Origin: Bradyrhizobium prioriisuperbiae | GTDB lineage: Bacteria; Pseudomonadota; Alphaproteobacteria; Rhizobiales; Xanthobacteraceae | Length of the DNA stretch: 64,000 nucleotides | Assembly (NCBI RefSeq): GCF_032397745.1 | Contig: NZ_CP135921.1 | Span: 248,001 to 312,000, forward strand | Direction of reading: 5' to 3' | Shown: piece by piece, positions 1 to 64,000 of the stretch | Layout: each line of letters begins with the position of its first letter | Position numbering within the stretch: the stretch's first letter is position 1 | Position numbers and translations under genes: made by a program | Notes under the pieces: model-generated | What the model saw: the letters and a program-made list of their open reading frames with translations, nothing else | Database searches by the model: none | Told to the model about the DNA's origin: nothing

Positions 1-764
1 TTGCGGTGATCCTGGTCGGCGACGATCCGGCCAGTCACATCTACGTCCAAAGCAAAATCAAGATGGCCGAAAGGCTGGGCCTGCACGGCGAAGCCGAGAT
101 CCTACCGGACAGCATCACCGAAGCCGACCTGCTGTCCATCATCGCGGCCCTGAATGCGCGGGACGATATCGACGGCATCCAGCTGCCGCTGCCCGTGCAC
201 ATCAACACGCTGCGCATCATGGCCGCGGTCGATCCCGCCAAGGATGTCGACGGCCTGCATGCCCTCAATGCCGGTCGTCTGGTACATGGGGCGGATGCTC
301 TGATTCCCTGCACGCCGCTGGGATGCCTGAAGCTCATCAAATCGATGGTTCCCGACCTGACCGGGTGCCATGCCGTCGTCATCGGCAGTTCCAATATCGT
401 GGGCAAGCCGATGGCCGCGCTGCTGCTGGAAGAACGTGCGACCGTGACTCAGACCCACGTCCATACGCGCGACACCCAGTTCATCTGCCGCAGCGCGGAT
501 ATCCTGGTCAGCGCGGTCGGCAAACCCGGACTGGTGCGCGGAGGCTGGATCAAGCCGCGGGCCGTCGTCATCGACGTCGGCACCACACGCGTCGCGCGGC
601 CCGACGGCGGCTACGACGTGCGCGGCGACGTCGCTTTCGAGGAGGCGATGCGGGTGGCCGGCGCCATCACGCCGGTGCCGAGAGGCGTTGGCCCGATGAC
701 CATCGCATGCCTGATGGAAAATACGGTGAAGGCCGCCAAAGCCCGGTTGGCGAGGAACGGCTAG
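1..764 (+). CDS. folD: FolD-like methylenetetrahydrofolate dehydrogenase/cyclohydrolase, 5' truncated
   Basis: This bifunctional enzyme oxidises 5,10-methylene-THF to methenyl-THF with NADP and hydrolyses it to 10-formyl-THF in the cytoplasm. The window opens inside the gene: the frame is open from base 3 and the N-terminal ~35 residues lie upstream. The catalytic YxxxK (IYVQSK), GIQLPLP, VDGLHALNAGRL and the nucleotide-binding NIVGKPMAALLL are all present. Some normally invariant positions differ: GSSNIVGKP instead of GRSNIVGKP, THVHTRD where CHSRT is usual, and TPVPRGVGPMT instead of TPVPGGVGPMT. The family is sure, but these changes suggest a secondary paralogue rather than the housekeeping copy. 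A strong hairpin follows 39 bases after the stop. Confidence 0.93.
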   Translation, partial: AVILVGDDPASHIYVQSKIKMAERLGLHGEAEILPDSITEADLLSIIAALNARDDIDGIQLPLPVHINTLRIMAAVDPAKDVDGLHALNAGRLVHGADALIPCTPLGCLKLIKSMVPDLTGCHAVVIGSSNIVGKPMAALLLEERATVTQTHVHTRDTQFICRSADILVSAVGKPGLVRGGWIKPRAVVIDVGTTRVARPDGGYDVRGDVAFEEAMRVAGAITPVPRGVGPMTIACLMENTVKAAKARLARNG

Positions 765-802
765 GTCGGCGTCATTACCCGCTGACAGCAACCTTTGTCC
801 TT

Positions 803-835
803 CGTCATGGCCGTATACGTGTCCCGGCCATGACG
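803..835. terminator. Perfect 10-bp hairpin downstream of folD
   Basis: CGTCATGGCC (803-812) and GGCCATGACG (826-835) pair perfectly around a 13-base loop containing GTGTCCC. It lies between the folD stop and the 3' end of the opposing TIR gene, so it could end transcripts from either side. There is no T-run. The wording (GTCATGGCC...GTCCCGGCCATGACG) also resembles the short palindromic intergenic repeats common in Bradyrhizobiaceae. Confidence 0.6.
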
Positions 836-972
836 ATTCATTTGGCAAAGTGCCGAAGCGCTCGCAGCCACGCGTGAAGAACGGACGGGTCGAAGCCTGC
901 TGCTGAAGGATGGAGGAAAACAGTTCAATCGACGGCTGACGACGTCAAGACACAGATCCGCCCCGCGCTCGA

Positions 973-2142
973 CTACGGCCGGCTAACGGGTGATGTCACC
1001 ACAATGCGCACAACAGGGTCTCCGGGCGCACTCGCCGTGGTCCAGTGACTCTCATACAGCTCCAGCAGCCAGCTTGACGTCCATCCCCTGTCAACCGCGC
1101 ACGTCAGAATATCGCGCATCGATCCGCTCCGGTGTTCGACGTCAACAACTGCGTCTTCTGCCCGTTGCACCTCCTTCATCCCCAACTGGCGGCAGAGTCT
1201 CTTTCCGTCCTTGGTCCACGCACGTGCCGTAATTTCGGATACGAACAGGCGCTTGAACGCGCCCGCCAACAAAACGAAAAAAAACGATTCAATAAGCAGC
1301 CCTATGCCATCGTTCTTGTGTCCAGGTTCGATGCCGATCATAGATAAATATGCGGGATAATCGCCGCCAAAGTGGAAGTCCGGCATCATTTCCATACTCA
1401 GTTCATCCTCAGCTATTCTTCCAACCTTGACCTCTCTGTAAAATTCGTCGAACAGCAGATGCATTTCCCAATAGCCGACAATATTGTCGTCATTGTCCAC
1501 CAGCAGTCGCCAATGCTCGGAATGGTTCCAGAATATCTCTTCCCACTGCTCCACGGTGCCCTCGTCTCGCGGATCGCTAAATCCCAACAACTTGTTATCC
1601 AGCCGAACTAATATTTCAGCCAGTCTCTTTGCAGGATCTTCCCATCCCCAGCCGATCACATCGTTTATGTTGGCAATGCGATGTCGGCTTGGGGCAAGGC
1701 CCAACTTCTTCCGAATTGCATTGCGAAGCTGGTCAAGATCGCTATCGAAGGACTCGTGCCTTATCTGCAGGAACTCCATCCCGGCAATCGAACGGGCAAC
1801 ATCGTCCAAGTCGCGCTGTTCCGGCTCTCTCGCGCCGTCGACGTAGACCGGAATAATCTCTTTGCTGGTCGCGAGTGCAGTCTCCACTTCAATGCGGCAA
1901 TAATCTTTCGCCGCGTCGGCTTGCGACAGGCGTGTGAACCAATGCAGCCCTATGACGAACAGGACAATGTGAGATTCGCTTATGGATTTCCTAAGTCTGG
2001 CCTCCAGATCACTTCCGGGAGAGCGCTGGTCCTGATCCCAAAAAACCTTTTTTCCTGGAAACGCACGGGTCAAATGCTGCGCAATCAATCGGGCAGACGA
2101 AGCGCCGTCAGTCCACCGGTAGCTGATAAAAATATCAGACAC
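973..2142 (-). CDS. TIR-domain / GNAT-fold fusion protein
   Basis: A two-domain cytoplasmic protein of 389 residues. Residues ~2-140 form a TIR domain: DIFISYRW opens it, and YCRIEVETAL at 81-90 aligns with the WVHKEIVTAL segment of SARM1, so E85 is the predicted NAD-cleaving glutamate. After a linker, residues ~230-350 look like a GNAT acyltransferase: NIVGYWEMH, then IEPGHKNDGIGLLIES (KNDGIG fits the Q/RxxGxG acyl-CoA loop) and a TKDGKRLCRQLGMKE motif-B helix. I chose the GTG at 2142 because GGAGAG lies 5 bases upstream; an in-frame ATG at 2163 has no good ribosome site. The gene is clearly more AT-rich than its neighbours, suggesting transfer. No partner gene is adjacent. TIR NADases often act in antiphage defence; that role here is inferred. 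Confidence 0.85.
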   Translation of the reverse strand: MSDIFISYRWTDGASSARLIAQHLTRAFPGKKVFWDQDQRSPGSDLEARLRKSISESHIVLFVIGLHWFTRLSQADAAKDYCRIEVETALATSKEIIPVYVDGAREPEQRDLDDVARSIAGMEFLQIRHESFDSDLDQLRNAIRKKLGLAPSRHRIANINDVIGWGWEDPAKRLAEILVRLDNKLLGFSDPRDEGTVEQWEEIFWNHSEHWRLLVDNDDNIVGYWEMHLLFDEFYREVKVGRIAEDELSMEMMPDFHFGGDYPAYLSMIGIEPGHKNDGIGLLIESFFFVLLAGAFKRLFVSEITARAWTKDGKRLCRQLGMKEVQRAEDAVVDVEHRSGSMRDILTCAVDRGWTSSWLLELYESHWTTASAPGDPVVRIVVTSPVSRP

Positions 2143-2298
2143 TTCGGCTCTCCGATTTTCCATGTTGGGATTCGCAACTGCCCGAAACGCACCGCAACAA
2201 ACTCGCCTCAGCCTTTCGAGTCGGCATTCCACCAGGCCGGTCCGGACATGCCGGCCATTCATATCAATGGTTCGAGCTCTTTCAAGCACCAGTGACAG

Positions 2299-2311
2299 GC
2301 GCTTGAAGCGC
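2299..2311. other. Small palindrome upstream of the TIR gene
   Basis: GCGCTT-G-AAGCGC is a perfect 6-bp inverted repeat in the 237-bp gap between the TIR-GNAT start and the RND pump stop. It could be the terminator stem of the pump operon (both genes read leftward) or an operator for the TIR gene. No T-run follows. Confidence 0.35.
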
Positions 2312-2379
2312 GTTTGTCGGTATTGTCGCCGCTATCGTCAGCCTCGTGGAATGACAGTAACGCACTCAACTCTCACTGA

Positions 2380-5300
2380 CTAGGATGACTCCACTTCACT
2401 CTCGGGCGCGGTTTTGGCCTCCTCCGCCTGCCCATAGCCCGGCGCCTTGATCCGGAACCAGGTGACATACAGCGCCGGCAGGAACAACAGCGTCAGCACG
2501 GTGCCGACGATGATGCCGCCCATCATCGCATACGCCATCGGCCCCCAGAATACCTCGCGGGCGATCGGGATCAGCGCCAGGCTTGCGGCCGCCGCCGTCA
2601 GCATGATCGGCCGCATCCGGTGTTCGGTCGCTTCCATCACCGCCTCCCACGCCGGCCGGCCTTCCTCGCGCAGATGCTCGATCTGCACGATCAGGATCAC
2701 CGAGTTGCGGATCAGGATGCCGATCAGCGCCAGCACGCCGAGGATGGCGACGAAGCCGAGTGGCGCGCCGCTGGGCAACAGCGCTGCGACCACGCCGATC
2801 AGCGCCAGCGGCGCCACGGCAAAGACCAGGAACAACCGCTGGAAGCTCTGCAACTGCAGCATCAGGATGGTCGCCATGACGAACAGCATCAGTGGCACGA
2901 CCGCGACGATCGGCGCCTGGCTCTTGCCGCTTTCCTCGACGCTGCCACCGACCACGACATTGTAACCCGGCGGCAGTTTGTCGTCGAAGGCGGCGATCTG
3001 CGGCTTCAGCTGATCGACCACCGTATTCGGCTGCACCGCATCCAGGATGCCGGCCTTCAACGTGATGGTCGGCAGCCGCGAGCGGCGCCAGATCGTGGGC
3101 TGCTCGATCTCGTAACGCAACGTCGCCACCGCGGCGAGCGGCACCGACTGGCCGCCGCTGCCGGCCAGTTGCAGGTCGCGCAGGGTCTCGAGCGACTGGC
3201 GTTCGGTCGCCTTGGCGCGCCCCAGCACCTTGATCAGATAGATGTCGTCGCGCACCTGGGTCACCGAGGTGCCGTCGAGCACACCGTTGAGGGTCGAGGC
3301 GATGTCTTCCGAACTGACGCCGAGCTGCCGCGCCTTGTCCTGCAGCACGTCGACCTTGACCACGCGCGCCGGCTCCATCCAGTCGAACACCACGTCGCCG
3401 AGATGCGGATTGCTGCGCAGCACGCCAGCGAGCTCGAGCGAATAGCTGCGCACCTTGGCGATATCGGGCCCGCTGACGCGATACTGTATCGGGCGGCCGA
3501 CCGGCGGGCCGATGTCCAGCAATTTCACAAAGGCATCGGTACCGGGGAACGTTTTCTTCAGATAGGCCTGCAACTCCCCCCTGAGGCGATCGCGCACCTT
3601 GAGGCCCTTGGTGACGATGACGACCTGGCCGAAGGTGACGTCGGCCGGCTGCACGTCGAACGACAGCACGAACCGCGGCGCGCCGGTGCCGACATAACTC
3701 GACCAGTGATCGATGCCGTCCCTGCCCTGCAGCGCCTCGCGCTCGAATTGCGCGATCTGCGCGTTGGTTTCCGCGATCGACGAGTTCTGCGGCAGGTTCC
3801 AGTCGACCACCAGCTCATTGCGATCGGACGACGGAAAGAACTGCTGCTGCACGAATTTCATGCCGCCCAGCGACAGCGCAAACACCACCACGGTCACGGC
3901 GATGGTGATCCAGTGGCGACGCATGCAGATGTCGAGAATCTGCGCGAAAATCCGGGCGAAGCGGCCTTTCTCCTCATGATGGCTCTTCATCGCCTCGGGC
4001 AGGATGGTGACGCCGAGCAGCGGTGTAAACAGCACCGCGACGATCCACGACACCACCAATGACACCGCGATCACCACAAACAGCGTGAAGGTGAATTCGC
4101 CGGCGGCGCTGTTGTTCAATCCGATCGGAATGAAGCCGGCGACCGTGACCAGGGTGCCGGTGAGCATCGGGAATGCGGTCGAGGTGTAGACATAAGTCGC
4201 TGCCTTGGTCAGCGTATCCCCAACCTCGAGCCGCGCGACCATCATCTCGACCGCGATCATGGCATCGTCGACCAAAAGGCCGAGCGCGATGATCAGGGCG
4301 CCGAGGGAAATCCGCTGCAGTGAAATCCCGGCATAAGCCATCACCACAAAGGTGATGGCGAGCACCAGCGGAATCGAGATCGCGACCACCAGACCTGCGC
4401 GCATTCCCAGGCTGATGAAGCTGATAGCCAGCACGATGACCACGGCCTCGAACAGCGCCCGGGTGAAGCCGCCCACCGCTTCCTCCACGATCTGCGGCTG
4501 ATCGGACACGAGGTGCACGCCGACGCCGATCGGCAGGTCGGCCACGATCCGGGTCATCTTGTGCTTCAGTGCTTCGCCGAACTGCAGCAAATTGGCGCCG
4601 GCCTTCATGCCGATGGCGAGACCGATCGCCGGCTCGCCATTGAAACGAAACAGCGAGGTCGGCGGATCGGCATAGCCGCGGGTGATGGTGGCGACGTCGG
4701 TGAGCGGAAAGAAACGATCGTTGACCCGCAGGTTGATGGCCTTCAGGCTGTCTTCCGTGGTGAACTGGCCGCTGACCCGGACACTGATCCGTTCCGGACC
4801 GGCCTGTAGCACACCCGACGGCGCGATCGCATTCTGCGCCTGCAGAGCGCTGACGATCGTGCGGCCGTCGAGACCCAGTGCGGCAACCTTGCGGGTGGAG
4901 AATTCGAGATAGATCACCTCGTCCTGGGCGCCGACGATGTCGACGCGGCCGACATTCGGTACGGTCAGCACCTGGGCGCGCACGTCCTCGACCCGGTCAC
5001 GCAACTGCCGCTGACTCAAGCCGTCGCTGGTGAAGGCATAGATGTTGCCGTAGACATCGCCGAACCGGTCGTTGAAGCCAGGCCCGACCACGCCTTGCGG
5101 GAAACTGCTCTTGATATCGGCGACCATGTTGCGCACCCGCACCCAGGTCGGGGCCACGTCCTGCGCCTTGGTGGTGTCGCGCAAATTGACAAAGATCGTG
5201 GTTTGCCCTGCAACCGTCAGGCTCTTGGTGTAGTCGAGCGATTCCAGCTCTTCGAGCTTCTTCTCGATCCGATCGGTGACCTGGCGCGTCATCTCCTCGG

Positions 5301-5475
5301 CGGAGGCACCGGGCCACTGTGCCTGGATCAGCATGGTCTTGATGGTGAAGGCGGGATCTTCCTCGCGCCCGAGCTGCAGATAAGAGAACAGCCCGGCTGC
5401 CATGAAGGCGATCATGAAATACCAGACCAGCGAACGGTGATGGAGCGCCCAGTCAGACAGGTTGAATGATTTCAC
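2380..5475 (-). CDS. RND multidrug efflux permease
   Basis: An inner-membrane proton-driven pump of the AcrB/HAE family, 1031 residues, the normal length. It has the family layout of one N-terminal membrane helix (LVWYFMIAFMAAGLFSYL), a large periplasmic loop, a six-helix bundle, and a second copy of this arrangement. GLLVDDAMIAVE at ~396-407 is the TM4 motif whose paired aspartates relay protons. It is the last gene of an operon: its ATG overlaps the TGA of the preceding adaptor by 4 bases (5472-5475), so translation is probably coupled. Early sequence (LGREEDPAFTIKTMLI) is typical of pumps served by two adaptors. No outer-membrane factor is encoded here, so a TolC-like partner must come from elsewhere. 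Substrate unknown. Confidence 0.95.
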   Translation of the reverse strand: MKSFNLSDWALHHRSLVWYFMIAFMAAGLFSYLQLGREEDPAFTIKTMLIQAQWPGASAEEMTRQVTDRIEKKLEELESLDYTKSLTVAGQTTIFVNLRDTTKAQDVAPTWVRVRNMVADIKSSFPQGVVGPGFNDRFGDVYGNIYAFTSDGLSQRQLRDRVEDVRAQVLTVPNVGRVDIVGAQDEVIYLEFSTRKVAALGLDGRTIVSALQAQNAIAPSGVLQAGPERISVRVSGQFTTEDSLKAINLRVNDRFFPLTDVATITRGYADPPTSLFRFNGEPAIGLAIGMKAGANLLQFGEALKHKMTRIVADLPIGVGVHLVSDQPQIVEEAVGGFTRALFEAVVIVLAISFISLGMRAGLVVAISIPLVLAITFVVMAYAGISLQRISLGALIIALGLLVDDAMIAVEMMVARLEVGDTLTKAATYVYTSTAFPMLTGTLVTVAGFIPIGLNNSAAGEFTFTLFVVIAVSLVVSWIVAVLFTPLLGVTILPEAMKSHHEEKGRFARIFAQILDICMRRHWITIAVTVVVFALSLGGMKFVQQQFFPSSDRNELVVDWNLPQNSSIAETNAQIAQFEREALQGRDGIDHWSSYVGTGAPRFVLSFDVQPADVTFGQVVIVTKGLKVRDRLRGELQAYLKKTFPGTDAFVKLLDIGPPVGRPIQYRVSGPDIAKVRSYSLELAGVLRSNPHLGDVVFDWMEPARVVKVDVLQDKARQLGVSSEDIASTLNGVLDGTSVTQVRDDIYLIKVLGRAKATERQSLETLRDLQLAGSGGQSVPLAAVATLRYEIEQPTIWRRSRLPTITLKAGILDAVQPNTVVDQLKPQIAAFDDKLPPGYNVVVGGSVEESGKSQAPIVAVVPLMLFVMATILMLQLQSFQRLFLVFAVAPLALIGVVAALLPSGAPLGFVAILGVLALIGILIRNSVILIVQIEHLREEGRPAWEAVMEATEHRMRPIMLTAAAASLALIPIAREVFWGPMAYAMMGGIIVGTVLTLLFLPALYVTWFRIKAPGYGQAEEAKTAPESEVESS

Positions 5476-6647
5476 GGGGTCGCTTCCTGATCGATGCGGA
5501 CCTTCTGGCCCTCGGCAAGACTGTGCACGCCGGCGGTGGCGACGCGCGCGCCAGCGTCGAGACCGGCGGTGACACGCACGCCGCCATCATCATCCTTGGT
5601 GCTTTGGATTTCGCGCAGCGCCACGGTGTGGCTCGACGGATCGACCAGCCAGACGAAATTCTTGCCGTCCCTGGCGAGGATGGCCGACGGCGGTACCCGC
5701 AGGCCTTGCACGACGGCGCCGGCCAGCACCGTCGTCACCGTGGTGCCGAGCCGGAAGGTTTCCGGCGGATGGTCGAGGGTGATGCGGACACGCCGCGAAC
5801 GGGTCACCGCATCGGCTTGCGGCGCGATCTCGCGCACCTTGCCTTCGGCCTTGATCGAGGGATCGAGCTGCAGGCTGACCGCGAAGGGCATACCGATCGA
5901 CAACGCACCGGCGATATTGTCAGCGACGTCGATGACAGCTTCGCGCACATCGGGACGCGCCACCGTCACCACGGCCTGGCCCGGCGACACCACCTGACCG
6001 ACTTCAGCGTTGATTGCGGTGACGACACCGGCAAAATCGGATTTCAGCTGGGCATAACCGAGCTGTTCGCGCGCCTTGGTGAGATTTGCCTGGGCGCGGA
6101 TGACGGAGGCCTGCGCAGCGGCGCGGCTCTGCTCCGCGGTCTCAAGCGTCGCCTTGCTGGTGGCGTCGGTTTCCATCAGCGTCCGCTGGCGTCCCTCCGC
6201 GCCGGTCGCATTGGTCAATTGCGCCTGGGCGCTCGACACATCCGCAATCGCCGAGCGCACCGCGAGCTCGAGCGAGGCCGGATCGATCGCGGCCACGACT
6301 TGCCCCTTGTCGACGTTATCGCCGACATTGACCGACCGCGCCACCAGCCGCCCGAGCACACGAAAGCTGAGATCGGTCTTGAACTGCGGCTGCACGGTGC
6401 CGACGATAAAGGCATTGTCCGCCGATGCCGGGGCGACCACGGCCGAGAGCACCGGCCGCACCGGAACGGGGGCTGCGACTTTTTCGTTGCAACCGGCGAC
6501 CGTGATGCAGGTGCTCAACAACAAGGTGATGCGCGTAGCCCGGGTGAGCGGAGCGATACCCGGGATCAACTTCGCGACGCCCACCCCGGATGTCGCTTCG
6601 CTCATCCGGGCTACGGAGGCGATGGACTTGGCATGATGGAACATCAT
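5472..6647 (-). CDS. RND periplasmic adaptor lipoprotein (second of two), with REP-like leader
   Basis: A membrane-fusion protein of 391 residues with the usual barrel-sandwich, alpha-hairpin and beta-barrel order (VGTVQPQFKTDLSFRVLGRL; paired lipoyl half at VVSPGQAVVTVARPD). The export signal ITLLLSTCITVAGC ends in a lipobox, so the mature protein should be acylated at Cys53. The first ATG overlaps the upstream adaptor's stop as ATGA (6644-6647). Residues ~12-38, just before the hydrophobic signal core, are encoded entirely by an 80-bp palindromic repeat (6535-6614). Either the repeat inserted in frame and now supplies the n-region of the signal peptide, or translation begins inside it at the ATG for residue 15. 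It sits between adaptor 1 and the pump in a three-gene operon. Confidence 0.92.
   Translation of the reverse strand: MMFHHAKSIASVARMSEATSGVGVAKLIPGIAPLTRATRITLLLSTCITVAGCNEKVAAPVPVRPVLSAVVAPASADNAFIVGTVQPQFKTDLSFRVLGRLVARSVNVGDNVDKGQVVAAIDPASLELAVRSAIADVSSAQAQLTNATGAEGRQRTLMETDATSKATLETAEQSRAAAQASVIRAQANLTKAREQLGYAQLKSDFAGVVTAINAEVGQVVSPGQAVVTVARPDVREAVIDVADNIAGALSIGMPFAVSLQLDPSIKAEGKVREIAPQADAVTRSRRVRITLDHPPETFRLGTTVTTVLAGAVVQGLRVPPSAILARDGKNFVWLVDPSSHTVALREIQSTKDDDGGVRVTAGLDAGARVATAGVHSLAEGQKVRIDQEATP
6535..6614. repeat. 80-bp REP-like imperfect palindrome inside a coding sequence
   Basis: The left arm begins GTAGCCCGGGTGAGCGGAGC and the right arm, read on the other strand, begins GTAGCCCGGATGAGCGAAGC. 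Each ~30-base arm is itself a small palindrome (CCCGG...CCGGG), giving a double-hairpin shape. I recall this wording as a family of extragenic palindromes in Bradyrhizobium and relatives. Here it lies inside the leader of an adaptor gene with the frame kept open. No second full copy was found in the window. Confidence 0.85.
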
Positions 6648-7822
6648 GATGCGCGCTCCCCGTCAAAAGTCACCGTCTGCCCCGGGCTGAGCAGCTTGCC
6701 GCCCTCGGTGACAACACGATCACCCGGCGACAGCCCACTCTTGATACTGATCGTTCCGGTCTCGTACTCGTCGACCGCGACCTCCTTGAGCGACACGGTT
6801 TTGGTCTTGCCGTCCACCACCCAGACCGCAGGCTTGACGGCATCCGCCATCAGCGCGCTCCACGGCAGAACGATCCGCTGCACCGGCTTCCACTTCCCGG
6901 TGCCAATGACCGCACTGCCGAGCGTCATGGCCGGCGGCGGGTTTTCGATCGCGACCTTTACCCGCACGGTTGCCGTTTTCGGATCGATGGTCGGAGACAC
7001 CTCGCGCACGTGGCCTTGCGCCATGACCTTCGAATCCGACACCAGCACCAGCGCGATCTTGTCGCCTCCCGGCTGGCGGAAGAAGATCGACTCATAAACA
7101 TCGAACACGGCGTCGCGGTCGCCGTCCTGCGCCAGCGTGAAGGCCGACTGCGCGGCCTGCGCCACCTGGCCGACTTCAAGGCTACGGGCAGTGATCACGC
7201 CCGCGGCGCTGGCGCGCAACTCGGTGTAGCCCAACGCATCCTTCGCGGTGCCGAGCTGCGCCTTGGCGGATTCAAGCGAGCCCTCGGCGGTGCGCAGCGC
7301 CTCCTGGGCCTGATCGAAGGTCGCTCGCGTCGTGAAGCCGTTGCCCATCAGGGTCTTCTGCCGCTCAAACGTCGCCGTCGCCACCCGCACCTGGGATTCC
7401 GCCGCGGACACCGCGGCGGTGGCGGCATCGAGATCGGCCTGCTGCTCGGTGGGATCGATCCGCGCCAGCACGTCACCGGCATTCACATGGGCGCCGACGT
7501 CCACCAGCCTCTCAATCACGCGGCCGCTGACACGAAACGACAGTTCGGCCCGCACCCGGGCCTGGACATCGCCGGTCAGGGTGACGGAGGCCTGGCGATC
7601 CTTCAACTGCACGGTTTCGGTGCGAACCAGGGTCGGCGGCTTTGCGGCGACCGCATTGCGATCGTTGCAGCCGGCAAGCACCGCCACAACGGACAGCACA
7701 CAAGCGGCGCGCAACCCGGCGCCGATGCCGGATCCGGGATCACGACTGACACGACATCGGAGACGGCTGCTCATGACGACACGCTCGACGTTTGAGGGGG
7801 CACCGGCTTGATTGGAACCCAT
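6644..7822 (-). CDS. RND periplasmic adaptor lipoprotein (first of two)
   Basis: A membrane-fusion protein of 392 residues (376 if the ATG at 7774 is used) linking the inner-membrane pump to an outer-membrane channel. AACVLSVVAVLAGC is a lipoprotein signal with a lipobox. LTGDVQARVRAELSFRVSGRV and VDVGAHVNAGDVLARIDPTEQ form the first lipoyl half, an alpha-hairpin follows (~105-180), then ITARSLEVGQVAQA closes the sandwich. It is first in the operon adaptor-adaptor-pump. I kept the upstream ATG, which has AAGAGG 11 bases ahead; the alternative start lacks a ribosome site. Its promoter region holds a 30-bp palindrome that the divergent TetR protein probably binds, so the operon is likely derepressed by a pump substrate. 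Confidence 0.9.
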   Translation of the reverse strand: MGSNQAGAPSNVERVVMSSRLRCRVSRDPGSGIGAGLRAACVLSVVAVLAGCNDRNAVAAKPPTLVRTETVQLKDRQASVTLTGDVQARVRAELSFRVSGRVIERLVDVGAHVNAGDVLARIDPTEQQADLDAATAAVSAAESQVRVATATFERQKTLMGNGFTTRATFDQAQEALRTAEGSLESAKAQLGTAKDALGYTELRASAAGVITARSLEVGQVAQAAQSAFTLAQDGDRDAVFDVYESIFFRQPGGDKIALVLVSDSKVMAQGHVREVSPTIDPKTATVRVKVAIENPPPAMTLGSAVIGTGKWKPVQRIVLPWSALMADAVKPAVWVVDGKTKTVSLKEVAVDEYETGTISIKSGLSPGDRVVTEGGKLLSPGQTVTFDGERAS

Positions 7823-7855
7823 GGTGGCACGGGCCTCTTTCAGAGGCGCGACAAA

Positions 7856-7885
7856 TATTATTGACTAACTCGTAAGTCAATAATA
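7856..7885. promoter_or_regulatory. TetR-type operator between efflux operon and tetR
   Basis: TATTATTGACT (7856-7866) and AGTCAATAATA (7875-7885) are perfect 11-bp inverted arms separated by 8 bases (AACTCGTA). The centre also reads as GACTnACTCGTnAGTC, typical of TetR/AcrR operators. It lies 34 bases before the regulator's ATG and 33 bases before the adaptor's ATG, so one dimer pair could repress both divergent promoters. Confidence 0.85.
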
Positions 7886-7918
7886 AAATCACCCTCATAA
7901 TAAGAGCTTGGAGAGACC

Positions 7919-8575
7919 ATGCCGGAGACTGACGCACCGCCCAAACGCCGGGAACGCCGCAAGGCGGAACGCCCCGGCGAAATTCTCGACGCCGCCTTCG
8001 AGGAATTCGTCAAGCACGGCTATGCCGCCACGCGGCTCGAGGACGTGGCAGCGCGCGCCGGCGTCACCAAGGGCACGATCTATTTCTACTTCGACACCAA
8101 GGAGCGGGTGTTCGACGAGATGATCCGCCACGTTTCGCGGCCGGTGTTTGCCGAGCTCAACAGTTTTGTCGGCGCACTGCACGGGTCCTATCGCACGCGG
8201 CTGCGCGCACTGATCGGCTTCCTGCACACCCGGATGGCCGGAGAACGCGCGTCACGCGAGACACTGCGCTTTCTGATCGCCGAAGGCGCCCGCTTCCCCG
8301 ACCTGGTGGAGCGTCATTATCTGGCGTTCATGCAGCCCTTCACCGAACGGTTGCGCGAGATCATCGCGGCCGGCATCCAAGCCGGAGAATTCCGCCCTAC
8401 TCCCGCAGCGAACTTCCCCGAGATCATCGTCAGCCCGGCGATCCTGCTGAATGTGTGGTGGATGCTGTTCGGCGACCGGCGACCGATCGACGTCGAAGCC
8501 TACATCGACGCCTCTTTCGATTTGCTGATGCGGGGGTTGTCGGGGGCAGCGGCGACCGGCGCATCTGCCAGCTGA
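7919..8575 (+). CDS. TetR/AcrR family efflux repressor
   Basis: A 218-residue regulator, normal for the family. Residues ~15-62 hold the TetR DNA-binding domain (GEILDAAFEEFVKHGYAATRLEDVAARAGVTK and GTIYFYFDTKERVFDEM, split here for length); the rest is the helical ligand-binding domain. GGAGAG stands 3-8 bases before the ATG at 7919. It is divergent from the two-adaptor RND operon and separated from it by a perfect operator palindrome, so it is most likely the local repressor and autoregulates. A DUF488 gene starts only 12 bases after its stop and is probably cotranscribed. Confidence 0.93.
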   Translation: MPETDAPPKRRERRKAERPGEILDAAFEEFVKHGYAATRLEDVAARAGVTKGTIYFYFDTKERVFDEMIRHVSRPVFAELNSFVGALHGSYRTRLRALIGFLHTRMAGERASRETLRFLIAEGARFPDLVERHYLAFMQPFTERLREIIAAGIQAGEFRPTPAANFPEIIVSPAILLNVWWMLFGDRRPIDVEAYIDASFDLLMRGLSGAAATGASAS

Positions 8576-8587
8576 CGAGCGCACCAG

Positions 8588-9145
8588 ATGTCAGCAAATC
8601 TTGTCTTCACAGTGGGACACTCCAACAGGACGCTGTCCGACTTCATCGCCGTTCTCCGCTCCGCCGGGATCTTGGCACTGGTCGACGTGCGGCGGTATCC
8701 CGCCTCGCGACGGCATCCGCATTTCAACGCTACCCCGCTGAAGAACGAACTGGCCGCAGTCGGAATTGGCTATCGGCATTTTCCCGACCTTGGCGGTTAT
8801 CGGGATAATCCTGTCGTCTCATCCTCAGGTCCGAACGACGGCTGGCCACCGGGATTTCTGCGCAATTATGCAGACTATGCGATGACCGAGGTGTTTCAGG
8901 CCGCATTGACTCGTCGGCGCGACACGCTGCAGCCAAAGACCGCGCTGATGTGCGCCGAGAAGTCGTGGACCGACTGTCACCGGCAAATCATCTCGGACTA
9001 TCTGATCGCGCGGAGGCATGAGATCATTCACGTGATCGATGCCGAGGGCCGCGAACAGGGAGCATTGACTGCGTTTGCCCGGCCAACGGAGGGAGGACTC
9101 ATCACCTACCCCGCCGCCCGATCACAATTGCAGCTCGATCTTTAG
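8588..9145 (+). CDS. DUF488 domain protein
   Basis: A 185-residue cytoplasmic protein of the DUF488 family, whose biochemical function is not established. Family marks are the opening FTVGHSNRTLSDFIAVL, VDVRRYPASRRHPHFN, FPDLGGYRD, and the late CAEKSWTDCHRQIISDYL with two conserved cysteines (the 'CaE.....CHR' motif). It follows the TetR gene by 12 bases on the same strand, so it may be induced with the efflux operon, though a link to efflux is only positional. The ATG has no strong ribosome site, which would fit translational coupling to tetR. A long hairpin follows the stop. Confidence 0.88.
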   Translation: MSANLVFTVGHSNRTLSDFIAVLRSAGILALVDVRRYPASRRHPHFNATPLKNELAAVGIGYRHFPDLGGYRDNPVVSSSGPNDGWPPGFLRNYADYAMTEVFQAALTRRRDTLQPKTALMCAEKSWTDCHRQIISDYLIARRHEIIHVIDAEGREQGALTAFARPTEGGLITYPAARSQLQLDL

Positions 9146-9180
9146 AGTTTCCGTTCCGATAGAGTCGGAATGGAAGCTCT
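9144..9180. terminator. 16-bp terminator hairpin after DUF488 gene
   Basis: AGAGTTTCCGTTCCGA (9144-9159) pairs with TCGGAATGGAAGCTCT (9165-9180) around the loop TAGAG, with only two G-U wobbles. It begins at the stop codon of the DUF488 gene and stands before the 3' end of the opposing hflX, so it probably serves both. There is no T-run. Confidence 0.7.
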
Positions 9181-9234
9181 CGCCGGCGCTGCCGCGAACG
9201 CCCGAAGGTCAATCGAAGGCTAACAATCACTGAC

Positions 9235-10593
9235 TCATGACGTAGCCAGGCTTTTCCGCAACCGCGCGATCGCGCCGGGCAGGCCACGCACCCTCATGAT
9301 CCGTCCATTGGCATCATAACCCTCGGAGAGCACGCGCGCGTTCTCATACACCTCGCTCAGCCGTCCCTGTTGAGCATACGGCAGCACCAGGTCGTCCTCC
9401 ACCATGGCCGCTTCGAAGAACGCGATGATTGCCTCGCGCAGCGCCGCCACGTTCTCGGCCGACTTCGCTGACAGGAAGATCGCGTCGGGGTGTTTTGCGC
9501 GGAGTGCAGCGCAATCCGCCTCGTTTATGCGATCGATCTTGTTGAGGAGCAGGCGCGACGGGACGATATCGGCGCCGATCTCGCGCAGCACACCGCGGCT
9601 CACCTCCAATTGCGATTCGTAGGTCGGATCCGACGCGTCAACGACGAACAACAGCAGCGATGCTTCGAGCGCTTCGGCCAGCGTGGATCTGAACGACGCA
9701 ACGAGATCATGCGGCAGCTTCTTGATGAATCCGACCGTATCCGAGACCAGCACGCGCGGCCTCGTCTCGGGGTGCAGGGCACGCACCGTCGTGTCCAGCG
9801 TTGCGAAAAGCTTGTCCGCAACCAACACCTCACTGCCGGTCAGCGCACGCATCAACGACGATTTCCCAGCATTGGTGTAACCGACCAGGGCGACCCGGAG
9901 CCGATCGCGACGCGCCGACCGGCGCTCGTCATGATCTCGCTGGATATCGTCCAGTTGCTGCTTCAGCTCCGCGAGGCGATCGCGGATCTTGCGGCGATCG
10001 AGTTCAAGATCGGACTCGCCTGAGCCAGGGCCCTGATGACGTCCGCCGCCGCCCGACGCTTCCCGCAGGCGTGGCGAGACGTACTTCAACCGCGCCATCT
10101 CAACCTGCAGCTTTGCCTCACGGCTGCGTGCATGACGATGGAAAATCTCCACGATCACGCCGGTCCGATCGAGGACCTCCGCTCCGGTTGCACGCTCGAT
10201 ATTGCGTGCCTGGTTCGGCGAGATATCATGATCGACAATCACGACATCCGGCTTTGGCGCCTCCCGATCAAGTTCGATCTCCACCACACGCGGCTGCTTC
10301 TCGCCAGCATCTCCAAAGCGTTCCCGAGCCTTGGACTTGCGAAGCGGTGCCGTGGATCCAACCACGCCTGTCCCGCCGGTCATGGCGGCGAGTTCTTCCA
10401 GCCGCCCCTTGCCGAGCACCGTTCCGCCGTCGATTGCGTCGCGCTTCTGTGAAATCACGCCGACCACATCGTAGCCGAGCGTCTTCACCAGGCGGCCCAA
10501 TTCCTCGAGGCTCCCGGCATGCGCGACGTCATCAACATCCGGGAGCTGGACCGCGACAAGGATCGCACGCGGAACGGGGGCTTCAGTTTCCAT
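9235..10593 (-). CDS. hflX: GTPase HflX
   Basis: A ribosome-associated GTPase of 452 residues that splits stalled or heat-damaged ribosomes. The N-terminal HflX domain (LVKTLGYDVVGVISQKRD, GKGRLEEL) is followed by a linker helix and the G domain: P-loop VALVGYTNAGKSSL at ~231, DTVGFIKKLP at ~283, and NKID at ~350. The glycine-rich linker that usually reads GPGETQLETDRR is GPGSGESDLELDRR here, a small variation. I start at the ATG at 10593, where homology begins; an upstream in-frame extension looks non-coding. In many alphaproteobacteria hflX follows hfq, but here its neighbours are DUF488 and an Lrp gene, so this may be a second copy. Confidence 0.93.
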   Translation of the reverse strand: METEAPVPRAILVAVQLPDVDDVAHAGSLEELGRLVKTLGYDVVGVISQKRDAIDGGTVLGKGRLEELAAMTGGTGVVGSTAPLRKSKARERFGDAGEKQPRVVEIELDREAPKPDVVIVDHDISPNQARNIERATGAEVLDRTGVIVEIFHRHARSREAKLQVEMARLKYVSPRLREASGGGGRHQGPGSGESDLELDRRKIRDRLAELKQQLDDIQRDHDERRSARRDRLRVALVGYTNAGKSSLMRALTGSEVLVADKLFATLDTTVRALHPETRPRVLVSDTVGFIKKLPHDLVASFRSTLAEALEASLLLFVVDASDPTYESQLEVSRGVLREIGADIVPSRLLLNKIDRINEADCAALRAKHPDAIFLSAKSAENVAALREAIIAFFEAAMVEDDLVLPYAQQGRLSEVYENARVLSEGYDANGRIMRVRGLPGAIARLRKSLATS

Positions 10594-10801
10594 GATACAG
10601 CACTTGCCACTTCTTCCGTCCGCTCTACGCCGGACATGTTCTCTGTTCGTCTGTGTCCGTCTCTGTTTGCTTGGCGGCGACGCATCCGCCAACTGACATG
10701 ACAACAGTGTCCGCAAGATAGACAGAACGGCGGAGAGAAGCGAGACGAATGAAAGGGCACCCGTATAGTCAGCGCATGAATGCCCCGGGATTTCGGCCGC
10801 C

Positions 10802-11290
10802 CTACAGGATCGGCACGCTCAGCCCGACCTTGACGCGGTCCATGGCAACAAAGGTTCGAAACCGTTTCACATTGTTGTTGGCGAAAAACAGGCGGTGCGT
10901 CAGCGCCTCGTAGTCGGCCATTGTGGCGGTTGTTATGACGAGCACGAAATCGGCCTCTCCGGTGACGTAGTAGCACTGCTGCACGCCCGGGTCGGATGCG
11001 AACGAGCGCTTGGCGGCTTCAAGCATCTCGACACGTTCGCTCTCCATCTCGACTTCAACGAACAGCGTGATGGCCTGCCCGACCCTGGCTGGATCGACGA
11101 CTGCGACATTCGCCTGGATGACGCCCGTGTCTTCCATTCTCTTGATGCGCCGCTGGACGGCCGCCGCCGAAAGACTGACGGCTTCGGCGATCTCGCGCTG
11201 CGACGTCTTGTTGTCACGCTGCAGGATTCGGAGAATGGCACGATCCGTACGGTCGAGATCATCCGGTGATGGGACGGGTTGTTTGTGCAT
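10802..11290 (-). CDS. Lrp/AsnC family transcriptional regulator
   Basis: A 162-residue feast/famine regulator. Residues ~10-70 are the AsnC-type winged helix (LDRTDRAILRILQRDNKTSQREIAEAVSLSAAAVQRRIKRM, abbreviated here as LDRTDRAILRIL...AAAVQRRIKRM), and residues ~75-155 the RAM ligand-binding domain (ITLFVEVEME, CYYVTGEADFVLVI). The start is the ATG at 11290. It is divergent from the diaminopropionate ammonia-lyase gene, 120 bases away, and is probably its amino-acid-responsive activator or repressor. The intergenic stretch holds TTGTGT and ACACAA half sites about 20 bases apart that could be part of a binding site. Confidence 0.94.
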   Translation of the reverse strand: MHKQPVPSPDDLDRTDRAILRILQRDNKTSQREIAEAVSLSAAAVQRRIKRMEDTGVIQANVAVVDPARVGQAITLFVEVEMESERVEMLEAAKRSFASDPGVQQCYYVTGEADFVLVITTATMADYEALTHRLFFANNNVKRFRTFVAMDRVKVGLSVPIL

Positions 11291-11410
11291 CTGCAAGCGC
11301 TTCAGTGAGCCAAAATTGTGTATGAGGGCCGGAAATGGAGCACACAACGCGTCACATACGCAATATCGTTGATAAGGCAGACGACTCTCTTCGGCGCCGA
11401 GGCCCTCACC

Positions 11411-12613
11411 ATGCTGATCATCAACGACCATAAGGATCACGGCAAACCGCTCGACGCAGGCGATGCCGCAACGATCGGCCTTGCCGCCGCGAGCGAGGCG
11501 GAACGCTTTCTCGAACAGCGCGACGGGCACAGGCCAACCCCGCTGCTCTCCCTTCCCAGCCTGGCCCGCGAGTTGGGTGTCGCCGCAATCCACATCAAGG
11601 ACGAAGGCCATCGCCTGGGCCTCGGCAGCTTTAAAGCGCTGGGCGGCTCGTACGCGGTCATCCGCCTGATTGTCGAGGAGGCGTCTCGCCAGCTCGGCCG
11701 GACGATCGATATCTCGGAGTTTCGCTCACCGGATGTCCACGCTGTAGCGGCAAAACTGACCGTCGCCTGCGCGACCGACGGCAACCACGGCCGCTCCGTG
11801 GCCCAAGGCGCCAAGCTTGTCGGCGCCAAATGCGTCATCTTCGTTCATGCCGGCGTCAGCGATGCGCGCGTCAACGCCATCGCGCGCTTTGGCGCCGAGA
11901 CGGTGCGCGTTGCCGGTAATTACGACGATTCCGTCGCGGAGGCGACGCGCGTGGCAAACGAGAGCGGTTGGATCATCGTCTCGGACACGTCATGGCCGGG
12001 ATACGAACGCATTCCGGGACTCGTCATGCAGGGCTATACCGCGCTGCTCCGGGAGGCATTGCGCCAGTTGCCCGAACCGCCGACTCATGTCTTCGTCCAG
12101 GCCGGGGTCGGCGGCATCGCCGCCGCGGTCGCCGGGCATTTCTCGCAGGTCCTCGGTCCGCAGCGTCCGTTCTTTGTCGTGGTCGATCCGGCCCACGCAG
12201 CCTGCCTGTACGAAAGCGCCCGCGCCGGACATCCGGTCAAGCTGTTGCATGGCGAGGCGACGGTCATGGCGATGCTCGAATGCCACGAACCATCGCTCGT
12301 GGCATGGCGTATTCTGTCGCGCACCGCCGACGCCTTCATGACGGTGGAGGATGACGAGGCGATCGACGTGATGAAGCGGCTCGCTCATCCCGTCCCGGAT
12401 GACCCCGTTATCGTTGCAGGCGAGAGCGGCGGCGTCGGTCTTGCCGGGTTGATCCAGATCACACGTGATCCGGCGCTGCGCAATCGCGTCAAACTTGGCG
12501 CCCACGCGCGAATATTCCTTATCAACACGGAAGGGGCGACTGACGCAATCGTTTACGAGCGCCTCGTCGGCCAAACGCCCGGCGCAGTCGCCGGCAAGGG
12601 AACGCACGCATGA
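11411..12613 (+). CDS. dpaL: Diaminopropionate ammonia-lyase (PLP-dependent)
   Basis: A fold-type II PLP enzyme of 400 residues that converts 2,3-diaminopropionate to pyruvate and two ammonia. GSFKALGGSYAV holds the lysine that binds PLP, ACATDGNHGRSVA is the substrate/cofactor loop, GVGGIAAAVAGHF the phosphate-binding glycine loop, and VVDPAHAACLYES a family-specific segment. The ATG at 11411 was chosen over upstream in-frame starts because homology begins at once and GAGG lies ~8 bases ahead. The stop overlaps the ATG of the M20 amidohydrolase (ATGA, 12610-12613), so the two are translated together. With the divergent Lrp gene this forms a compact amino-acid degradation unit. Related threonine or serine dehydratase activity cannot be excluded from sequence alone. 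Confidence 0.9.
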   Translation: MLIINDHKDHGKPLDAGDAATIGLAAASEAERFLEQRDGHRPTPLLSLPSLARELGVAAIHIKDEGHRLGLGSFKALGGSYAVIRLIVEEASRQLGRTIDISEFRSPDVHAVAAKLTVACATDGNHGRSVAQGAKLVGAKCVIFVHAGVSDARVNAIARFGAETVRVAGNYDDSVAEATRVANESGWIIVSDTSWPGYERIPGLVMQGYTALLREALRQLPEPPTHVFVQAGVGGIAAAVAGHFSQVLGPQRPFFVVVDPAHAACLYESARAGHPVKLLHGEATVMAMLECHEPSLVAWRILSRTADAFMTVEDDEAIDVMKRLAHPVPDDPVIVAGESGGVGLAGLIQITRDPALRNRVKLGAHARIFLINTEGATDAIVYERLVGQTPGAVAGKGTHA

Positions 12614-13794
12614 CGGACGACACAGCAATCGATAGCGAGATGCGGGCGTGGAGGCATGATCTTCATGCGCATCCGGAATTCGGATTTGAGGAGACCCGGA
12701 CTGCAACCTTCGTAGCCGCAAAGCTGCGCGAATTCGGATTGGACGACGTTGTCGAGGGGATCGGCGGCACCGGGGTGGTCGGGACACTGAAGCGCGGCAC
12801 CGGCAACCGTGCGATCGCGCTGCGCGCCGACATGGACGCCCTGCGGATCACGGAACAGGGGACGCTGGACTACAGATCGACCAATCCCGGCATCATGCAT
12901 GCCTGCGGACATGACGGGCACACCACCATGCTGCTCGGCGCCGCCAAGATGCTCGCCGAGCAAGGCGGCTTCGACGGGATCGTCCGTTTCATCTTCCAGC
13001 CGGCCGAGGAATGGGGAAAGGGCGCGCTTGCCATGCTCGGCGACGGATTGATGACGCGCTTCCCCTTCGATGAGATCTACGGGCTGCACAACATGCCGGG
13101 CCTGGCGGTCGGCAGTTTCGAGACCCGTGCCGGGCCGATGATGTCGGCGGAAGACAATTTCGAGATTGTGCTGCAAGGTGCCGGCGGCCATGCCGCGCGC
13201 CCGCATTGGGGCAACGAGGTGCTGGTCGCCGCCTGCGCCGTGGTCACCAATCTACAGACCATCGTCGCACGACGCCTCAACCCGACCGATATCGGCGTCG
13301 TCTCGGTGACCGAACTGATCACCGACGGCACCCGCAATGCCCTGCCGGGCCACGCCCGCATACTCGGCGATGCCCGCAGCTTCCGGCCCGAGGTTAGCGC
13401 CGAGATCGAAAAGCAGATGCGCATCATCGCCGCGGGCACGGCACTGACCTACAACGTCGGCTCCAAGGTGATTTATACGCGGGAATTCGTGCCGCTCATC
13501 AACGATGCTGCGTCGGTGGAGGAGGCTTTTGCCGCCGCCCGCACCGTCTTCGAGCCCGACCGCGTCGCCGCGGCCCACGAGCCGATGACCGGTTCGGAGG
13601 ACTTCGCCCAGTTCCTCGCCCACGTGCCCGGCTGCTTCTCCTTCATCGGCAATGGGGAGGCATCGGCGCCGCTGCATAACCCGACCTACGACTTCAACGA
13701 TGAGGCGCTGCTCGGCGGCGCGCGCTTCCATGCCGCCATCGCACGCCGCCGCCTAGGCAGGATCAACGGAGGCCCAGCAATCGGTGAGGCTTGA
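12610..13794 (+). CDS. M20-family amidohydrolase/aminoacylase
   Basis: A zinc- or cobalt-dependent peptidase-fold enzyme of 394 residues of the hippurate hydrolase / N-acyl-amino-acid hydrolase group. Metal-site motifs are visible: LHAHPEFGFEE near the start, ALRADMDAL, IMHACGHDGHTTMLL (two histidines and an aspartate), FIFQPAEEWGKG (catalytic and metal glutamates) and the late MTGSEDFAQF. GAGGHAARPHWGNEV lies in the dimerisation lid. It overlaps dpaL by 4 bases, suggesting that it releases an acylated diamino acid which DpaL then deaminates. That pathway is inferred from the operon; the family has broad N-acyl substrates. Confidence 0.93.
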   Translation: MTDDTAIDSEMRAWRHDLHAHPEFGFEETRTATFVAAKLREFGLDDVVEGIGGTGVVGTLKRGTGNRAIALRADMDALRITEQGTLDYRSTNPGIMHACGHDGHTTMLLGAAKMLAEQGGFDGIVRFIFQPAEEWGKGALAMLGDGLMTRFPFDEIYGLHNMPGLAVGSFETRAGPMMSAEDNFEIVLQGAGGHAARPHWGNEVLVAACAVVTNLQTIVARRLNPTDIGVVSVTELITDGTRNALPGHARILGDARSFRPEVSAEIEKQMRIIAAGTALTYNVGSKVIYTREFVPLINDAASVEEAFAAARTVFEPDRVAAAHEPMTGSEDFAQFLAHVPGCFSFIGNGEASAPLHNPTYDFNDEALLGGARFHAAIARRRLGRINGGPAIGEA

Positions 13795-13880
13795 GAGGCT
13801 GTTCCACCGAGCTTGAAGAGATCTTCCGTGAGCCCGCAGGTCTGGAACCATGCGGAGCGCTTTCCTGATTGGCTGTGGGT

Positions 13881-14173
13881 TCAAATCACCGGTGACCACG
13901 GCACCATGATCTCGCGACAGCCGCTGGCGGTCTTTTCGACATGGGCCAGTGCGGGGAATGGATAGTGGAAGCCCTGGATCAGCATCTTTTCCACCACCAG
14001 CATGTCGTACACTTTTCGCCGGGTTCACCAACCTTGTAACGATAGAAGCTCGATCCCTGGGTGGTGCTCTGTGGAACGGCGGCTACCGCTGCAGACGGCG
14101 CGAGCGGCAGTGACCGGCCGAGCGCGGCGGCAGCTGTTGCGGACAACAGAGTCCTGCGAGTCATGGTCGGCAT
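13881..14173 (-). pseudogene. MBL-fold metallohydrolase remnant with internal deletion
   Basis: The frame from the ATG at 14173 gives a Tat-type leader (MTRRTLLSATAAAALG) and a mature start (GSSFYRYKVGE) typical of Tat-exported MBL-fold hydrolases. The coding then goes out of frame and stops. Another frame of the same strand continues with the family's usual C-terminus, VYDMLVVEKMLIQGFHYPFP...HVEK...WSPVI, ending at TGA 13881-13883. The ~200 residues between, including the whole HxHxDH metal site, are absent. So both ends survive and the middle is lost: a deletion pseudogene, not a sequencing frameshift. It lies downstream of the efflux operon on the same strand. Confidence 0.8.
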
Positions 14174-14369
14174 GGTGCGGTCCCCCCAGGAATATTTGCT
14201 TCGAGCGCTCGCTCGTGCCTGTTGTTGGCTTGTGCGCGATGATGGCAGCACAGAGCTTTTCTCACAAAATGCGCGCGCTTCTAATTCCGGCAATGTTCGG
14301 AAACGAATAAATCGGTCAGGCCCGGATGACGTTTACGAGTACCCCGCCTTATGGCGAGGTATCACCGCG

Positions 14370-15866
14370 CTATTTCCCCGCCAACCGCTGCTCCGGCGCC
14401 AGCGCCACCAAGAGACAGGCGATCGCCACCACCGCCGCCGCGGCGAAGAAGGTGGTGGAGAGCGCATGCCGATAGAGCAGCACCAGCGCTGTATCGCTGA
14501 CTGAGGGCATGTGCGACGTCACCGTCTCAATCGGCGTGCCCGGCGGCATCAGAGCGTGAAGCCGCGCAGTCAGCACAGCGCCGGCGATCGCGACGCCGAC
14601 CGCACCGCCGAGCGAGCGAAAGAACGCCGACGTCGCGGTGGCGACGCCCATGTCCTGCCGGCCCACGGCGCTCTGGATCGCAGTGGTGAGATTGGGAAAG
14701 GACACGCCGATGCCAAATCCCAGGATCACCAGGATGGCGATGCCCAGCCCTGCGCCTTGGCCGGTCCAGGCCGTGACGCCAAGCGCCGTGAAACACAGGG
14801 ACGCCAGCAGCAAGCCGCAGGTCACCAGCCATTTGTAACGGCCATAATGCGACACCAGCCGGCCACCGCCGACCGACGCCACGATCACGCCGCCCATCAT
14901 CGGCGCCACCATCAATCCCGCCGCGGTCGGGCTCGCGCCCTGCACCAGCTGGAAATACAGCGGCAGAAACACCGCCGCCGTGAACAGCCCCATGGATGCG
15001 AGGCCAATGACCAGCACGCTCGACAGAAACACACGATTGCCGAACAGATGCGGCGGGAGCAGCGGCTCCGCGGCCCGTCCCTCGTTGACGACCAGGAGCC
15101 ACAATGCGCCGATGGTGATCCCGGCAAGGCCAAGGATCACCGGTGACATCCAGGGATAAGTGTTGCCGCCCCAGCTCAATGCGAGCAGCGCGCAGCAAGT
15201 GGCGGTGCTGAGCAGCAATGCCCCGGCATAATCCAGCCGATGGGCGATGCCGCGCGGACGGTGTTTCAGCGCAACACCGATCAGCAGCATCGCCAGCGCA
15301 CCCACCGGCAGATTGACGTAGAAGATCCAGCGCCACGACAAATGATCGGTGATCACGCCGCCCAGTAACGGCCCGGTAACGCTGCAGACCGCGAACACCG
15401 CAGCAAACAGCCCCTGATAGCGGCCGCGTTCCCGCGGCGGCACCAGATCGCCGATCACGGTTTGCGCGAGGGTGATCAATCCGCCCGCACCCAGCCCCTG
15501 GATGGCGCGATAAACAATCAGCGACGTCATGCTGTCGGACAATCCGCACAACACCGAACCGATCAGGAAGATGGTGATCGACACGAAGAACGCAGGCTTG
15601 CGCCCATAGGTGTCGCTGAGCTTGCCGTACAGCGGCGTGGTCATGGTGGACGCCACCATGAACGCGGTCACCACCCATGACAGATGCCCAAGACCGCCGA
15701 AATCGCTGGCGATACGCGGCAAGGCGGTGGCGACGATATTCTGGTCCAGCGCCGCCAATGCCAGCGCCAGCATGATCCCGGTCAAGATCAGCCAGAGTTC
15801 GCGCCCGGCAACGCGGGTCTCGGTCACACCGGTCTCAGTCACAAGGGGGTCGGCAACAGATGTCAT
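14370..15866 (-). CDS. DHA2-family MFS drug:proton antiporter
   Basis: An inner-membrane 14-helix major-facilitator transporter of 498 residues (EmrB/QacA group). LALAALDQNIVATALPRI in TM1 is the DHA2 signature (motif D1), GKLSDTYGRKPAFF is motif A, and GLGAGGLITLAQTVIGDLVPPRERGRYQG covers TM4 and its loop (shown by its key parts GLGAGG and PPRERGRYQG). It is the last gene of a four-gene operon (outer-membrane factor, adaptor, RND pump, MFS), 42 bases after the RND stop. An MFS pump downstream of a complete RND tripartite set is unusual; the shared adaptor and channel could serve both. Probably under the divergent TetR regulator. Confidence 0.93.
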   Translation of the reverse strand: MTSVADPLVTETGVTETRVAGRELWLILTGIMLALALAALDQNIVATALPRIASDFGGLGHLSWVVTAFMVASTMTTPLYGKLSDTYGRKPAFFVSITIFLIGSVLCGLSDSMTSLIVYRAIQGLGAGGLITLAQTVIGDLVPPRERGRYQGLFAAVFAVCSVTGPLLGGVITDHLSWRWIFYVNLPVGALAMLLIGVALKHRPRGIAHRLDYAGALLLSTATCCALLALSWGGNTYPWMSPVILGLAGITIGALWLLVVNEGRAAEPLLPPHLFGNRVFLSSVLVIGLASMGLFTAAVFLPLYFQLVQGASPTAAGLMVAPMMGGVIVASVGGGRLVSHYGRYKWLVTCGLLLASLCFTALGVTAWTGQGAGLGIAILVILGFGIGVSFPNLTTAIQSAVGRQDMGVATATSAFFRSLGGAVGVAIAGAVLTARLHALMPPGTPIETVTSHMPSVSDTALVLLYRHALSTTFFAAAAVVAIACLLVALAPEQRLAGK

Positions 15867-15908
15867 CTCATCGTCTCTTTCGACTGCAGCTTTCTACTCC
15901 TGATTCGG

Positions 15909-18900
15909 TCACTCAGCTGCGCGCGGCACTGCAACGGCCGCAGACATCGCGTCGGGTTCGCCGGCCTCGTCGCCGGCTGCGTTTTTCGAATGATCGGCAG
16001 CCAGCAGGATGTAGAAGGCCGGAACCACGAACAGGGTGAACAGCGTGCCGATCGCCAGGCCCGAGGCGATCACCAGGCCCATGTTGAAGCGTGATGCGGC
16101 GCCGGCGCCCGATGCCGTGATCAGCGGCACCACGCCGAGCACCATGGCGGCCGTTGTCATCAGGATCGGCCGCAGCCGGATCGCGGTCGCCTCGATGACG
16201 GCATCGCGCCTGGAACGTCCGGCGTGCTGCAGCTCGTTGGCGAACTCAACAATCAGGATGCCGTGCTTGCTGATCAGCCCCATCAGGGTGACGAGACCCA
16301 CTTCAGTGTAGATGTTGAGGCTCGCGCCCTTGATGCCGAGCATGATGAAGATCAACGCGCCGGCAATCGACATCGGCACCGAGACCAGGATGATCAAGGG
16401 ATCGCGGAAGCTCTCGAACTGCGCCGACAGCGCCAGGAAGATGATGATCAGCGCAAAGCCGAAAGTGGTGGCGAACCCGCTCGATTCCTGGATGAACTGT
16501 CTCGACTGCCCGGCATAGTCGATGGTGTAGCCCTTCGGCAGCGTCCTGTCGGCGATCTCCTTCATCGTCGCCAGCGCCTCTCCGGTGATCACACCGGGCG
16601 CGGCGACGCCGGAAATGGTGGCGGCATTGACCTGCTGGAAATGATTCAGCGATTCCGGCACCGTGGTGGTCTTCAACGATGCCACGGTCGACAGCGGGAT
16701 CGCGGTGCCGTCGGAGGTCTTGATGTAATAGTTCAACACCTGGTCGGCGTTGAGGCGGGAGCGCTGCTCGACCTGGGGAATGACCTTGTAGGAGCGACCG
16801 TCGAGGCCGAAATAATTCACGTAGCCGCCGCCAAGCAGCGTGCCGAGCGCGCTGCCGACGTCGCTCAATTTGAGCCCGAGCTGTGCGGTCTTCTCGCGGT
16901 CAATCACCACCGAGGTCTGCGGTTGGTCGATCTTCAGGTCATTGTCCAGGAAGATGAACTTGCCGCTCTTGAGCGCCTCGGACGCGAACGCCTTGGCGAC
17001 GCCGTCAAGCCGGTCGAACGGGTCGGTGGTCTGGATCACGAACTGGATTGGTAGACCGGAGGATCCGGGCAGCGGCGGCTGCTGGAACGCCACGATCCTG
17101 GCGCCGGCAATGCCGGCCATCTCCTGCTGCACCATCGGCTGCAGATCCGCCGCCGTCTTCGCACGCTGGTCCCAGGGCTTGAGCACCCAACCCGCGATCG
17201 AGCTGCCGACGACGTCAAGCTGGAACACGCCCGCGGTTTCCGGATGCGCTGCGAACCGCCGGTAGACTTCCGCCGAATACAACAGCTTCTGCTGCAGCGT
17301 CGCATTCGGCGCCAGGGTCGATTGGGTAAGAATGATACCCTGATCCTCCTGGGGCGCCAGTTCGTTCTTGGAATTGGAATACAGCCAATAGATGCTGGTC
17401 AGCACCAGCGTGGCGAACACCACGGTCACGGGAATGGTTTTCAGGCTGCTGGCCAGCAGCCGCTGGTAACCGTGTCGCAAGCGGTCCATCCGTGCGTCGA
17501 TGAATGCGACGATGCGGTCGTCGAGCGTCGGCTTGTCCTTGTTCGACGGCTTGAGAATGAAGGCGCAGCACATCGGCGTCAGCGTCAGGGCGATGACGGC
17601 CGACACGGTGACCGCGCCAGCGAGGGTGAAGGCAAACTCGGTGAACAGCGCCCCGGTCAAGCCGCTCTGGAAGCCGATCGGCACATAAACGGCGATCAGC
17701 ACAACGGTCATGGCGATGATCGGGCCGGCGAGTTCGCGTGCGGCAAGCAGCGACGCCTGCAGAGGCTTCACACCCTCGGCGATGTGACGGTTGACGTTTT
17801 CGACCACGATGATGGCATCGTCGACCACGAGCCCGATCGCCAACACCAGCGCCAGCAAGGTCAGGAGATTAATCGAAAAGCCAAGCGCCAGCAGCATGGT
17901 GAAGGTGCCGACCAGCGACAGCGGGATCGCGATCACCGGGATCAGCACCGAGCGCCAGGAGCCGAGGAACAGGAATACCACCGCGGTGACGATCGCCAGC
18001 GCCTCGATCAGGGTATGGATCACCTCGCTGATCGAGCTGTTCACGAATTCGGTGGAGTCGTAGATGATCTCCGAGTTCAGCCCGTCCGGCTGCTGCGCCT
18101 TGAGGTCCGGATAGACCGCGCGCACACCTTTGATCACGTCGAGCAAGTTCGCCGCCGGCGCCACCTGGATGCCGATATAAACCGCGCGCTTGCCGTTAAA
18201 ACCAACTGACGACTCGTAGTCTTCCGACCCCAGCGTGACATTGGCGATGTCGGACAGTTTGATGTTGGCGCCGTTGACCTGCTTGACCACGAGATCGCGG
18301 AACTCCTGCAGCGATTGCAGGTTGGTCGCCGCGGTCAGGTTGACCTGGACCATTTGGCCCTTGGTGGTGCCGAGTCCGGCGATGTAGTCGTTGCTCGACA
18401 GCGCCGTCGAGACATCGGTTGCGGTCAGCCCGTAGGCGGCCAGCTTGACCGGATCGAGCCACGCGCGCAACGCAAAGGTCTTGTTGCCGATCAGCTCGGC
18501 GGTCTGCACCCCCGGCACGGCCTGCAGTTTCGGCTGCACCACCCGGATCAGGTAATCGGTGATCTGGTTGGGCGCGAGCACATCGCTGTTGAAGCCGATG
18601 TACATGGCATCGATGGTCTGACCGACCTTGACCGTCAGCACCGGCTGCTGCACGCCGCTCGGCAACTGATTGATCACCGAATTGACCTTGGTGTTGATCT
18701 CGGTGAGCGCCTTGCCGGAATCGTAGTTCAGCCGCAGGTTGACGGTGATGGTGCTGGTGCCCGACTGGCTGGTCGAGGTCATGTAGTCGATGCCGTTGGC
18801 CTGGGCGATGGCATTTTCCAGCGGCGTGGTGATGAAGCCTGCCACGATCGCCGGATCGGCGCCGTAGTAGGTGGTGGTGACCGTCACGATGGCATTCTGC

Positions 18901-19019
18901 GTGCGCGGATATTGCAGGATCGGCAGCGAGGTCATCGATTTCAGACCCAGCACCAGGATCATCAGGCTGACGACGAGGGCGAGCACCGGCCGGCGGATGA
19001 AGATATCGGTAAAGGACAT
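15909..19019 (-). CDS. RND multidrug efflux permease (HAE1 type)
   Basis: A proton-driven inner-membrane pump of 1036 residues. FTDIFIRRPVLALVVSLMIL starts the first membrane helix as in MexB/MdtB-like pumps. GLVVDDAIIVVENVNRH at ~394-410 is the TM4 proton-relay motif, and ESSGFATTFGFALIIIFLAL starts the C-terminal bundle. AGAG of RND pumps appears as GASGAGAASRFNMGLVI near the end. AGAGG ribosome site (AGAGG, 5 bases before the ATG at 19019) supports the start. It follows the adaptor by 12 bases, and an MFS pump gene follows it. With the NodT-type channel upstream this makes a complete tripartite exporter. Substrate unknown. Confidence 0.95.
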   Translation of the reverse strand: MSFTDIFIRRPVLALVVSLMILVLGLKSMTSLPILQYPRTQNAIVTVTTTYYGADPAIVAGFITTPLENAIAQANGIDYMTSTSQSGTSTITVNLRLNYDSGKALTEINTKVNSVINQLPSGVQQPVLTVKVGQTIDAMYIGFNSDVLAPNQITDYLIRVVQPKLQAVPGVQTAELIGNKTFALRAWLDPVKLAAYGLTATDVSTALSSNDYIAGLGTTKGQMVQVNLTAATNLQSLQEFRDLVVKQVNGANIKLSDIANVTLGSEDYESSVGFNGKRAVYIGIQVAPAANLLDVIKGVRAVYPDLKAQQPDGLNSEIIYDSTEFVNSSISEVIHTLIEALAIVTAVVFLFLGSWRSVLIPVIAIPLSLVGTFTMLLALGFSINLLTLLALVLAIGLVVDDAIIVVENVNRHIAEGVKPLQASLLAARELAGPIIAMTVVLIAVYVPIGFQSGLTGALFTEFAFTLAGAVTVSAVIALTLTPMCCAFILKPSNKDKPTLDDRIVAFIDARMDRLRHGYQRLLASSLKTIPVTVVFATLVLTSIYWLYSNSKNELAPQEDQGIILTQSTLAPNATLQQKLLYSAEVYRRFAAHPETAGVFQLDVVGSSIAGWVLKPWDQRAKTAADLQPMVQQEMAGIAGARIVAFQQPPLPGSSGLPIQFVIQTTDPFDRLDGVAKAFASEALKSGKFIFLDNDLKIDQPQTSVVIDREKTAQLGLKLSDVGSALGTLLGGGYVNYFGLDGRSYKVIPQVEQRSRLNADQVLNYYIKTSDGTAIPLSTVASLKTTTVPESLNHFQQVNAATISGVAAPGVITGEALATMKEIADRTLPKGYTIDYAGQSRQFIQESSGFATTFGFALIIIFLALSAQFESFRDPLIILVSVPMSIAGALIFIMLGIKGASLNIYTEVGLVTLMGLISKHGILIVEFANELQHAGRSRRDAVIEATAIRLRPILMTTAAMVLGVVPLITASGAGAASRFNMGLVIASGLAIGTLFTLFVVPAFYILLAADHSKNAAGDEAGEPDAMSAAVAVPRAAE

Positions 19020-19031
19020 CGCGGCCTCTGC

Positions 19032-20153
19032 TTACTGGTCGACCGGCTTGGGATTGGGGTCGTTGGCCACCGGGATCGCATTGTCGATCTTCAGCGTGGT
19101 GCCGTTGCGCAGCTTCATCTGTCCCGTTGCCACCACGGTCGCGCCGGGCTCGATGCCGGAGACGACAGCGACCTGGTCGCCGCGGGTCAGCCCGGTCTTG
19201 ATGAACGACTGCCGCGCCACCAGCGCATCCTTGCCGGCGGCACCCTTGACGGCGAGAAACACCGAGTTGCCGTATGGATTATAAACGACGGCGGTCTGCG
19301 GCAGCGTGACGTAATTAGACGGCTTGTCGACCGCGACATCGATCAGCACATACATGCCGGGCAGCAGCTTGCGCTGCGCATTGTCGAAGATCGCGCGCAC
19401 CTGCACGTTGCGGCTGGTCTGGTCGACCTTCGAATTGATCGCCAGCACCTGTCCCTTGAAGGCCTGGTCCGGATAGGAATCCACCCGGGCGGAGACCTCC
19501 TGCCCAACCCTGACCTGATCGATCGCCTGCTGCGGCAGGTTGAAATCGACATAAAGCCGGTCGAGCGCCTGCAGCGTCACAATGGTGGTGCCAGCGGTGA
19601 GATACTGGCCGACATCGACCTGACGCACGCCGAGACGGCCGGCAAACGGCGCCCGCAACGTCTTCTGATCGACCACCGCCTGCTGCTGGGCCACCAGCGC
19701 CAGCGCATTGCGCTCATTGACCAGATCGGAATCGACCGTGGCCTGGCTCACCGCATTGATCTTCAGCTGGCCCTGATCGCGCTTCAGCGTGATGGCGAAG
19801 CCATCCGCGGTCGCCTGCAGCGACTGCAGCTTGGCGACGTCATCTTCTTTGCGAAGGTCGAGCAGCACGTCGCCGGCCGCGACATCCTTGCCGGATTCGA
19901 CATGGATCTTGTCGACGATGCCGGCGAGCTGCAGCGCGAGATCCGCGCCGTTCACGGCACGAAAGCTGCCGACGGCGGTCAGCTTCGGCTGCCACTCGGA
20001 CGGCGACGCCTTGACGGTCGACACCGTCTGCGGCGGATCAGCGAGCGACGCCAAGGCCTGCCTGATCATGCCGGACCGGAAATTGACGAACCAGGCGAGC
20101 GCGGCGAACACCGCCCCGACGACGCCCAGCATGATGACCATTCGCTTCAACAT
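19032..20153 (-). CDS. RND periplasmic adaptor (membrane fusion protein)
   Basis: A 373-residue adaptor. MLKRMVIMLGVVGAVFAALAWF is an uncleaved N-terminal anchor (no lipobox cysteine), unlike the lipoprotein adaptors of the other RND operon in this window. VGSFRAVNGADLALQLAGIV and VESGKDVAAGDVLLDLRKEDD make the first lipoyl half, LRAPFAGRLGVRQVDVGQYL the second. The ATG at 20153 has GGAG 7 bases upstream; the long in-frame extension before it runs through the intergenic gap and the NodT 3' end and is not coding. It lies between the outer-membrane factor gene (31 bases upstream) and the pump gene. Confidence 0.93.
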   Translation of the reverse strand: MLKRMVIMLGVVGAVFAALAWFVNFRSGMIRQALASLADPPQTVSTVKASPSEWQPKLTAVGSFRAVNGADLALQLAGIVDKIHVESGKDVAAGDVLLDLRKEDDVAKLQSLQATADGFAITLKRDQGQLKINAVSQATVDSDLVNERNALALVAQQQAVVDQKTLRAPFAGRLGVRQVDVGQYLTAGTTIVTLQALDRLYVDFNLPQQAIDQVRVGQEVSARVDSYPDQAFKGQVLAINSKVDQTSRNVQVRAIFDNAQRKLLPGMYVLIDVAVDKPSNYVTLPQTAVVYNPYGNSVFLAVKGAAGKDALVARQSFIKTGLTRGDQVAVVSGIEPGATVVATGQMKLRNGTTLKIDNAIPVANDPNPKPVDQ

Positions 20154-20184
20154 GAGTGAACTCCATGCCCTCACATGGGCAGCA

Positions 20185-21759
20185 TCAATTGATCGGCGCA
20201 GCAGGCGGCGTCGGCAGCGCACCGGCGGGTGTGAAAATCGCCGCGATCCCGGCCGGCTTGGCTTCGGACGCCGGCGTTTCGTCAATGCGGTTCCACCAGC
20301 CGCCGCCGAGCGACTGGTACAGCGCCACGGTGTCGGCATAACGCGAAGCCTGTGCCTTGACCCGGTTGGTGCGCGCGGTGAGCAGGGTCTGCTCAGCGTT
20401 GATGACGGTCAGGAACGTGGTGGAGCCGGCCTTGAACTGCGCGCGCGAGATCGCCAGGCTTTCCGCCGCGGTCCTTTCCGCATCGACCTGGGCCTTCAGC
20501 AGCGACGCATCGGACTGAATGGCGCGCAGTGAATCCGCGACATTCTGGAATGCGGTGATGACGGTGGAGCGATATTGCGCGCTTGTCTGCTCCAGCGCCG
20601 CGACCTTCGATTCCTTGGTGTGGAACAGCGAGCCGGCGTCGAAGATCGGCCCCGCGACACTCGCCGCCACGCTCCATGCCGCGGTCTGCGGACCGTACAG
20701 CGCCGACAGCGCCAGAGCCGAACTGCCGCCCGATGCCGAGAGCGTGACGTTCGGCAGCATGTTGGCGGTCGCGACGCCGACATTGGCGCTGGCCTGATGC
20801 ACTTGGCTCTCCGCGGCACGGATGTCCGGCCGCTGCCGCACCAGCAGCGAGGGAACGCTGACGGGCAGATCGCGCGGCAGGCGCAGGTCTTCCAGCCGCA
20901 CCGCCTCGCCCTTGTCCTGGTTCGGCAGCCGACCGAGATAGGCCATCAGCTGATTGCGGTTCTGCGCGCGCGATTTCTGTAGCGGCGGCAGCGTCGCCAC
21001 GGTCTGCGCCAATTGCGCCTTCTGGGTCAGCACGTCGGCATTGGAGACGGCCCCGAGCGCAAACTGTTGCTCGAGCAGCGACACCAGCTGGCGCTGGCCG
21101 TCGATCTGCTCCTCAGTCACCCGGATCTGCGCCGCATAGGATGCGTCGCTGATCGCGGTGGAGACGACGTTCGCCGTCAGCGTGAGATAGGTCGCCTCCA
21201 GCTGGAAACGCTGATACTCGGCGCTGGCGAGATCGGCCTCGATGCCGCGTGCCTTGCCACCGAAGATGTCCGGCGTGAACGAGACCGGAACCGAGGTGTT
21301 GTAGAGCGTGTATAGAGATGCCGGCCCGGCGAGCCCGGACTGCGCCGACGACACCCGATTGCGCGTGACACTCGCATCACCGCTGATCGAGGGCAGCAGC
21401 GCGCTGGTATCAGCAGCCGCCACCTCGCGCGCCTGGCGCAACGCCGCCTGCGCTGCCGCGAGATCCGGATGATTGTCGACCGCTTCCCTGACGAAAGCTT
21501 CGATCTGCCGGGAACGCAACACGCGCCACCAGGCGCCAGACACATCGGCACCGGGTGCGAACCGCTGCGCCGCGCCGCCGGCGCCGTCCGCGGAAACCGT
21601 CGCGCTCAGGACACCAGCGGTATAGCCACTGACCTGCGGTGCCACAGCCGGGGTGAAATCCGGGCCCACCGCGCATCCACCCAGGGACAACGCGATCTGA
21701 ACTGCGATTGGTGCCCAAATACCTTTTAAGCGCCTTTGAAGGCGCGTTCGCAACGACAT
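20185..21759 (-). CDS. NodT-family outer-membrane efflux lipoprotein
   Basis: A TolC/OprM-like channel subunit of 524 residues. APIAVQIALSLGGCAVGPDF is a lipoprotein signal ending in the lipobox GGC with the CAVGPDF start seen in OprM/NodT proteins. Two OEP repeats follow: AAQAALRQAREVAAADTSALLPSI and, later, LLVRQRPDIRAAESQVHQAS (RQRPDI is the family hallmark). First gene of the efflux operon. I start at the ATG at 21759; a longer frame to 21798 would place the start inside the operator palindrome. Its promoter region carries two near-identical 15-bp palindromes shared with the divergent tetR, so expression is probably repressed until a substrate binds the regulator. Confidence 0.94.
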   Translation of the reverse strand: MSLRTRLQRRLKGIWAPIAVQIALSLGGCAVGPDFTPAVAPQVSGYTAGVLSATVSADGAGGAAQRFAPGADVSGAWWRVLRSRQIEAFVREAVDNHPDLAAAQAALRQAREVAAADTSALLPSISGDASVTRNRVSSAQSGLAGPASLYTLYNTSVPVSFTPDIFGGKARGIEADLASAEYQRFQLEATYLTLTANVVSTAISDASYAAQIRVTEEQIDGQRQLVSLLEQQFALGAVSNADVLTQKAQLAQTVATLPPLQKSRAQNRNQLMAYLGRLPNQDKGEAVRLEDLRLPRDLPVSVPSLLVRQRPDIRAAESQVHQASANVGVATANMLPNVTLSASGGSSALALSALYGPQTAAWSVAASVAGPIFDAGSLFHTKESKVAALEQTSAQYRSTVITAFQNVADSLRAIQSDASLLKAQVDAERTAAESLAISRAQFKAGSTTFLTVINAEQTLLTARTNRVKAQASRYADTVALYQSLGGGWWNRIDETPASEAKPAGIAAIFTPAGALPTPPAAPIN

Positions 21760-21774
21760 CAGACAATCCACGAA

Positions 21775-21789
21775 ACTGAACTGTTCAGT
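21775..21789. promoter_or_regulatory. Operator palindrome 1 (TetR type)
   Basis: ACTGAAC-T-GTTCAGT is a perfect 7-bp inverted repeat 16 bases upstream of the NodT gene start. A one-mismatch copy lies at 21822-21836. Both sit between the divergent efflux operon and the TetR gene. Confidence 0.82.
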
Positions 21790-21821
21790 ACTTGCCAATT
21801 CAGCCCAAACGAGTCAACAGT

Positions 21822-21836
21822 ACTGAACTGTTTAGT
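21822..21836. promoter_or_regulatory. Operator palindrome 2 (TetR type)
   Basis: ACTGAAC-T-GTTTAGT repeats the palindrome at 21775-21789 with one changed base, centre-to-centre 47 bp away (about four and a half helical turns). The pair implies two bound TetR dimers covering the promoter of the four-gene efflux operon. Confidence 0.8.
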
Positions 21837-21963
21837 TTTGTTACAAAGCACGTCGGTGAAGGTCTCGAAGCCAGACTTCCCGGCTCGAACGTTTGTTGTT
21901 TCAAGTTGTTGGCTGGCGTCATGGTGCGTTGAGGTGGACGCAACGATTCGACCGCGATGGAGG

Positions 21964-22602
21964 ATGCAATTGAGTGAAGCAATCGCGGCTGCGGTCCCGA
22001 AATCTGCGCCGACCGGCCGAAAGATGGAGACGGTCACCCGCGCCGCCCGGCAATTGTTTCTCGATCAGGGATTTTCCGCGACCAGCATGGAAGCGGTGGC
22101 GAAAGCCGCCGGCGTATCGAAGGCAACCCTTTACGCATATTTCCCGAGCAAGGAGGCGCTGTTCGCCTCCCTGATCGTGGCGGAATGCGAGGGCATGCAG
22201 CGTCACTTGCCGCAGCCTGATTTGTCGGACGGCTTCCTGCCGGCGCTGCGACGCTTCGCGTGGCAATATGTCGACGCCTTCGTCAGACGAAAGGACGTTG
22301 CCTTCGTCCGCATCATCGCCAATGAAAGCGGCCGCTTTCCCGAACTCGGGCGGCTGTTCTACGAAAGCGGACCACAAGCGACGATCCGACGGCTAGCCCG
22401 CTTTCTCGACGAGGCCAAGGCGCAGGATCTCATCGACTTCGACGACTCGATGACAACCGCGACGCAATTCCTCAGCCTGGTGCGCGGCGAGCTGCCGCTG
22501 CGCGCCGTACTCGGACTGGCCGACATGACGGATGAGGCGATGGAGCGGGAAATCGAATCCGGCCTCGCATTTTTTCTCAAGGCCTGTCGGCCGAACAGCT
22601 GA
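21964..22602 (+). CDS. TetR/AcrR family regulator of the RND-MFS operon
   Basis: A 212-residue TetR regulator. METVTRAARQLFLDQGF and AVAKAAGVSKATLYAYFPSK form the HTH domain (residues ~20-66), followed by the AefR-like C-terminal domain (RIIANESGRFPELGRLFYES). The start is uncertain: GGAGG (21959-21963) abuts the ATG at 21964, which is too close, but is ideally placed 6 bases before a TTG at 21970 in the same frame, so TTG may be the true start. It is divergent from the outer-membrane factor gene, with two 15-bp palindromes between, and is probably its repressor. An AraC gene follows by 36 bases. Confidence 0.92.
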   Translation: MQLSEAIAAAVPKSAPTGRKMETVTRAARQLFLDQGFSATSMEAVAKAAGVSKATLYAYFPSKEALFASLIVAECEGMQRHLPQPDLSDGFLPALRRFAWQYVDAFVRRKDVAFVRIIANESGRFPELGRLFYESGPQATIRRLARFLDEAKAQDLIDFDDSMTTATQFLSLVRGELPLRAVLGLADMTDEAMEREIESGLAFFLKACRPNS

Positions 22603-22638
22603 ACACCCTCCGCCGCCGGTACGCGGGCCAACACGGAC

Positions 22639-23499
22639 ATGAGCGATACAACCCGTCCCGATCCCGATCACATCCCCCGCCCGGTGGTCGGCCTGTCCAT
22701 CGAATTTGCGGGCGAGGTCGGAGAAACCGCTCCGCACGCCCACCGCAAGGCGCAGCTGTTGTGGGTGCGCAAGGGCGCGCTCACGGTCGAGGCCGGTTCC
22801 GGCATCTGGACCGTGCCGCCGAACTGCGCGATCTGGATTCCCGGCGGGGCGATGCATACCGCACGTGACTCCGGCCCGGTGTCGGTCGGCTGTCTCTATG
22901 TCGAACCCGGCATCACCACCGGCTCGCGCGCCGAATGCGGCATCGTGTTCATCCAGCCGCTGCTGCGCGAATTGCTGTCCCGTTTCATCACCACGCCTCA
23001 TCTCTATCCCCAGGGCGATACGCGCGAGACGCGGCTGGTGTCGGTCCTGCTCGACGAACTGCAGGCCGCTCCGGAAGAACCGCTGCATTTGCCGATGCCG
23101 GTTGACCGGCGGTTGCTGCGGCTGGTGGAAGCGCTGATCGAGGATCCTTCGCTGCGTTTCAGCCTTGGCGAATGGGGCGCACGGGTCGGCGCCAGCAACA
23201 GGACGCTGACCCGCCTGTTCCAGAGCGAAACCGGACTGTCATTCGGCCAGTGGCGACAGCAACTGCATGTGAGCATGGCACTGCGACGGTTGGCGTCAGG
23301 CGATTCCGTTACCACGATAGCCCTCGACCTCGGCTATGAAAGCATCAGCGCCTTCATTGCCATGTTCAAACGCATGCTCGGCACCACGCCATCCCGCTAT
23401 TTCGATGATATCGCGGGCGCGGACAAAGCGGTCGAGACCGATGATGCGGATAGCTCCGCGAGCAAAATCGTCAAGCTGCGGCTATCGCGACAAGACTAG
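22639..23499 (+). CDS. AraC-family regulator with cupin sensor domain
   Basis: A 286-residue activator-type regulator. Residues ~20-130 are a cupin domain (APHAHRKAQLLWVRKGALTV, IWIPGGAMHTARDSGP) of the AraC_binding group; residues ~165-260 are the double HTH (FSLGEWGARVGASNRTLTRLF and IALDLGYESISAFIAMFKRM, closing with GTTPSRYF). It reads on from the TetR gene and may be cotranscribed with it. Its stop overlaps the stop of the converging 85-residue gene by 4 bases. Target genes are unknown; the efflux operon and the MFS gene at 23979 are the nearest candidates. Confidence 0.93.
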   Translation: MSDTTRPDPDHIPRPVVGLSIEFAGEVGETAPHAHRKAQLLWVRKGALTVEAGSGIWTVPPNCAIWIPGGAMHTARDSGPVSVGCLYVEPGITTGSRAECGIVFIQPLLRELLSRFITTPHLYPQGDTRETRLVSVLLDELQAAPEEPLHLPMPVDRRLLRLVEALIEDPSLRFSLGEWGARVGASNRTLTRLFQSETGLSFGQWRQQLHVSMALRRLASGDSVTTIALDLGYESISAFIAMFKRMLGTTPSRYFDDIAGADKAVETDDADSSASKIVKLRLSRQD

Positions 23500-23753
23500 G
23501 GCTTGTGCGCGTCGACGATGGCGCGGACCAAGGGATTGCGCGGTGCAAGAACGTCGAACAATCCCACCGCATGCAGCACCGGCATCGCCGTGATCATATC
23601 GCGCTCGGCAGCGGCACGCGCTTCAGCGGTCGCATTGGCATCGGTGAGCACGACGGCGTTGGCCAGAAATGCAGCGATCGAGCCCTTTCGCACGGTTACG
23701 CCATCATACTCGGCCTGGTCGACACCGTCGGGTAAAATATCTTCGGCACGCAT
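23496..23753 (-). CDS. Small conserved-looking protein of unknown function (85 aa)
   Basis: I do not recognise a named domain. The frame MRAEDILPDGVDQAEYDG..., 85 residues, has coding character: GGAG lies 7 bases before the ATG at 23753, the composition is acidic and alanine-rich, and there is no shadow gene on the other strand. It contains VTVRKGSIAAFLANAVVL, a possible helix, and no signal peptide. It converges on the AraC gene, sharing 4 bases at the stops (23496-23499). It could be a small regulator or a stress peptide; nothing in the sequence decides. Confidence 0.6.
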   Translation of the reverse strand: MRAEDILPDGVDQAEYDGVTVRKGSIAAFLANAVVLTDANATAEARAAAERDMITAMPVLHAVGLFDVLAPRNPLVRAIVDAHKP

Positions 23754-23978
23754 CGTTCGTCTCCGTGTTGAGGACAAGCCACAACGCTAGTTGGAGCAAA
23801 CCCGAGCCGCTATCGTGCCCCGGTCATTCGATGCGCCAAGACAGCCAAAAAGCACCTTTTCCAATCGGATCCCGCCCCGCTTTGATGCATGGCTCACAGT
23901 CCGGGATGCGCTTTCAGCAGACCCCGACCTGGGCCATAAGGCCTCTTGAACCCGATCCCTCCCTGTCATCGCGAGCCC

Positions 23979-25235
23979 ATGTTAGCGCCCTCCGAGCAGC
24001 ATCCGACTGCTGGTCTCAAACTGATCGCGCCGATCGTGGTGCTGGCGTGCGGCCACATGCTGTCCAACTTGATTCGCACCCTGCCCGCGGTATCGATCGA
24101 CCTGATCGCGGCCGATCTGCAGGTCAATGCGGCAAGTGTCGGTTCGCTGGCGGGCGCCTATCATTTCGCGTTCGCCGCGGGCCAGATCCCGCTCGGCGTC
24201 GCGCTCGACCGCTTCAGCGTCCGCACCGTCTCCATCGCATTGCTGCTGGCGACCGTGATCGGCGCGGCGTTCGCCGCGATGGCGCGTACGCCGCTCGAAT
24301 TCTGCCTGGCGCAGATCGTGCTCGGATTCTCGACCTCGGGCATGCTGCTGTGCCCGCTCACCTACGCGGCGCGGCGCCTCCCGTCGGCGAAGTTCGGCCT
24401 GTGGACAGGTATCATTCTCAGCCTCGGCAACTCCGGGATGATCCTCTCCGCCAGTCCGCTGGCCTGGCTGGTCGAGAATTATGGCTGGCGCGGCGGCTTC
24501 TGGCTCTCCGGTGCGCTGTCGGCGTGCATTGCCGCTGCGGTCCTCATCGTCGTGCAGCGCGATGTCGCGCGCCCGCAGGAAACGCGCGGCATCGCCAATG
24601 AGGCCATGGGCGTGTTCAAGCTGGGACTGTCACGTGACCTGCGCGGCGTCGTCATCCTCGCATTTTTCTCGGTGGCCATCTTCATGATCATGCGTGGCGT
24701 CTGGGGTGGGCCCTGGCTGATGGACATCAAGGGCCAGTCCAGGATCCAGGCCGGTCAGATCCTGTTGGTGTTCACGCTGGCGCTGATCGTAGGGCCGATG
24801 CTGATCGGAATCCTCGACCGGCGGCTGGGACATCGGCGCGTTCTCGTGATCACGACCCATATCCTGACCGCGCTCACGCTGATGGTGCTGGCCGCGGGAA
24901 GTCCCGGAGGTCCGCTGTCGACAGCGCTTGGCATCCCCTATGTCAGCGTCGGCGTCGATACCATTCTGCTGGCGGCGATCGGCATCTTCAATTCGTCCCA
25001 GCCGCTGCTCTACGCCATGACGCGACAGGCGGTGCCGAGCCAGGATACGGGAAAGGCGCTGTCCGCGGTCAATCTCTCGTTCTTCTTCGGCACGGCCGTG
25101 CTGCAGGCCGTAATCGGCCTGGTGGTGGCACACTGGTCGCTTCCCGCCGCGCTGACGGCGCTGGCTGGCGCGTTGCTGTTCGGCGTCGCCGTATTCGCGG
25201 CGCTGAGCCGGACTCCGCGTTCGCGTCCGGCCTGA
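23979..25235 (+). CDS. MFS transporter
   Basis: An inner-membrane major-facilitator carrier of 418 residues with about 12 helices. SVGSLAGAYHFAFAAGQIPLGVALDRFSVR covers TM2 and a motif-A-like loop (key part PLGVALDRFSVR), LGNSGMILSASPLAWLVENYGWR is motif C territory in TM5, and GILDRRLGHRRVLV is the second motif-A copy. The general pattern resembles the MFS group with nitrate/cyanate and oxalate carriers, but no substrate can be assigned. I start at the ATG at 23979; an upstream TTG at 23946 is possible. It stands alone, with a 225-bp gap before it and a methyltransferase gene 177 bp after. Confidence 0.88.
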   Translation: MLAPSEQHPTAGLKLIAPIVVLACGHMLSNLIRTLPAVSIDLIAADLQVNAASVGSLAGAYHFAFAAGQIPLGVALDRFSVRTVSIALLLATVIGAAFAAMARTPLEFCLAQIVLGFSTSGMLLCPLTYAARRLPSAKFGLWTGIILSLGNSGMILSASPLAWLVENYGWRGGFWLSGALSACIAAAVLIVVQRDVARPQETRGIANEAMGVFKLGLSRDLRGVVILAFFSVAIFMIMRGVWGGPWLMDIKGQSRIQAGQILLVFTLALIVGPMLIGILDRRLGHRRVLVITTHILTALTLMVLAAGSPGGPLSTALGIPYVSVGVDTILLAAIGIFNSSQPLLYAMTRQAVPSQDTGKALSAVNLSFFFGTAVLQAVIGLVVAHWSLPAALTALAGALLFGVAVFAALSRTPRSRPA

Positions 25236-25412
25236 GCCGCAGCGCACAATTCATCCAGCGGTTGCAAGCCGCCTGTGATGTTCGCGCGCATGTGTGCAAG
25301 CGGATAACGATTCGCGGGGAACTATTGTGAGAATGCCGACTTTGGATAAGCGAGTGGCACGGCATCCGTTCTGGATGCGCCCTTTTCACGCCAGCTGATT
25401 TCGAGGTGCGGA

Positions 25413-26183
25413 ATGTCAGGTTTCACTGACCGCCAGGCCGAGCGAATCCTGACCATCGGCGATTTCAAGAGTCCAACAAGCTACAGCCTGCCCCGGTCTC
25501 TGTTTCGCAAGCTGGTGCACTTCTTCTCGTTCCACTTCATTCTCAACCGCGGCAGCACGTCGACCACAACCGTGTCGGGGCTGCGGCTGACGGTGCCGCC
25601 GACCGTGTTTCATCCAAAGCTGTTCCTGACCAGCAAGTTCTTCGCGGACTTCGTCCAGAACCTGGATCTGCGCAACAAAAGCGTGGTCGAGGTCGGTACC
25701 GGATCCGGAATCCTGGCGCTGTCAGCCGCGAAGGCCCGAGCCGCGCACCTGCTCGCTCTCAACCCCGCGGCCGTCGCCGCCGCACAGAAAAATGCCGTCG
25801 ACAACGGCTTCGCCGACAAGGTAACTGCACTGGAATCGGATCTGTTCGCCGCGGTCCCACCCAGCGACCGTTTCGACGTCATCATTTCCAGCCCGCCGTC
25901 ATTCGCGGGCGAGCCTCTCAACGTGGCCGATCGTGCCTGGCACGCCGGGCCGAACTATTGCACCATTGCGCCGCTGTTCGCGCAGGCGCGCACGCGCCTG
26001 AAGCCCAAAGGGAAAATGTATCTGCTGCTGTCATCCGACAGCGATCTCGAGCTGTTCGCAACGCTGACGCGGCATGCCGGCTTTTCCAGCCGGCTATTGG
26101 CCGAACGCTCGATCGTGGTCGAAACATTCCTGCTGTTTGAACTGGCCTCAATGCGGGACGTCACGCCGACGGCATCGAACTGA
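25413..26183 (+). CDS. Class I SAM-dependent methyltransferase
   Basis: A 256-residue soluble protein with a Rossmann methyltransferase domain at ~88-230. VVEVGTGSGILALSAAKA is motif I for SAM, and VIISSPPSFAGEP is the motif IV loop in which an SPP replaces the NPPY of N-methyltransferases such as HemK/RsmC. The N-terminal part contains VSGLRLTVPPTVFHPKLFLTS, recalling the VxPxVFxP lead-in of RsmC/PrmC-like enzymes. GAGG lies 6 bases before the ATG. Substrate is unknown: a protein glutamine, an RNA base or a small molecule are all possible. It converges on the KA-rich gene, with a hairpin over the junction. Confidence 0.88.
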   Translation: MSGFTDRQAERILTIGDFKSPTSYSLPRSLFRKLVHFFSFHFILNRGSTSTTTVSGLRLTVPPTVFHPKLFLTSKFFADFVQNLDLRNKSVVEVGTGSGILALSAAKARAAHLLALNPAAVAAAQKNAVDNGFADKVTALESDLFAAVPPSDRFDVIISSPPSFAGEPLNVADRAWHAGPNYCTIAPLFAQARTRLKPKGKMYLLLSSDSDLELFATLTRHAGFSSRLLAERSIVVETFLLFELASMRDVTPTASN

Positions 26184-26214
26184 AAGTCTTGAGCCGGTCT
26201 TGAGCTGATTCTTG

Positions 26215-26231
26215 CGCCGGTCAGACCGGCG
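26215..26231. terminator. Bidirectional hairpin between convergent genes
   Basis: CGCCGGT-CAG-ACCGGCG is a perfect 7-bp stem with a 3-base loop. It covers the stop codon of the KA-rich protein gene (26221-26223) and lies 31 bases past the methyltransferase stop, so it can end both transcripts. There is no T-run. Confidence 0.6.
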
Positions 26232-26985
26232 TGCGCGTCTTATGCGCAGCGTCGTAGATTTCGACGCGTAGCATCGGAAATTTCCCGAGCAGTTCGGTGC
26301 CTGCGGATTTTGCCGCCTTGGCGTCGTCATATTGATTCTTGAAATGCCCATCCACCACCAGCGTGAAGCCCGTCGCCGGCGGAATGTCGGCGCGTGGCTG
26401 CTGCTTTCCGCCGTGAGCCGGCGCTGGTTTTGGTGCCGGTTTGATGACACTGGGCGGCGGAGCGGCTGCTTGAGCCGCGGCCTGGTCCGCCCCCTGAGTC
26501 TTTGACTGGTCCTTGGATTGCTCCTTGGGTTGGTCGGCCTCACGCTTCGGCAGCGTCAGCGGCAGGCGTGGCGCGCTCTCCTTCGCCGCGGCCGGCGCCG
26601 GAGCGGCGGACACAGCCTTTGCCACAACTGGAGGATTTTCGGGATTTACGACAGTCACAGGCTTTGCGGCTTTTGCAGCAGCGGTCGTCGGGGTCTTCGT
26701 CACAGCCTTGCTCACGGTTTTGGTCACAGTCTTGACGGCCTTTACGGCAGCCTTCTTTACAACAGCCTTGTCCACAACAGCCTTGTTTACAGCAGCCTTG
26801 TTTACAGCAGGCTTGGCAGCCTCCACCGGCTTCACAGGGGCGACCTTGGCGGGTTTCGCAGCCTTGACTGCGCTCGCCTTGCCGGTCGTCGCCACGCGCA
26901 CAGCCGGCATTTTCGCGACGACGGATTTCGGTTTGGTTCCCGCGCGCGCAACAGCCGTCTTTACTTTCGATTTCGCCAAACTCAA
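26221..26985 (-). CDS. Histone-H1-like lysine/alanine-rich protein
   Basis: A 254-residue low-complexity protein. Residues 1-125 are K/A/V-rich with short degenerate repeats (AVNKAAVNKAVVDKAVVKKA around 60-79), like eukaryotic H1 tails, AlgP or PhaF. Residues ~126-204 are a P/A/Q-rich linker. Residues ~205-254 form a small compact-looking end (GFTLVVDGHFKNQYDDAKAA, ELLGKFPMLRVEIYD) that is not low-complexity. The strong positive charge predicts nucleic-acid or polyanion binding, as a nucleoid-associated protein, while the C-terminal module may be a partner-binding domain. The underlying DNA around 26755-26815 repeats CAGCCTTGTTTACAG-like units, so length may vary by slippage. It is divergent from the response regulator gene at 27192. 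Confidence 0.8.
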   Translation of the reverse strand: MSLAKSKVKTAVARAGTKPKSVVAKMPAVRVATTGKASAVKAAKPAKVAPVKPVEAAKPAVNKAAVNKAVVDKAVVKKAAVKAVKTVTKTVSKAVTKTPTTAAAKAAKPVTVVNPENPPVVAKAVSAAPAPAAAKESAPRLPLTLPKREADQPKEQSKDQSKTQGADQAAAQAAAPPPSVIKPAPKPAPAHGGKQQPRADIPPATGFTLVVDGHFKNQYDDAKAAKSAGTELLGKFPMLRVEIYDAAHKTRTPV

Positions 26986-27191
26986 CTCCTTTGCAGCGCG
27001 GGCCTTCTAACATCACCAGCGGCTGCGACAAAACCGCAATCTGTCCTCAGAACGCGGACAATGTTGCCGATTTGCAACGATTCCAGCACTGTTGTGCGTC
27101 ATCTCGCCTGCATCTTCAATATCGACGTGCAATATTCACGCAATCCTCGGGGGCACAATGCAAAAATCAGACATTCGAACGGAATCCCGAC

Positions 27192-27866
27192 ATGCGCCTG
27201 CTGCTGGTGGAAGATGAAGCTGAAATGGCGGCGGCGCTGAGTGCGGCGCTGCTGAAGTTCGATGTGGTGGTCGACCATGTATTCTCGCTGGATCTGGCGC
27301 GCGAGGCCATCGCCGAGCCCGTGCACGATGCGATTATCCTCGACCGCCAGTTGCCCGACGGCGACGGCTTGAGCCTCGTGCCCTACCTGCGCTCGCGGCG
27401 TTCAGGCGTGCCAGTCATCGTGCTCACCGCGCGTGGCGAGGTCAGCGACCGGGTGCTTGGCCTCAACGCCGGCGCCGACGATTATCTGGCCAAACCGTTC
27501 GCGCTCGAAGAGCTGCTGGCCAGGTTGCGCGCGGTGCTGCGGCGCCCCTCCGCCATGGCGCCGACGCAGGCGCGGGTGGGCAAACTCACGTTCAATTTTG
27601 CCAGCCGCGACATCACCATCAATGGAGAGCCGGTGGAGCTGCGACGGCGTGAACTGCTGGTGCTGGAAACCCTGGTGCGCCGGCATGGCCGCACCGTTCT
27701 GCGCACGGTGCTGGAAGAAGCGGTCTACAGTTTCGACGACGAGATCCAGTCCAACGCACTCGACTCGCATATTTCCCGGCTGCGCCGCAAACTCGACGCG
27801 GCCGGCGCCAGCATCGAAATCCACAACATCCGCGGCGTCGGCTATCTGCTGAAAGCCTCGGAATAA
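27192..27866 (+). CDS. OmpR-family response regulator
   Basis: A 224-residue two-component regulator. The receiver domain (1-118) has VEDE at 7-10, phosphoacceptor D51 (IILDRQLPDGDG), T at VIVLTARGE and K at DDYLAKPFAL. The OmpR winged helix (~128-220) includes RRRELLVLETLVRRHGRTV and SNALDSHISRLRRKLD with VGYLL at the end. The ATG at 27192 begins the receiver fold directly. Its stop overlaps the kinase start as TAATG (27864-27868), so the pair is translationally coupled. It probably controls envelope functions, given the porin gene downstream, but no target site is evident. Confidence 0.95.
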   Translation: MRLLLVEDEAEMAAALSAALLKFDVVVDHVFSLDLAREAIAEPVHDAIILDRQLPDGDGLSLVPYLRSRRSGVPVIVLTARGEVSDRVLGLNAGADDYLAKPFALEELLARLRAVLRRPSAMAPTQARVGKLTFNFASRDITINGEPVELRRRELLVLETLVRRHGRTVLRTVLEEAVYSFDDEIQSNALDSHISRLRRKLDAAGASIEIHNIRGVGYLLKASE

Positions 27867-29266
27867 TGAAATTATTCCAGCGCGGCTCGCTGAAGCGGCG
27901 ATTGGTCTGGCAACTGCTTGCGCTCCAATACGCCATCCTGACCGCGCTGACCGCCTACCTCGTGATGCAGCTGATCCGCGCCGATCTCGGCGGCCAGTAT
28001 ATGGATACTGACGCCATCGAGGTGATCGGCCGCGCCATCCAGCGCCTGCCCGACGGCAGGCTGTCGCTGGCGGACAATGCGGAGATGCGCAAGCTGAAAG
28101 AGGATGCCCCGAACATCTGGTTCGTCGCCCGCGGCGCCAGCGGCGAATTGCTCTCCGACGGCCGGATGCCCGATGCCTACCGATCGCTGGTGGGCGTGCT
28201 CGGCCGGATCAGCTTTTCCGATATCCGTGACGCCACCCCGCCGTACGACCTGTCGGCAGCGGTGCGCTCCGCCGAAACCGCCGCAGGCCCCTTCACCATC
28301 ATCGCCGGCAATGGCGAGATGGTCGGAATGACGTTCGTCATCGTGCTGTTATCGCAGTTGCTGATGATCCCGATCCTGGTGCTGCTGGCGCTGATCGCCC
28401 TGATCGCCATTCCGATCATCGTCAGCCGGGCTTTTTCCGGGCTGGCCACCGTGGCCGCCCATGCCGAGCAAATCGACGTCGACCGCCGCGGCGCACGGCT
28501 GTCAATCGACAGCATCCCGACGGAAGTCGGCCCGTTGGTACAGGCGATCAACGGCGCGCTGCAGCGCCTGGACGAAGGTTATGAGCAACATCAGCGCTTC
28601 CTCAGCGATGCCGCCCACGAGCTGCGCACCCCGATCGCCATCCTGCAGACCCGGCTGGAGATCCTGGAGCCGGGCCCAATCCGCACCCGCCTGATGCTGG
28701 ATGCGAACCGGATTGCCACCCTCGCCGAACAGTTGCTCGACATGCAACGGCTCGAGCGCACCAACGACAATTTCAGCGACGTCGATCTGGGTGACCTCTG
28801 CCAGCGCATCGCGGCCGACCTCGCACCGCTGGCGATCGCGACCGGCTATGAGCTGTCGCTGGACATTCGGCAGCACGGCGTGAGCGTGACGGGCGATCCC
28901 GGCGCGCTGGGCCGCGCCGTCACCAACCTGGTGCAGAACGCCATCGAACATGCCGGACGCCGTGGCACAATCACGATCCGGGTCGAACGCGGCGGCATGA
29001 TCGAAGTCGCCGACGAGGGTCCGGGCATCCCCGACACGGAACGCGACAACATCTTCGCGCCGTTCTATCGCCTGCAACCGCAGGATCGCGGCGCCGGTCT
29101 AGGCCTCAATCTGGTGCGAGATATCGTTCGCCGCCACGGCGGCGAGATTTCGGTGACAACGCCTCCAACGGGCGGCGCCTGCTTCCGCATCGTGCTGCCG
29201 GAGCGCGATCAGATCGCATCCCCGCCGGGGCTGACGGTTAACAACTCGTCAAAACCAAACGCATAA
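27866..29266 (+). CDS. Sensor histidine kinase (QseC/PmrB-like)
   Basis: A 466-residue inner-membrane kinase. One helix (LLALQYAILTALTAYLVMQL) near residue 15-35 and a second (MTFVIVLLSQLLMIPILVLLALIAL, ~155-180) bound a periplasmic sensor loop of ~115 residues. HAMP-like sequence follows, then HisKA with FLSDAAHELRTPIAIL (H ~251), and HATPase_c with NLVQNAIEHA, VADEGPGIPD, and the G2 box GAGLGLNLVRDIVRRHGG. It overlaps the response regulator by one base and will phosphorylate it. The ligand is unknown. Confidence 0.94.
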   Translation: MKLFQRGSLKRRLVWQLLALQYAILTALTAYLVMQLIRADLGGQYMDTDAIEVIGRAIQRLPDGRLSLADNAEMRKLKEDAPNIWFVARGASGELLSDGRMPDAYRSLVGVLGRISFSDIRDATPPYDLSAAVRSAETAAGPFTIIAGNGEMVGMTFVIVLLSQLLMIPILVLLALIALIAIPIIVSRAFSGLATVAAHAEQIDVDRRGARLSIDSIPTEVGPLVQAINGALQRLDEGYEQHQRFLSDAAHELRTPIAILQTRLEILEPGPIRTRLMLDANRIATLAEQLLDMQRLERTNDNFSDVDLGDLCQRIAADLAPLAIATGYELSLDIRQHGVSVTGDPGALGRAVTNLVQNAIEHAGRRGTITIRVERGGMIEVADEGPGIPDTERDNIFAPFYRLQPQDRGAGLGLNLVRDIVRRHGGEISVTTPPTGGACFRIVLPERDQIASPPGLTVNNSSKPNA

Positions 29267-29483
29267 CACACTGAAAAATATCCGAAAAAACGCCGGTTTC
29301 CTATCGCCGACAATGTCCCCGCAATCCTCGCACGCACAATGGGTCAGGTCTTTCGGACACTTGCCGCAAGACATCGAACCGAAGCGTGGCTGCCATTGAC
29401 CGCACGCTTCTGACCTCAATCCACATGCCGCGTTCGACCCGACAGGTGCGAACGGCTGGGCACGTGCAGTCTGGAGTGAAGCG

Positions 29484-30122
29484 ATGTTGTCGCGAAAAGC
29501 CCTGGTCCTTGTGGCCGTCATTGCCGCGCTTGCCATGTGCGGTGCGCGCCTGGCGCGCGCTGGTGACTACTACGGTTATAACAAGGCTCCCGCTTATTAC
29601 GTGCCGCCGGTGTTCGCATGGAGCGGCTTCTACGTCGGCGCACATGGCGGGCTGTCGTTCACCGGCATGCCGAACCCGTTCGCTGGCCGCAACGGCCTCG
29701 CCGCTGGCCTGCAGGCCGGCTACATGTACCAGATGGGCGTGGCCGTGCTGGGCGCGGAAATCGAAGGCTCTTATCTCGGCGGCACCGAACACAGGGTGTT
29801 TGGCGGAACGCTGGAAGAAACCTGGCGCGGCGCGCTCAAGGCGAGAGGCGGCCTGACCTTCGGTCAGACCCTGCTTTACGGCACGGCGGGTCTCGCAGTA
29901 ACCAAGTTCGCGCCCACAGACGGCCTCTCCGGCAGCAGCTCATGGAAAAGCGGCTATCTGCTCGGCGGCGGCATCGAGCAGGGTTTCGGCGGCGGACTCT
30001 CCGCCAGGGTCGAGTACAACTACATCAATACGCCCGATGTAAAATCAACCTCGGCGTTCGGGGCCCGTCGTACCGATATCAACAGCCACGTGCTCAAGGC
30101 CGGGATCAATTACCGGTTCTAG
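29484..30122 (+). CDS. Omp25/RopB-type outer-membrane beta-barrel protein
   Basis: A 212-residue outer-membrane protein of the 8-strand porin-like family common in Rhizobiales. MLSRKALVLVAVIAALAMCG with LARAGDYY gives a cleaved signal peptide. WSGFYVGAHGGLSF is the family's first strand, followed by alternating hydrophobic strands (GLAAGLQAGYMYQMG, ALKARGGLTFGQTLLYGTAG, GGGLSARVEYNYINTP), and the last residues KAGINYRF end in Phe, the BAM recognition signal. It lies 217 bp after the kinase, on the same strand, and may be a target of that two-component system (inference). The function is probably structural or a small pore. Confidence 0.92.
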   Translation: MLSRKALVLVAVIAALAMCGARLARAGDYYGYNKAPAYYVPPVFAWSGFYVGAHGGLSFTGMPNPFAGRNGLAAGLQAGYMYQMGVAVLGAEIEGSYLGGTEHRVFGGTLEETWRGALKARGGLTFGQTLLYGTAGLAVTKFAPTDGLSGSSSWKSGYLLGGGIEQGFGGGLSARVEYNYINTPDVKSTSAFGARRTDINSHVLKAGINYRF

Positions 30123-30170
30123 AAGCCCCGCAAGAAATGCCGCCCGATCCAGGTATCCAGTGGCGTTCAC

Positions 30171-31229
30171 TCAGCTTAGCGGGATCGTGATGTTCTTCAG
30201 AGCCGCTTCGGCGGCAAAATAGGCGTAGAGATCGGCGGTCCGCAGCGCGGTCCAGTTGCTGACCTTCAGAAAATTGGCGTGGGTGTCGTAGGTATGATCG
30301 CCGATCCGGGCGCTGCTGTTGACGGGCGGCCCGACAAAATGGGCGAGCTCGTGGATGATGGTCAGGATCAGCTCATTGTCCGCGGTGCCCAACAAGCCCG
30401 ATACGGCGAAGAAAATCGTGTCCTGGCGCAATCTGCGCGGGCCCGCATAATTGTCGTCCCCGGACAACCGCGGCGTGCCGTCGCGTCGCCGCTGGTGCCA
30501 GCCGCCATAGAAGGTGTAGGCGGCGTATTTATCCGATGCCGCCGTTCCGTCCATCGGGTCCGGCTGGAAATGGCCGACGCCCCACCCGAACATCGGTGCC
30601 TCGAGCAGCGAACCGGTCAACACCGTCTGCATCGAACCGTAGATGTTGCGGACCGACTGCAACTGATGCAGGCGCATGTGCTGCGACACCTTGTCGGCAT
30701 GAAAATATTTGTTGAACAGGTCCATTTCCCGCTTGCCGATATCGTGCAGGGCGGGAAATGGGTCATGCCGGTCGAGCTTGCCTTTTCGGGCGTACTCGAT
30801 CGCCATGTCGATCTTGAGCTGAGCGCTCTCCGTCCAGCGACGGGCTTTCGGCAGCAGGCCGCCGATTTTGGCAATGAATGCGTCGTTCACCGCCGCTGTC
30901 GGTTTCGGCATCCGGTTGAGCGCCTTCATGGTCGCGCCATTCGGGTCGACGCGACCGTCAGCGCGCCCGATTTTCTGGTGCCTTTGATAGTTCTCAATCG
31001 CGGCAATGGTGTCCTGGTCGCAGATCCCGTTCAGCGCCAGCCTCGGCATCGGTCCGCCATCCGTCACCTTCTCTGAATTCAAGGCCGCCTGGATTCTCCG
31101 CACATCGTCATACTGATTTCGTCCGTGACGCCCCACCGAACCGGTGATGTCGAAGAAGTGCCCTTCGCTTCGCGGGGCGCAGAGACGACATCCGCCTTTT
31201 CGACTGCGGACGAGGATCTGCTCTGTCAT
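30171..31229 (-). CDS. Peptidoglycan-binding-like / aspzincin-like putative metallopeptidase
   Basis: A 352-residue protein without a signal peptide. Residues ~36-108 match a peptidoglycan-binding-type three-helix module (DDVRRIQAALN, DQDTIAAIENYQRHQKIG, VDPNGATMKALN). The C-terminal part carries ILTIIHELAHFVGPP, with the zinc motif HELAH at 293-297, then GDHTYDTHANF (D311 and D315 could be the third ligand) and RTADLYAYFAAEA, like the NADSYEYFA tail of M35 aspzincins (deuterolysin group). A CRLC pair sits near the N-terminus. AGGAG lies 5 bases before the ATG at 31229, fixing the start. Such a combination without a Sec signal fits an effector exported by a contractile system, or a stress protease; no secretion gene is nearby. 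Function inferred. Confidence 0.75.
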   Translation of the reverse strand: MTEQILVRSRKGGCRLCAPRSEGHFFDITGSVGRHGRNQYDDVRRIQAALNSEKVTDGGPMPRLALNGICDQDTIAAIENYQRHQKIGRADGRVDPNGATMKALNRMPKPTAAVNDAFIAKIGGLLPKARRWTESAQLKIDMAIEYARKGKLDRHDPFPALHDIGKREMDLFNKYFHADKVSQHMRLHQLQSVRNIYGSMQTVLTGSLLEAPMFGWGVGHFQPDPMDGTAASDKYAAYTFYGGWHQRRRDGTPRLSGDDNYAGPRRLRQDTIFFAVSGLLGTADNELILTIIHELAHFVGPPVNSSARIGDHTYDTHANFLKVSNWTALRTADLYAYFAAEAALKNITIPLS

Positions 31230-31482
31230 GGGTGCTCCTGACCGATGATGTGATTGCGCGTGGAACCAGCCGAGCATTCGTCGGGGCTTGGTTGGCGCTG
31301 GTTCAGTCACGAGGCCGCGACTGCGGCAGTTGCACGACTCATCGGGCCGTCCTCCGATCGGAGGAGACCACGCACTCACACGTGCCATCCATCTAAGGAA
31401 TTGGACTTTAACACGTGCTTGAATGCTCGGTCGTCCCTGACGTGATTCCGCGCGAATGATCGGAAAGTCTGGCGCGTCGCCC

Positions 31483-32133
31483 CTATGACGCGTCGCCGCC
31501 GCCCGACAGACGTTCCGCCAGCACCGCCGCCTGGGTTCGCGAGCCCACGCCGAGCTTGCGCAAAATCACCGAGACGTGGCCCTTGACCGTCTGCTCGGCG
31601 ATGTTGAGGTCGTTGGCGATCTGCTTGTTGAGCCTGCCGGCCACGATCATGCTGAGAATGCGCAGTTGCTGTGCCGACAGCGACGCCAGCCGCGACGCCA
31701 ATTCGAGGTCGGAGCTCTGGAGCGATCCGCGGCCGCCGATATTCGGCGGCATCCAGATTTCGCCAGCAAGGATCCGCGTGACGGCATCGGCCATCGCCGG
31801 AAGGCTGAGCGACTTCGGGATATAACCGGAGGCACCATAGGCGATGGCGCGGCGGATGGTGGTCGCATCCTGCTTTGCCGAGATGATCGCAACCGGGACT
31901 GTCGGAAACTGCGCGAGCATCATGAACAGTCCGGTAAATCCCTGGATGCCCGGCATGTTGAGATCCCACAGCACCAGGTCGATCTCGTCGGGGCGCGCGG
32001 ACAGCACGGCCAGAACCTCGTCGAGGGAATGACACGCCACGATGTCGAGATCGGGCAAGGCGGTGGACAGCCCCGTGCGAAGGGCGGCCTGCACCAAAGG
32101 ATGGTCGTCACCAATGACGATACGTGTGGTCAT
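31483..32133 (-). CDS. mctR: LuxR-family response regulator (MctR-like)
   Basis: A 216-residue NarL/FixJ-type regulator. The receiver has DDH at 9-11, phosphoacceptor D57 (LVLWDLNMPG) and K in GYIPKSLS. The LuxR HTH at ~150-210 includes LSAQQLRILSMIVAGRLNKQ and VKGHVSVILRKLGV. It overlaps the upstream kinase by 4 bases (ATGA, 32130-32133), so kinase and regulator are coupled. Position beside an SSS-domain kinase and an MctP-like carrier matches the rhizobial mctSR-mctP arrangement for monocarboxylate uptake. The symbol is given from that context. Confidence 0.9.
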   Translation of the reverse strand: MTTRIVIGDDHPLVQAALRTGLSTALPDLDIVACHSLDEVLAVLSARPDEIDLVLWDLNMPGIQGFTGLFMMLAQFPTVPVAIISAKQDATTIRRAIAYGASGYIPKSLSLPAMADAVTRILAGEIWMPPNIGGRGSLQSSDLELASRLASLSAQQLRILSMIVAGRLNKQIANDLNIAEQTVKGHVSVILRKLGVGSRTQAAVLAERLSGGGDAS

Positions 32134-35100
32134 GCCGCGTCATCATCCTGATCTGTCGTCAATTGCCCGCGAAGCGCCGCACCGCTCAGGAATCTCCGCA
32201 GCGCCGCCGGCTTGACCGGTTTCAGCAGAATTCCGCAACCGCGCGCCTGCGCCGCCTTGCGGACGTCCTCGCTGCGGTCGCCGGTGACCAGCAGCCCAGG
32301 AAAACCTGCACCGGATGTCTGCCCCAGCATCTGCCTGAGATCGTCGAGAAAATCCATGCCGGTACGGACGCCGTCGATATGATAGTCGACCAGCGCGACG
32401 TCCGGCCGGTTCGCAGCCGCTGCGGCAAGCGCGGTGCGGGCATCCACGGCGGTGATCACACGGTGCCCCCATCCCTCGAGCAGCGCCGTCAGTCCCTGCA
32501 GGATGGTGACGTCGTTGTCGAGACACAGGATGGTCAGCGGCTTCATGGCGGCCGATGGATTCTCCTGGGCCGGCGCAGGTTTCAGTGCGACGCCGGGTCC
32601 CTGCGCCAGCGGCACCGTGACGGCAAAGCAGGATCCCCGGCCGGGGCGCGAGCGAACGTCGACCGCATGGCCGAGCAGCCGGCTGATCCGATCCACGATC
32701 GCAAGGCCAAGGCCTGAGCCCTTGTCCGATCCGGCGCCCGGCGCGAGGCGCTGGAATTCCTCGAAGATCTTCTGCTGATATTCCGGGGCGATTCCCACGC
32801 CGGTATCCCACACTTCGAGGCGCAGCTCCGCGCCGTGACGTCGGCATCCCAGCAGGATATCGCCCCGCGGCGTATAACGGACCGCATTCGAGAGCAGGTT
32901 CTGCAGGATTCGCCGCAACAGATGCGGATCGCTGCGCACGTCGGCGCCGCATGTCACCACACGCAATGTCAGTCCGCGCTCCCGCGCCAGGGCCGAGAAT
33001 TCGACCGTGAGCTGGGCCAGCACATCCGCGATCGGGAAGTCGACGAGATCCGCATGCACCGCGCCGGAATCGTAAGACGAGATGTCGAGCAGCGTATCCA
33101 GCACATGCTCGGTGGACCGCAGCGCCGTAATCGCGCTGTCGGTCAGCATCCGCTCCTTGTCGCGGGGGGATTGCCCGCCGGACGCCGGCATCGACTGCAA
33201 GCTCTCATCGAGCGCCGACAAGAACAGGCGCGCCGCGTTCAGCGGCTGCAGCAGATCGTGGCTGGCGGCGGCGAGAAACCGGGTCTTGCCGAGATTGGCC
33301 TGTTCGGCCTCCGCCTTGGCCCGCTCCAGGGCGTCGGTCCGCTCATGAACGCGCTGCTCGAGATCTTCATTGGCCCGGCGCAAGGCTTCCGCCGCGCGAT
33401 AGCGCTCCGTTACATCGGTATAGGTCGAGACATAACCGCCCTCGGCAATGCGATCGTAGGCGATCTCCAGCACGGTCCCATCCGGCCGCTTGCGCTCGTA
33501 GACATAGGGCCAGGTCTGGATCGAGACATCGCGATTGACCAATAGGGCCGCGAATTCGGCCTCCCCGTATTCGTCGCGGCCGACATTGAACTGGATCAGT
33601 TCGGCGAGCGGCCAACCGACGTGCACGAGGTCGCGCGGAAGATCCAGCAGCTCGATGAAGCGGCCGTTCCAGGCCGAGATGTTGAAGTCGGCATCGAATG
33701 CACAGATGCCCTGCGGCACGCTCTCCAGCACGCCCTGCAGCAGGCGGCGGTTGAAGCGGAGCGCCTCGGAGGCCTCGTCGAGCATCGCCATGGCCGCGCG
33801 CCGCGACAGCGAATGTCCTTCCAAGGACGCCGCGATCACCACCCGCGCCGACGCCGCCCCGATCGCGCCAGCCAGAAGGTGTTCCGTGAAGCGAATCGAA
33901 TCAAGGTCGACCAGGCCGGACTGGTCGAAACGCGGACCGCGTCCGGACCGGCGCGCCGCGATGTAGCTGTCGAACTGGGCCGCACCGCGTTCGGCGCCGA
34001 CAAAGCGGATGGCCAGCGAGCGCAGATCGTCAAACCGCACCACGACCCGTGACGACAGCATTGACGATATCTCGTGCGGGGCGCCATGGGTGAAGGCGGA
34101 CGCCTGGTTGCGCTCGACCGCCGATTGCTTGCCGAACAGCGACAGCGCCACAAAACAGATCACATTGGCGCTCAGGCTCCACAAGGTGGCGTGCGAGATC
34201 GGATCGAGGTTGTCGAAGCCGAACAGCGCATCGGGCCTGAGCCAGGCGAGTTGCCACAAGCCATCGCGCACGATCCGGTCGGCCGCGGGCCACAGCGGCG
34301 CCGCAGACGGGAGCAGCAGCGTGTAGCCCCATACCAGGAAGCCCACCGCGATCCCGACGGATGCGCCGATTTTGTTGGCACGTGTCCAGAACAGCCCGCC
34401 GATGAAAGCCGGCCCGAACTGCGCCACGGCGACAAACGAAAGCAGCCCGATCACCGTCAACGGGTAAGCCTGGTTGACCAGGCGGTGCATCAGATAGGCC
34501 AGCAGCAGAATGCCGACAATCGAGAGCCGTCGCACCGTCACCAGCGCCGAGGACACCGACCAGGTCTCCGCGCGCCGGCCAAGGAAGCGCCAGCGCAGCA
34601 ACAACGGCATGATGACATCGTTGCACAGCATGGTGCTCAGCGCCACCGATGTCATGATCACCATGCCGGTTGCCGCCGACAAACCACCGAGGAATGCAAT
34701 CAGGCTGACGGCTTTCGCGTTCGCGACAATCGGCAGCGCGATGACGTAACTGTCGGGATCCGTCACCGACCCGAACATGGCCATTCCCGCCACCGCGACC
34801 GGCAGGATCAGCAGGCTGAAAAACGCGAGATAAACCGGATAAAGCCAGGCGGCGACACGGGTGTGTCCCGGCGTCTCGTTCTCGACAATGGCGACATGGA
34901 ACGCCTGCGGCAGGCAGAGGAAGGCAATCGCCGAGATGATGATGTTCGACAGCCAGACCGGCTGGCTGAGGTCGAACGTGAACACCTTGCCGAGCTGTGG
35001 ATCGGATTGCAGCTGCGCCCAGAGCCCGGACACTCCACCGGACATGCCGAACAGCACGAACAGCGCGACCACCAGGAACGCGACCAGCTTGACGACGCTT

Positions 35101-35708
35101 TCGAACGCGATCGCCAGCATCAGGCCGCGATGGTGTTCGCTGGCATTGATGTGCCGCACGCCGAAGACGATCGCGAACAGCGCCATCGACGCCGCGACGC
35201 CGAAGGCCGAATCCTGCCAGAACCGCAGCGCCTCGCCGCCGGCCGGTCCCGGCAGCAGCACCAGATAATCAAAGCTCTTGCCGACCGCCTTCAGCTGCAG
35301 CGCGATATAGGGCAGCACCCCGAGCAGCGACGCCAGCGTTACCAGCGCGGCGAGTGACTGGCTTTTGCCATAACGCGCGGCGATGAAGTCGGAAATCGAG
35401 GTGACGTTTTGCGCCTTGGCGATCGCGATCACCTTGGACAAAATCCGCTGGCCAAATATCAGCACCAATGTCGGGCCGACATAGATCGTGATGAAATCGA
35501 GGCCGCTACCTGCGGCACGGCCCACCGAGCCGTAGAAGCTCCAGGAGGTGTTGTAGACCGCCAGTGTCAGGCAATAGCCGACCGCGGCGACCCAGGATCC
35601 CGGCGACACCAGCGGGCCGTTCACGCTCCGGCGATCGCCCCACCAGGCGATCAGGAACAGCGTGGTCACGTACGCCGCTGCAATCGCTAGGACAAACCAC
35701 CCCTGCAA
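32130..35708 (-). CDS. mctS: SSS-transporter-domain hybrid sensor kinase (MctS/CbrA-like)
   Basis: A 1192-residue inner-membrane protein. Residues ~1-520 form a 13-helix sodium:solute-symporter domain (MQGWFVLAIAAAYVTTLFLI at the start). A PAS region at ~645-770 (VPQGICAFDADFNISAWNGR), HisKA with FLAAASHDLLQPLNAARLF (H ~814), HATPase_c (~925-1035, ILQNLLSNAVRYTPRGD, GSGLGLAIVDRI) and a C-terminal receiver (~1054-1185, ALVDYHIDG) follow. The start codon is TTG at 35708 with ACGAGG 5 bases ahead; an ATG nearby is out of frame. Coupled to the downstream response regulator. The transporter-like domain probably senses or senses-while-transporting a carboxylate; whether it carries flux is unknown. 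Confidence 0.93.
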   Translation of the reverse strand: MQGWFVLAIAAAYVTTLFLIAWWGDRRSVNGPLVSPGSWVAAVGYCLTLAVYNTSWSFYGSVGRAAGSGLDFITIYVGPTLVLIFGQRILSKVIAIAKAQNVTSISDFIAARYGKSQSLAALVTLASLLGVLPYIALQLKAVGKSFDYLVLLPGPAGGEALRFWQDSAFGVAASMALFAIVFGVRHINASEHHRGLMLAIAFESVVKLVAFLVVALFVLFGMSGGVSGLWAQLQSDPQLGKVFTFDLSQPVWLSNIIISAIAFLCLPQAFHVAIVENETPGHTRVAAWLYPVYLAFFSLLILPVAVAGMAMFGSVTDPDSYVIALPIVANAKAVSLIAFLGGLSAATGMVIMTSVALSTMLCNDVIMPLLLRWRFLGRRAETWSVSSALVTVRRLSIVGILLLAYLMHRLVNQAYPLTVIGLLSFVAVAQFGPAFIGGLFWTRANKIGASVGIAVGFLVWGYTLLLPSAAPLWPAADRIVRDGLWQLAWLRPDALFGFDNLDPISHATLWSLSANVICFVALSLFGKQSAVERNQASAFTHGAPHEISSMLSSRVVVRFDDLRSLAIRFVGAERGAAQFDSYIAARRSGRGPRFDQSGLVDLDSIRFTEHLLAGAIGAASARVVIAASLEGHSLSRRAAMAMLDEASEALRFNRRLLQGVLESVPQGICAFDADFNISAWNGRFIELLDLPRDLVHVGWPLAELIQFNVGRDEYGEAEFAALLVNRDVSIQTWPYVYERKRPDGTVLEIAYDRIAEGGYVSTYTDVTERYRAAEALRRANEDLEQRVHERTDALERAKAEAEQANLGKTRFLAAASHDLLQPLNAARLFLSALDESLQSMPASGGQSPRDKERMLTDSAITALRSTEHVLDTLLDISSYDSGAVHADLVDFPIADVLAQLTVEFSALARERGLTLRVVTCGADVRSDPHLLRRILQNLLSNAVRYTPRGDILLGCRRHGAELRLEVWDTGVGIAPEYQQKIFEEFQRLAPGAGSDKGSGLGLAIVDRISRLLGHAVDVRSRPGRGSCFAVTVPLAQGPGVALKPAPAQENPSAAMKPLTILCLDNDVTILQGLTALLEGWGHRVITAVDARTALAAAAANRPDVALVDYHIDGVRTGMDFLDDLRQMLGQTSGAGFPGLLVTGDRSEDVRKAAQARGCGILLKPVKPAALRRFLSGAALRGQLTTDQDDDAA

Positions 35709-35802
35709 AACATCCTCGTCAAGGCTTCCTGGGGCGTGGATTTATACACCCTCTTGCCGGCCTTAAACTGGCTTTAGGCCGGCTTTGCAATGCCGGATGG
35801 CC

Positions 35803-35837
35803 TGTGGCGGCGACCGGAGAGGCCGGGCGCCGCCACA
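35803..35837. terminator. Hairpin after the SSS permease gene
   Basis: TGTGGCGGCG (35803-35812) and CGCCGCCACA (35828-35837) form a perfect 10-bp stem with a 15-base loop, 11 bases past the permease stop. No T-run follows on the minus strand, so it may be an attenuator that lets some reading pass into the kinase gene rather than a full stop. Confidence 0.6.
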
Positions 35838-35847
35838 GATGGCTAAT

Positions 35848-37338
35848 TTAGGCCGGACTCTTAGCCGGGCCCGTCTGTTGCAGGCCGCGGAGCGCGAGGT
35901 TGACCACCACCGCCACCACGATATTGGCCGCCAGCGCCAGCAGCCCGGTGTAGATGGCGATGCTGCCCATCCCGAAGTCGATGGTGTGCAGCGGCTTCAG
36001 TCCATCGGACCAGGCCAGCACCGAGCCACCGACCAGCCCGACCGCCCAGCCGACCAGCAGCGCCTTGCTGGAGAACCAGTTCAGGTACAGGCCGAACACC
36101 AATGCCGGCAGCGTCTGCAGGATCCACAGACCGCCAAGCAACTGCAGATCGAGCGCGAATTGTGTCGGCATCAGCAGGATGGCGAGCAGCGCGCCGACCT
36201 TCACCAGCATCGAGGTGTTCTTGGCGACCTTGGCCTCACCCGCCGGCGTGACGGCCGGATTGATCCAGACTTTCCAGAAGTTGCGGGTGAACAGATTGGC
36301 CGCGCCGATGCTCATCACCGCAGCCGGAACCAGGGCCCCGATTGCGATCGCCGCGAACGCAAAGCCGGCGAACCAGCCCGGAAACAGCGTCTTGAACAAT
36401 TCCGGCACCACATCATTGTTGCTGGCGAGTTTGAGGCCGGCGGCATGGCCCATATAGCCCAGCAGCGCGAGCAGCCCGAGCAGCAAGGTATAGGCGGGCA
36501 GCAGGATGGCATTCTTGCGAATGGTGTTCTCGCCTGACGACGCGAAGATCCCGGTCAGCGTGTGCGGATACATGAAGGCCGCAAGCGCCGAGCCCAGCGC
36601 CAGCGACGCATAGGGGAAGATCTGCGCCGGCGACAGCAGAATGCCGCCCGATCCCTTGGCTTTGAACGCGGTATCGGCCGCGGTGAAGATCGCACCATAA
36701 CCGCCGAGTTTCGACGGCACGATCGCGATCGCGGCAATCACCACGATATAGATCATGATGTCCTTGACGAAAGCGATCAGCGCCGGCGCACGCAGCCCCG
36801 ACGAGTAGGTGTAGAGCGCCAGCACCAGGAAGGCGAGGACCAGAGGAATCTCGCCGTGCAGCCCCAGCGCCTTGATGGCGACCTCCATGCCGATCAATTG
36901 CAAGGCGATGTACGGCATGGTGGCGAGCACGCCGGTGGCCGCTACCGCGAGCTCCAGACTGCGCGATCCATACGCGCCGCGAACGACGTCGCCCGCGGTG
37001 ACATAACCCTTGTCCTTCGCCACTCTCCACAGCACCGGCATTACCGCGAACACGAACGGGTAGACGATGATGGTGTAGGGCAGCGCGAAAAAGCCGTAGG
37101 CGCCGACCGCATAGACCAGCGCCGGAACGGCGATCACCGTGTAGGCGGTGTAGAAGTCGCCACCGACCAGGAACCAGGTGATCCAGGTGCCGAACTTGCG
37201 ACCGCCGAGCCCCCATTCATCAAGATGGGCCAGCGTCTCCGGCTTGCGCCATCGCGACGCCACGAAGCCCATGCCGGTCACCAGGACGAACAGGGCGATG
37301 AAAACGGTCAAAGCCGCGCTGTCGACATTAGCCGTCAT
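35848..37338 (-). CDS. mctP: SSS-family monocarboxylate permease (MctP-like)
   Basis: An inner-membrane sodium:solute symporter of 496 residues with about 13 helices. GGRKFGTWITWFLVGGDFYTAYTVIAVP is the N-terminal SSS pattern (key part WFLVGGDFYTAY), and IGALVPAAVMSIGAANLFTRNF the family signature near TM9-10. It resembles rhizobial MctP, which takes up lactate, pyruvate and alanine, and it stands next to an mctSR-like kinase/regulator pair. The ATG at 37338 overlaps the 3' end of the small DUF3311 gene by 11 bases, so the small protein and the carrier are made together. Its terminator-like hairpin lies before the kinase gene. Confidence 0.92.
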   Translation of the reverse strand: MTANVDSAALTVFIALFVLVTGMGFVASRWRKPETLAHLDEWGLGGRKFGTWITWFLVGGDFYTAYTVIAVPALVYAVGAYGFFALPYTIIVYPFVFAVMPVLWRVAKDKGYVTAGDVVRGAYGSRSLELAVAATGVLATMPYIALQLIGMEVAIKALGLHGEIPLVLAFLVLALYTYSSGLRAPALIAFVKDIMIYIVVIAAIAIVPSKLGGYGAIFTAADTAFKAKGSGGILLSPAQIFPYASLALGSALAAFMYPHTLTGIFASSGENTIRKNAILLPAYTLLLGLLALLGYMGHAAGLKLASNNDVVPELFKTLFPGWFAGFAFAAIAIGALVPAAVMSIGAANLFTRNFWKVWINPAVTPAGEAKVAKNTSMLVKVGALLAILLMPTQFALDLQLLGGLWILQTLPALVFGLYLNWFSSKALLVGWAVGLVGGSVLAWSDGLKPLHTIDFGMGSIAIYTGLLALAANIVVAVVVNLALRGLQQTGPAKSPA

Positions 37339-37504
37339 GGCGCGTGCTCCTGTAGACGATGAAAGTCAGGAGCGAGGTCAGCGGCACCCAGGCGAGCTGG
37401 TACCAATAGAAGAAGGGAAAGCCGAACAGAGACGGATCCTTGATGTTGTAGAACGGCACAATCATCAGGCCGACGAACGGCAACAGCAGCAGCAGGCGTA
37501 TCAA
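37328..37504 (-). CDS. DUF3311 small membrane protein, permease partner (58 aa)
   Basis: A 58-residue protein with two membrane helices: LIRLLLLLPFVGLMIVPFYN and FGFPFFYWYQLAWVPLTSLL, separated by IKDPSL, a pattern I know from DUF3311 proteins encoded beside SSS permeases. The start is TTG at 37502-37504 with GGGAGGAG just upstream. The stop lies inside the permease gene, an 11-base overlap (37328-37338). It is too short for many gene finders. The likely role is a subunit or assembly partner of the carrier, by analogy with such pairs. Confidence 0.88.
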   Translation of the reverse strand: MIRLLLLLPFVGLMIVPFYNIKDPSLFGFPFFYWYQLAWVPLTSLLTFIVYRSTRHDG

Positions 37505-37601
37505 GCGCTCCTCCCATGTTCATGACAACGACGCGCACGTTTGCGGGCGCAACTTGAGCGCGATAGTGCGCCAAACGGCCGCAAAGCTCCCGCCCTACCT
37601 T

Positions 37602-37634
37602 GGGTCTGCCGGACCCCAGTACTTTGGTATGGGG
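37602..37634. promoter_or_regulatory. Nested inverted repeats upstream of the permease operon
   Basis: About 100-130 bp before the DUF3311 start lie GGGTC-TGCCG-GACCC (37602-37616) and, overlapping it, CCCC-N13-GGGG (37614-37634). These are candidate sites for the LuxR-type response regulator of the locus. The assignment rests only on position and symmetry. Confidence 0.4.
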
Positions 37635-37792
37635 CAGTCGGAGAGAGACGCTGGGGACATCGCGGGTAGCCACACTCGTCGCCGGCGGGAGCAATGTTTC
37701 CCCGCCGGGAGCACGATTTTGCGCGAATCCGAACGCAAAGCGGACGTGACCTGCTGCTCAACTCGCTGTGGTCATGATGCAGGAGGCATTCC

Positions 37793-38275
37793 ATGCAAGG
37801 ACAAATGAAGCAGAGATTGAATTACTCGAGATTGAAATACTTGGCGGCTGCAGCAGTGCTATCGACGCTAGCGATCTCACCAGCACTGGCAGGAGACCTG
37901 CTGCTGCCGGAAGACTCGCTTTACCCGAGAGCTCCGCAACATCGTTATGAGCCGGGCCCGTACACTTATCAGGATAACTACGGCAGCTATCGCGGCCCCT
38001 ACAGGACGCGCCGGTCCACCACGACGTACGAAGAAGTCCCGGTTTATGAACGCCGCGAGCCCGGCTTCTGGCCGGCGGATGTCGTTGGCGGCGCGATCGG
38101 AACGGCGGGCGCGATCGCAAGCGGTGCGGTCGAGACCGCAGGCGCGATCGCGACGGCACCGTTCCGCGCCGACACTTATGAAAGCAACGACGACGTTTAT
38201 AACAACGACGATGGCGTCTGTCAGCCCGGGACTCATTTCCGCGGTCCGGACGGGCTGTGGCGCCGCTGCCGGTAA
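37793..38275 (+). CDS. Small exported protein of unknown function
   Basis: A 160-residue protein I cannot name. LKYLAAAAVLSTLAISPALA is a clear Sec signal peptide cleaved before GDLLLPEDS. The mature part has a Tyr/Arg/Pro-rich stretch (RYEPGPYTYQDNYGSYRGPY), a hydrophobic G/A segment (VVGGAIGTAGAIASGAVETA, ~95-120) and an ending with two cysteines around GTHFRGPDGLWRRC, reminiscent of periplasmic or surface proteins of Bradyrhizobiaceae. AGGAGG stands 7 bases before the ATG. It faces the beta-lactamase-like gene tail to tail, with a hairpin over the junction. Confidence 0.85.
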   Translation: MQGQMKQRLNYSRLKYLAAAAVLSTLAISPALAGDLLLPEDSLYPRAPQHRYEPGPYTYQDNYGSYRGPYRTRRSTTTYEEVPVYERREPGFWPADVVGGAIGTAGAIASGAVETAGAIATAPFRADTYESNDDVYNNDDGVCQPGTHFRGPDGLWRRCR

Positions 38276-38289
38276 GCGCAGCCCGCAGC

Positions 38290-38310
38290 GGGCGGCTCAA
38301 TCAGCCGCCC
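38290..38310. terminator. Bidirectional hairpin between convergent genes
   Basis: GGGCGGCT-CAATC-AGCCGCCC is a perfect 8-bp stem with a 5-base loop, 14 bases past the exported protein's stop and covering the last codons of the opposing hydrolase gene. No T-run on either side. Confidence 0.65.
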
Positions 38311-39881
38311 GTAACCTGTGCCCTGCCGACCAGAACAGGCATATCGAGCGCCGCCGAATTGACGTTGACACTGCGGCTCAAGCGCAGCAGTGGTCCTTCG
38401 AACACGCATTCGACGGTGTCGCGGAACGCGGATTCGACAAACACCCAGATCATCACGAAGGTTCTGGTATCGCGCCACGCACCGCTGGCGATCACACGCA
38501 TGACATCGGGCTGATATTCGTGGTGCAGCTTGTTGCCGGTCATGGTGGTGGAGCCCTCCACCGCCTGCCCAAGGCCGACCTCGATGGTGTGGATGCCGCG
38601 ATCGTCCTCCAGCACAAAGCGGCAGCCTTTGTCCGCAAACGTGAGGCTGACCGATTTGATCGCGTCGGCATTCTCGGGAAACTGATATTTTTTCGCCGAA
38701 ACATACGGCACCACCGACGATGACGAGAGCGCTGGCTGCGGCAGCAGGCGCAGGTTCGCTGTCCGGGCCGCGAGGGCTTTTCCGTCGCGGCTGTGAGCTG
38801 TGACCGAAGCCGACAGCATCGCGGGCGTATGCTGGAAAACCAGCTTGGTGAAACCCGCCCCGCCGGGGATGCCCGACGTGATCGCCAGCACGGCGTTATG
38901 CTTCGGAAACACGAAGCTGAGCTGGCTGAACAGGCCATTGGCATAATATGCGCCGTCCGGCCCGAGCCACCATTGATACCCATAGGTATCCTTGACATGC
39001 GGCGACTGCACCGCCGCCACCCAGTCCGCGGGCAGCACCTGCTTGCCGTTCCAGCGGCCGTTCTGGGCATGCAGGATGCCGAGCTTGAGGCTGTCGACGG
39101 TCTTCCAGCTCAGGCCGTTCGCGCCCGGCGAGATGTTCTCCGGCCCCACTGGCCACTGATAGCCGGTGATGCCGAGCGGATCGAACAGACGCGTCTTGAG
39201 ATAATCGGCGAGCGGCTGTCCGGTGACCTTGGTGACGATGGCGGACAACAGATAGGTCGCCGCACTGGTGTAGACCCATTTGGTGCCCGGCTGATAGACG
39301 ACCGGAATCTTGAAGAACTCCGCAACCCAGCTGGTCTTGATCGGTCGCCAGACCGACCCCGACACCATATGCGCATGGCCGGTCCGCATGGTCAGCAGAT
39401 CCTCGACCGTCATGGCTGCAAGCTTGTCGTCGACGGTGTCGGGCAAGTGCTCCCTAAAGAACGACACCACCTTGTCCCGCAGATTGAAGCGCCCTTCGGC
39501 GATGGCGAGTCCGACGGCACACACCGCGACACTCTTGGTGAGCGAATGCATCATGTGGACGCGATCCGCCCGATAGGGCGACCACCAGCCCTCCGCCACC
39601 ACATGGCCATTGCGCCACAGCATGAAACTGTGCAGCTCAAAGCCCTGGCGGTCGACGTCATCGAGAAAATCAAGGATGGCGCGTGGCGCGATGCCCTGGT
39701 CTTCGGGGCGGCTGCGCGCGAGACCGTCGGACGCGGCCATGGCCAAACACCAATCCGCGTCACCGGCCACCATGGCGACGGATCCGCCAAGCAGCAGTGT
39801 CAGCGCCGCGCGGCGTGACGGCTTCAGCCCGTGGCCAGTTCCGGAGATGTGATGCGCCAGCGTCTTCGCGTCGTTCAGCAT
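38301..39881 (-). CDS. Serine beta-lactamase-like hydrolase, Tat-type leader
   Basis: A class C beta-lactamase/esterase-fold protein of 526 residues. MHSLTKSVAV contains the SxxK nucleophile-base pair, and KWVYTSAATYLLSAIV the tyrosine of the second motif. SRRAALTLLLGGSVAMVAG is a twin-arginine-like signal, so it is probably periplasmic. After the ~380-residue catalytic domain a beta-rich tail (~390-520, with CRFVLEDDRGIHTIEVG) resembles lipocalin-like C-terminal domains of such hydrolases. Antibiotic resistance is not implied; many members are esterases or peptidases. Separated from the CPA2 antiporter gene by 14 bases on the same strand, so the two are probably cotranscribed. Confidence 0.9.
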   Translation of the reverse strand: MLNDAKTLAHHISGTGHGLKPSRRAALTLLLGGSVAMVAGDADWCLAMAASDGLARSRPEDQGIAPRAILDFLDDVDRQGFELHSFMLWRNGHVVAEGWWSPYRADRVHMMHSLTKSVAVCAVGLAIAEGRFNLRDKVVSFFREHLPDTVDDKLAAMTVEDLLTMRTGHAHMVSGSVWRPIKTSWVAEFFKIPVVYQPGTKWVYTSAATYLLSAIVTKVTGQPLADYLKTRLFDPLGITGYQWPVGPENISPGANGLSWKTVDSLKLGILHAQNGRWNGKQVLPADWVAAVQSPHVKDTYGYQWWLGPDGAYYANGLFSQLSFVFPKHNAVLAITSGIPGGAGFTKLVFQHTPAMLSASVTAHSRDGKALAARTANLRLLPQPALSSSSVVPYVSAKKYQFPENADAIKSVSLTFADKGCRFVLEDDRGIHTIEVGLGQAVEGSTTMTGNKLHHEYQPDVMRVIASGAWRDTRTFVMIWVFVESAFRDTVECVFEGPLLRLSRSVNVNSAALDMPVLVGRAQVTGG

Positions 39882-39895
39882 CGCCCATCCTTTTG

Positions 39896-41623
39896 CTACG
39901 GCAGCACCTCGCGCCGCTCGGCCAGCAGTTGATCGAGCTCCGCCTTCTTCTCGTCGAGCAGGCTGTCGTCGACGGCTTCGATGGCGCTCAGGAGTTCACG
40001 GGCGTCGCTGATCCGCGGCACCGTGACGTAGTCTGCACCCGCGGCATAGATATCGGGCACGTCGGACAGGAAATCCGCCGTCGCGATCACCTTGGCGGTC
40101 GTATTCAGCGACCGCACATGGCGCACCAGCTTCTCGTTGTTGGCGCCTTTCAGCAACGAATCCGGCACGCTCAGGATGATGATCTCGGCACTGGCAATCC
40201 CGGCGTGCAGCAGTGTGTCGACATTGCTGATATCGCCGTAAATGACATGGAGGCCACGGGCCTTCAGGTTGCTGAACACCACCGGATTGAAATCGACCAC
40301 ACTGACCTGTTCGAGCAGCGATGGATTCTGCCGTTCGATCTCGCTGAGCAATGCACTGGCAGAGCGGAAGAAGCCGAGGATCACAATCCGCCGCCCGGCA
40401 CCATGGCCGTCGCCATGAGCCTCGCCATCGACGCCAACGTGGTCGAGGTCGCGCAGTCCCATCCGCTTCAGCAAGGGAATCGACCAGCGGCAGATCGGAT
40501 CGCTCTGGGTGATCATGAAGGTGGAGAGCACGGCCAGCACCACGAAGGCGAACGATACCGCACTCGAAGTCGCCGTGCTGAGATGGCCGGCGGCGATGCC
40601 GACCTGGATCACCACCAGCGAGAATTCGCTGATCTGCGCCAGATTAAGCGCCGGCAACAGGCTGGCGCGCAGCCCCTGCTTCATCAAATAGAGGGGCACG
40701 AAGGTGGTGACCAGTCGGCTCACCACCGTGAACGCCGCAATCACCAGCGCAAAACCGACCACCGACAGGCTGGGAATCGGAATCGTCATGCCGAGCGCGA
40801 CAAAGAACAGCGTGATGAAGAAATCACGCAGCGTCGTGACCTTGGCCGTGACGTCAAGGGCATAGGGGAAGGTCGAAAGCGAGACGCCGGCCACCAGCGA
40901 ACCCATCTCGCGCGACAGATGCAGCTTTTCGGCGATCTCGCCGATCAGGAAACACCACGCCAGCGCGCCGAGCAGCACCAGTTCCGGCCGCCGCGCCACC
41001 CGGTGAAACAGCGGCGGCAACACATAACGGCTCAGCACCAGGGCGACGGCGACCAGCACGACGACGCGACCGATCGACAGCAGCACGATCGAAATCTGCA
41101 GGTTGTCGAGGCTCGGCTGCACCGCAAGAAACAGAATCGCGAAAATGTCCTGCAGCACCAGGATGCCGAGCGTGATACGCCCCGGCAACGTGTCGAGCTC
41201 GCGCTTTTCGTACAAGACCTTGACGATAATGACCGTGCTGCTCAGCGCGCAGGCGATGCAGAGATAAAGCGCATCGAAACCGCCCTTGCCCATCGGCAGC
41301 CCGATCGCCATGAAAAAGGCGATGCCGAGCAGGCAGCCGCCGACCAATTGCCCGCCGGACCCGAACAGGATCACCCGCCCGGCCCGGACGATCTTCTTCA
41401 GGTCGATTTCCAACCCGATCATGAACAGCATGAAGATCAGGCCGAGTTCGGAGATGGTGTTGATGGATTCGCGGGTGTGCACCCATCCGGTGCCGTAGGG
41501 CCCGATGATGAAGCCGGCGACCAGATAAGCGAGAATCAGCGGCTGACGCAGAAAATGCGCGGCAAGGCCCAGCGCCCATGCGAACAGGATGCAGAGCGTA
41601 ATATCGCGAATCAGTTCGGCCAT
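39896..41623 (-). CDS. CPA2 cation:proton antiporter with degenerate RCK domain
   Basis: A 575-residue inner-membrane antiporter of the YbaL/KefB type. Residues ~1-385 give about 12 helices (LAYLVAGFIIGPYGTGWV, LGLIFMLFMIGLEIDLKKI, CALSSTVIIVKVLYEK). A C-terminal Rossmann domain (~415-560) should be an RCK/TrkA-N nucleotide sensor, but its usual GxGRxG loop reads VILGFFRSASALL, so the dinucleotide site looks lost. The rest (VVDFNPVVFSNLKARGLHVIYGD) keeps the fold. Likely role: K+ or Na+ efflux for pH or electrophile stress. Ends 15 bases before the hydrolase gene's start. Confidence 0.9.
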   Translation of the reverse strand: MAELIRDITLCILFAWALGLAAHFLRQPLILAYLVAGFIIGPYGTGWVHTRESINTISELGLIFMLFMIGLEIDLKKIVRAGRVILFGSGGQLVGGCLLGIAFFMAIGLPMGKGGFDALYLCIACALSSTVIIVKVLYEKRELDTLPGRITLGILVLQDIFAILFLAVQPSLDNLQISIVLLSIGRVVVLVAVALVLSRYVLPPLFHRVARRPELVLLGALAWCFLIGEIAEKLHLSREMGSLVAGVSLSTFPYALDVTAKVTTLRDFFITLFFVALGMTIPIPSLSVVGFALVIAAFTVVSRLVTTFVPLYLMKQGLRASLLPALNLAQISEFSLVVIQVGIAAGHLSTATSSAVSFAFVVLAVLSTFMITQSDPICRWSIPLLKRMGLRDLDHVGVDGEAHGDGHGAGRRIVILGFFRSASALLSEIERQNPSLLEQVSVVDFNPVVFSNLKARGLHVIYGDISNVDTLLHAGIASAEIIILSVPDSLLKGANNEKLVRHVRSLNTTAKVIATADFLSDVPDIYAAGADYVTVPRISDARELLSAIEAVDDSLLDEKKAELDQLLAERREVLP

Positions 41624-41660
41624 GCGTCCCCCGGTTGAAGAGGGACCATAAAAGGCAAAT

Positions 41661-41693
41661 CGGCCGGCTAATGCAAGCCGGCTTTGGCCGGCT
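41661..41693. repeat. GCCGGC-rich palindromic cluster at LysR 3' end
   Basis: AGCCGGC-TTTG-GCCGGCT (41676-41693) is a perfect 7-bp hairpin, preceded by GGCCGGCTAATGCAAGCCGG. Similar wording (GGCCGGCTTTGCAATGCCGG) occurs at 35777-35797. It can act as the terminator of the LysR gene and may belong to a small dispersed repeat family. Confidence 0.5.
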
Positions 41694-42630
41694 ACGACGC
41701 GCGGGCCTGCCCGTTACGATCGGCGCCTGTTTCAGTCGCGAAGTCCAGGCGGGACTGCATGAATTTCGAGAATATGACGGCCTTGGCCGGCTGGTAGACC
41801 GTGCTCGGATAGATGATCCAGGCGGCCGTATCCGAAGGTCCGGTTGTGACCGCATAGTCCGGCAGCACGCGCACCAGCGTGCCGTCGTCCAGGTCCGCAC
41901 CGATCATCCAGTCGGGCAGCAGCGCCGGCCCCATGTTGGCGAGCGCACATTGCCGGACCGCCAGTTCGCTCGAAAACCTCAGATTGCCGTTGACGAGCAC
42001 CTGCGCCTCCTCGTCGTCGCGGCGGAAGGTCCAGCGCTCACCGTCACGCGCCGTGTCGAGCAACAGACATTGCCGGGTGCTCAGATCGACCGGAAGCAAC
42101 GGATGCCCGGCCTGTTCGAGATACTGCGGGCCGGCGCACACCGAGTGGCTGGTCGAGAACAGCTTGGTCGCCGGATAGCTGATCTTCTCCCGCTCCGCGA
42201 ACTGAACCGCGAGATCAATCCGTTCTGCCACCAGATCCGGCGTCCTGTCGATCAGCATCAGATCCACCGAGATGTCCGGATGCGCCTGCTTGAACTCCGG
42301 CAGCAGTGGCAGCACGCACATCATTCCGAACGCAACCGAGGTGGCGACGCGCAATTCGCCCGCCGGAGTCTTGCCGATCTCCTGCACCGCGTGCTTGGCG
42401 CGCTCCATCTGCTCGACAATCGGCTTGACCTTCTCGAAGAAGACATTGCCGGCTTCGGTGGGGACGATACGCCGCGTGCTGCGGAAGAACAGACGCGCGC
42501 CGAGCTCTTCCTCGAGCGAGGACACCACGCGTGAAATCGACGAGGGGTCGATGTTCTGATCCTTGGCCACCGCGGTGAAGGATCCGCGGCGCATCACATC
42601 GACAAAGGTCGCGAGCGCATCAATATCCAT
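41692..42630 (-). CDS. LysR-family transcriptional regulator
   Basis: A 312-residue regulator. Residues ~1-60 form the LysR winged helix (ALATFVDVMRRGSFTAVAKD, PSSISRVVSSLEEELGARLF, STRRIVPTEAG). The remaining residues form the periplasmic-binding-like effector domain (LRVATSVAFGMMCVLPLLPEF, DLMLIDRTPDLVAERIDLAV). The ATG at 42630 begins the fold; a longer frame upstream is not supported. No divergent gene is near, so the target is unclear; the sequence is of the CrgA/AaeR-like subgroup. Confidence 0.93.
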   Translation of the reverse strand: MDIDALATFVDVMRRGSFTAVAKDQNIDPSSISRVVSSLEEELGARLFFRSTRRIVPTEAGNVFFEKVKPIVEQMERAKHAVQEIGKTPAGELRVATSVAFGMMCVLPLLPEFKQAHPDISVDLMLIDRTPDLVAERIDLAVQFAEREKISYPATKLFSTSHSVCAGPQYLEQAGHPLLPVDLSTRQCLLLDTARDGERWTFRRDDEEAQVLVNGNLRFSSELAVRQCALANMGPALLPDWMIGADLDDGTLVRVLPDYAVTTGPSDTAAWIIYPSTVYQPAKAVIFSKFMQSRLDFATETGADRNGQARAS

Positions 42631-43002
42631 CTTCAATCCACGCGGCCCCGGACAATTCCGTCGCAATACTCTTCAAATGCAAACAACCGTCGATCGAGAG
42701 CTTATGCCAGCTGAGAGAAAGCAACGAATCGGCTAAAGCATGACGATGGCCGGTTCGCTGGATTATGCAGGGGACGCGCGTGATCGCATCTCCCATTTGA
42801 GCGATGAAGCTCACTCTCTCGGACGCCTCCATGTGGCAGCAGAGCCTCAAGGCGGGACGACGTCCATCCACCGAACGGGGGACCATGCGTTTTCAACCGC
42901 GATCTCCGCAAAAAAATCGCATGGCTCACCACGGGCGTGGAGCATAAGACGCCATGGGAGTTTTCTTCACGCGAGCCAGCGTCCGCTTTGCTGGAAGACG
43001 CT
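42631..43002. other. 372-bp gap with no supported gene
   Basis: Upstream of lysR and downstream of the next TetR gene. Open frames here have no ribosome site and no recognisable domain. A GCGAT...ATCGC inverted repeat flanks a run of seven A/T (about 42899-42920) and could be a weak terminator for the TetR gene. Nothing else stands out. Confidence 0.5.
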
Positions 43003-43635
43003 CTAACACACCGTCGGCAGCAACTGTTTTATCTGGTTGAGCAGTTCAGGGACCGCCTGGCGATCATTCGACAAATGCTTCAGCAAGGCCCGCTGGAAAA
43101 GCCCATCGAGCAGAGCGTACATGACGGCCGACTGCACCGTCGGTGTCGTACCACCAAGCTCGGCGTAACGCACCGTAATACGCCACACCATGTCCTCCAG
43201 ACTCTGGTCGATTTCGACGACATCCTTGCGGAAGCCGTCCTCGAACAGCGCCTGCGCCCGCAGGTCGTACCACAGACGATGCATGGGAGCCTCGTCCCGC
43301 AACGTCTCCCCGAGCTTCTGGGTGAAGCCCTCCAACAGCTCGTCGCGGGTTTTCGATTCCGCCGTGACCTGATCATACCGGGTGACGCAGCGCGTTTTGT
43401 ACTGGCGCACGCTGCAACAGATCAGATCCAGCTTGTCAGTGAAGTAGTAGTGAAACACGCCGTGGGTGAATTCCGAGTTCTGCGCGATCTCGCGCAGACT
43501 GGTCCGCGCATAGCCGAGCTCACCAAGCGTATTGAGTGCTGTTTCCGCCAGCTCCAGGCGCCGTGCCAGGAATTTCTCGTCCTGTACCGCCGTTACGATG
43601 CCAGAAAGCCGTTCTTTCGCCGTCCGCTGCGCCAT
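43003..43635 (-). CDS. TetR family transcriptional regulator
   Basis: A 210-residue regulator. Residues ~25-72 are the TetR HTH (LELAETALNTLGELGYARTS, LREIAQNSEFTHGVFHYYFTDK), then a helical effector domain. The usual TetR pattern 'G.s.gtlY.hF' reads FTHGVFHYYF, like BetI-type members. I use the ATG at 43635 (GGGA upstream). It follows the DoxX-oxidoreductase operon on the same strand, with a 377-bp gap. It may autoregulate through the CATCAATTGATG palindrome at 43853-43864. Confidence 0.9.
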   Translation of the reverse strand: MAQRTAKERLSGIVTAVQDEKFLARRLELAETALNTLGELGYARTSLREIAQNSEFTHGVFHYYFTDKLDLICCSVRQYKTRCVTRYDQVTAESKTRDELLEGFTQKLGETLRDEAPMHRLWYDLRAQALFEDGFRKDVVEIDQSLEDMVWRITVRYAELGGTTPTVQSAVMYALLDGLFQRALLKHLSNDRQAVPELLNQIKQLLPTVC

Positions 43636-44012
43636 TGCAGTCCCACTTGCCCCGGCCACCTGGGGACTCGCATCGCACTGTGACCGGCTCGTCAATATAT
43701 GGCAACGGCCTTGTTGCCCAGAGCGGACCCGATGGTGTTGTTCTCCTGGAACACATCGGTCATCAACACTGTATATCGGACGAGCCGTCACAATTTTGAG
43801 GCCCGAGCAAACTGTGATCACACTTAGGGCTATTAGAGAAAACTTTTTCTTTCATCAATTGATGAGCTAGACTCTCCAATGGCCGTGAAGCGCGCACCTT
43901 CGCAAATCATCGCATGCCTCTTGCATCGCAACGCATCCGAACCTGACAGTTCACAGCCAAGATTTCACAGCCAAGATGGAGGCTGGCTAGATCATACGGC
44001 CAGCCAAAGAAC
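43636..44012. other. 377-bp intergenic region: palindrome, tandem duplication and hairpin
   Basis: No gene is supported here. It contains a perfect 12-bp palindrome CATCAATTGATG (43853-43864), an A/T-rich stretch before it (a plausible promoter for the TetR gene), and an exact tandem duplication of the 14-mer TTCACAGCCAAGAT (43950-43963 and 43964-43977). It ends in the hairpin GGCTGGC (43981-43987) / GCCAGCC (43999-44005), which lies just past the oxidoreductase stop and probably ends that operon. Confidence 0.6.
43981..44005 (-). terminator. Hairpin downstream of the oxidoreductase operon
   Basis: GGCTGGC and GCCAGCC, 7 bp each, enclose an 11-base loop starting 8 bases after the stop of the large oxidoreductase subunit. 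No T-run follows. Confidence 0.5.
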
Positions 44013-46238
44013 TCACGCCAGCGCGCGCTTCACACGATCCGGCGTCATCGGCAGGTCGCGCAAGCGACGGCCGGTCGCGTGCGCGAACGCGTTGGCGAGC
44101 GCCGCGGACGCTGGCCCGAGGGATCCCTCTCCTGCTCCCAGCGAGGCCTCCGTCGGCCGGTCAATCAGCACGACCTCGACCTTGGGAATTTCGGGAAACG
44201 TCAGGATCGGATAGCTCGACCAGTCGCGCGAGGTGATCTGGCGCCGGTCGAACGTGACCTGCTCCTTCATCGTCAAGCTGATGCCCTGGAGCAGACCGCC
44301 CTCGATCTGGTTGACGACTCCATCGGGATTGATCACGCGCCCGACATCGACTGCGATCACGACCGCCGGGACGCGAATGCTGCCGCTGTCCGGATCGACC
44401 TCGACATCGAGAACCGCCGCGGCATAGGTGCCGATGTTCTTGTAGCGGGAATAGGCCACACCGCGCCCGCGCCGGCCATCGCCAGCCACCCCCGCCTTCC
44501 ATTGCGCCCTTTGCGCCGCGGCTTCGAGAACCGCAATGGCCCGCGGGTCCTTCAGATGAGCGAGGCGAAAGGCGACGGGATCGGCGCCGGCGGCCAGCGC
44601 CAGCTCATCCATGAACGATTCAATGGCAAAGATGTTGCCGTGGGCTCCGAGCGTGCGCAGCGAGCCGTTGCGGATCGGCGTTTCCAGCAGCAGATGATTC
44701 CTGATCTCCTTGCGCGCGAGTTCATAGGATGGAACAGCATTGCGATCGCCATCGCCATACGGCTGCGGAATGCGCAGCGGCGGCGACTGGCCATAGGCTT
44801 TCGCCGAGTGCCACGCCGCCAGCAGGTTGACGCCCCCGGATTGGCCGGGCCGCATCGCATGGCTGTTGCTCCAGACGTCGTAAGCCCAATCGACGATCTT
44901 TCCCTCGGCAGACAAACCGGCTTCGGCCTGCATCGCCATGGCCGGGCCGAACGGCGCCCAGCCGAATTCATCGTCGCGCATCCATTGCAGCTTGACCGGC
45001 CGCCCCGCGGTCGCCCGCGCCAGCAAGGCGGCATCGAGCGCGGCATCGTCGGCGCCGTTGTGGCCATAACAACCGGAGCCGGACGTGTGCACGACGTCGA
45101 CCTGCTTGAGCGGCATATCCAGCACTTTTGCAAGATCGCCACGCAGCGGATAGGCGCCCTGGGTGTGCGACCACACCGTCATGTGACCATCACGCAGCCA
45201 GGCGACCGCGCACGACGGCCCGATCGTTCCCTGCGACAAGTAGGGGCGCGTATAGACTGCCGCGATGCGTTTTGCCGTGGCAGGCAGCGGCTCCGACTGC
45301 CCACTCGCCGCGATGACGGTATCTTCGCTGCGCAGGCGCTGCAGCTCCTCGCGCAGCTTCGTCGCATCCGGCAACGCTGCGCCGTCGCTCCAGCGCGACA
45401 CCTCGATCAGCCGTTGCCGCGCGGCGATCGCCTGCTCCTCGCGCTCGGCCACGACACCAAGAAAATTGCCGTCCTGAACCACGGCGATGACGCCGGGCAT
45501 CGCCCGAACGCCGGCAAGATCCGTCGCAATCAGCTTTGCGCCATAATGCGGCGGCCGCATCACCCGCCCGAACACCATGCCCGGAAGACGAATGTCCTGG
45601 ACGTAGGAAGCCACCGCCGTCAGCTTCGCCGGGAGGTCGGAGCGCGCCACAGAGCTTCCGACGATCTTGAGATCGCCGGCGCGTTTCGGCATGGCGTCAG
45701 CCGTCACCTCGCGCGACAGCACACCCGCATCGTCTTTCGCGATGTCCCAGTAGGAGGCCAACCGCCCGTCGCGGGTCGTGATCACGCCATCCGCAACCTT
45801 CAAATCCGCAACCGGAGCATTGAAGCGGCTGGCCGCCGCCGCAAGCAGCACGGCGCGCGCCTGGGCGCCCGCGACGCGCAATGCAGCGCCGCTCTGTTCG
45901 ACCGACTGGCTGCCATAGGTGTATTGCTCATCCGGGCCGCGCGACGTATCGGCGCCGATCATCCGCACCTTGTCGAAGCCGACATCCAGCTCTTCGGCGA
46001 CAATCTGGGCCAGGGACGTCAGGATGCCCTGGCCAAGCTCGGCTTTCCCAGTGAACACGGTGACGGTCCCATCAGCTTCAATCCGGATCCAGCCATCGAG
46101 CCGACGATTGGCGCGCAGGCTCATCGGCAGGCTTTGTGGCGTCTGACCGAAAGTTCGCAGCGGCGACATAGCAAACGCAGCGACGAGAACGCCGAACCCT
46201 TGTCCGAACTCACGGCGCGAAAGACCCGTCGCTCTCAT
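44013..46238 (-). CDS. Molybdopterin-binding oxidoreductase large subunit (IorB/xanthine-oxidase family)
   Basis: A 741-residue subunit of the isoquinoline 1-oxidoreductase / aldehyde-dehydrogenase type, which hydroxylates an aldehyde or N-heterocycle at a Mo-cytosine-dinucleotide centre. A Tat leader (LSRREFGQGFGVLVAAFAMS) sends it to the periplasm. FTGKAELGQGILTSLAQIVAEELDV binds the pterin (key part GKAELGQG), GSGCYGHNGADDAALDAALLAR is a second cofactor segment, and the catalytic Glu lies in SLGAGEGSLGP near residue 701. The ATG at 46238 overlaps the 2Fe-2S subunit stop (ATGA). Together with the small subunit and DoxX it forms a three-gene operon. No electron-accepting cytochrome is encoded here. 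Substrate unknown. Confidence 0.92.
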   Translation of the reverse strand: MRATGLSRREFGQGFGVLVAAFAMSPLRTFGQTPQSLPMSLRANRRLDGWIRIEADGTVTVFTGKAELGQGILTSLAQIVAEELDVGFDKVRMIGADTSRGPDEQYTYGSQSVEQSGAALRVAGAQARAVLLAAAASRFNAPVADLKVADGVITTRDGRLASYWDIAKDDAGVLSREVTADAMPKRAGDLKIVGSSVARSDLPAKLTAVASYVQDIRLPGMVFGRVMRPPHYGAKLIATDLAGVRAMPGVIAVVQDGNFLGVVAEREEQAIAARQRLIEVSRWSDGAALPDATKLREELQRLRSEDTVIAASGQSEPLPATAKRIAAVYTRPYLSQGTIGPSCAVAWLRDGHMTVWSHTQGAYPLRGDLAKVLDMPLKQVDVVHTSGSGCYGHNGADDAALDAALLARATAGRPVKLQWMRDDEFGWAPFGPAMAMQAEAGLSAEGKIVDWAYDVWSNSHAMRPGQSGGVNLLAAWHSAKAYGQSPPLRIPQPYGDGDRNAVPSYELARKEIRNHLLLETPIRNGSLRTLGAHGNIFAIESFMDELALAAGADPVAFRLAHLKDPRAIAVLEAAAQRAQWKAGVAGDGRRGRGVAYSRYKNIGTYAAAVLDVEVDPDSGSIRVPAVVIAVDVGRVINPDGVVNQIEGGLLQGISLTMKEQVTFDRRQITSRDWSSYPILTFPEIPKVEVVLIDRPTEASLGAGEGSLGPASAALANAFAHATGRRLRDLPMTPDRVKRALA

Positions 46239-46699
46239 AGCGCAAGCTCCGTTGCCGCACGGCGCACCGCGCGAACAATGCGGTTGTGAACGCCGCAGCG
46301 GCACAGATGGTCGGCCAGCGTCTGCTTGATCACGTCCTCGCTCGGGCTGCGCTCGCGGTCCAGCAGCGCTTTGGCCGCCATGATCATTCCATTGCTGCAA
46401 TAACCGCACTGCGCGGCCTGCTCGGCAAGAAACGCCTTCTGCAACGGATGCGGCTTGTCCTGCGACCCCAGCCCTTCCAGCGTCGTCACATTGTCGTCGC
46501 CGATGGCGCTGAGCGGCGTCGAACAGGACCGCACCGCTTCACCGGCGATGACAACGGTGCAGGCACCGCACTGCCCAAGACCGCAGCCGAATTTCGGCCC
46601 GTTGAGGCCGAGATCATTGCGGAGAACGTAGAGCAATGGCGTCCCGGGCTCCGCCTGCACGACATGCGTCTTGCCGTTCACGGTCATGCGTGAAGACAT
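46235..46699 (-). CDS. 2Fe-2S subunit of the molybdopterin oxidoreductase (IorA-like)
   Basis: A 154-residue iron-sulfur subunit that passes electrons from the Mo centre. All eight cluster cysteines are present: C39, C44, C47 and C59 of the plant-ferredoxin-like cluster (FGCGLGQCGACTV), and C98, C101, C133 and C135 of the helical domain (AQCGYCSNGMIM, HLCRCGVHNRI). It has no Tat signal and should be exported with the large subunit as a folded complex. Overlaps the large subunit gene by 4 bases; DoxX ends 30 bases upstream. GGGGG lies 4 bases before the ATG. Confidence 0.95.
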   Translation of the reverse strand: MSSRMTVNGKTHVVQAEPGTPLLYVLRNDLGLNGPKFGCGLGQCGACTVVIAGEAVRSCSTPLSAIGDDNVTTLEGLGSQDKPHPLQKAFLAEQAAQCGYCSNGMIMAAKALLDRERSPSEDVIKQTLADHLCRCGVHNRIVRAVRRAATELAL

Positions 46700-46729
46700 G
46701 TTTCCCCCTTGTTGTTTGTTATGATGTTG

Positions 46730-47179
46730 TTAGCGGCGTGCCAGTGCGGCTTGCAGCGAATAGGGGCCAGCGCCGAACGCGGCGACCAGCGCCAAGCCGC
46801 CGACAAGGCCGACGTTCTTCAGGAACTGGACGGTCTGCAGCGTGACCTGGGTCTCCGGCGACGCCCAGAACGGATGGAACATCAACGTCGCCACGATGGT
46901 GAAACCAATCAACACCGCGGCGGCCTGGCGCGCCCAGATGCCGAGCAACAACGCGGTTCCGCAGCCCAGCTCTATTGCGATCGCACCGGCCGCCAGCAAA
47001 TTGCCCAGCCCTTCCGCGCCGCCCGGCAGGCGCGATGCCGTGACGCCGAACGCGAGCACCTTGCCGATCCCGCTGTAATAAAACAGCGGCACGAACAGCA
47101 CCCGCGCGAACAGCAGAATAACCCCATTTGCTTGCGCTGCGGTCGTGGTGGTTTTGTCAAACTCTGCCGATATCGCCAT
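46730..47179 (-). CDS. DoxX-family inner-membrane protein
   Basis: A 149-residue protein with four membrane helices (ILLFARVLFVPLFYYSGIGK is helix 1 of the DoxX family). NLLAAGAIAIELGCGTALLLG and ARQAAAVLIGFTIVATLMFH follow, with the family's SPETQ...FLKNVGLVGG before the last helix. DoxX proteins often accompany redox enzymes and may handle quinol or act as an associated membrane subunit. Here it leads an operon with the Mo/2Fe-2S oxidoreductase, so it could connect that enzyme to the quinone pool (inference). GGGAG lies 4 bases before the ATG at 47179. Confidence 0.92.
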   Translation of the reverse strand: MAISAEFDKTTTTAAQANGVILLFARVLFVPLFYYSGIGKVLAFGVTASRLPGGAEGLGNLLAAGAIAIELGCGTALLLGIWARQAAAVLIGFTIVATLMFHPFWASPETQVTLQTVQFLKNVGLVGGLALVAAFGAGPYSLQAALARR

Positions 47180-47348
47180 GTGTCTCCCTCATCGACGGGC
47201 TGGCCGGCCGTCGGCCAAGCCGTCTTTTCGACATCAAGGATCAGGCATCGCCCCATTACTTGTCAATGACAATGTTGCTTATGCAAATAATTGCAAAGCA
47301 AATGTGATTGGCCCCCGGAGGCACCCAGACACCGGACGGTCAAACGAA

Positions 47349-47378
47349 AGGCGCGCCGACCAAGGGATCGGCGCGCCT
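47349..47378 (-). terminator. Strong terminator of the nitronate-monooxygenase operon
   Basis: AGGCGCGCCGA (47349-47359) and TCGGCGCGCCT (47368-47378) form a perfect 11-bp GC stem with an 8-base loop. On the minus strand it is followed by TTTCGTTT, giving the best intrinsic terminator in the window. It stands 80 bases after the oxygenase stop. Confidence 0.8.
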
Positions 47379-47457
47379 CAATTCGAGACTTCACCACGCA
47401 GCGAGAGGCTGGAGGCCGCCGGCTGCGACAACAGACGCGAACCGATCTCGCCGCGGT

Positions 47458-48937
<1,480 letters not shown>

Positions 48938-48941
<4 letters not shown>

Positions 48942-50050
48942 CCGGCGATCCCGAACAACCGGCGTGCATTGCCGAGGAAGAAGGCCTCGCGCTGCGCATC
49001 GCCGACACCGGCGGGCAGCACGCGCGACGGCTCGTCGAAATCCCAGTGCGGATAATCCGTGGCGAACAGCAGCCTGTCCCAGCCGATCCAATCGATCACA
49101 TCGAACAGATGATCGCGCCGTTCCGGATCTTCCATCGGCTGGGTGGTCCAGAAGATGTGGTCGCGGATATACTCCGACGGCGGCCGCTTGACGTCCGGGA
49201 CCTCGCTGCGCATCCGCGCCCATGCCCGGTCGAGCCGCCATGCCAGTGACGGCACCCAGCCGAAGCCGGCCTCGATCATGATCATCTTCAGTTTCGGAAA
49301 ACGCTCCAGCACGCCCTCGAGCACGATGCTGGACAGCGCCGCCTGCTGGCACTGCGAATGGCCGACCATCTCCTCGATGTAATAGCTCGGCCAGCCCGAC
49401 GCCGTGATCGGGTTGCCGCCAAAGCCGAAGGCATGCACGCCGATCGGAAGGCCGGCCTCTTCCGCCGCCTGATAGATCGGCCAGTAGCGGCGCTGTCCCA
49501 GCGGCTCGACATTGCGGCTGAGCAGCAGCACCTGCACAAAATTCTTGTCCCCCGCCCGCCGGCGGATTTCGGCCGCCGCGGCCGGGCCGTCCTCATTGGC
49601 GACCACGACGGAGGCTTTCAGCCGGCTGTCCTTGCCGGTCCACTCGGCGATCTGCCAATCATTGATGGCGGAGGCGAGCGCGGCGCTGAGATCCTGGTTG
49701 CGCAGGCCCTGCCCGGTGTTGAGCGGGCAGAGCACGCCGAGCGCGACATTGTTGGGATCGAGATGCTGCTGCTGCATGAACGACAGCGATGAGCCCTGCG
49801 GCCCGCCGTCCGGCGGATAGGCATCGCGGCGCGAGGCATTGGGCTGCGCCTTGGGATAAGGCGGCCCCGACATCATGCCCTGGTAGGGATGACCGCCATA
49901 GGTTTCCAGATGCGCATGCCAGCGCTTCGCCAGGTACGGATACAGATCCTTCGAGCCCTTGCGCGCCGGATGGATATCGCAATCGGCAATCGCAGGCCGC
50001 ACGGTGGTCGATGACGCGGGGGCTGTGTCCGGACGAACCTGGATGTTCAT
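48938..50050 (-). CDS. Amidohydrolase-2 family protein A
   Basis: A 370-residue metal-dependent enzyme of the amidohydro_2 group (ACMSD / gamma-resorcylate decarboxylase superfamily). Motifs: ADCDIHP near the start (first metal ligands), AGLPIGVHAFGFGG (third His), KMIMIEAGFGWVPSLAWRLD (family helix) and LLFATDYPHWDFD (final Asp). It is 30-40% similar by eye to the upstream paralogue B and overlaps it by 4 bases, suggesting an old tandem duplication. Likely reaction: hydrolysis or decarboxylation of an aromatic or ring-cleavage product. Confidence 0.9.
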
Positions 50051-51132
50051 TGCATCCTCTCCTTCGGTTCCGGTTGTTGCAGGCGCGTGTAGGTGGCGAG
50101 CGGATTGTCGATCATCACCTTGCGCACGAGATCGGCCGACATTCCCTCGGGCAGCACCGCATCGCCATCGAACTGCCAGTGCGGATAGTCGGTCGAGAAT
50201 AGGAGCAATTCATCGGACTGCATATGGTCGAACAGCCGGTTCAATGTCGCTGGATCCGGCGGCGCATCGACCGGCTGCAGCGAGAAGCGGATATTGCTGC
50301 GCACAATCTCCATCGGCGCGCGATCCACCCACGGCGTTTCCATGCGGATGCCGCGCCAGAATTTATGCAGCCGCCAGACATAAGCCGGCAGCCAGGTGAA
50401 GCCGGATTCCAGCATCACCATTTTCAAGTCGGGATGCCGTGCGAACACGCCTTCCACGATCAGACTGGTCAGTTGCGTCTGAAACGCCTGCGCCTGCGCG
50501 GCGTAATCCTCGATGTGATAGGAGCCCCAGCCGACCGAAGTGGGCGGATTGTGGTAGGCGCTGCCGGCATGGATGCCGATCGGCAGGCCCAGCCGCTCGG
50601 CGGCCGCATAGATCGGCCAGTAGGCACGTTTGCCCAGCGGCATATCGCCCATCACCAGCATCAGCACCTGGACGAAGCGCGGATCCTTGGCGCAGCGCTC
50701 GATTTCCGCGACCGACTTTTCCACGCTCTGCACCGGAATCACGATCGAGCCGCGCAGCCGGGCATCCTTGTCGAGCCACTCCCGCACCAGCCAGTCGTTC
50801 AGCGCCCGGCAGAACGCGTCCGCCATGTCTTCGCTGAACACCATCTGCACGCCGTAGAGCGGATTGCAGATGCCATAACGCGCGCCATAGGGATCGAGCG
50901 CGTGCGCCGTCAGATCTTCAAGACGTGCCCCCGGCTTGCCGTCGGCCGGACGCCAGTCGGGCCGCGCCGTGATCGGTGAGTTCGGCGGATAGGATTGCGA
51001 CACCAGATCGGTCATGCCGCGGGTGGTCACCTGATCGCGCCAATAATCGTTGAGGTAGGGCAACAGGCTGTCGAGCCCGGGACATGCGGGATGCAGGTCG
51101 CAATCCACACCGCCAGTGATCGGTGACGTCAT
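50047..51132 (-). CDS. Amidohydrolase-2 family protein B
   Basis: A 361-residue paralogue of protein A with the same marks: GVDCDLHPACPG, GLPIGIHAGSAYHN, LKMVMLESGFTWLPAYVWRL and LLLFSTDYPHWQFDG. It is first in the four-gene operon B-A-Rieske-NMO, and its stop overlaps A's start. Two such enzymes in a row could catalyse consecutive steps or form a heteromer. A purine-rich AAGGACAAGGG precedes the ATG at 51132. Confidence 0.9.
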   Translation of the reverse strand: MTSPITGGVDCDLHPACPGLDSLLPYLNDYWRDQVTTRGMTDLVSQSYPPNSPITARPDWRPADGKPGARLEDLTAHALDPYGARYGICNPLYGVQMVFSEDMADAFCRALNDWLVREWLDKDARLRGSIVIPVQSVEKSVAEIERCAKDPRFVQVLMLVMGDMPLGKRAYWPIYAAAERLGLPIGIHAGSAYHNPPTSVGWGSYHIEDYAAQAQAFQTQLTSLIVEGVFARHPDLKMVMLESGFTWLPAYVWRLHKFWRGIRMETPWVDRAPMEIVRSNIRFSLQPVDAPPDPATLNRLFDHMQSDELLLFSTDYPHWQFDGDAVLPEGMSADLVRKVMIDNPLATYTRLQQPEPKERMQ

Positions 51133-51302
51133 GACGCCCTTGTCCTTGCGTTCCGCTTCCTCGTGGTTCCGCGCGAAGCGGAGCGCCGTATGGCCGGCTT
51201 GATGGGAAAAATGCCAGCATCCGTTGGCCGGCGCCAGCGCAATCGCGCGAGACAGCCATGCAGCCCGTCAAATGAATATTCCGGGTGACAGATCGCCCTG
51301 CG

Positions 51303-52697
51303 TCACTCCGTGACGTCGGTCTCGTCGTGGCGCGCAACCAAAAGTTCGCTCAGGCGCTTGCCGGCGAGGCGAAGCTCGTCGTGGCTGGGAAGTCCCAGCG
51401 CGATCCGCACCGCGTTGGGGGCGTGTCCGGGAGCCATGGCGAATGCGCTCGACGGCGTCACCGCGACGCCATTGCGCGCCGCGGCGGTGACAAAGGCTTC
51501 CGAGCGCCAGTGTTCCGGCAGTTCGAGCCAAGCATGATAGGAGCGCGGATCGGCCTTGACCGTAAAGCCTGAGAACGTCGCCGCCACGATATCCTGCCGC
51601 TGCCTGGCATCCCGCCGCTTGTGCTTGACGATCTCGGCGGCGGTTCCATCCGCCATCAGCCGCGAGACGATGTCGAGCGCCAGCGGCGTCACCGACCACG
51701 CGCCGGCGCGCACCACCGTCGATAGCCGCTCCTGCAACGACTTATGCGGAAGCAGCAGTCCGATGCCGACACCTGGCGCAAGCCGCTTCGACATGCTGTC
51801 CACCACGATGCAGCGTTCGCTGCCCTGCGCCGCCAGCGGCGGGCTGTCGCACAGGAAGCCATAAATCGCATCCTCGATGATATAGAGGCCGAGCTTGTCG
51901 GCGAGCCGCAGCAGGTCCTGCCGCCGCGCCGGGCTGATCGCATGCCCCAGCGGATTCTGCATGGACGGCTGCAGATAGATCGCCCCCAGCGCACCGGACC
52001 GGTGTGCCTTCGCGATCGCATCGGGGCGCGGTCCCTCGGCGTCCATCGCGATCGGCAGCACGTTGACGCCGAGGCGCGCAGCGATGTTCTTGATCATCGG
52101 ATAGGTGATGGCTTCGACCCCTAGCCGGCCGCCCACCGGCACCAGCGCCGATATCGCGGCGGCGATCGACTGACGGCCGCTGCCGGTGAAAACGATGGCG
52201 TCGCGCTCGGGCTGCCATTGCGCCGATGACAGGAATGCCGCCGCGATCACGCGCGCCGCGTTGAGCCGGCGCTGGGTGACCGGGCCCATGGCTTCGGCCA
52301 GCGCATCGGGGCGCTGCAGGCCGACGAGCGACTTCGCCATCAGTTCGGCCTGGCTGGCCACGGTGGGAAAGTTGAATTCGAGATCGATGCGTCCCTCATG
52401 CGGCACGCCGCGGATGATGGAGGGTGCGAGCCCGCGTCCGGCAACGAAGGTGCCGCGTCCGACCTCGCCGACCACCAGCCCGCGGCGCAGGAGTTCGCTG
52501 TAGACCCGTCCCGCGGTCGAGGCTGCGATCCCCTTCTCGTACGCAAAGCTGCGTTGCGTCGGCAGCCGGTCACCGGGCTTCAGCCGGCCCGCGGCAATGG
52601 CGGCGGCCACCTCGTCGACCAGAGCGGTGTATTGAATCTCTGACAATATTGCACCGAGTACAATGTAATGATTGTACCGATTAATGTACTCGGTCAT
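51303..52697 (-). CDS. MocR/GntR-family regulator with aminotransferase-like domain
   Basis: A 464-residue two-domain regulator. Residues ~20-90 form a GntR winged helix (YTALVDEVAAAIAAGRLKPG, RLPTQRSFAYEKGIAASTAG); residues ~115-450 are a fold-type I aminotransferase domain, with SMSKRLAPGVGIGLL carrying the PLP lysine. Such proteins sense PLP-linked amino compounds. The ATG at 52697 is likely, but the palindromes at 52653-52694 lie inside its first 15 codons, so translation may instead begin at a TTG (codon 18) with the palindromes as pure operator. It is divergent from the DUF1127 gene. Confidence 0.9.
   Translation of the reverse strand: MTEYINRYNHYIVLGAILSEIQYTALVDEVAAAIAAGRLKPGDRLPTQRSFAYEKGIAASTAGRVYSELLRRGLVVGEVGRGTFVAGRGLAPSIIRGVPHEGRIDLEFNFPTVASQAELMAKSLVGLQRPDALAEAMGPVTQRRLNAARVIAAAFLSSAQWQPERDAIVFTGSGRQSIAAAISALVPVGGRLGVEAITYPMIKNIAARLGVNVLPIAMDAEGPRPDAIAKAHRSGALGAIYLQPSMQNPLGHAISPARRQDLLRLADKLGLYIIEDAIYGFLCDSPPLAAQGSERCIVVDSMSKRLAPGVGIGLLLPHKSLQERLSTVVRAGAWSVTPLALDIVSRLMADGTAAEIVKHKRRDARQRQDIVAATFSGFTVKADPRSYHAWLELPEHWRSEAFVTAAARNGVAVTPSSAFAMAPGHAPNAVRIALGLPSHDELRLAGKRLSELLVARHDETDVTE
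52653..52694. promoter_or_regulatory. Nested palindromes over the MocR gene start
   Basis: Outer arms ACCGAGTACA (52653-52662) and TGTACTCGGT (52685-52694) match perfectly. Inner arms GTACAAT (52658-52664) and ATTGTAC (52671-52677) give a third site in the same orientation pattern. This is typical of MocR autoregulatory operators and covers the region that would be the promoter of the divergent DUF1127 gene. Confidence 0.75.
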
Positions 52698-52745
52698 TGA
52701 TATCCGGGCAATCCCCTCAACTGGAGACAAAGAGAGAGACCGACC

Positions 52746-52970
52746 ATGCCTGTCATCAGCCCCCCGACGTCGACATCCATGCAAATCTGGCCGCAGCTGC
52801 GTGAGCTCGCCGCCAAAACGCGCATGCTGTTGCAGCTTGCCGGCCTGTGGCTCGAGCGCAGGCGCACGCGCGATCAACTGTCGGATCTCAGCTCCGAGCA
52901 GTTGCGCGACGTCGGCCTCAATCCTGTGACGGTCCGGCGCGAGATCGAAAAGCCGTTCTGGATCGCGTGA
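52746..52970 (+). CDS. DUF1127 (YjiS-like) small protein
   Basis: A 74-residue protein whose C-terminal part (LERRRTRDQLSDLSSEQLRD followed by VGLNPVTVRREIEKPFW) is the Arg-rich DUF1127 domain of alphaproteobacteria. Members can bind RNA or act in phosphate/carbon homeostasis. It is divergent from the MocR gene, likely controlled by the palindromes there. The GNAT gene begins 8 bases after its stop and is probably cotranscribed. Confidence 0.9.
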   Translation: MPVISPPTSTSMQIWPQLRELAAKTRMLLQLAGLWLERRRTRDQLSDLSSEQLRDVGLNPVTVRREIEKPFWIA

Positions 52971-52978
52971 CGGCCAAC

Positions 52979-53578
52979 ATGAGCGGGGACAGGATCGTGA
53001 CTGCGAACCAGCCGATGACCGGCCCCCGCGTCGAGCTGCGGCCGCTGGAGAAATCCGACGGCCCGGCTCTTGTCGCCGCGGCGAACGACGGCGAACTCTG
53101 GAGACTGCCGTTCACTGTCGTTCCGTCGCACGACACCGTCGAAACCTATATCAGCCGTGCGCTTGCAGGGCGGGATGAAGGCCATGTGCTGGCTTATGTC
53201 ATCGTGCTGCGCGCGACCGGCGACGTTGTGGGCACGACGCGCTTCTGGAAGGTCGACCGCCAGAACCGCAAACTGGAAATCGGCCACACCTGGATCGCCG
53301 CCTCGTGGCAGCGCAGCTTCGTCAACACCGAAATGAAATTCCTGATGCTGCGCTTCGCGTTCGAAACGCTGTGCTGCGTTCGCGTTCAATTCACGACCGA
53401 CGAGATCAACAGCAAATCGCGCGCGGCGATCCTGCGGCTCGGCGCGACTGAAGAAGGCTGCATCCGGAATGAGCGGATCATGCCGGACGGACGGCTGCGC
53501 AATTCGATCCGCTTCAGCATCATCGCGACCGAATGGCCTGATATCAAAAAAAGCCTGGAAAAAAGATTAAGCATGTAG
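52979..53578 (+). CDS. GNAT-family N-acetyltransferase (RimJ-like)
   Basis: A 199-residue acetyltransferase. VELRPLEKSDGPALVAAAND starts the fold, LEIGHTWIAASWQRSFVNTE holds the acyl-CoA-binding region, and SKSRAAILRLGATEEGCIRN is the motif-B helix of the RimJ/RimL group. The exact start is unsure: ATGs at 52979 and 53015 and a GTG at 52997 with GGGGA upstream are possible. Substrate is probably an amino group of a protein or small molecule. Tail-to-tail with the aldehyde dehydrogenase gene, with a hairpin between. Confidence 0.87.
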   Translation: MSGDRIVTANQPMTGPRVELRPLEKSDGPALVAAANDGELWRLPFTVVPSHDTVETYISRALAGRDEGHVLAYVIVLRATGDVVGTTRFWKVDRQNRKLEIGHTWIAASWQRSFVNTEMKFLMLRFAFETLCCVRVQFTTDEINSKSRAAILRLGATEEGCIRNERIMPDGRLRNSIRFSIIATEWPDIKKSLEKRLSM

Positions 53579-53581
53579 GTG

Positions 53582-53618
53582 CCGGAGGGCAGAGGCCGGT
53601 GAGGCCACTGCCCTCTGG
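53582..53618. terminator. Bidirectional terminator hairpin
   Basis: CCGGAGGGCAG (53582-53592) pairs with CTGCCCTCTGG (53608-53618) with one G-U, and the loop itself holds GGCC...GGCC. It lies between the GNAT stop and the aldehyde dehydrogenase stop and can serve both. Confidence 0.72.
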
Positions 53619-53626
53619 CCGCCATA

Positions 53627-55066
53627 TCACGGCAGCGTATAGGCGGTCTTCACCGTGGTATAGAACTCGGCGGCGTAACGGCCCTGCTCGCGCGGACCGT
53701 AGCTCGAGGCTTTGCGGCCACCGAACGGCACGTGATAATCGACACCGGCGGTCGGCAGGTTGACCATCACCATGCCGGATTCCGAATTGCGCTTGAAGTG
53801 CGAGGCGTACTTCAGGCTGGTGGTGCAGATGCCGGACGCGAGCCCGAACTCGGTGTCGTTGGCGACGGCCAGCGCCTCGTCGTAGTTCTTCACCCGGATC
53901 ACCGACGCGACGGGGCCGAAGATCTCTTCCCGCGAAATGCGCATGCTGTTGCTGGCTTCGGTGAACAGCGCCGGCGACAGATAGAAGCCGGGGGTTTCGC
54001 GATTGACCAGTTCGCCGCCCTCGACCAGCTTGGCGCCTTCATCGCGGCCGATCTTGATATAGGACAAATCCTGATCGAGCTGGTTCTGATCGACCACCGG
54101 GCCGATATGAGTGCCGGCCTTGCAGGCGTCGCCAATCACGAGGCCTTTCATGCGCTCGGCCATGGCATCGACAAAACGGTTGTGAATGCCTTCGGTCACG
54201 ATCAGCCGGGACGATGCGGTGCAGCGCTGGCCGGTGGAGAAGAACGCGCCGTTGACGGCGGCCTCGACCGAGGTCTTGAGATCGGCGTCGTCGAGCACCA
54301 CCAGCGGATTCTTGCCACCCATCTCGAGCTGGAACTTGGCCATCCGCGCCACGCAGGCGCCGGCCACCTTGCGGCCGGTCGAGACCGAGCCGGTGAAGGT
54401 GATGGCATCGACGTCCCTGCTGTTGAGCAGTGCCTCGCCGACCACCGAGCCACGGCCCATGGTCAGGTTGAACACGCCGGCCGGCAGGCCGGAGCGCGCA
54501 ATGATCTCCGACAGCGCATGCGCGGAGCCCGGCACGAGGTCGGCCGGCTTGAACACCACCGCATTGCCGTAGCAGAGCGCCGGCGCGATCTTCCACGCGG
54601 GAATGGCGATCGGGAAATTCCAGGGCGCAATGATGCCGACCACGCCAACGGCTTCGCGGGTCATCTCCACATCGATGCCGGGCCGCACACTGGCGACCTT
54701 CTCGCCGGTCAGCCGCAGCGCCTCACCTGCAAAAAAGTCGAAAATCTGCCCGGCGCGCGCGACCTCGCCGATGCCCTCGGGACGGGTCTTGCCTTCCTCG
54801 CGCGCCAAGAGTTCGCCGAGCTCCTCGCGGCGGCTCAAGATTTCGTCGGAAATCTTCTTCAGCGCGTCATGGCGCTCCTGCGGCGTCGAGCGCGACCAGC
54901 CGGGCGCGGCGGCCTTTGCGGCCGCGATTGCAGCCAGTGTCTGAGCGGTGTCGGCCTGGGCGTATTCGCCAACCACATCATTCGTGTTCGACGGATTGAC
55001 GTTTCGCGTGGCCTTGGCGCCGGTGACCCATTCGCCGCCGATGAAGTTCTTGTGAAGTTCGGACAT
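53627..55066 (-). CDS. NAD(P)-dependent aldehyde dehydrogenase (ketoglutarate-semialdehyde type)
   Basis: A 479-residue ALDH. NPSNTNDVVGEYAQAD near the start is typical of alpha-ketoglutarate semialdehyde dehydrogenases, which end sugar-acid and hydroxyproline degradation. IIAPWNFPIAIPAWKIAPAL is the cofactor-binding loop, FTGSVSTGRKV the Rossmann turn, FQLEMGGKNP has the general-base Glu, and FFSTGQRCTASSRL the nucleophilic Cys. The ATG at 55066 follows GGGA. A palindrome GACAA-G-TTGTC (55139-55149) lies 73 bases upstream. The sugar-acid locus at 60.8-64 kb might supply its substrate (inference). Confidence 0.9.
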   Translation of the reverse strand: MSELHKNFIGGEWVTGAKATRNVNPSNTNDVVGEYAQADTAQTLAAIAAAKAAAPGWSRSTPQERHDALKKISDEILSRREELGELLAREEGKTRPEGIGEVARAGQIFDFFAGEALRLTGEKVASVRPGIDVEMTREAVGVVGIIAPWNFPIAIPAWKIAPALCYGNAVVFKPADLVPGSAHALSEIIARSGLPAGVFNLTMGRGSVVGEALLNSRDVDAITFTGSVSTGRKVAGACVARMAKFQLEMGGKNPLVVLDDADLKTSVEAAVNGAFFSTGQRCTASSRLIVTEGIHNRFVDAMAERMKGLVIGDACKAGTHIGPVVDQNQLDQDLSYIKIGRDEGAKLVEGGELVNRETPGFYLSPALFTEASNSMRISREEIFGPVASVIRVKNYDEALAVANDTEFGLASGICTTSLKYASHFKRNSESGMVMVNLPTAGVDYHVPFGGRKASSYGPREQGRYAAEFYTTVKTAYTLP

Positions 55067-55138
55067 GTCCCGGTTTCCCATGGTTTTTGTCGGGCGGCAC
55101 CCTGGTGCCGCGGAGTGTGAAGGTCCTACCACAGGTCT

Positions 55139-55149
55139 GACAAGTTGTC
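55139..55149. promoter_or_regulatory. Operator-like palindrome upstream of the aldehyde dehydrogenase gene
   Basis: GACAA-G-TTGTC is a perfect 5-bp inverted repeat in the 255-bp gap between the divergent dehydrogenase and GST genes. A perfect GCGGCACC-CT-GGTGCCGC hairpin (55094-55111) also lies in the dehydrogenase leader and could affect its translation. Confidence 0.45.
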
Positions 55150-55321
55150 GTATGAACTGATGAGTTTCCCGACTGACGCGCTTTCTCCCGGGGAACCGGC
55201 GCGCTCGAACCCGACGGCCCAAATAGTGGGACGGCGTCAGCGGGCACGGCGCCATTCCCTGCCAGGGAATTGAGTGGATGCGGCATCCGGGCCGATCATC
55301 CCCCTCGAAACGAGGACCCAC

Positions 55322-56164
55322 ATGAATCACGCCGGCAAGCTATTTCACAACGCACTCTCGGCTTCGTCGCAAAAAATTCGCCTGGCCCTGGCCGAGAAGA
55401 AGCTTCGCTGGGACAGTGAGGAAATCGACCTGCGGGCCGGGCAACAGCACTCGCCCGCATATCGGCAGTTGAACCCGGCCGGCGTCGTCCCGACCCTGGT
55501 TCGTGACGGCGAAACCATGGTCGAAAGCTCGGCCATTCTGGAATACCTGGATGACGTCTTTCCCGATCAATCGCTGCGGCCAAACGATCAGGCGGAGCGT
55601 GCGCGCATGCGCGCCTTGATCCGGCGACTTGACGACATTCACCACGCCGCGAACGGTTTTCTGACTTATGCCGTCCTCGTTCGCCCCTCGCTGCTGGCGC
55701 TCGATCCGACGCGGCTGGACGCCATGATCGCGGCCATGCCGGATGCACGCGCGAGAGCCTCGCGGCGCGAAGCGCAGGAGCTCGGGGTTGAATCCCCGAT
55801 GTTTCCGGATGCAGTGAAAACCCAAATCGCCCTTTTGGATACGATGGACGGGCTTCTGGCACGGACGGACCATCTCGCCGGCGATGCGCTGTCGCTCGCG
55901 GACATCACCGCACTTCCTTATGTCGCGCGCCTCGATCACATGGGATGGACCGCCACGCTCATGGATGGACGGCCACGTGTCGCAGACTGGCTGGCCCGCA
56001 TGCGAACACGTCAGGCCTATGCGGAAGCGATCGACCGATGGATGCCGCCGGCCGTCGTCGCACAATGGCTTGCGCTGGGCCAGGCAGCCTGGCCTGCCGC
56101 CAGCCACGTGCTTGAATTCCGACCCCATGGTCAAAACATGACTCGTGAGCCGGACAAGACTTGA
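55322..56164 (+). CDS. Glutathione S-transferase family protein
   Basis: A 280-residue GST with an extended C-terminal domain. The thioredoxin-like half reads KLFHNALSASSQKIRLALAE with a catalytic Ser in SASSQ, LNPAGVVPTLVRDGETMVESSAILEYLDD (cis-Pro in VPTL, GSH-binding ES). The helical domain is ~100-280. GSTs of this length are known in aromatic or halogenated compound degradation and stress defence. GAGG lies before the ATG at 55322. Its stop and the stop of the converging XRE gene abut within a palindrome. Confidence 0.88.
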   Translation: MNHAGKLFHNALSASSQKIRLALAEKKLRWDSEEIDLRAGQQHSPAYRQLNPAGVVPTLVRDGETMVESSAILEYLDDVFPDQSLRPNDQAERARMRALIRRLDDIHHAANGFLTYAVLVRPSLLALDPTRLDAMIAAMPDARARASRREAQELGVESPMFPDAVKTQIALLDTMDGLLARTDHLAGDALSLADITALPYVARLDHMGWTATLMDGRPRVADWLARMRTRQAYAEAIDRWMPPAVVAQWLALGQAAWPAASHVLEFRPHGQNMTREPDKT

Positions 56165-56171
56165 TCAAGTC
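56158..56171. other. 14-bp palindrome containing both stop codons
   Basis: GACTTGATCAAGTC is perfect and holds the TGA of the GST gene (56162-56164) and, on the other strand, the TGA of the XRE gene (56165-56167). TTGATCAAG recurs at 56177. It may act as a short bidirectional stop for transcription. Confidence 0.5.
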
Positions 56172-57037
56172 AGGATTTGATCAAGAGAGGATTGGCCCGC
56201 AATCAACGCCACCGTCGCATCATCGGCCGGGTGAAGCGCTTCGATCTTGATTTCGCTGAGGGTGAGATCCTGCGCTGTTCCCAGTGTCGCGATCGTGCTC
56301 ACCAGCCGTATTTCCTTCGCTGCAAACCTGAACACCAGCGGGATCAGGATTTCGGAAGACGGCTCCCGGTCCCAGAGATCGCTGACGCCCGGATAGGCCT
56401 TGATCTGATCGAGAACGGCACGCCGGGGATCGGCCGACTCGGCGCCCGCCAGTTCATAACTCACACGCCTCAGCACCGCGCTGGCCACGACGGGCCAATT
56501 GGCGAGCCTTTTGCGAAGGCCATCGGGATGAAACAACAGATGAAGCGTATTGGGCCGGGGCGGCGCGATCAGCTCGAATGCCCTGACGTTCGATGCAGTC
56601 TGACCGACGCGCGCAATGGTCGCCGCGGCAGCGTCGCTCGCCATGATGACATCCCACGTCCGATCGATGGCGATCGCGCCATACGGATCATGCCGCTTCA
56701 GAATCAGCCGCAAGGCCGCGAGCGTCGGCGCCATCTCGGGGGCTTCGAGCGGCCGATCCCGGAACATCGCGGCAAACCCCGCCGCGGTCATCAGCGCATT
56801 CCGGTCGCGATGGCTCAATCCCATCACATCGGACAAGCGCGCGATCATGCTCCGGGTCGGTTGCGCCCTACCCGTCTCGAGGAAGCTGATATGGCGACTT
56901 GGCGTTCCGACCGACGACGCCAGATCGAGCTGGCTGATGCGACGCGCCTTGCGCAGGACCTGCAGCAACACGCCGAACTCCCGCGGCGGCGCGTGAGGGA
57001 ATGCGGATGTCGACACCGACGTGTTCAACTTATCCAT
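56165..57037 (-). CDS. XRE-family regulator with MmyB-like ligand domain
   Basis: A 290-residue regulator. The HTH (~20-75) contains LLQVLRKARRISQLDLASSV and RHISFLETGRAQPTRSMIAR. The C-terminal part (ALMTAAGFAAMFRDR onward, ~95-285) matches MmyB-like ligand-binding domains of the 'transcriptional regulator, XRE, GST-cluster' kind (LFHPDGLRKRLANW). Start at the ATG 57037. Such regulators commonly stand beside GST or dehydrogenase genes they control; here the GST gene is immediately convergent. Confidence 0.9.
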   Translation of the reverse strand: MDKLNTSVSTSAFPHAPPREFGVLLQVLRKARRISQLDLASSVGTPSRHISFLETGRAQPTRSMIARLSDVMGLSHRDRNALMTAAGFAAMFRDRPLEAPEMAPTLAALRLILKRHDPYGAIAIDRTWDVIMASDAAAATIARVGQTASNVRAFELIAPPRPNTLHLLFHPDGLRKRLANWPVVASAVLRRVSYELAGAESADPRRAVLDQIKAYPGVSDLWDREPSSEILIPLVFRFAAKEIRLVSTIATLGTAQDLTLSEIKIEALHPADDATVALIAGQSSLDQILT

Positions 57038-57081
57038 CAGCCTGGTGTCCCGAATTCGAAGTTCGCATTGCATGCGCGACC

Positions 57082-58320
57082 TCAGCGGGCGCGGCGCTCG
57101 ACATTGGCGATGCGCGCGGGCACGCCGAACTCCTTGCGGCAAACCTCGGCCAGCACGGCCACGCCCTCGCGAATCTGCTCATGGGACGGGCTTGCGAAAC
57201 ACAGCCGCAGCCGGCTGCCGGCATGGGCCTTGTCGGTGGACCATTCGGGCCCCGGATTAATGGATACGCCCGCGGCGAGCGCCGCCTGACAGAGCTTCAG
57301 CGTATCGACCTGATCCGGCAGTTTCACCCAGAGAAAGATGCCGCCTTTGGGATCGGAGAATTCCGCCGCGGTTCCAAACTGCGCATCGAGCGCATCCATC
57401 AGCGTCTCGAGCTTAGCGCGCAGGCCGCGCGTGAGTTTTGGAACGTGGGTGGTGAAATGCGGCGGACAATATTCGGCCAGCACCATCTGCTCCAACGCGC
57501 CGGAGCCCGCATCTGTTTTCAGAGCGAGCATCCGCGACAGCACCGCCCAGGGCGCAACGATATAGCCCACCCGCAGCGCCGGGGCGATCGACTTGGAGAA
57601 CGAGCCGATATGAATGACGGCGCCGGTCCGGCTCATGGCATGGAGCGCCGGCGGCCGCGCTCCCTCCCAGATCAGGTCGGCGTAACAATCATCCTCGACA
57701 ATCGGCACGCTGTATTCCTGAGACAGTGCCAGCAGCTCGGCACGGCGCGCTTCGCTCATGATGGTGCCGGTCGGATTCTGCACGGTCGGGATGACGTAGA
57801 TGTATTTCGGCTGGATGCCGCAGCGCTTGAGGTCGCCCAGCGCCTCCGCCAGCGCATCCATCCGCATGCCGCCGTCATCCAGCGGAATGCCTGTCACATT
57901 GACGCCCATCCGGCTCAGCCGTGTCAGCGCGCCCTGATAGGTGTCGCGCTCGACGATCACGGTGTCACCCCGCGCCAGCAGGCTCTGGTTGACCAGATCG
58001 AGCGCCTGCAGCGAGCCGGACACCATCAGGATGTCATCGGCGATGCAGTTGATTCCGGCATCGCGGCGCAGCTTTGTCGCGATGAATTCGCGCAGAGGAT
58101 GATAGCCTTGCGGGCCGCTCGCCAACCCATAGGTCGCCAACGTCCGCCCCTCGCGCCGCAACACAGCATTGACTGCATCGATCAGGCCATCCAGCGGAAC
58201 CTGATCCGGATCGTTATTGCCGCCGACAAAACTGTACCTGGCGAGCCCGGTCCATCGGGCCGCGGGCGCCGGCAATCCCGTGGGCCATAGCGGAGTGAAG
58301 TCGAACAGCGCGGAGGTCAT
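57082..58320 (-). CDS. PLP-dependent aminotransferase (2-aminoadipate/LysN type)
   Basis: A 412-residue fold-type I aminotransferase without an HTH domain. YSFVGGNNDPDQVPLDGLID opens it, TYGLASGPQGYHPLREFIA binds substrate, YVIPTVQNPTGTIMSEARRAELL is the Asn/Pro motif (key part PTVQNPTG), and GSFSKSIAPALRVGYIV carries the PLP lysine. Members handle 2-aminoadipate, aromatic or branched amino acids. The first codon of the frame is a TTG at 58326, but the ATG at 58320 has GGGAG 9 bases upstream and is preferred. It is the next gene upstream of the XRE regulator, 44 bases apart. Confidence 0.91.
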   Translation of the reverse strand: MTSALFDFTPLWPTGLPAPAARWTGLARYSFVGGNNDPDQVPLDGLIDAVNAVLRREGRTLATYGLASGPQGYHPLREFIATKLRRDAGINCIADDILMVSGSLQALDLVNQSLLARGDTVIVERDTYQGALTRLSRMGVNVTGIPLDDGGMRMDALAEALGDLKRCGIQPKYIYVIPTVQNPTGTIMSEARRAELLALSQEYSVPIVEDDCYADLIWEGARPPALHAMSRTGAVIHIGSFSKSIAPALRVGYIVAPWAVLSRMLALKTDAGSGALEQMVLAEYCPPHFTTHVPKLTRGLRAKLETLMDALDAQFGTAAEFSDPKGGIFLWVKLPDQVDTLKLCQAALAAGVSINPGPEWSTDKAHAGSRLRLCFASPSHEQIREGVAVLAEVCRKEFGVPARIANVERRAR

Positions 58321-58501
58321 GGGCAATTTCTCCCGTTTTCTTGTCGCCGGCCCGAGTCAAGTCGAGTCCTGAAAAAATTTTCGCACTTTGCCGGGTGAAA
58401 ATTCCAAGCCACCAATGCAAATTCGCTGCGCAGCTACGTGGATAACCAGTAGACAAGCCTTGTCAATGTCACAAAATATTCACACGTCAGGACTGACGAA
58501 G

Positions 58502-60106
58502 ATGAATGGGGACCACGTGACTTTCAGGCAATCAGTACCGGACGATTCCGACGCCACTCTTGCTGTGCGGCCGGGCGAACAAACCGAAATCGAACTTAAG
58601 CTATTGGCGCCGCAGGGCATTCTGGACAAGCTGCGCGACCTGCCGGTGGTGACGCAGCATGCGCGTAATCGCGGCGCATTTCGCCGGCTTGAATCGGTGT
58701 ATTATGACACGCCGGAGCGGGTGCTGTTTCAGCACGGCATGTCGCTACGCGTGCGGCGCAACGGAAAACACTTCATTCAGACGCTGAAGCTCATGCCCGA
58801 CGCCCGCCAGCCGCTGGCGCGGCGGCAATGGGAAATGCCGGTCGGCGGTCTCACGCCCGACCTTGCGCGACTGCCAATCGGCGAAATCGGCGATCCGATG
58901 ACAACATTGGCGAGCAGCGCGCTGGTGCCGGTGTTTACAACCAAGTTTCGCCGGCACGCACGACAACTCGATCTGCCCGAGGCATCGATCGAAATCGCCT
59001 TCGATGAGGGAACGATCGAGGCCGGTTCGCGCCAGGAAGCCCTGTCGGAAATCGAACTCGAACTGAAAAGCGGCAATGCCGGAGCGCTGTTCGATCTGGG
59101 CACGCAGCTGCTCGATGCCGCGCCGCTGCAGGTCGCGACCCAAAGCAAGGCGGAACGCGGCTACGCGCTGGCGTTCGACACGACGCCTGCGTCAGCGAAG
59201 GCCGAGTCCCCCGACATCGCCGCCAACCAGACGGTCGACGACGTCATTGCACTGCTGGTCGGCGGTTGCTGGCATCACATCCTGAAAAATCGCAAGGTGG
59301 TGGAAGACGGAAAAGATCCGGAAGGCGTGCACCAAATGCGTGTCGCCTTGCGGCGGCTGCGAACGCTCTGCACGCTGTTCCGGCGTGACATTCCCTCGCC
59401 CTCGTTTCAGACGATCAACAGCGAAGCAAGATGGCTGATGCAGCAGCTCGGCCCGGCCCGGGAGTGGGACGTGCTTGCCACGACCACGCTTCGCCGGCTC
59501 GCGACGGAACTACCTGAAATCGATTTCGGCGAGTTGCGCGAGGCGGTGGACCGGCAGCGCACATCGAGCTACGGCGAGCTGCATGGCGCGCTCGCCGATC
59601 CGCGCTGCAGCCGTTTCCTGCTCACGCTCGGACACTGGATCGAACGCCGAGGCTGGCGCAACGACATCGACAGCCATGCCCTGGCGCTGCTGTCGCAACC
59701 GATGATCACGCTCGCCGACCGGATCCTGGGACGACTGCACCGCAAGGCACTCAAGCGTGGCGCACATTTCCGGCGACTCGATATCGAAGCGCAGCACGAT
59801 CTTCGGATCGACCTCAAGAAGCTGCGTTATGCGACGGACTTTTTCCTGCCGCTGTACGCCGCGTCCGCGACCGCGCGGCGCTATGCCGAGCGGCTCGCCC
59901 AGTTGCAGGGGAACCTCGGGCGCGCGCATGACATCGGCGGCACTCGCATTCTGCTGGATACCATCCGGCAGGAAGGCCGCCCCACGCTTCACCTCGCCAT
60001 CGGCGCCGTTGCCGGCTGGCAAGCGCGCGACCAGATCGCCATTGCGAAAACGCTGCGCAAGAGATGGCGCCGGTTCAAGGCAACCCCGGCCTTCTGGGGC
60101 CGCTGA
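58502..60106 (+). CDS. CYTH-CHAD domain protein (inorganic triphosphatase-like)
   Basis: A 534-residue protein. Residues ~25-215 form a CYTH domain: EIELKL opens it, and alternating charged strands (LRVRRNGKHFIQTLKLM, EIAFDEGTIEAG, SEIELEL) line a triphosphate tunnel with divalent metal. Residues ~250-520 are a CHAD helical domain with conserved histidines (GVHQMRVALRRLRTL and LGRAHDIGG), a polyphosphate-binding module. Likely role: hydrolysis of tripolyphosphate or regulation of polyP granules. Start at the ATG 58502, with AGGA 8 bases before. No polyP kinase gene lies near. Confidence 0.93.
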   Translation: MNGDHVTFRQSVPDDSDATLAVRPGEQTEIELKLLAPQGILDKLRDLPVVTQHARNRGAFRRLESVYYDTPERVLFQHGMSLRVRRNGKHFIQTLKLMPDARQPLARRQWEMPVGGLTPDLARLPIGEIGDPMTTLASSALVPVFTTKFRRHARQLDLPEASIEIAFDEGTIEAGSRQEALSEIELELKSGNAGALFDLGTQLLDAAPLQVATQSKAERGYALAFDTTPASAKAESPDIAANQTVDDVIALLVGGCWHHILKNRKVVEDGKDPEGVHQMRVALRRLRTLCTLFRRDIPSPSFQTINSEARWLMQQLGPAREWDVLATTTLRRLATELPEIDFGELREAVDRQRTSSYGELHGALADPRCSRFLLTLGHWIERRGWRNDIDSHALALLSQPMITLADRILGRLHRKALKRGAHFRRLDIEAQHDLRIDLKKLRYATDFFLPLYAASATARRYAERLAQLQGNLGRAHDIGGTRILLDTIRQEGRPTLHLAIGAVAGWQARDQIAIAKTLRKRWRRFKATPAFWGR

Positions 60107-60224
60107 GCCCGCAAACCGCAATGTTGCCGTAAGGTCGGCATGTGAGACATGAGACCACAGAACGGACGCGGCACGACCCCATGTGAATGGTGTCGGCCGC
60201 GCCCAAGCGGGACATCATGACGGC

Positions 60225-60827
60225 ATGGCGGATATCAGCGGCTTCCTCGACGACGTACTCAAGACGGCGGATCTCGCCAGCGTGTTTTACGCCGCACTGG
60301 TGGAAAAGTTCATTCCCGTGCTGCCGTCCTATGTGCTGTTTCCGGCCGTCGGCATGGGCGCTGCAGGAACCACCGACCTGATGCTGCGATGCCTGGTGGC
60401 GGCCGCGGGCTCGATCGGCGGCGCAATCGGTTGGTACCTGCTCGGCGCGATGATCGGCCCACTGCGGATCAGGCAGGTGGTGCTTCGATACGGGCGTTGG
60501 ATCTTGCTGACACCGCGATTGTACGAGCGCATTGCGACGTCCTACCAGCGCCGTCCCTTCGGCATTACCTTCGCGGGCCAGTTGATCCCGACGGTGCGCA
60601 TCTATCAGGCGCTGCCGGCCGGCGTGCTGCGATTGCCGCTGCTGCCGTTCCTGCTCGCAACAGCCATTGGTGCGTTGTGCTGGATCGTGCCGCTCGCGGT
60701 CGCCGGCCACATCCTGCGCGCCCATGGCTGGAGTGCAGCGGAGGCCGGACTGGCTTTGCTCGCGACATTGTTGACCACGGAAGGGGTTGCCCTCCTGATC
60801 GTGCGCTCCAGACTCAGGACAAGATAG
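60225..60827 (+). CDS. DedA/VTT-family membrane protein
   Basis: A 200-residue inner-membrane protein with 4-5 helices. FVYAALVEKFIPVLPSYVLFPAVGMGAA (key part EKFIPVLPS) and the later GQLIPTVRIYQALPAGVLRLP are the two re-entrant motifs of the VTT/SNARE-associated (DedA) family, with the conserved Pro and Arg. DedA proteins flip polar lipids such as undecaprenyl-phosphate or phosphatidylethanolamine. The ATG at 60225 is the likely start but has no clear ribosome site. It ends 8 bases from the stop of the converging DHDPS-family gene. Confidence 0.86.
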   Translation: MADISGFLDDVLKTADLASVFYAALVEKFIPVLPSYVLFPAVGMGAAGTTDLMLRCLVAAAGSIGGAIGWYLLGAMIGPLRIRQVVLRYGRWILLTPRLYERIATSYQRRPFGITFAGQLIPTVRIYQALPAGVLRLPLLPFLLATAIGALCWIVPLAVAGHILRAHGWSAAEAGLALLATLLTTEGVALLIVRSRLRTR

Positions 60828-60834
60828 ATCCCGG

Positions 60835-61725
60835 CTACGCAGCCGCGCGACGCGTCGCCGCGTCCAGTTGCGCCTGCAACGCCGCGCCGTCGGACGACGA
60901 ACGCAGCGGCGCGCGCACCCGCAGCCAGCCCGCATCGCCGGTCTGGACGGCGAGAATGGCCTTCAAAGCTGGAACGAACGGGTGGCTGGCGACCACCGAG
61001 ACTGCAGCCTTCATCCGGGCTTCGGCCCCAGGGCCGCTCAGCATTTCCCGCACCAGGTCACATGCGACATTCGCCATGCCGCAGATCGTGCCGGCGCCGC
61101 CTTCGGCGACCGCGCGCGCGATATCGGCTTCGTTGCCCACCGTGACGGCAAGGTCTGGCGCGGCGGCGCGATAGGCCTGGAACTGCTTGAAGTCGGCGCT
61201 GCTGTCCTTCACGCCCGCAACGATCCTGCCGTAGCGCGCGCGCAGCTTCGCCGCGACGGTGGCCGGCACGCCGACGCCTGACACCTGCGGAATGTTATAA
61301 AGCGTTGCGCGCAGCCGATCGTCCGCCACGCCGTCAAGAATCGCAGCGAACGCATCCTCGATGCCATCAGGCGTGACGTCGCGATAGAAATACGGCGGCA
61401 GCATCAGCACATGGCGAAGTCCAACGCCCAGCGCCGCGCGGGTGAGTGCAATGGTATCGGTCAAAGCGGGAAAGCCGCCACCAAGCCCGATCCGCGACGC
61501 CGCCGCGCCGGCTTTCAGCAGGGCCTCGACGGCTGCGATGCGCTCGACGGCGCTGAACGAAGTGCCCTCCCCGGTGGTCCCAAACACCACGGCGCCGTCG
61601 ACGCCTTGGGCAAACAGGCCGAGCACATGACGCGCCAGGCTGGCGTGATCGACACTGCCATCCGCCACCAGCGGCGTCGGGACGGCAACCCAGTAGCCGC
61701 GAATTTGATCAGTATTGTCAGTCAT
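60835..61725 (-). CDS. Dihydrodipicolinate-synthase-family lyase/aldolase
   Basis: A 296-residue TIM-barrel class I aldolase. GAVVFGTTGEGTSFSAVE has the GTTGE motif, LPPYFYR and LYNIPQVSG hold the Tyr of the catalytic triad, and IVAGVKDSSADF has the Schiff-base Lys. It belongs to the sub-branch of sugar-acid dehydratases or aldolases rather than DapA itself (inference from length and operon). AGGAG lies 5 bases before the ATG at 61725. Divergent from the FAD-linked dehydrogenase, with an operator-like palindrome between. Confidence 0.9.
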   Translation of the reverse strand: MTDNTDQIRGYWVAVPTPLVADGSVDHASLARHVLGLFAQGVDGAVVFGTTGEGTSFSAVERIAAVEALLKAGAAASRIGLGGGFPALTDTIALTRAALGVGLRHVLMLPPYFYRDVTPDGIEDAFAAILDGVADDRLRATLYNIPQVSGVGVPATVAAKLRARYGRIVAGVKDSSADFKQFQAYRAAAPDLAVTVGNEADIARAVAEGGAGTICGMANVACDLVREMLSGPGAEARMKAAVSVVASHPFVPALKAILAVQTGDAGWLRVRAPLRSSSDGAALQAQLDAATRRAAA

Positions 61726-61790
61726 ATCGACTCCTACCGCGCCCGCGGCGAACTGCCCGGGCACCTTCTTACGCCAGTCTGTTGACTCTT

Positions 61791-61809
61791 CTTGTACCTT
61801 ACATACAAG
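61791..61809. promoter_or_regulatory. GntR-type operator between lyase and dehydrogenase genes
   Basis: CTTGTACCTTACATACAAG: arms CTTGTA and TACAAG are exact, spaced by 7 bases. The TTGTA...TACAA form is usual for FCD-GntR regulators. No regulator gene of that kind lies in the window, so it would act in trans or be encoded to the right of the window. Confidence 0.6.
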
Positions 61810-61891
61810 ATGAGATCAATGTATTCGTTCGCCGGGGCTGCGCATGCCGCAGACGCAGAACACCGGCCAAGTCCAACCAGATAGGCCGCAG

Positions 61892-63304
61892 ATGGATGCG
61901 ACTCTCCAATCGGAACGTCCGGAAGATCAGCTCGACGCCCTGCGGCAAAAGCTCGGCCCGCAAGCGGTGCTGACTGGCGCCGACATTCCCGTCCGCAACT
62001 GCAACGACTGGAGCGCGAGCCTGCCACAGACGCCGCGCGCGGTGGTGCGGCCGGTCGATGCGGCGGGGGTGTCGGAGGCCATCGCTGCCTGCCGGCGGGC
62101 CCAGCTGCCGTTCGTCCCGCAAGGCGGCCTCACCGGCCTGTGCCGCGGCGCGGCGCCCGAGCCGGGCTGGGTCGCGATCTCGCTGGAACGCATGGTGGGG
62201 ATCGAGGAGATCGATCCGGCCAGCGCCACCATGACGGTGAAGGCCGGAACCCCGCTGGAGGTGATTCAAAAAGCCGCCGACGACGCCGGCTTTTTCTTTC
62301 CACTCGATCTGGGCTCGCGCGGCTCCTGCGCCATCGGCGGCAACCTCTCCACCAATGCCGGCGGCAATCGCGTCATTCGCTACGGCATGACGCGCGAACT
62401 GGTGCTCGGCCTCGAAGTCGTTCTGCCTGATGGCACCATCATCACCAACCTCAACAAACTCCTGAAGAACAACGCCGGTTACGACCTGAAGCATCTCTTC
62501 ATCGGCTCGGAGGGAACGCTGGGCATCATTACCCGCGTGGTGCTGCGGCTTTATCCCAAGCCACGCTCGACCATGGCGGCGCTGTGTGCGCTGGCAGATT
62601 ATCCCGCGGTGCTGGCGCTGTTGAGCGCGGCTCGCAGCGGCCTCGGCCCCTTGCTGTCGGCGTTCGAGGTGATGTGGCCGGATTACTGGGAGGTGATCAC
62701 GGCGCGCGCCGGCGTACGCACGCCGGTCGGCGCCGGTCACGGACTTTATGTGCTGGTGGAAGCACAAGGCACCGACGAGAGCATCGACGCACCACGCTTC
62801 CAGGATTGGCTCGAGGACCTGATGGACCGCGGCCTGCTGGCCGACGCCGCGGTGTCGCAATCATTGGCGCAGACCCAGGCGTTCTGGACCGTGCGCGACA
62901 TCTGCTCCGAGTTCGGTCAGGTGCTGGGACCGCATGTGTCCTACGACATCGGCCTTGCGGTGGCGCGGATGGATGAGTTCGTCAGGCGTTGCAAGGCCGC
63001 GCTGGCGGCGGACATTGCCGGCTGCGAGAGCGTCTATTACGGCCACATCGGCGACGGCAACCTGCATCTCGTCTCCTGGGTGAGCGGCCTGCCGGTCGAG
63101 CGGCAGCCGAAGGAGCAGATGGACGCCATCATCTATGGCCTCGTGCGTGACATGGGCGGCAGCGTCTCCGCCGAACACGGCATCGGCACCGCAAAGAAAC
63201 AATGGCTGGGATATGCGCGCAGCGAGCCGGAGATCGCGCTGATGCGCACGCTCAAGGCCGCGCTCGATCCCGACCATCTGCTCAACCCCGGAAAAGTGAT
63301 CTGA
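61892..63304 (+). CDS. FAD-linked D-2-hydroxyacid dehydrogenase (VAO family)
   Basis: A 470-residue flavoprotein (FAD_binding_4 plus FAD-oxidase C-terminal domain). FVPQGGLTGLCRGAAPEPGW and GNLSTNAGGNRVIRYGMTRE bind FAD, LFIGSEGTLGIITRVVLRLY closes the domain, and YYGHIGDGNLHLVSWV is the late substrate/metal motif (HxxDGN-like). SAEHGIG ends the pattern. The closest types are D-2-hydroxyglutarate and D-lactate dehydrogenases. The start could be the ATG at 61844 or 61892; both have weak sites. The solute-binding protein gene follows by 70 bases and is probably cotranscribed. Confidence 0.91.
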   Translation: MDATLQSERPEDQLDALRQKLGPQAVLTGADIPVRNCNDWSASLPQTPRAVVRPVDAAGVSEAIAACRRAQLPFVPQGGLTGLCRGAAPEPGWVAISLERMVGIEEIDPASATMTVKAGTPLEVIQKAADDAGFFFPLDLGSRGSCAIGGNLSTNAGGNRVIRYGMTRELVLGLEVVLPDGTIITNLNKLLKNNAGYDLKHLFIGSEGTLGIITRVVLRLYPKPRSTMAALCALADYPAVLALLSAARSGLGPLLSAFEVMWPDYWEVITARAGVRTPVGAGHGLYVLVEAQGTDESIDAPRFQDWLEDLMDRGLLADAAVSQSLAQTQAFWTVRDICSEFGQVLGPHVSYDIGLAVARMDEFVRRCKAALAADIAGCESVYYGHIGDGNLHLVSWVSGLPVERQPKEQMDAIIYGLVRDMGGSVSAEHGIGTAKKQWLGYARSEPEIALMRTLKAALDPDHLLNPGKVI

Positions 63305-63374
63305 CACCGTCGTCCGTCCGGGACGCGGCAAGACGACCCGACGCCTGAACCAACAACAACCAAGGAGGACACAC

Positions 63375-64000
63375 ATGATCGACATCACCCGCCGACGCAG
63401 CCTGCAGCTCGGCGCCGGCGCTTTGCTGGCATCGTCCGGCCTCAGCCGCGCTCGCGCAGCCATCGGGAAGACCGATGTCGCAGCCCCCAGCTTTCCGATC
63501 GAAAAGGGTGCAACACTGCGCGTGCTGCGCCCTGCCAAATTCGTGCCGGCCGACGAGACCATCTTCAACGAGAACACCAAGGCGTTCACAGCGAAAACCG
63601 GCGTACCGGTGCGCGTCGACTACCAGGCATGGGAAGACCTGCGCCCGCAGACCGCGGTGAGCGCCAACACCGGCGTCGGCCCCGATGTGGTGATCGGCTG
63701 GACCGACGATCCCCATCTCTACTCGGACAAGCTGATCGAGCTGTCCGACATCGCCGAATATCTCGGCAAGAAATATGGCGGCTGGTATCCGGTGGCCGAA
63801 CGACTGGGCAAGAAGTTCGGCACCAACAACTGGATCGGTATCCCGCTCGGCGGCACCGGCGGTCCCGCGGTGTATCGCACCTCCTGGATCAAGGAAGCCG
63901 GCTTCGACAGCTTCCCCAAGGACACCGATGGTTTCCTGAAGCTGTGCCAGGCCCTGAAGAAGATCAACCATCCCGCGGGCTTCGCGCTCGGACATGCGGT
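63375..64000 (+). CDS. Tat-exported ABC solute-binding protein, 3' truncated
   Basis: The frame from the ATG at 63375 is open to the window end (about 208 residues). AAGGAGG lies 7 bases ahead, the best ribosome site in the region. TRRRSLQLGAGALLASSGLS is a twin-arginine signal cut after SRARAA. The mature part (LRVLRPAKFVPADETIFNEN, VRVDYQAWEDLRPQTAVSAN, GPDVVIGWTDDPHLYSDKLI) matches family-1 sugar-type binding proteins. It should feed an ABC permease encoded to the right, and the neighbouring lyase and dehydrogenase suggest a sugar-acid or related substrate. Confidence 0.9.
   Translation, partial: MIDITRRRSLQLGAGALLASSGLSRARAAIGKTDVAAPSFPIEKGATLRVLRPAKFVPADETIFNENTKAFTAKTGVPVRVDYQAWEDLRPQTAVSANTGVGPDVVIGWTDDPHLYSDKLIELSDIAEYLGKKYGGWYPVAERLGKKFGTNNWIGIPLGGTGGPAVYRTSWIKEAGFDSFPKDTDGFLKLCQALKKINHPAGFALGHA

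Follow-up and report, generated by a model that had tools for sequence, protein, structure and literature searches.

What does a GNAT fold do when it stands behind a TIR domain in a single protein? Many bacterial defence proteins join a known killing domain to a sensor whose ligand is unknown. The question is raised here by a gene at positions 973..2142 (minus strand) of the 64,000-nucleotide stretch of Bradyrhizobium prioriisuperbiae DNA that was analysed as a whole (the window). The gene encodes 389 amino acids from a GTG start, with an alternative in-frame ATG at 2163 on the same strand, and its product is 100% identical to the database entry P0002, which comes from the window's own genome. 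An earlier note had described the product as a TIR-GNAT fusion, and this is confirmed by a single open reading frame that contains a TIR signature as well as a GNAT fold match over residues 152-346. The continuous frame rules out a frameshift or an annotation artefact, and the fold comparison of the predicted structure rules out a chance resemblance to GNAT.

The TIR domain covers residues 1-147 (1702..2142, minus strand) and contains both the fold and the sequence signature. Sequence and predicted structure together establish it as a domain of the predicted NADase type. The putative catalytic glutamate, E85 (codon at 1888-1890, minus strand), aligns with the glutamate of SARM1, and the position is retained in all 12 TIR-containing members of the family presented below, in agreement with its earlier assignment. 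The C-terminal module covers residues 155-389 (976..1680, minus strand), and the part that matches the GNAT fold is followed by a C-terminal helix at residues 354-370 and a low-confidence tail at residues 378-389. In an alignment of 34 modules, the KNDGIG sequence at residues 276-281 (1300..1317, minus strand) falls where GNAT proteins have their pyrophosphate-binding loop. The nearest folds in the GNAT superfamily are CurA GNATL, the GNAT-containing didomain of SxtA, Naa50 and Naa60, all of which share the fold over residues 152-346.

The gene has a GC content of 0.534 and a GC3 of 0.61, compared to GC3 values of 0.72-0.86 in six neighbours, which suggests that it was acquired. This foreign-looking composition bears out the previous description of a gene richer in A/T than those around it. 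No repeats resembling insertion ends were found flanking it, and scans for promoters and terminators gave results at chance level. The module had no match to Pfam or NCBIfam in the members scanned, and a search of its profile against PDB sequences gave only two matches, both at chance level (best E 1.6). PADLOC gave no whole-protein defence match for the window protein; its hits were weak and confined to the TIR part (best E 2.9e-4). A match of the window protein to the GT4-conflict model (E 0.039) was under the cut-off and was taken as chance.

We collected 34 copies of the module, the window's included, from 31 database proteins and three genomic loci (L007, L014 and L015). A search with the full-length protein identified three relatives, each of which matched the C-terminal half only. 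A profile of this half retrieved 30 proteins at E<=0.001, that of the window among them, and P0005 from the full-length search brought the number to 31, while a third protein search added zero new members. Both profile searches scored the 8000 candidates with the most shared words, and further members may exist. L007, from a Myxococcales metagenome-assembled genome (MAG), was the one confirmed case among five stretches matched by one strict peptide pattern in the contigs of 84,980 species genomes. Whole-genome profile searches of five overlapping sets (385, 398, 377, 377 and 317 genomes) identified the fused module only in the window genome (G000, a single contig), the genome of L007 (G443, a draft MAG), G727 and G1131, of which the last two contributed the new members L014 and L015, respectively. 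The distribution of the fused module is thus very sporadic. No relatives were confirmed in viral contigs (by a pattern-based search), plasmids or phages.

The N-terminal partner of the module varies. Pfam identified TIR_2 in 12 of the 34 proteins, SLFN_AlbA_2 (Schlafen AlbA_2) in four and Trypsin_2 in one (P0024), where the His, Asp and Ser motifs are all present. One protein contains a GT4-conflict domain (L007, E 1e-125) and another an HTH_3 domain (L014, 25.4 bits against a cut-off of 23). Two more N-termini look HTH-like by eye only (P0009 and L015), with no HTH according to Pfam, and three are hydrophobic (P0003, P0004 and P0006), with 19-residue means of 1.84-1.96, a range that one TIR member also reaches, at 1.84, within its fold. 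Five N-termini had no Pfam match (P0005, P0007, P0008, P0010 and P0028), the module stands almost by itself in P0016 and P0029, and P0013, P0030 and P0032 are fragments. In the trees P0013 counts as a TIR member, since it starts inside a TIR-like stretch, for which Pfam makes no call. Judged by alignment and predicted fold, the module is a portable, uncatalogued GNAT-fold domain placed behind many different N-terminal domains. In our reading it is the constant input and the N-terminal partner the variable output. Its pairing with TIR, protease, glycosyltransferase and DNA-binding partners gives the module the appearance of a trigger reused across defence or self-destruct proteins. The idea in the earlier note that the GNAT half may gate the TIR domain gains weight from these variable partners behind a constant module.

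The two sides of the protein differ in their catalytic motifs. The canonical acyl-CoA loop, [QRK]xxGx[GA], is present in only one of the 34 modules, that of the window protein, in which KNDGIG fits motif A ([QR]xxGx[GA]) if K is allowed; the other 33 modules lack it. P0030, the closest relative with 69% identity across 72% of the query piece, is one of these 33, and the acyl-CoA loop is thus not supported as the gating feature. At the position which we take to be that of the usual GNAT general-acid tyrosine, 29 of the 34 modules have a cysteine, two a phenylalanine and one a serine, and two have a gap. By comparison, G223, W225, L230, G241, G260, Y265, G313 and Y363 are fixed in all 30 rows, and W167 and W211 are kept in 29 of them, in counts that exclude P0028, P0030, P0031 and P0032 as fragments. 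The window protein departs from the residues conserved in the family at positions 226, 259, 307 and 328, and with its sole canonical loop it may differ from its relatives. The motif status and the fixed residues fit a role in binding or switching better than conserved N-acetyltransfer, which is probably not needed by the module and has probably been lost in most members. Proteins hold CoA largely through backbone atoms, and it is therefore conceivable that the module binds CoA without the canonical loop.

These residues bear directly on an alternative that we consider unlikely, namely that the GNAT half acts as another catalytic effector beside the TIR NADase, an acyltransferase acting on tRNA, protein or a metabolite in the manner of KacT or AtaT. 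The structural comparison did match the GNAT toxins KacT and AtaT(R), which share the fold, and the window protein retains KNDGIG. A GNAT domain is a variable co-effector of DndF in the available text of PMC10853773, the reverse of the role proposed for the module here, and the corresponding text of PMC7159879 lists a GCN5-like acetyltransferase among the MoxR-vWA effectors, not as the constant part. However, unlike in these toxins, the module is fused behind effectors and its loop is degenerate in the family, with a cysteine replacing the usual tyrosine in most copies. Furthermore, the module stays constant while complete effectors vary, and it is also found behind a DNA-binding HTH in L014.

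We consider it an even call that the TIR-GNAT protein is a single-gene conflict TIR effector, probably anti-phage, that is triggered through a GNAT-fold sensor. The module would then be the input or regulatory half that controls its N-terminal partner. It would bind a cue, which may be a protein of the invader or a small ligand lodged in the former acceptor or CoA cleft, and on binding would change shape or assemble. The TIR domains could then pair and cleave NAD+, and the loss of NAD+ would bring the infected cell's growth to a halt. Elsewhere in the family, a similar input would drive the trypsin-like protease, the GT4-conflict glycosyltransferase, the Schlafen AlbA_2 domain or the helix-turn-helix. 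The wider proposal, that a GNAT-fold domain which has lost canonical acetyltransferase features is the universal trigger of an undescribed class of conflict proteins with NADase, protease, glycosyltransferase, Schlafen-type and DNA-binding outputs, so that a single ligand or invader structure bound by the domain would account for all of them, falls somewhat short of an even chance. Because one sensor-like module occurs with at least five output types, a trigger identified for one member could be tried on the other natural ones. If the proposal is true, an enzyme fold would have been converted into an immune receptor. The module profile also provides a search tool for proteins with a module that is unnamed in Pfam, NCBIfam and PADLOC.

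The protein resembles SARM1, ThsB of Thoeris, TIR-SAVED and the TIR-APAZ protein of SPARTA in the TIR fold, the position of the catalytic glutamate and the joining of TIR to a regulatory partner. It differs in that this partner is a GNAT-fold module rather than ARM-SAM (SARM1), SAVED (TIR-SAVED) or APAZ (SPARTA), and no second subunit is seen adjacent to it. According to the available text of PMC13142454, sensor domains are present in many TIR proteins and govern how the TIR domain oligomerises and becomes active. A constant domain with exchangeable TIR, trypsin or GT4 partners is also a feature of the EAD, VMAP, GreA/B-C and AP-GTPase systems, and the parts of PMC7159879 and PMC8195603 available to us include TIR, trypsin and GT4 among the effectors swapped around constant domains. 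In the new family, the constant domain is instead the GNAT-fold module, and the main texts of these two papers contain zero occurrences of "gnat". We found no description of the GNAT-fold module or of a TIR-GNAT pairing in the literature searched, which covered few subscription journals and no supplements. We class the design of a constant sensor with variable effectors as known, and the GNAT fold as its constant part as the new element.

Since the effector partners TIR, trypsin and GT4 also occur among those of the EAD and related systems, in the available text of PMC7159879 and PMC8195603, and the design is likewise constant-plus-variable, the module might be a homotypic adaptor, similar to the effector-associated domains (EADs), that recruits effectors to a core system with the same domain, but this is very improbable, as the single-contig genome G000 and G443 (L007), a draft MAG of unstated completeness, each showed one copy of the module and no second protein with it.

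The surroundings of the genes bear on whether the trigger belongs to a conflict system at all. A link to defence comes from L007, where PADLOC identified IetA (E 2e-132) and IetS (E 2e-246) at 2642-6024, upstream of the GT4-module gene and on the same strand, with the pair ending 2.65 kb before it. IetAS is a proven anti-phage system. A transposase-like ORF, named by eye, is located downstream of the GT4-module gene at 11333-12322. Among ten chosen ORFs around L014 and L015, PADLOC recognised no clear defence protein. A SNF2 helicase near L015 matches DpdE and ZorD (best E 5.6e-139), which we read as the common SNF2 core and not as a defence system, a judgement that could be wrong. The PADLOC searches covered chosen ORFs, four at L007 (the module protein included), seven at L045 and three at L046. 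The suggestion that homologues lie near defence genes is thus upheld at L007 and not in the neighbourhoods of L014 and L015, and with defence neighbours in one of three readable neighbourhoods of relatives, the association with defence rests on one locus.

In the window, a TetR/MFP/MFP/RND operon lies upstream of the TIR-GNAT gene, which shares the strand of the RND gene and adjoins an extra folD gene (names assigned by eye). As regards an adjacent antitoxin gene, as in a toxin-antitoxin pair with a GNAT toxin, the listed ORFs of at least 80 amino acids show folD and the RND operon as the flanking genes, at gaps of about 0.2 kb. The window is not a defence island, as no clear defence protein was identified by PADLOC among ten neighbouring window proteins, where the matches consisted of one candidate (PDC) and shared domain types. 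The candidate match is that of a DUF488-like protein (by eye) at 8588-9145 to PDC-M45B (E 1.8e-27). In G006, a genome of the same family (680 contigs, 92% complete), the RND operon is present with 72% DNA identity over 3.6 kb; the alignment stops 70 bases before the 3' end of the RND gene, a different ORF follows downstream, and the TIR-GNAT protein has no match in that genome. The extra folD is located at 6-764 of the window and is one of three folD matches in the genome, the others being 88% identical at C1:5461143 and 56% identical at C1:2380505.

Such surroundings could also belong to a non-defence stress or metabolic sensor, in which the module monitors a metabolite and its partner serves as an ordinary output, such as transcription or the NAD level. 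Besides the window without a defence island, this explanation draws on the HTH_3 fusion of L014, which adjoins rimO-like and AsmA-like genes (named by eye), and on remote, free-standing GNAT-like relatives that sit among housekeeping-like genes. We nevertheless regard it as rather doubtful, given the very sporadic distribution of the fused module, the GT4-conflict partner at L007 and its IetAS neighbour. The free-standing proteins are encoded at L009 (1339-1974), L010 (1426-2163), L011 (1381-1905) and L012 (109-765), with matches to the module at E 2e-10 to 5e-5. They belong to two small, fragmented genomes, G078 and G210, the latter with three copies, and were excluded from the count of 34.

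The preferred reading of a sensor with variable outputs also draws on signs that partners were exchanged. The modules of P0026 and P0015 are 57% identical and their TIR domains 26%, whereas P0015 and P0017 are 50% identical in the module and 52% in the TIR domain, and the mismatch in the first pair implies that one of its two TIRs was swapped or newly fused. The GT4 fusion of L007 clusters with P0026 in the module tree, with support of 97/70, which is under the starred level. The TIR domain of the window protein reaches 55-88 bits against five module-less TIRs, retrieved in the first place because they resemble it, and at most 32 bits against 11 module-bearing TIRs. In the TIR tree it branches with the same five, chosen for that likeness, at 96/94, and a test in which the 11 module-bearing TIRs other than P0026 were held together gave p 0.097. 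For the module tree, AU tests rejected neither the grouping of every TIR fusion in a single clade (p 0.195) nor the same grouping minus the window protein (p 0.15), and an independent origin of the TIR fusions is not established by these trees. The first module tree was inferred without P0028, P0030, P0031 and P0032, and the second also without L014 and L015. Among the partners themselves, two may be related to retron effectors: the TIR domain of P0023, which is similar to the retron TIR model NF042941 (46.8 bits, cut-off 600), and the P0024 protease, which is similar to RT-Protease_XI (52.7 bits, PADLOC).
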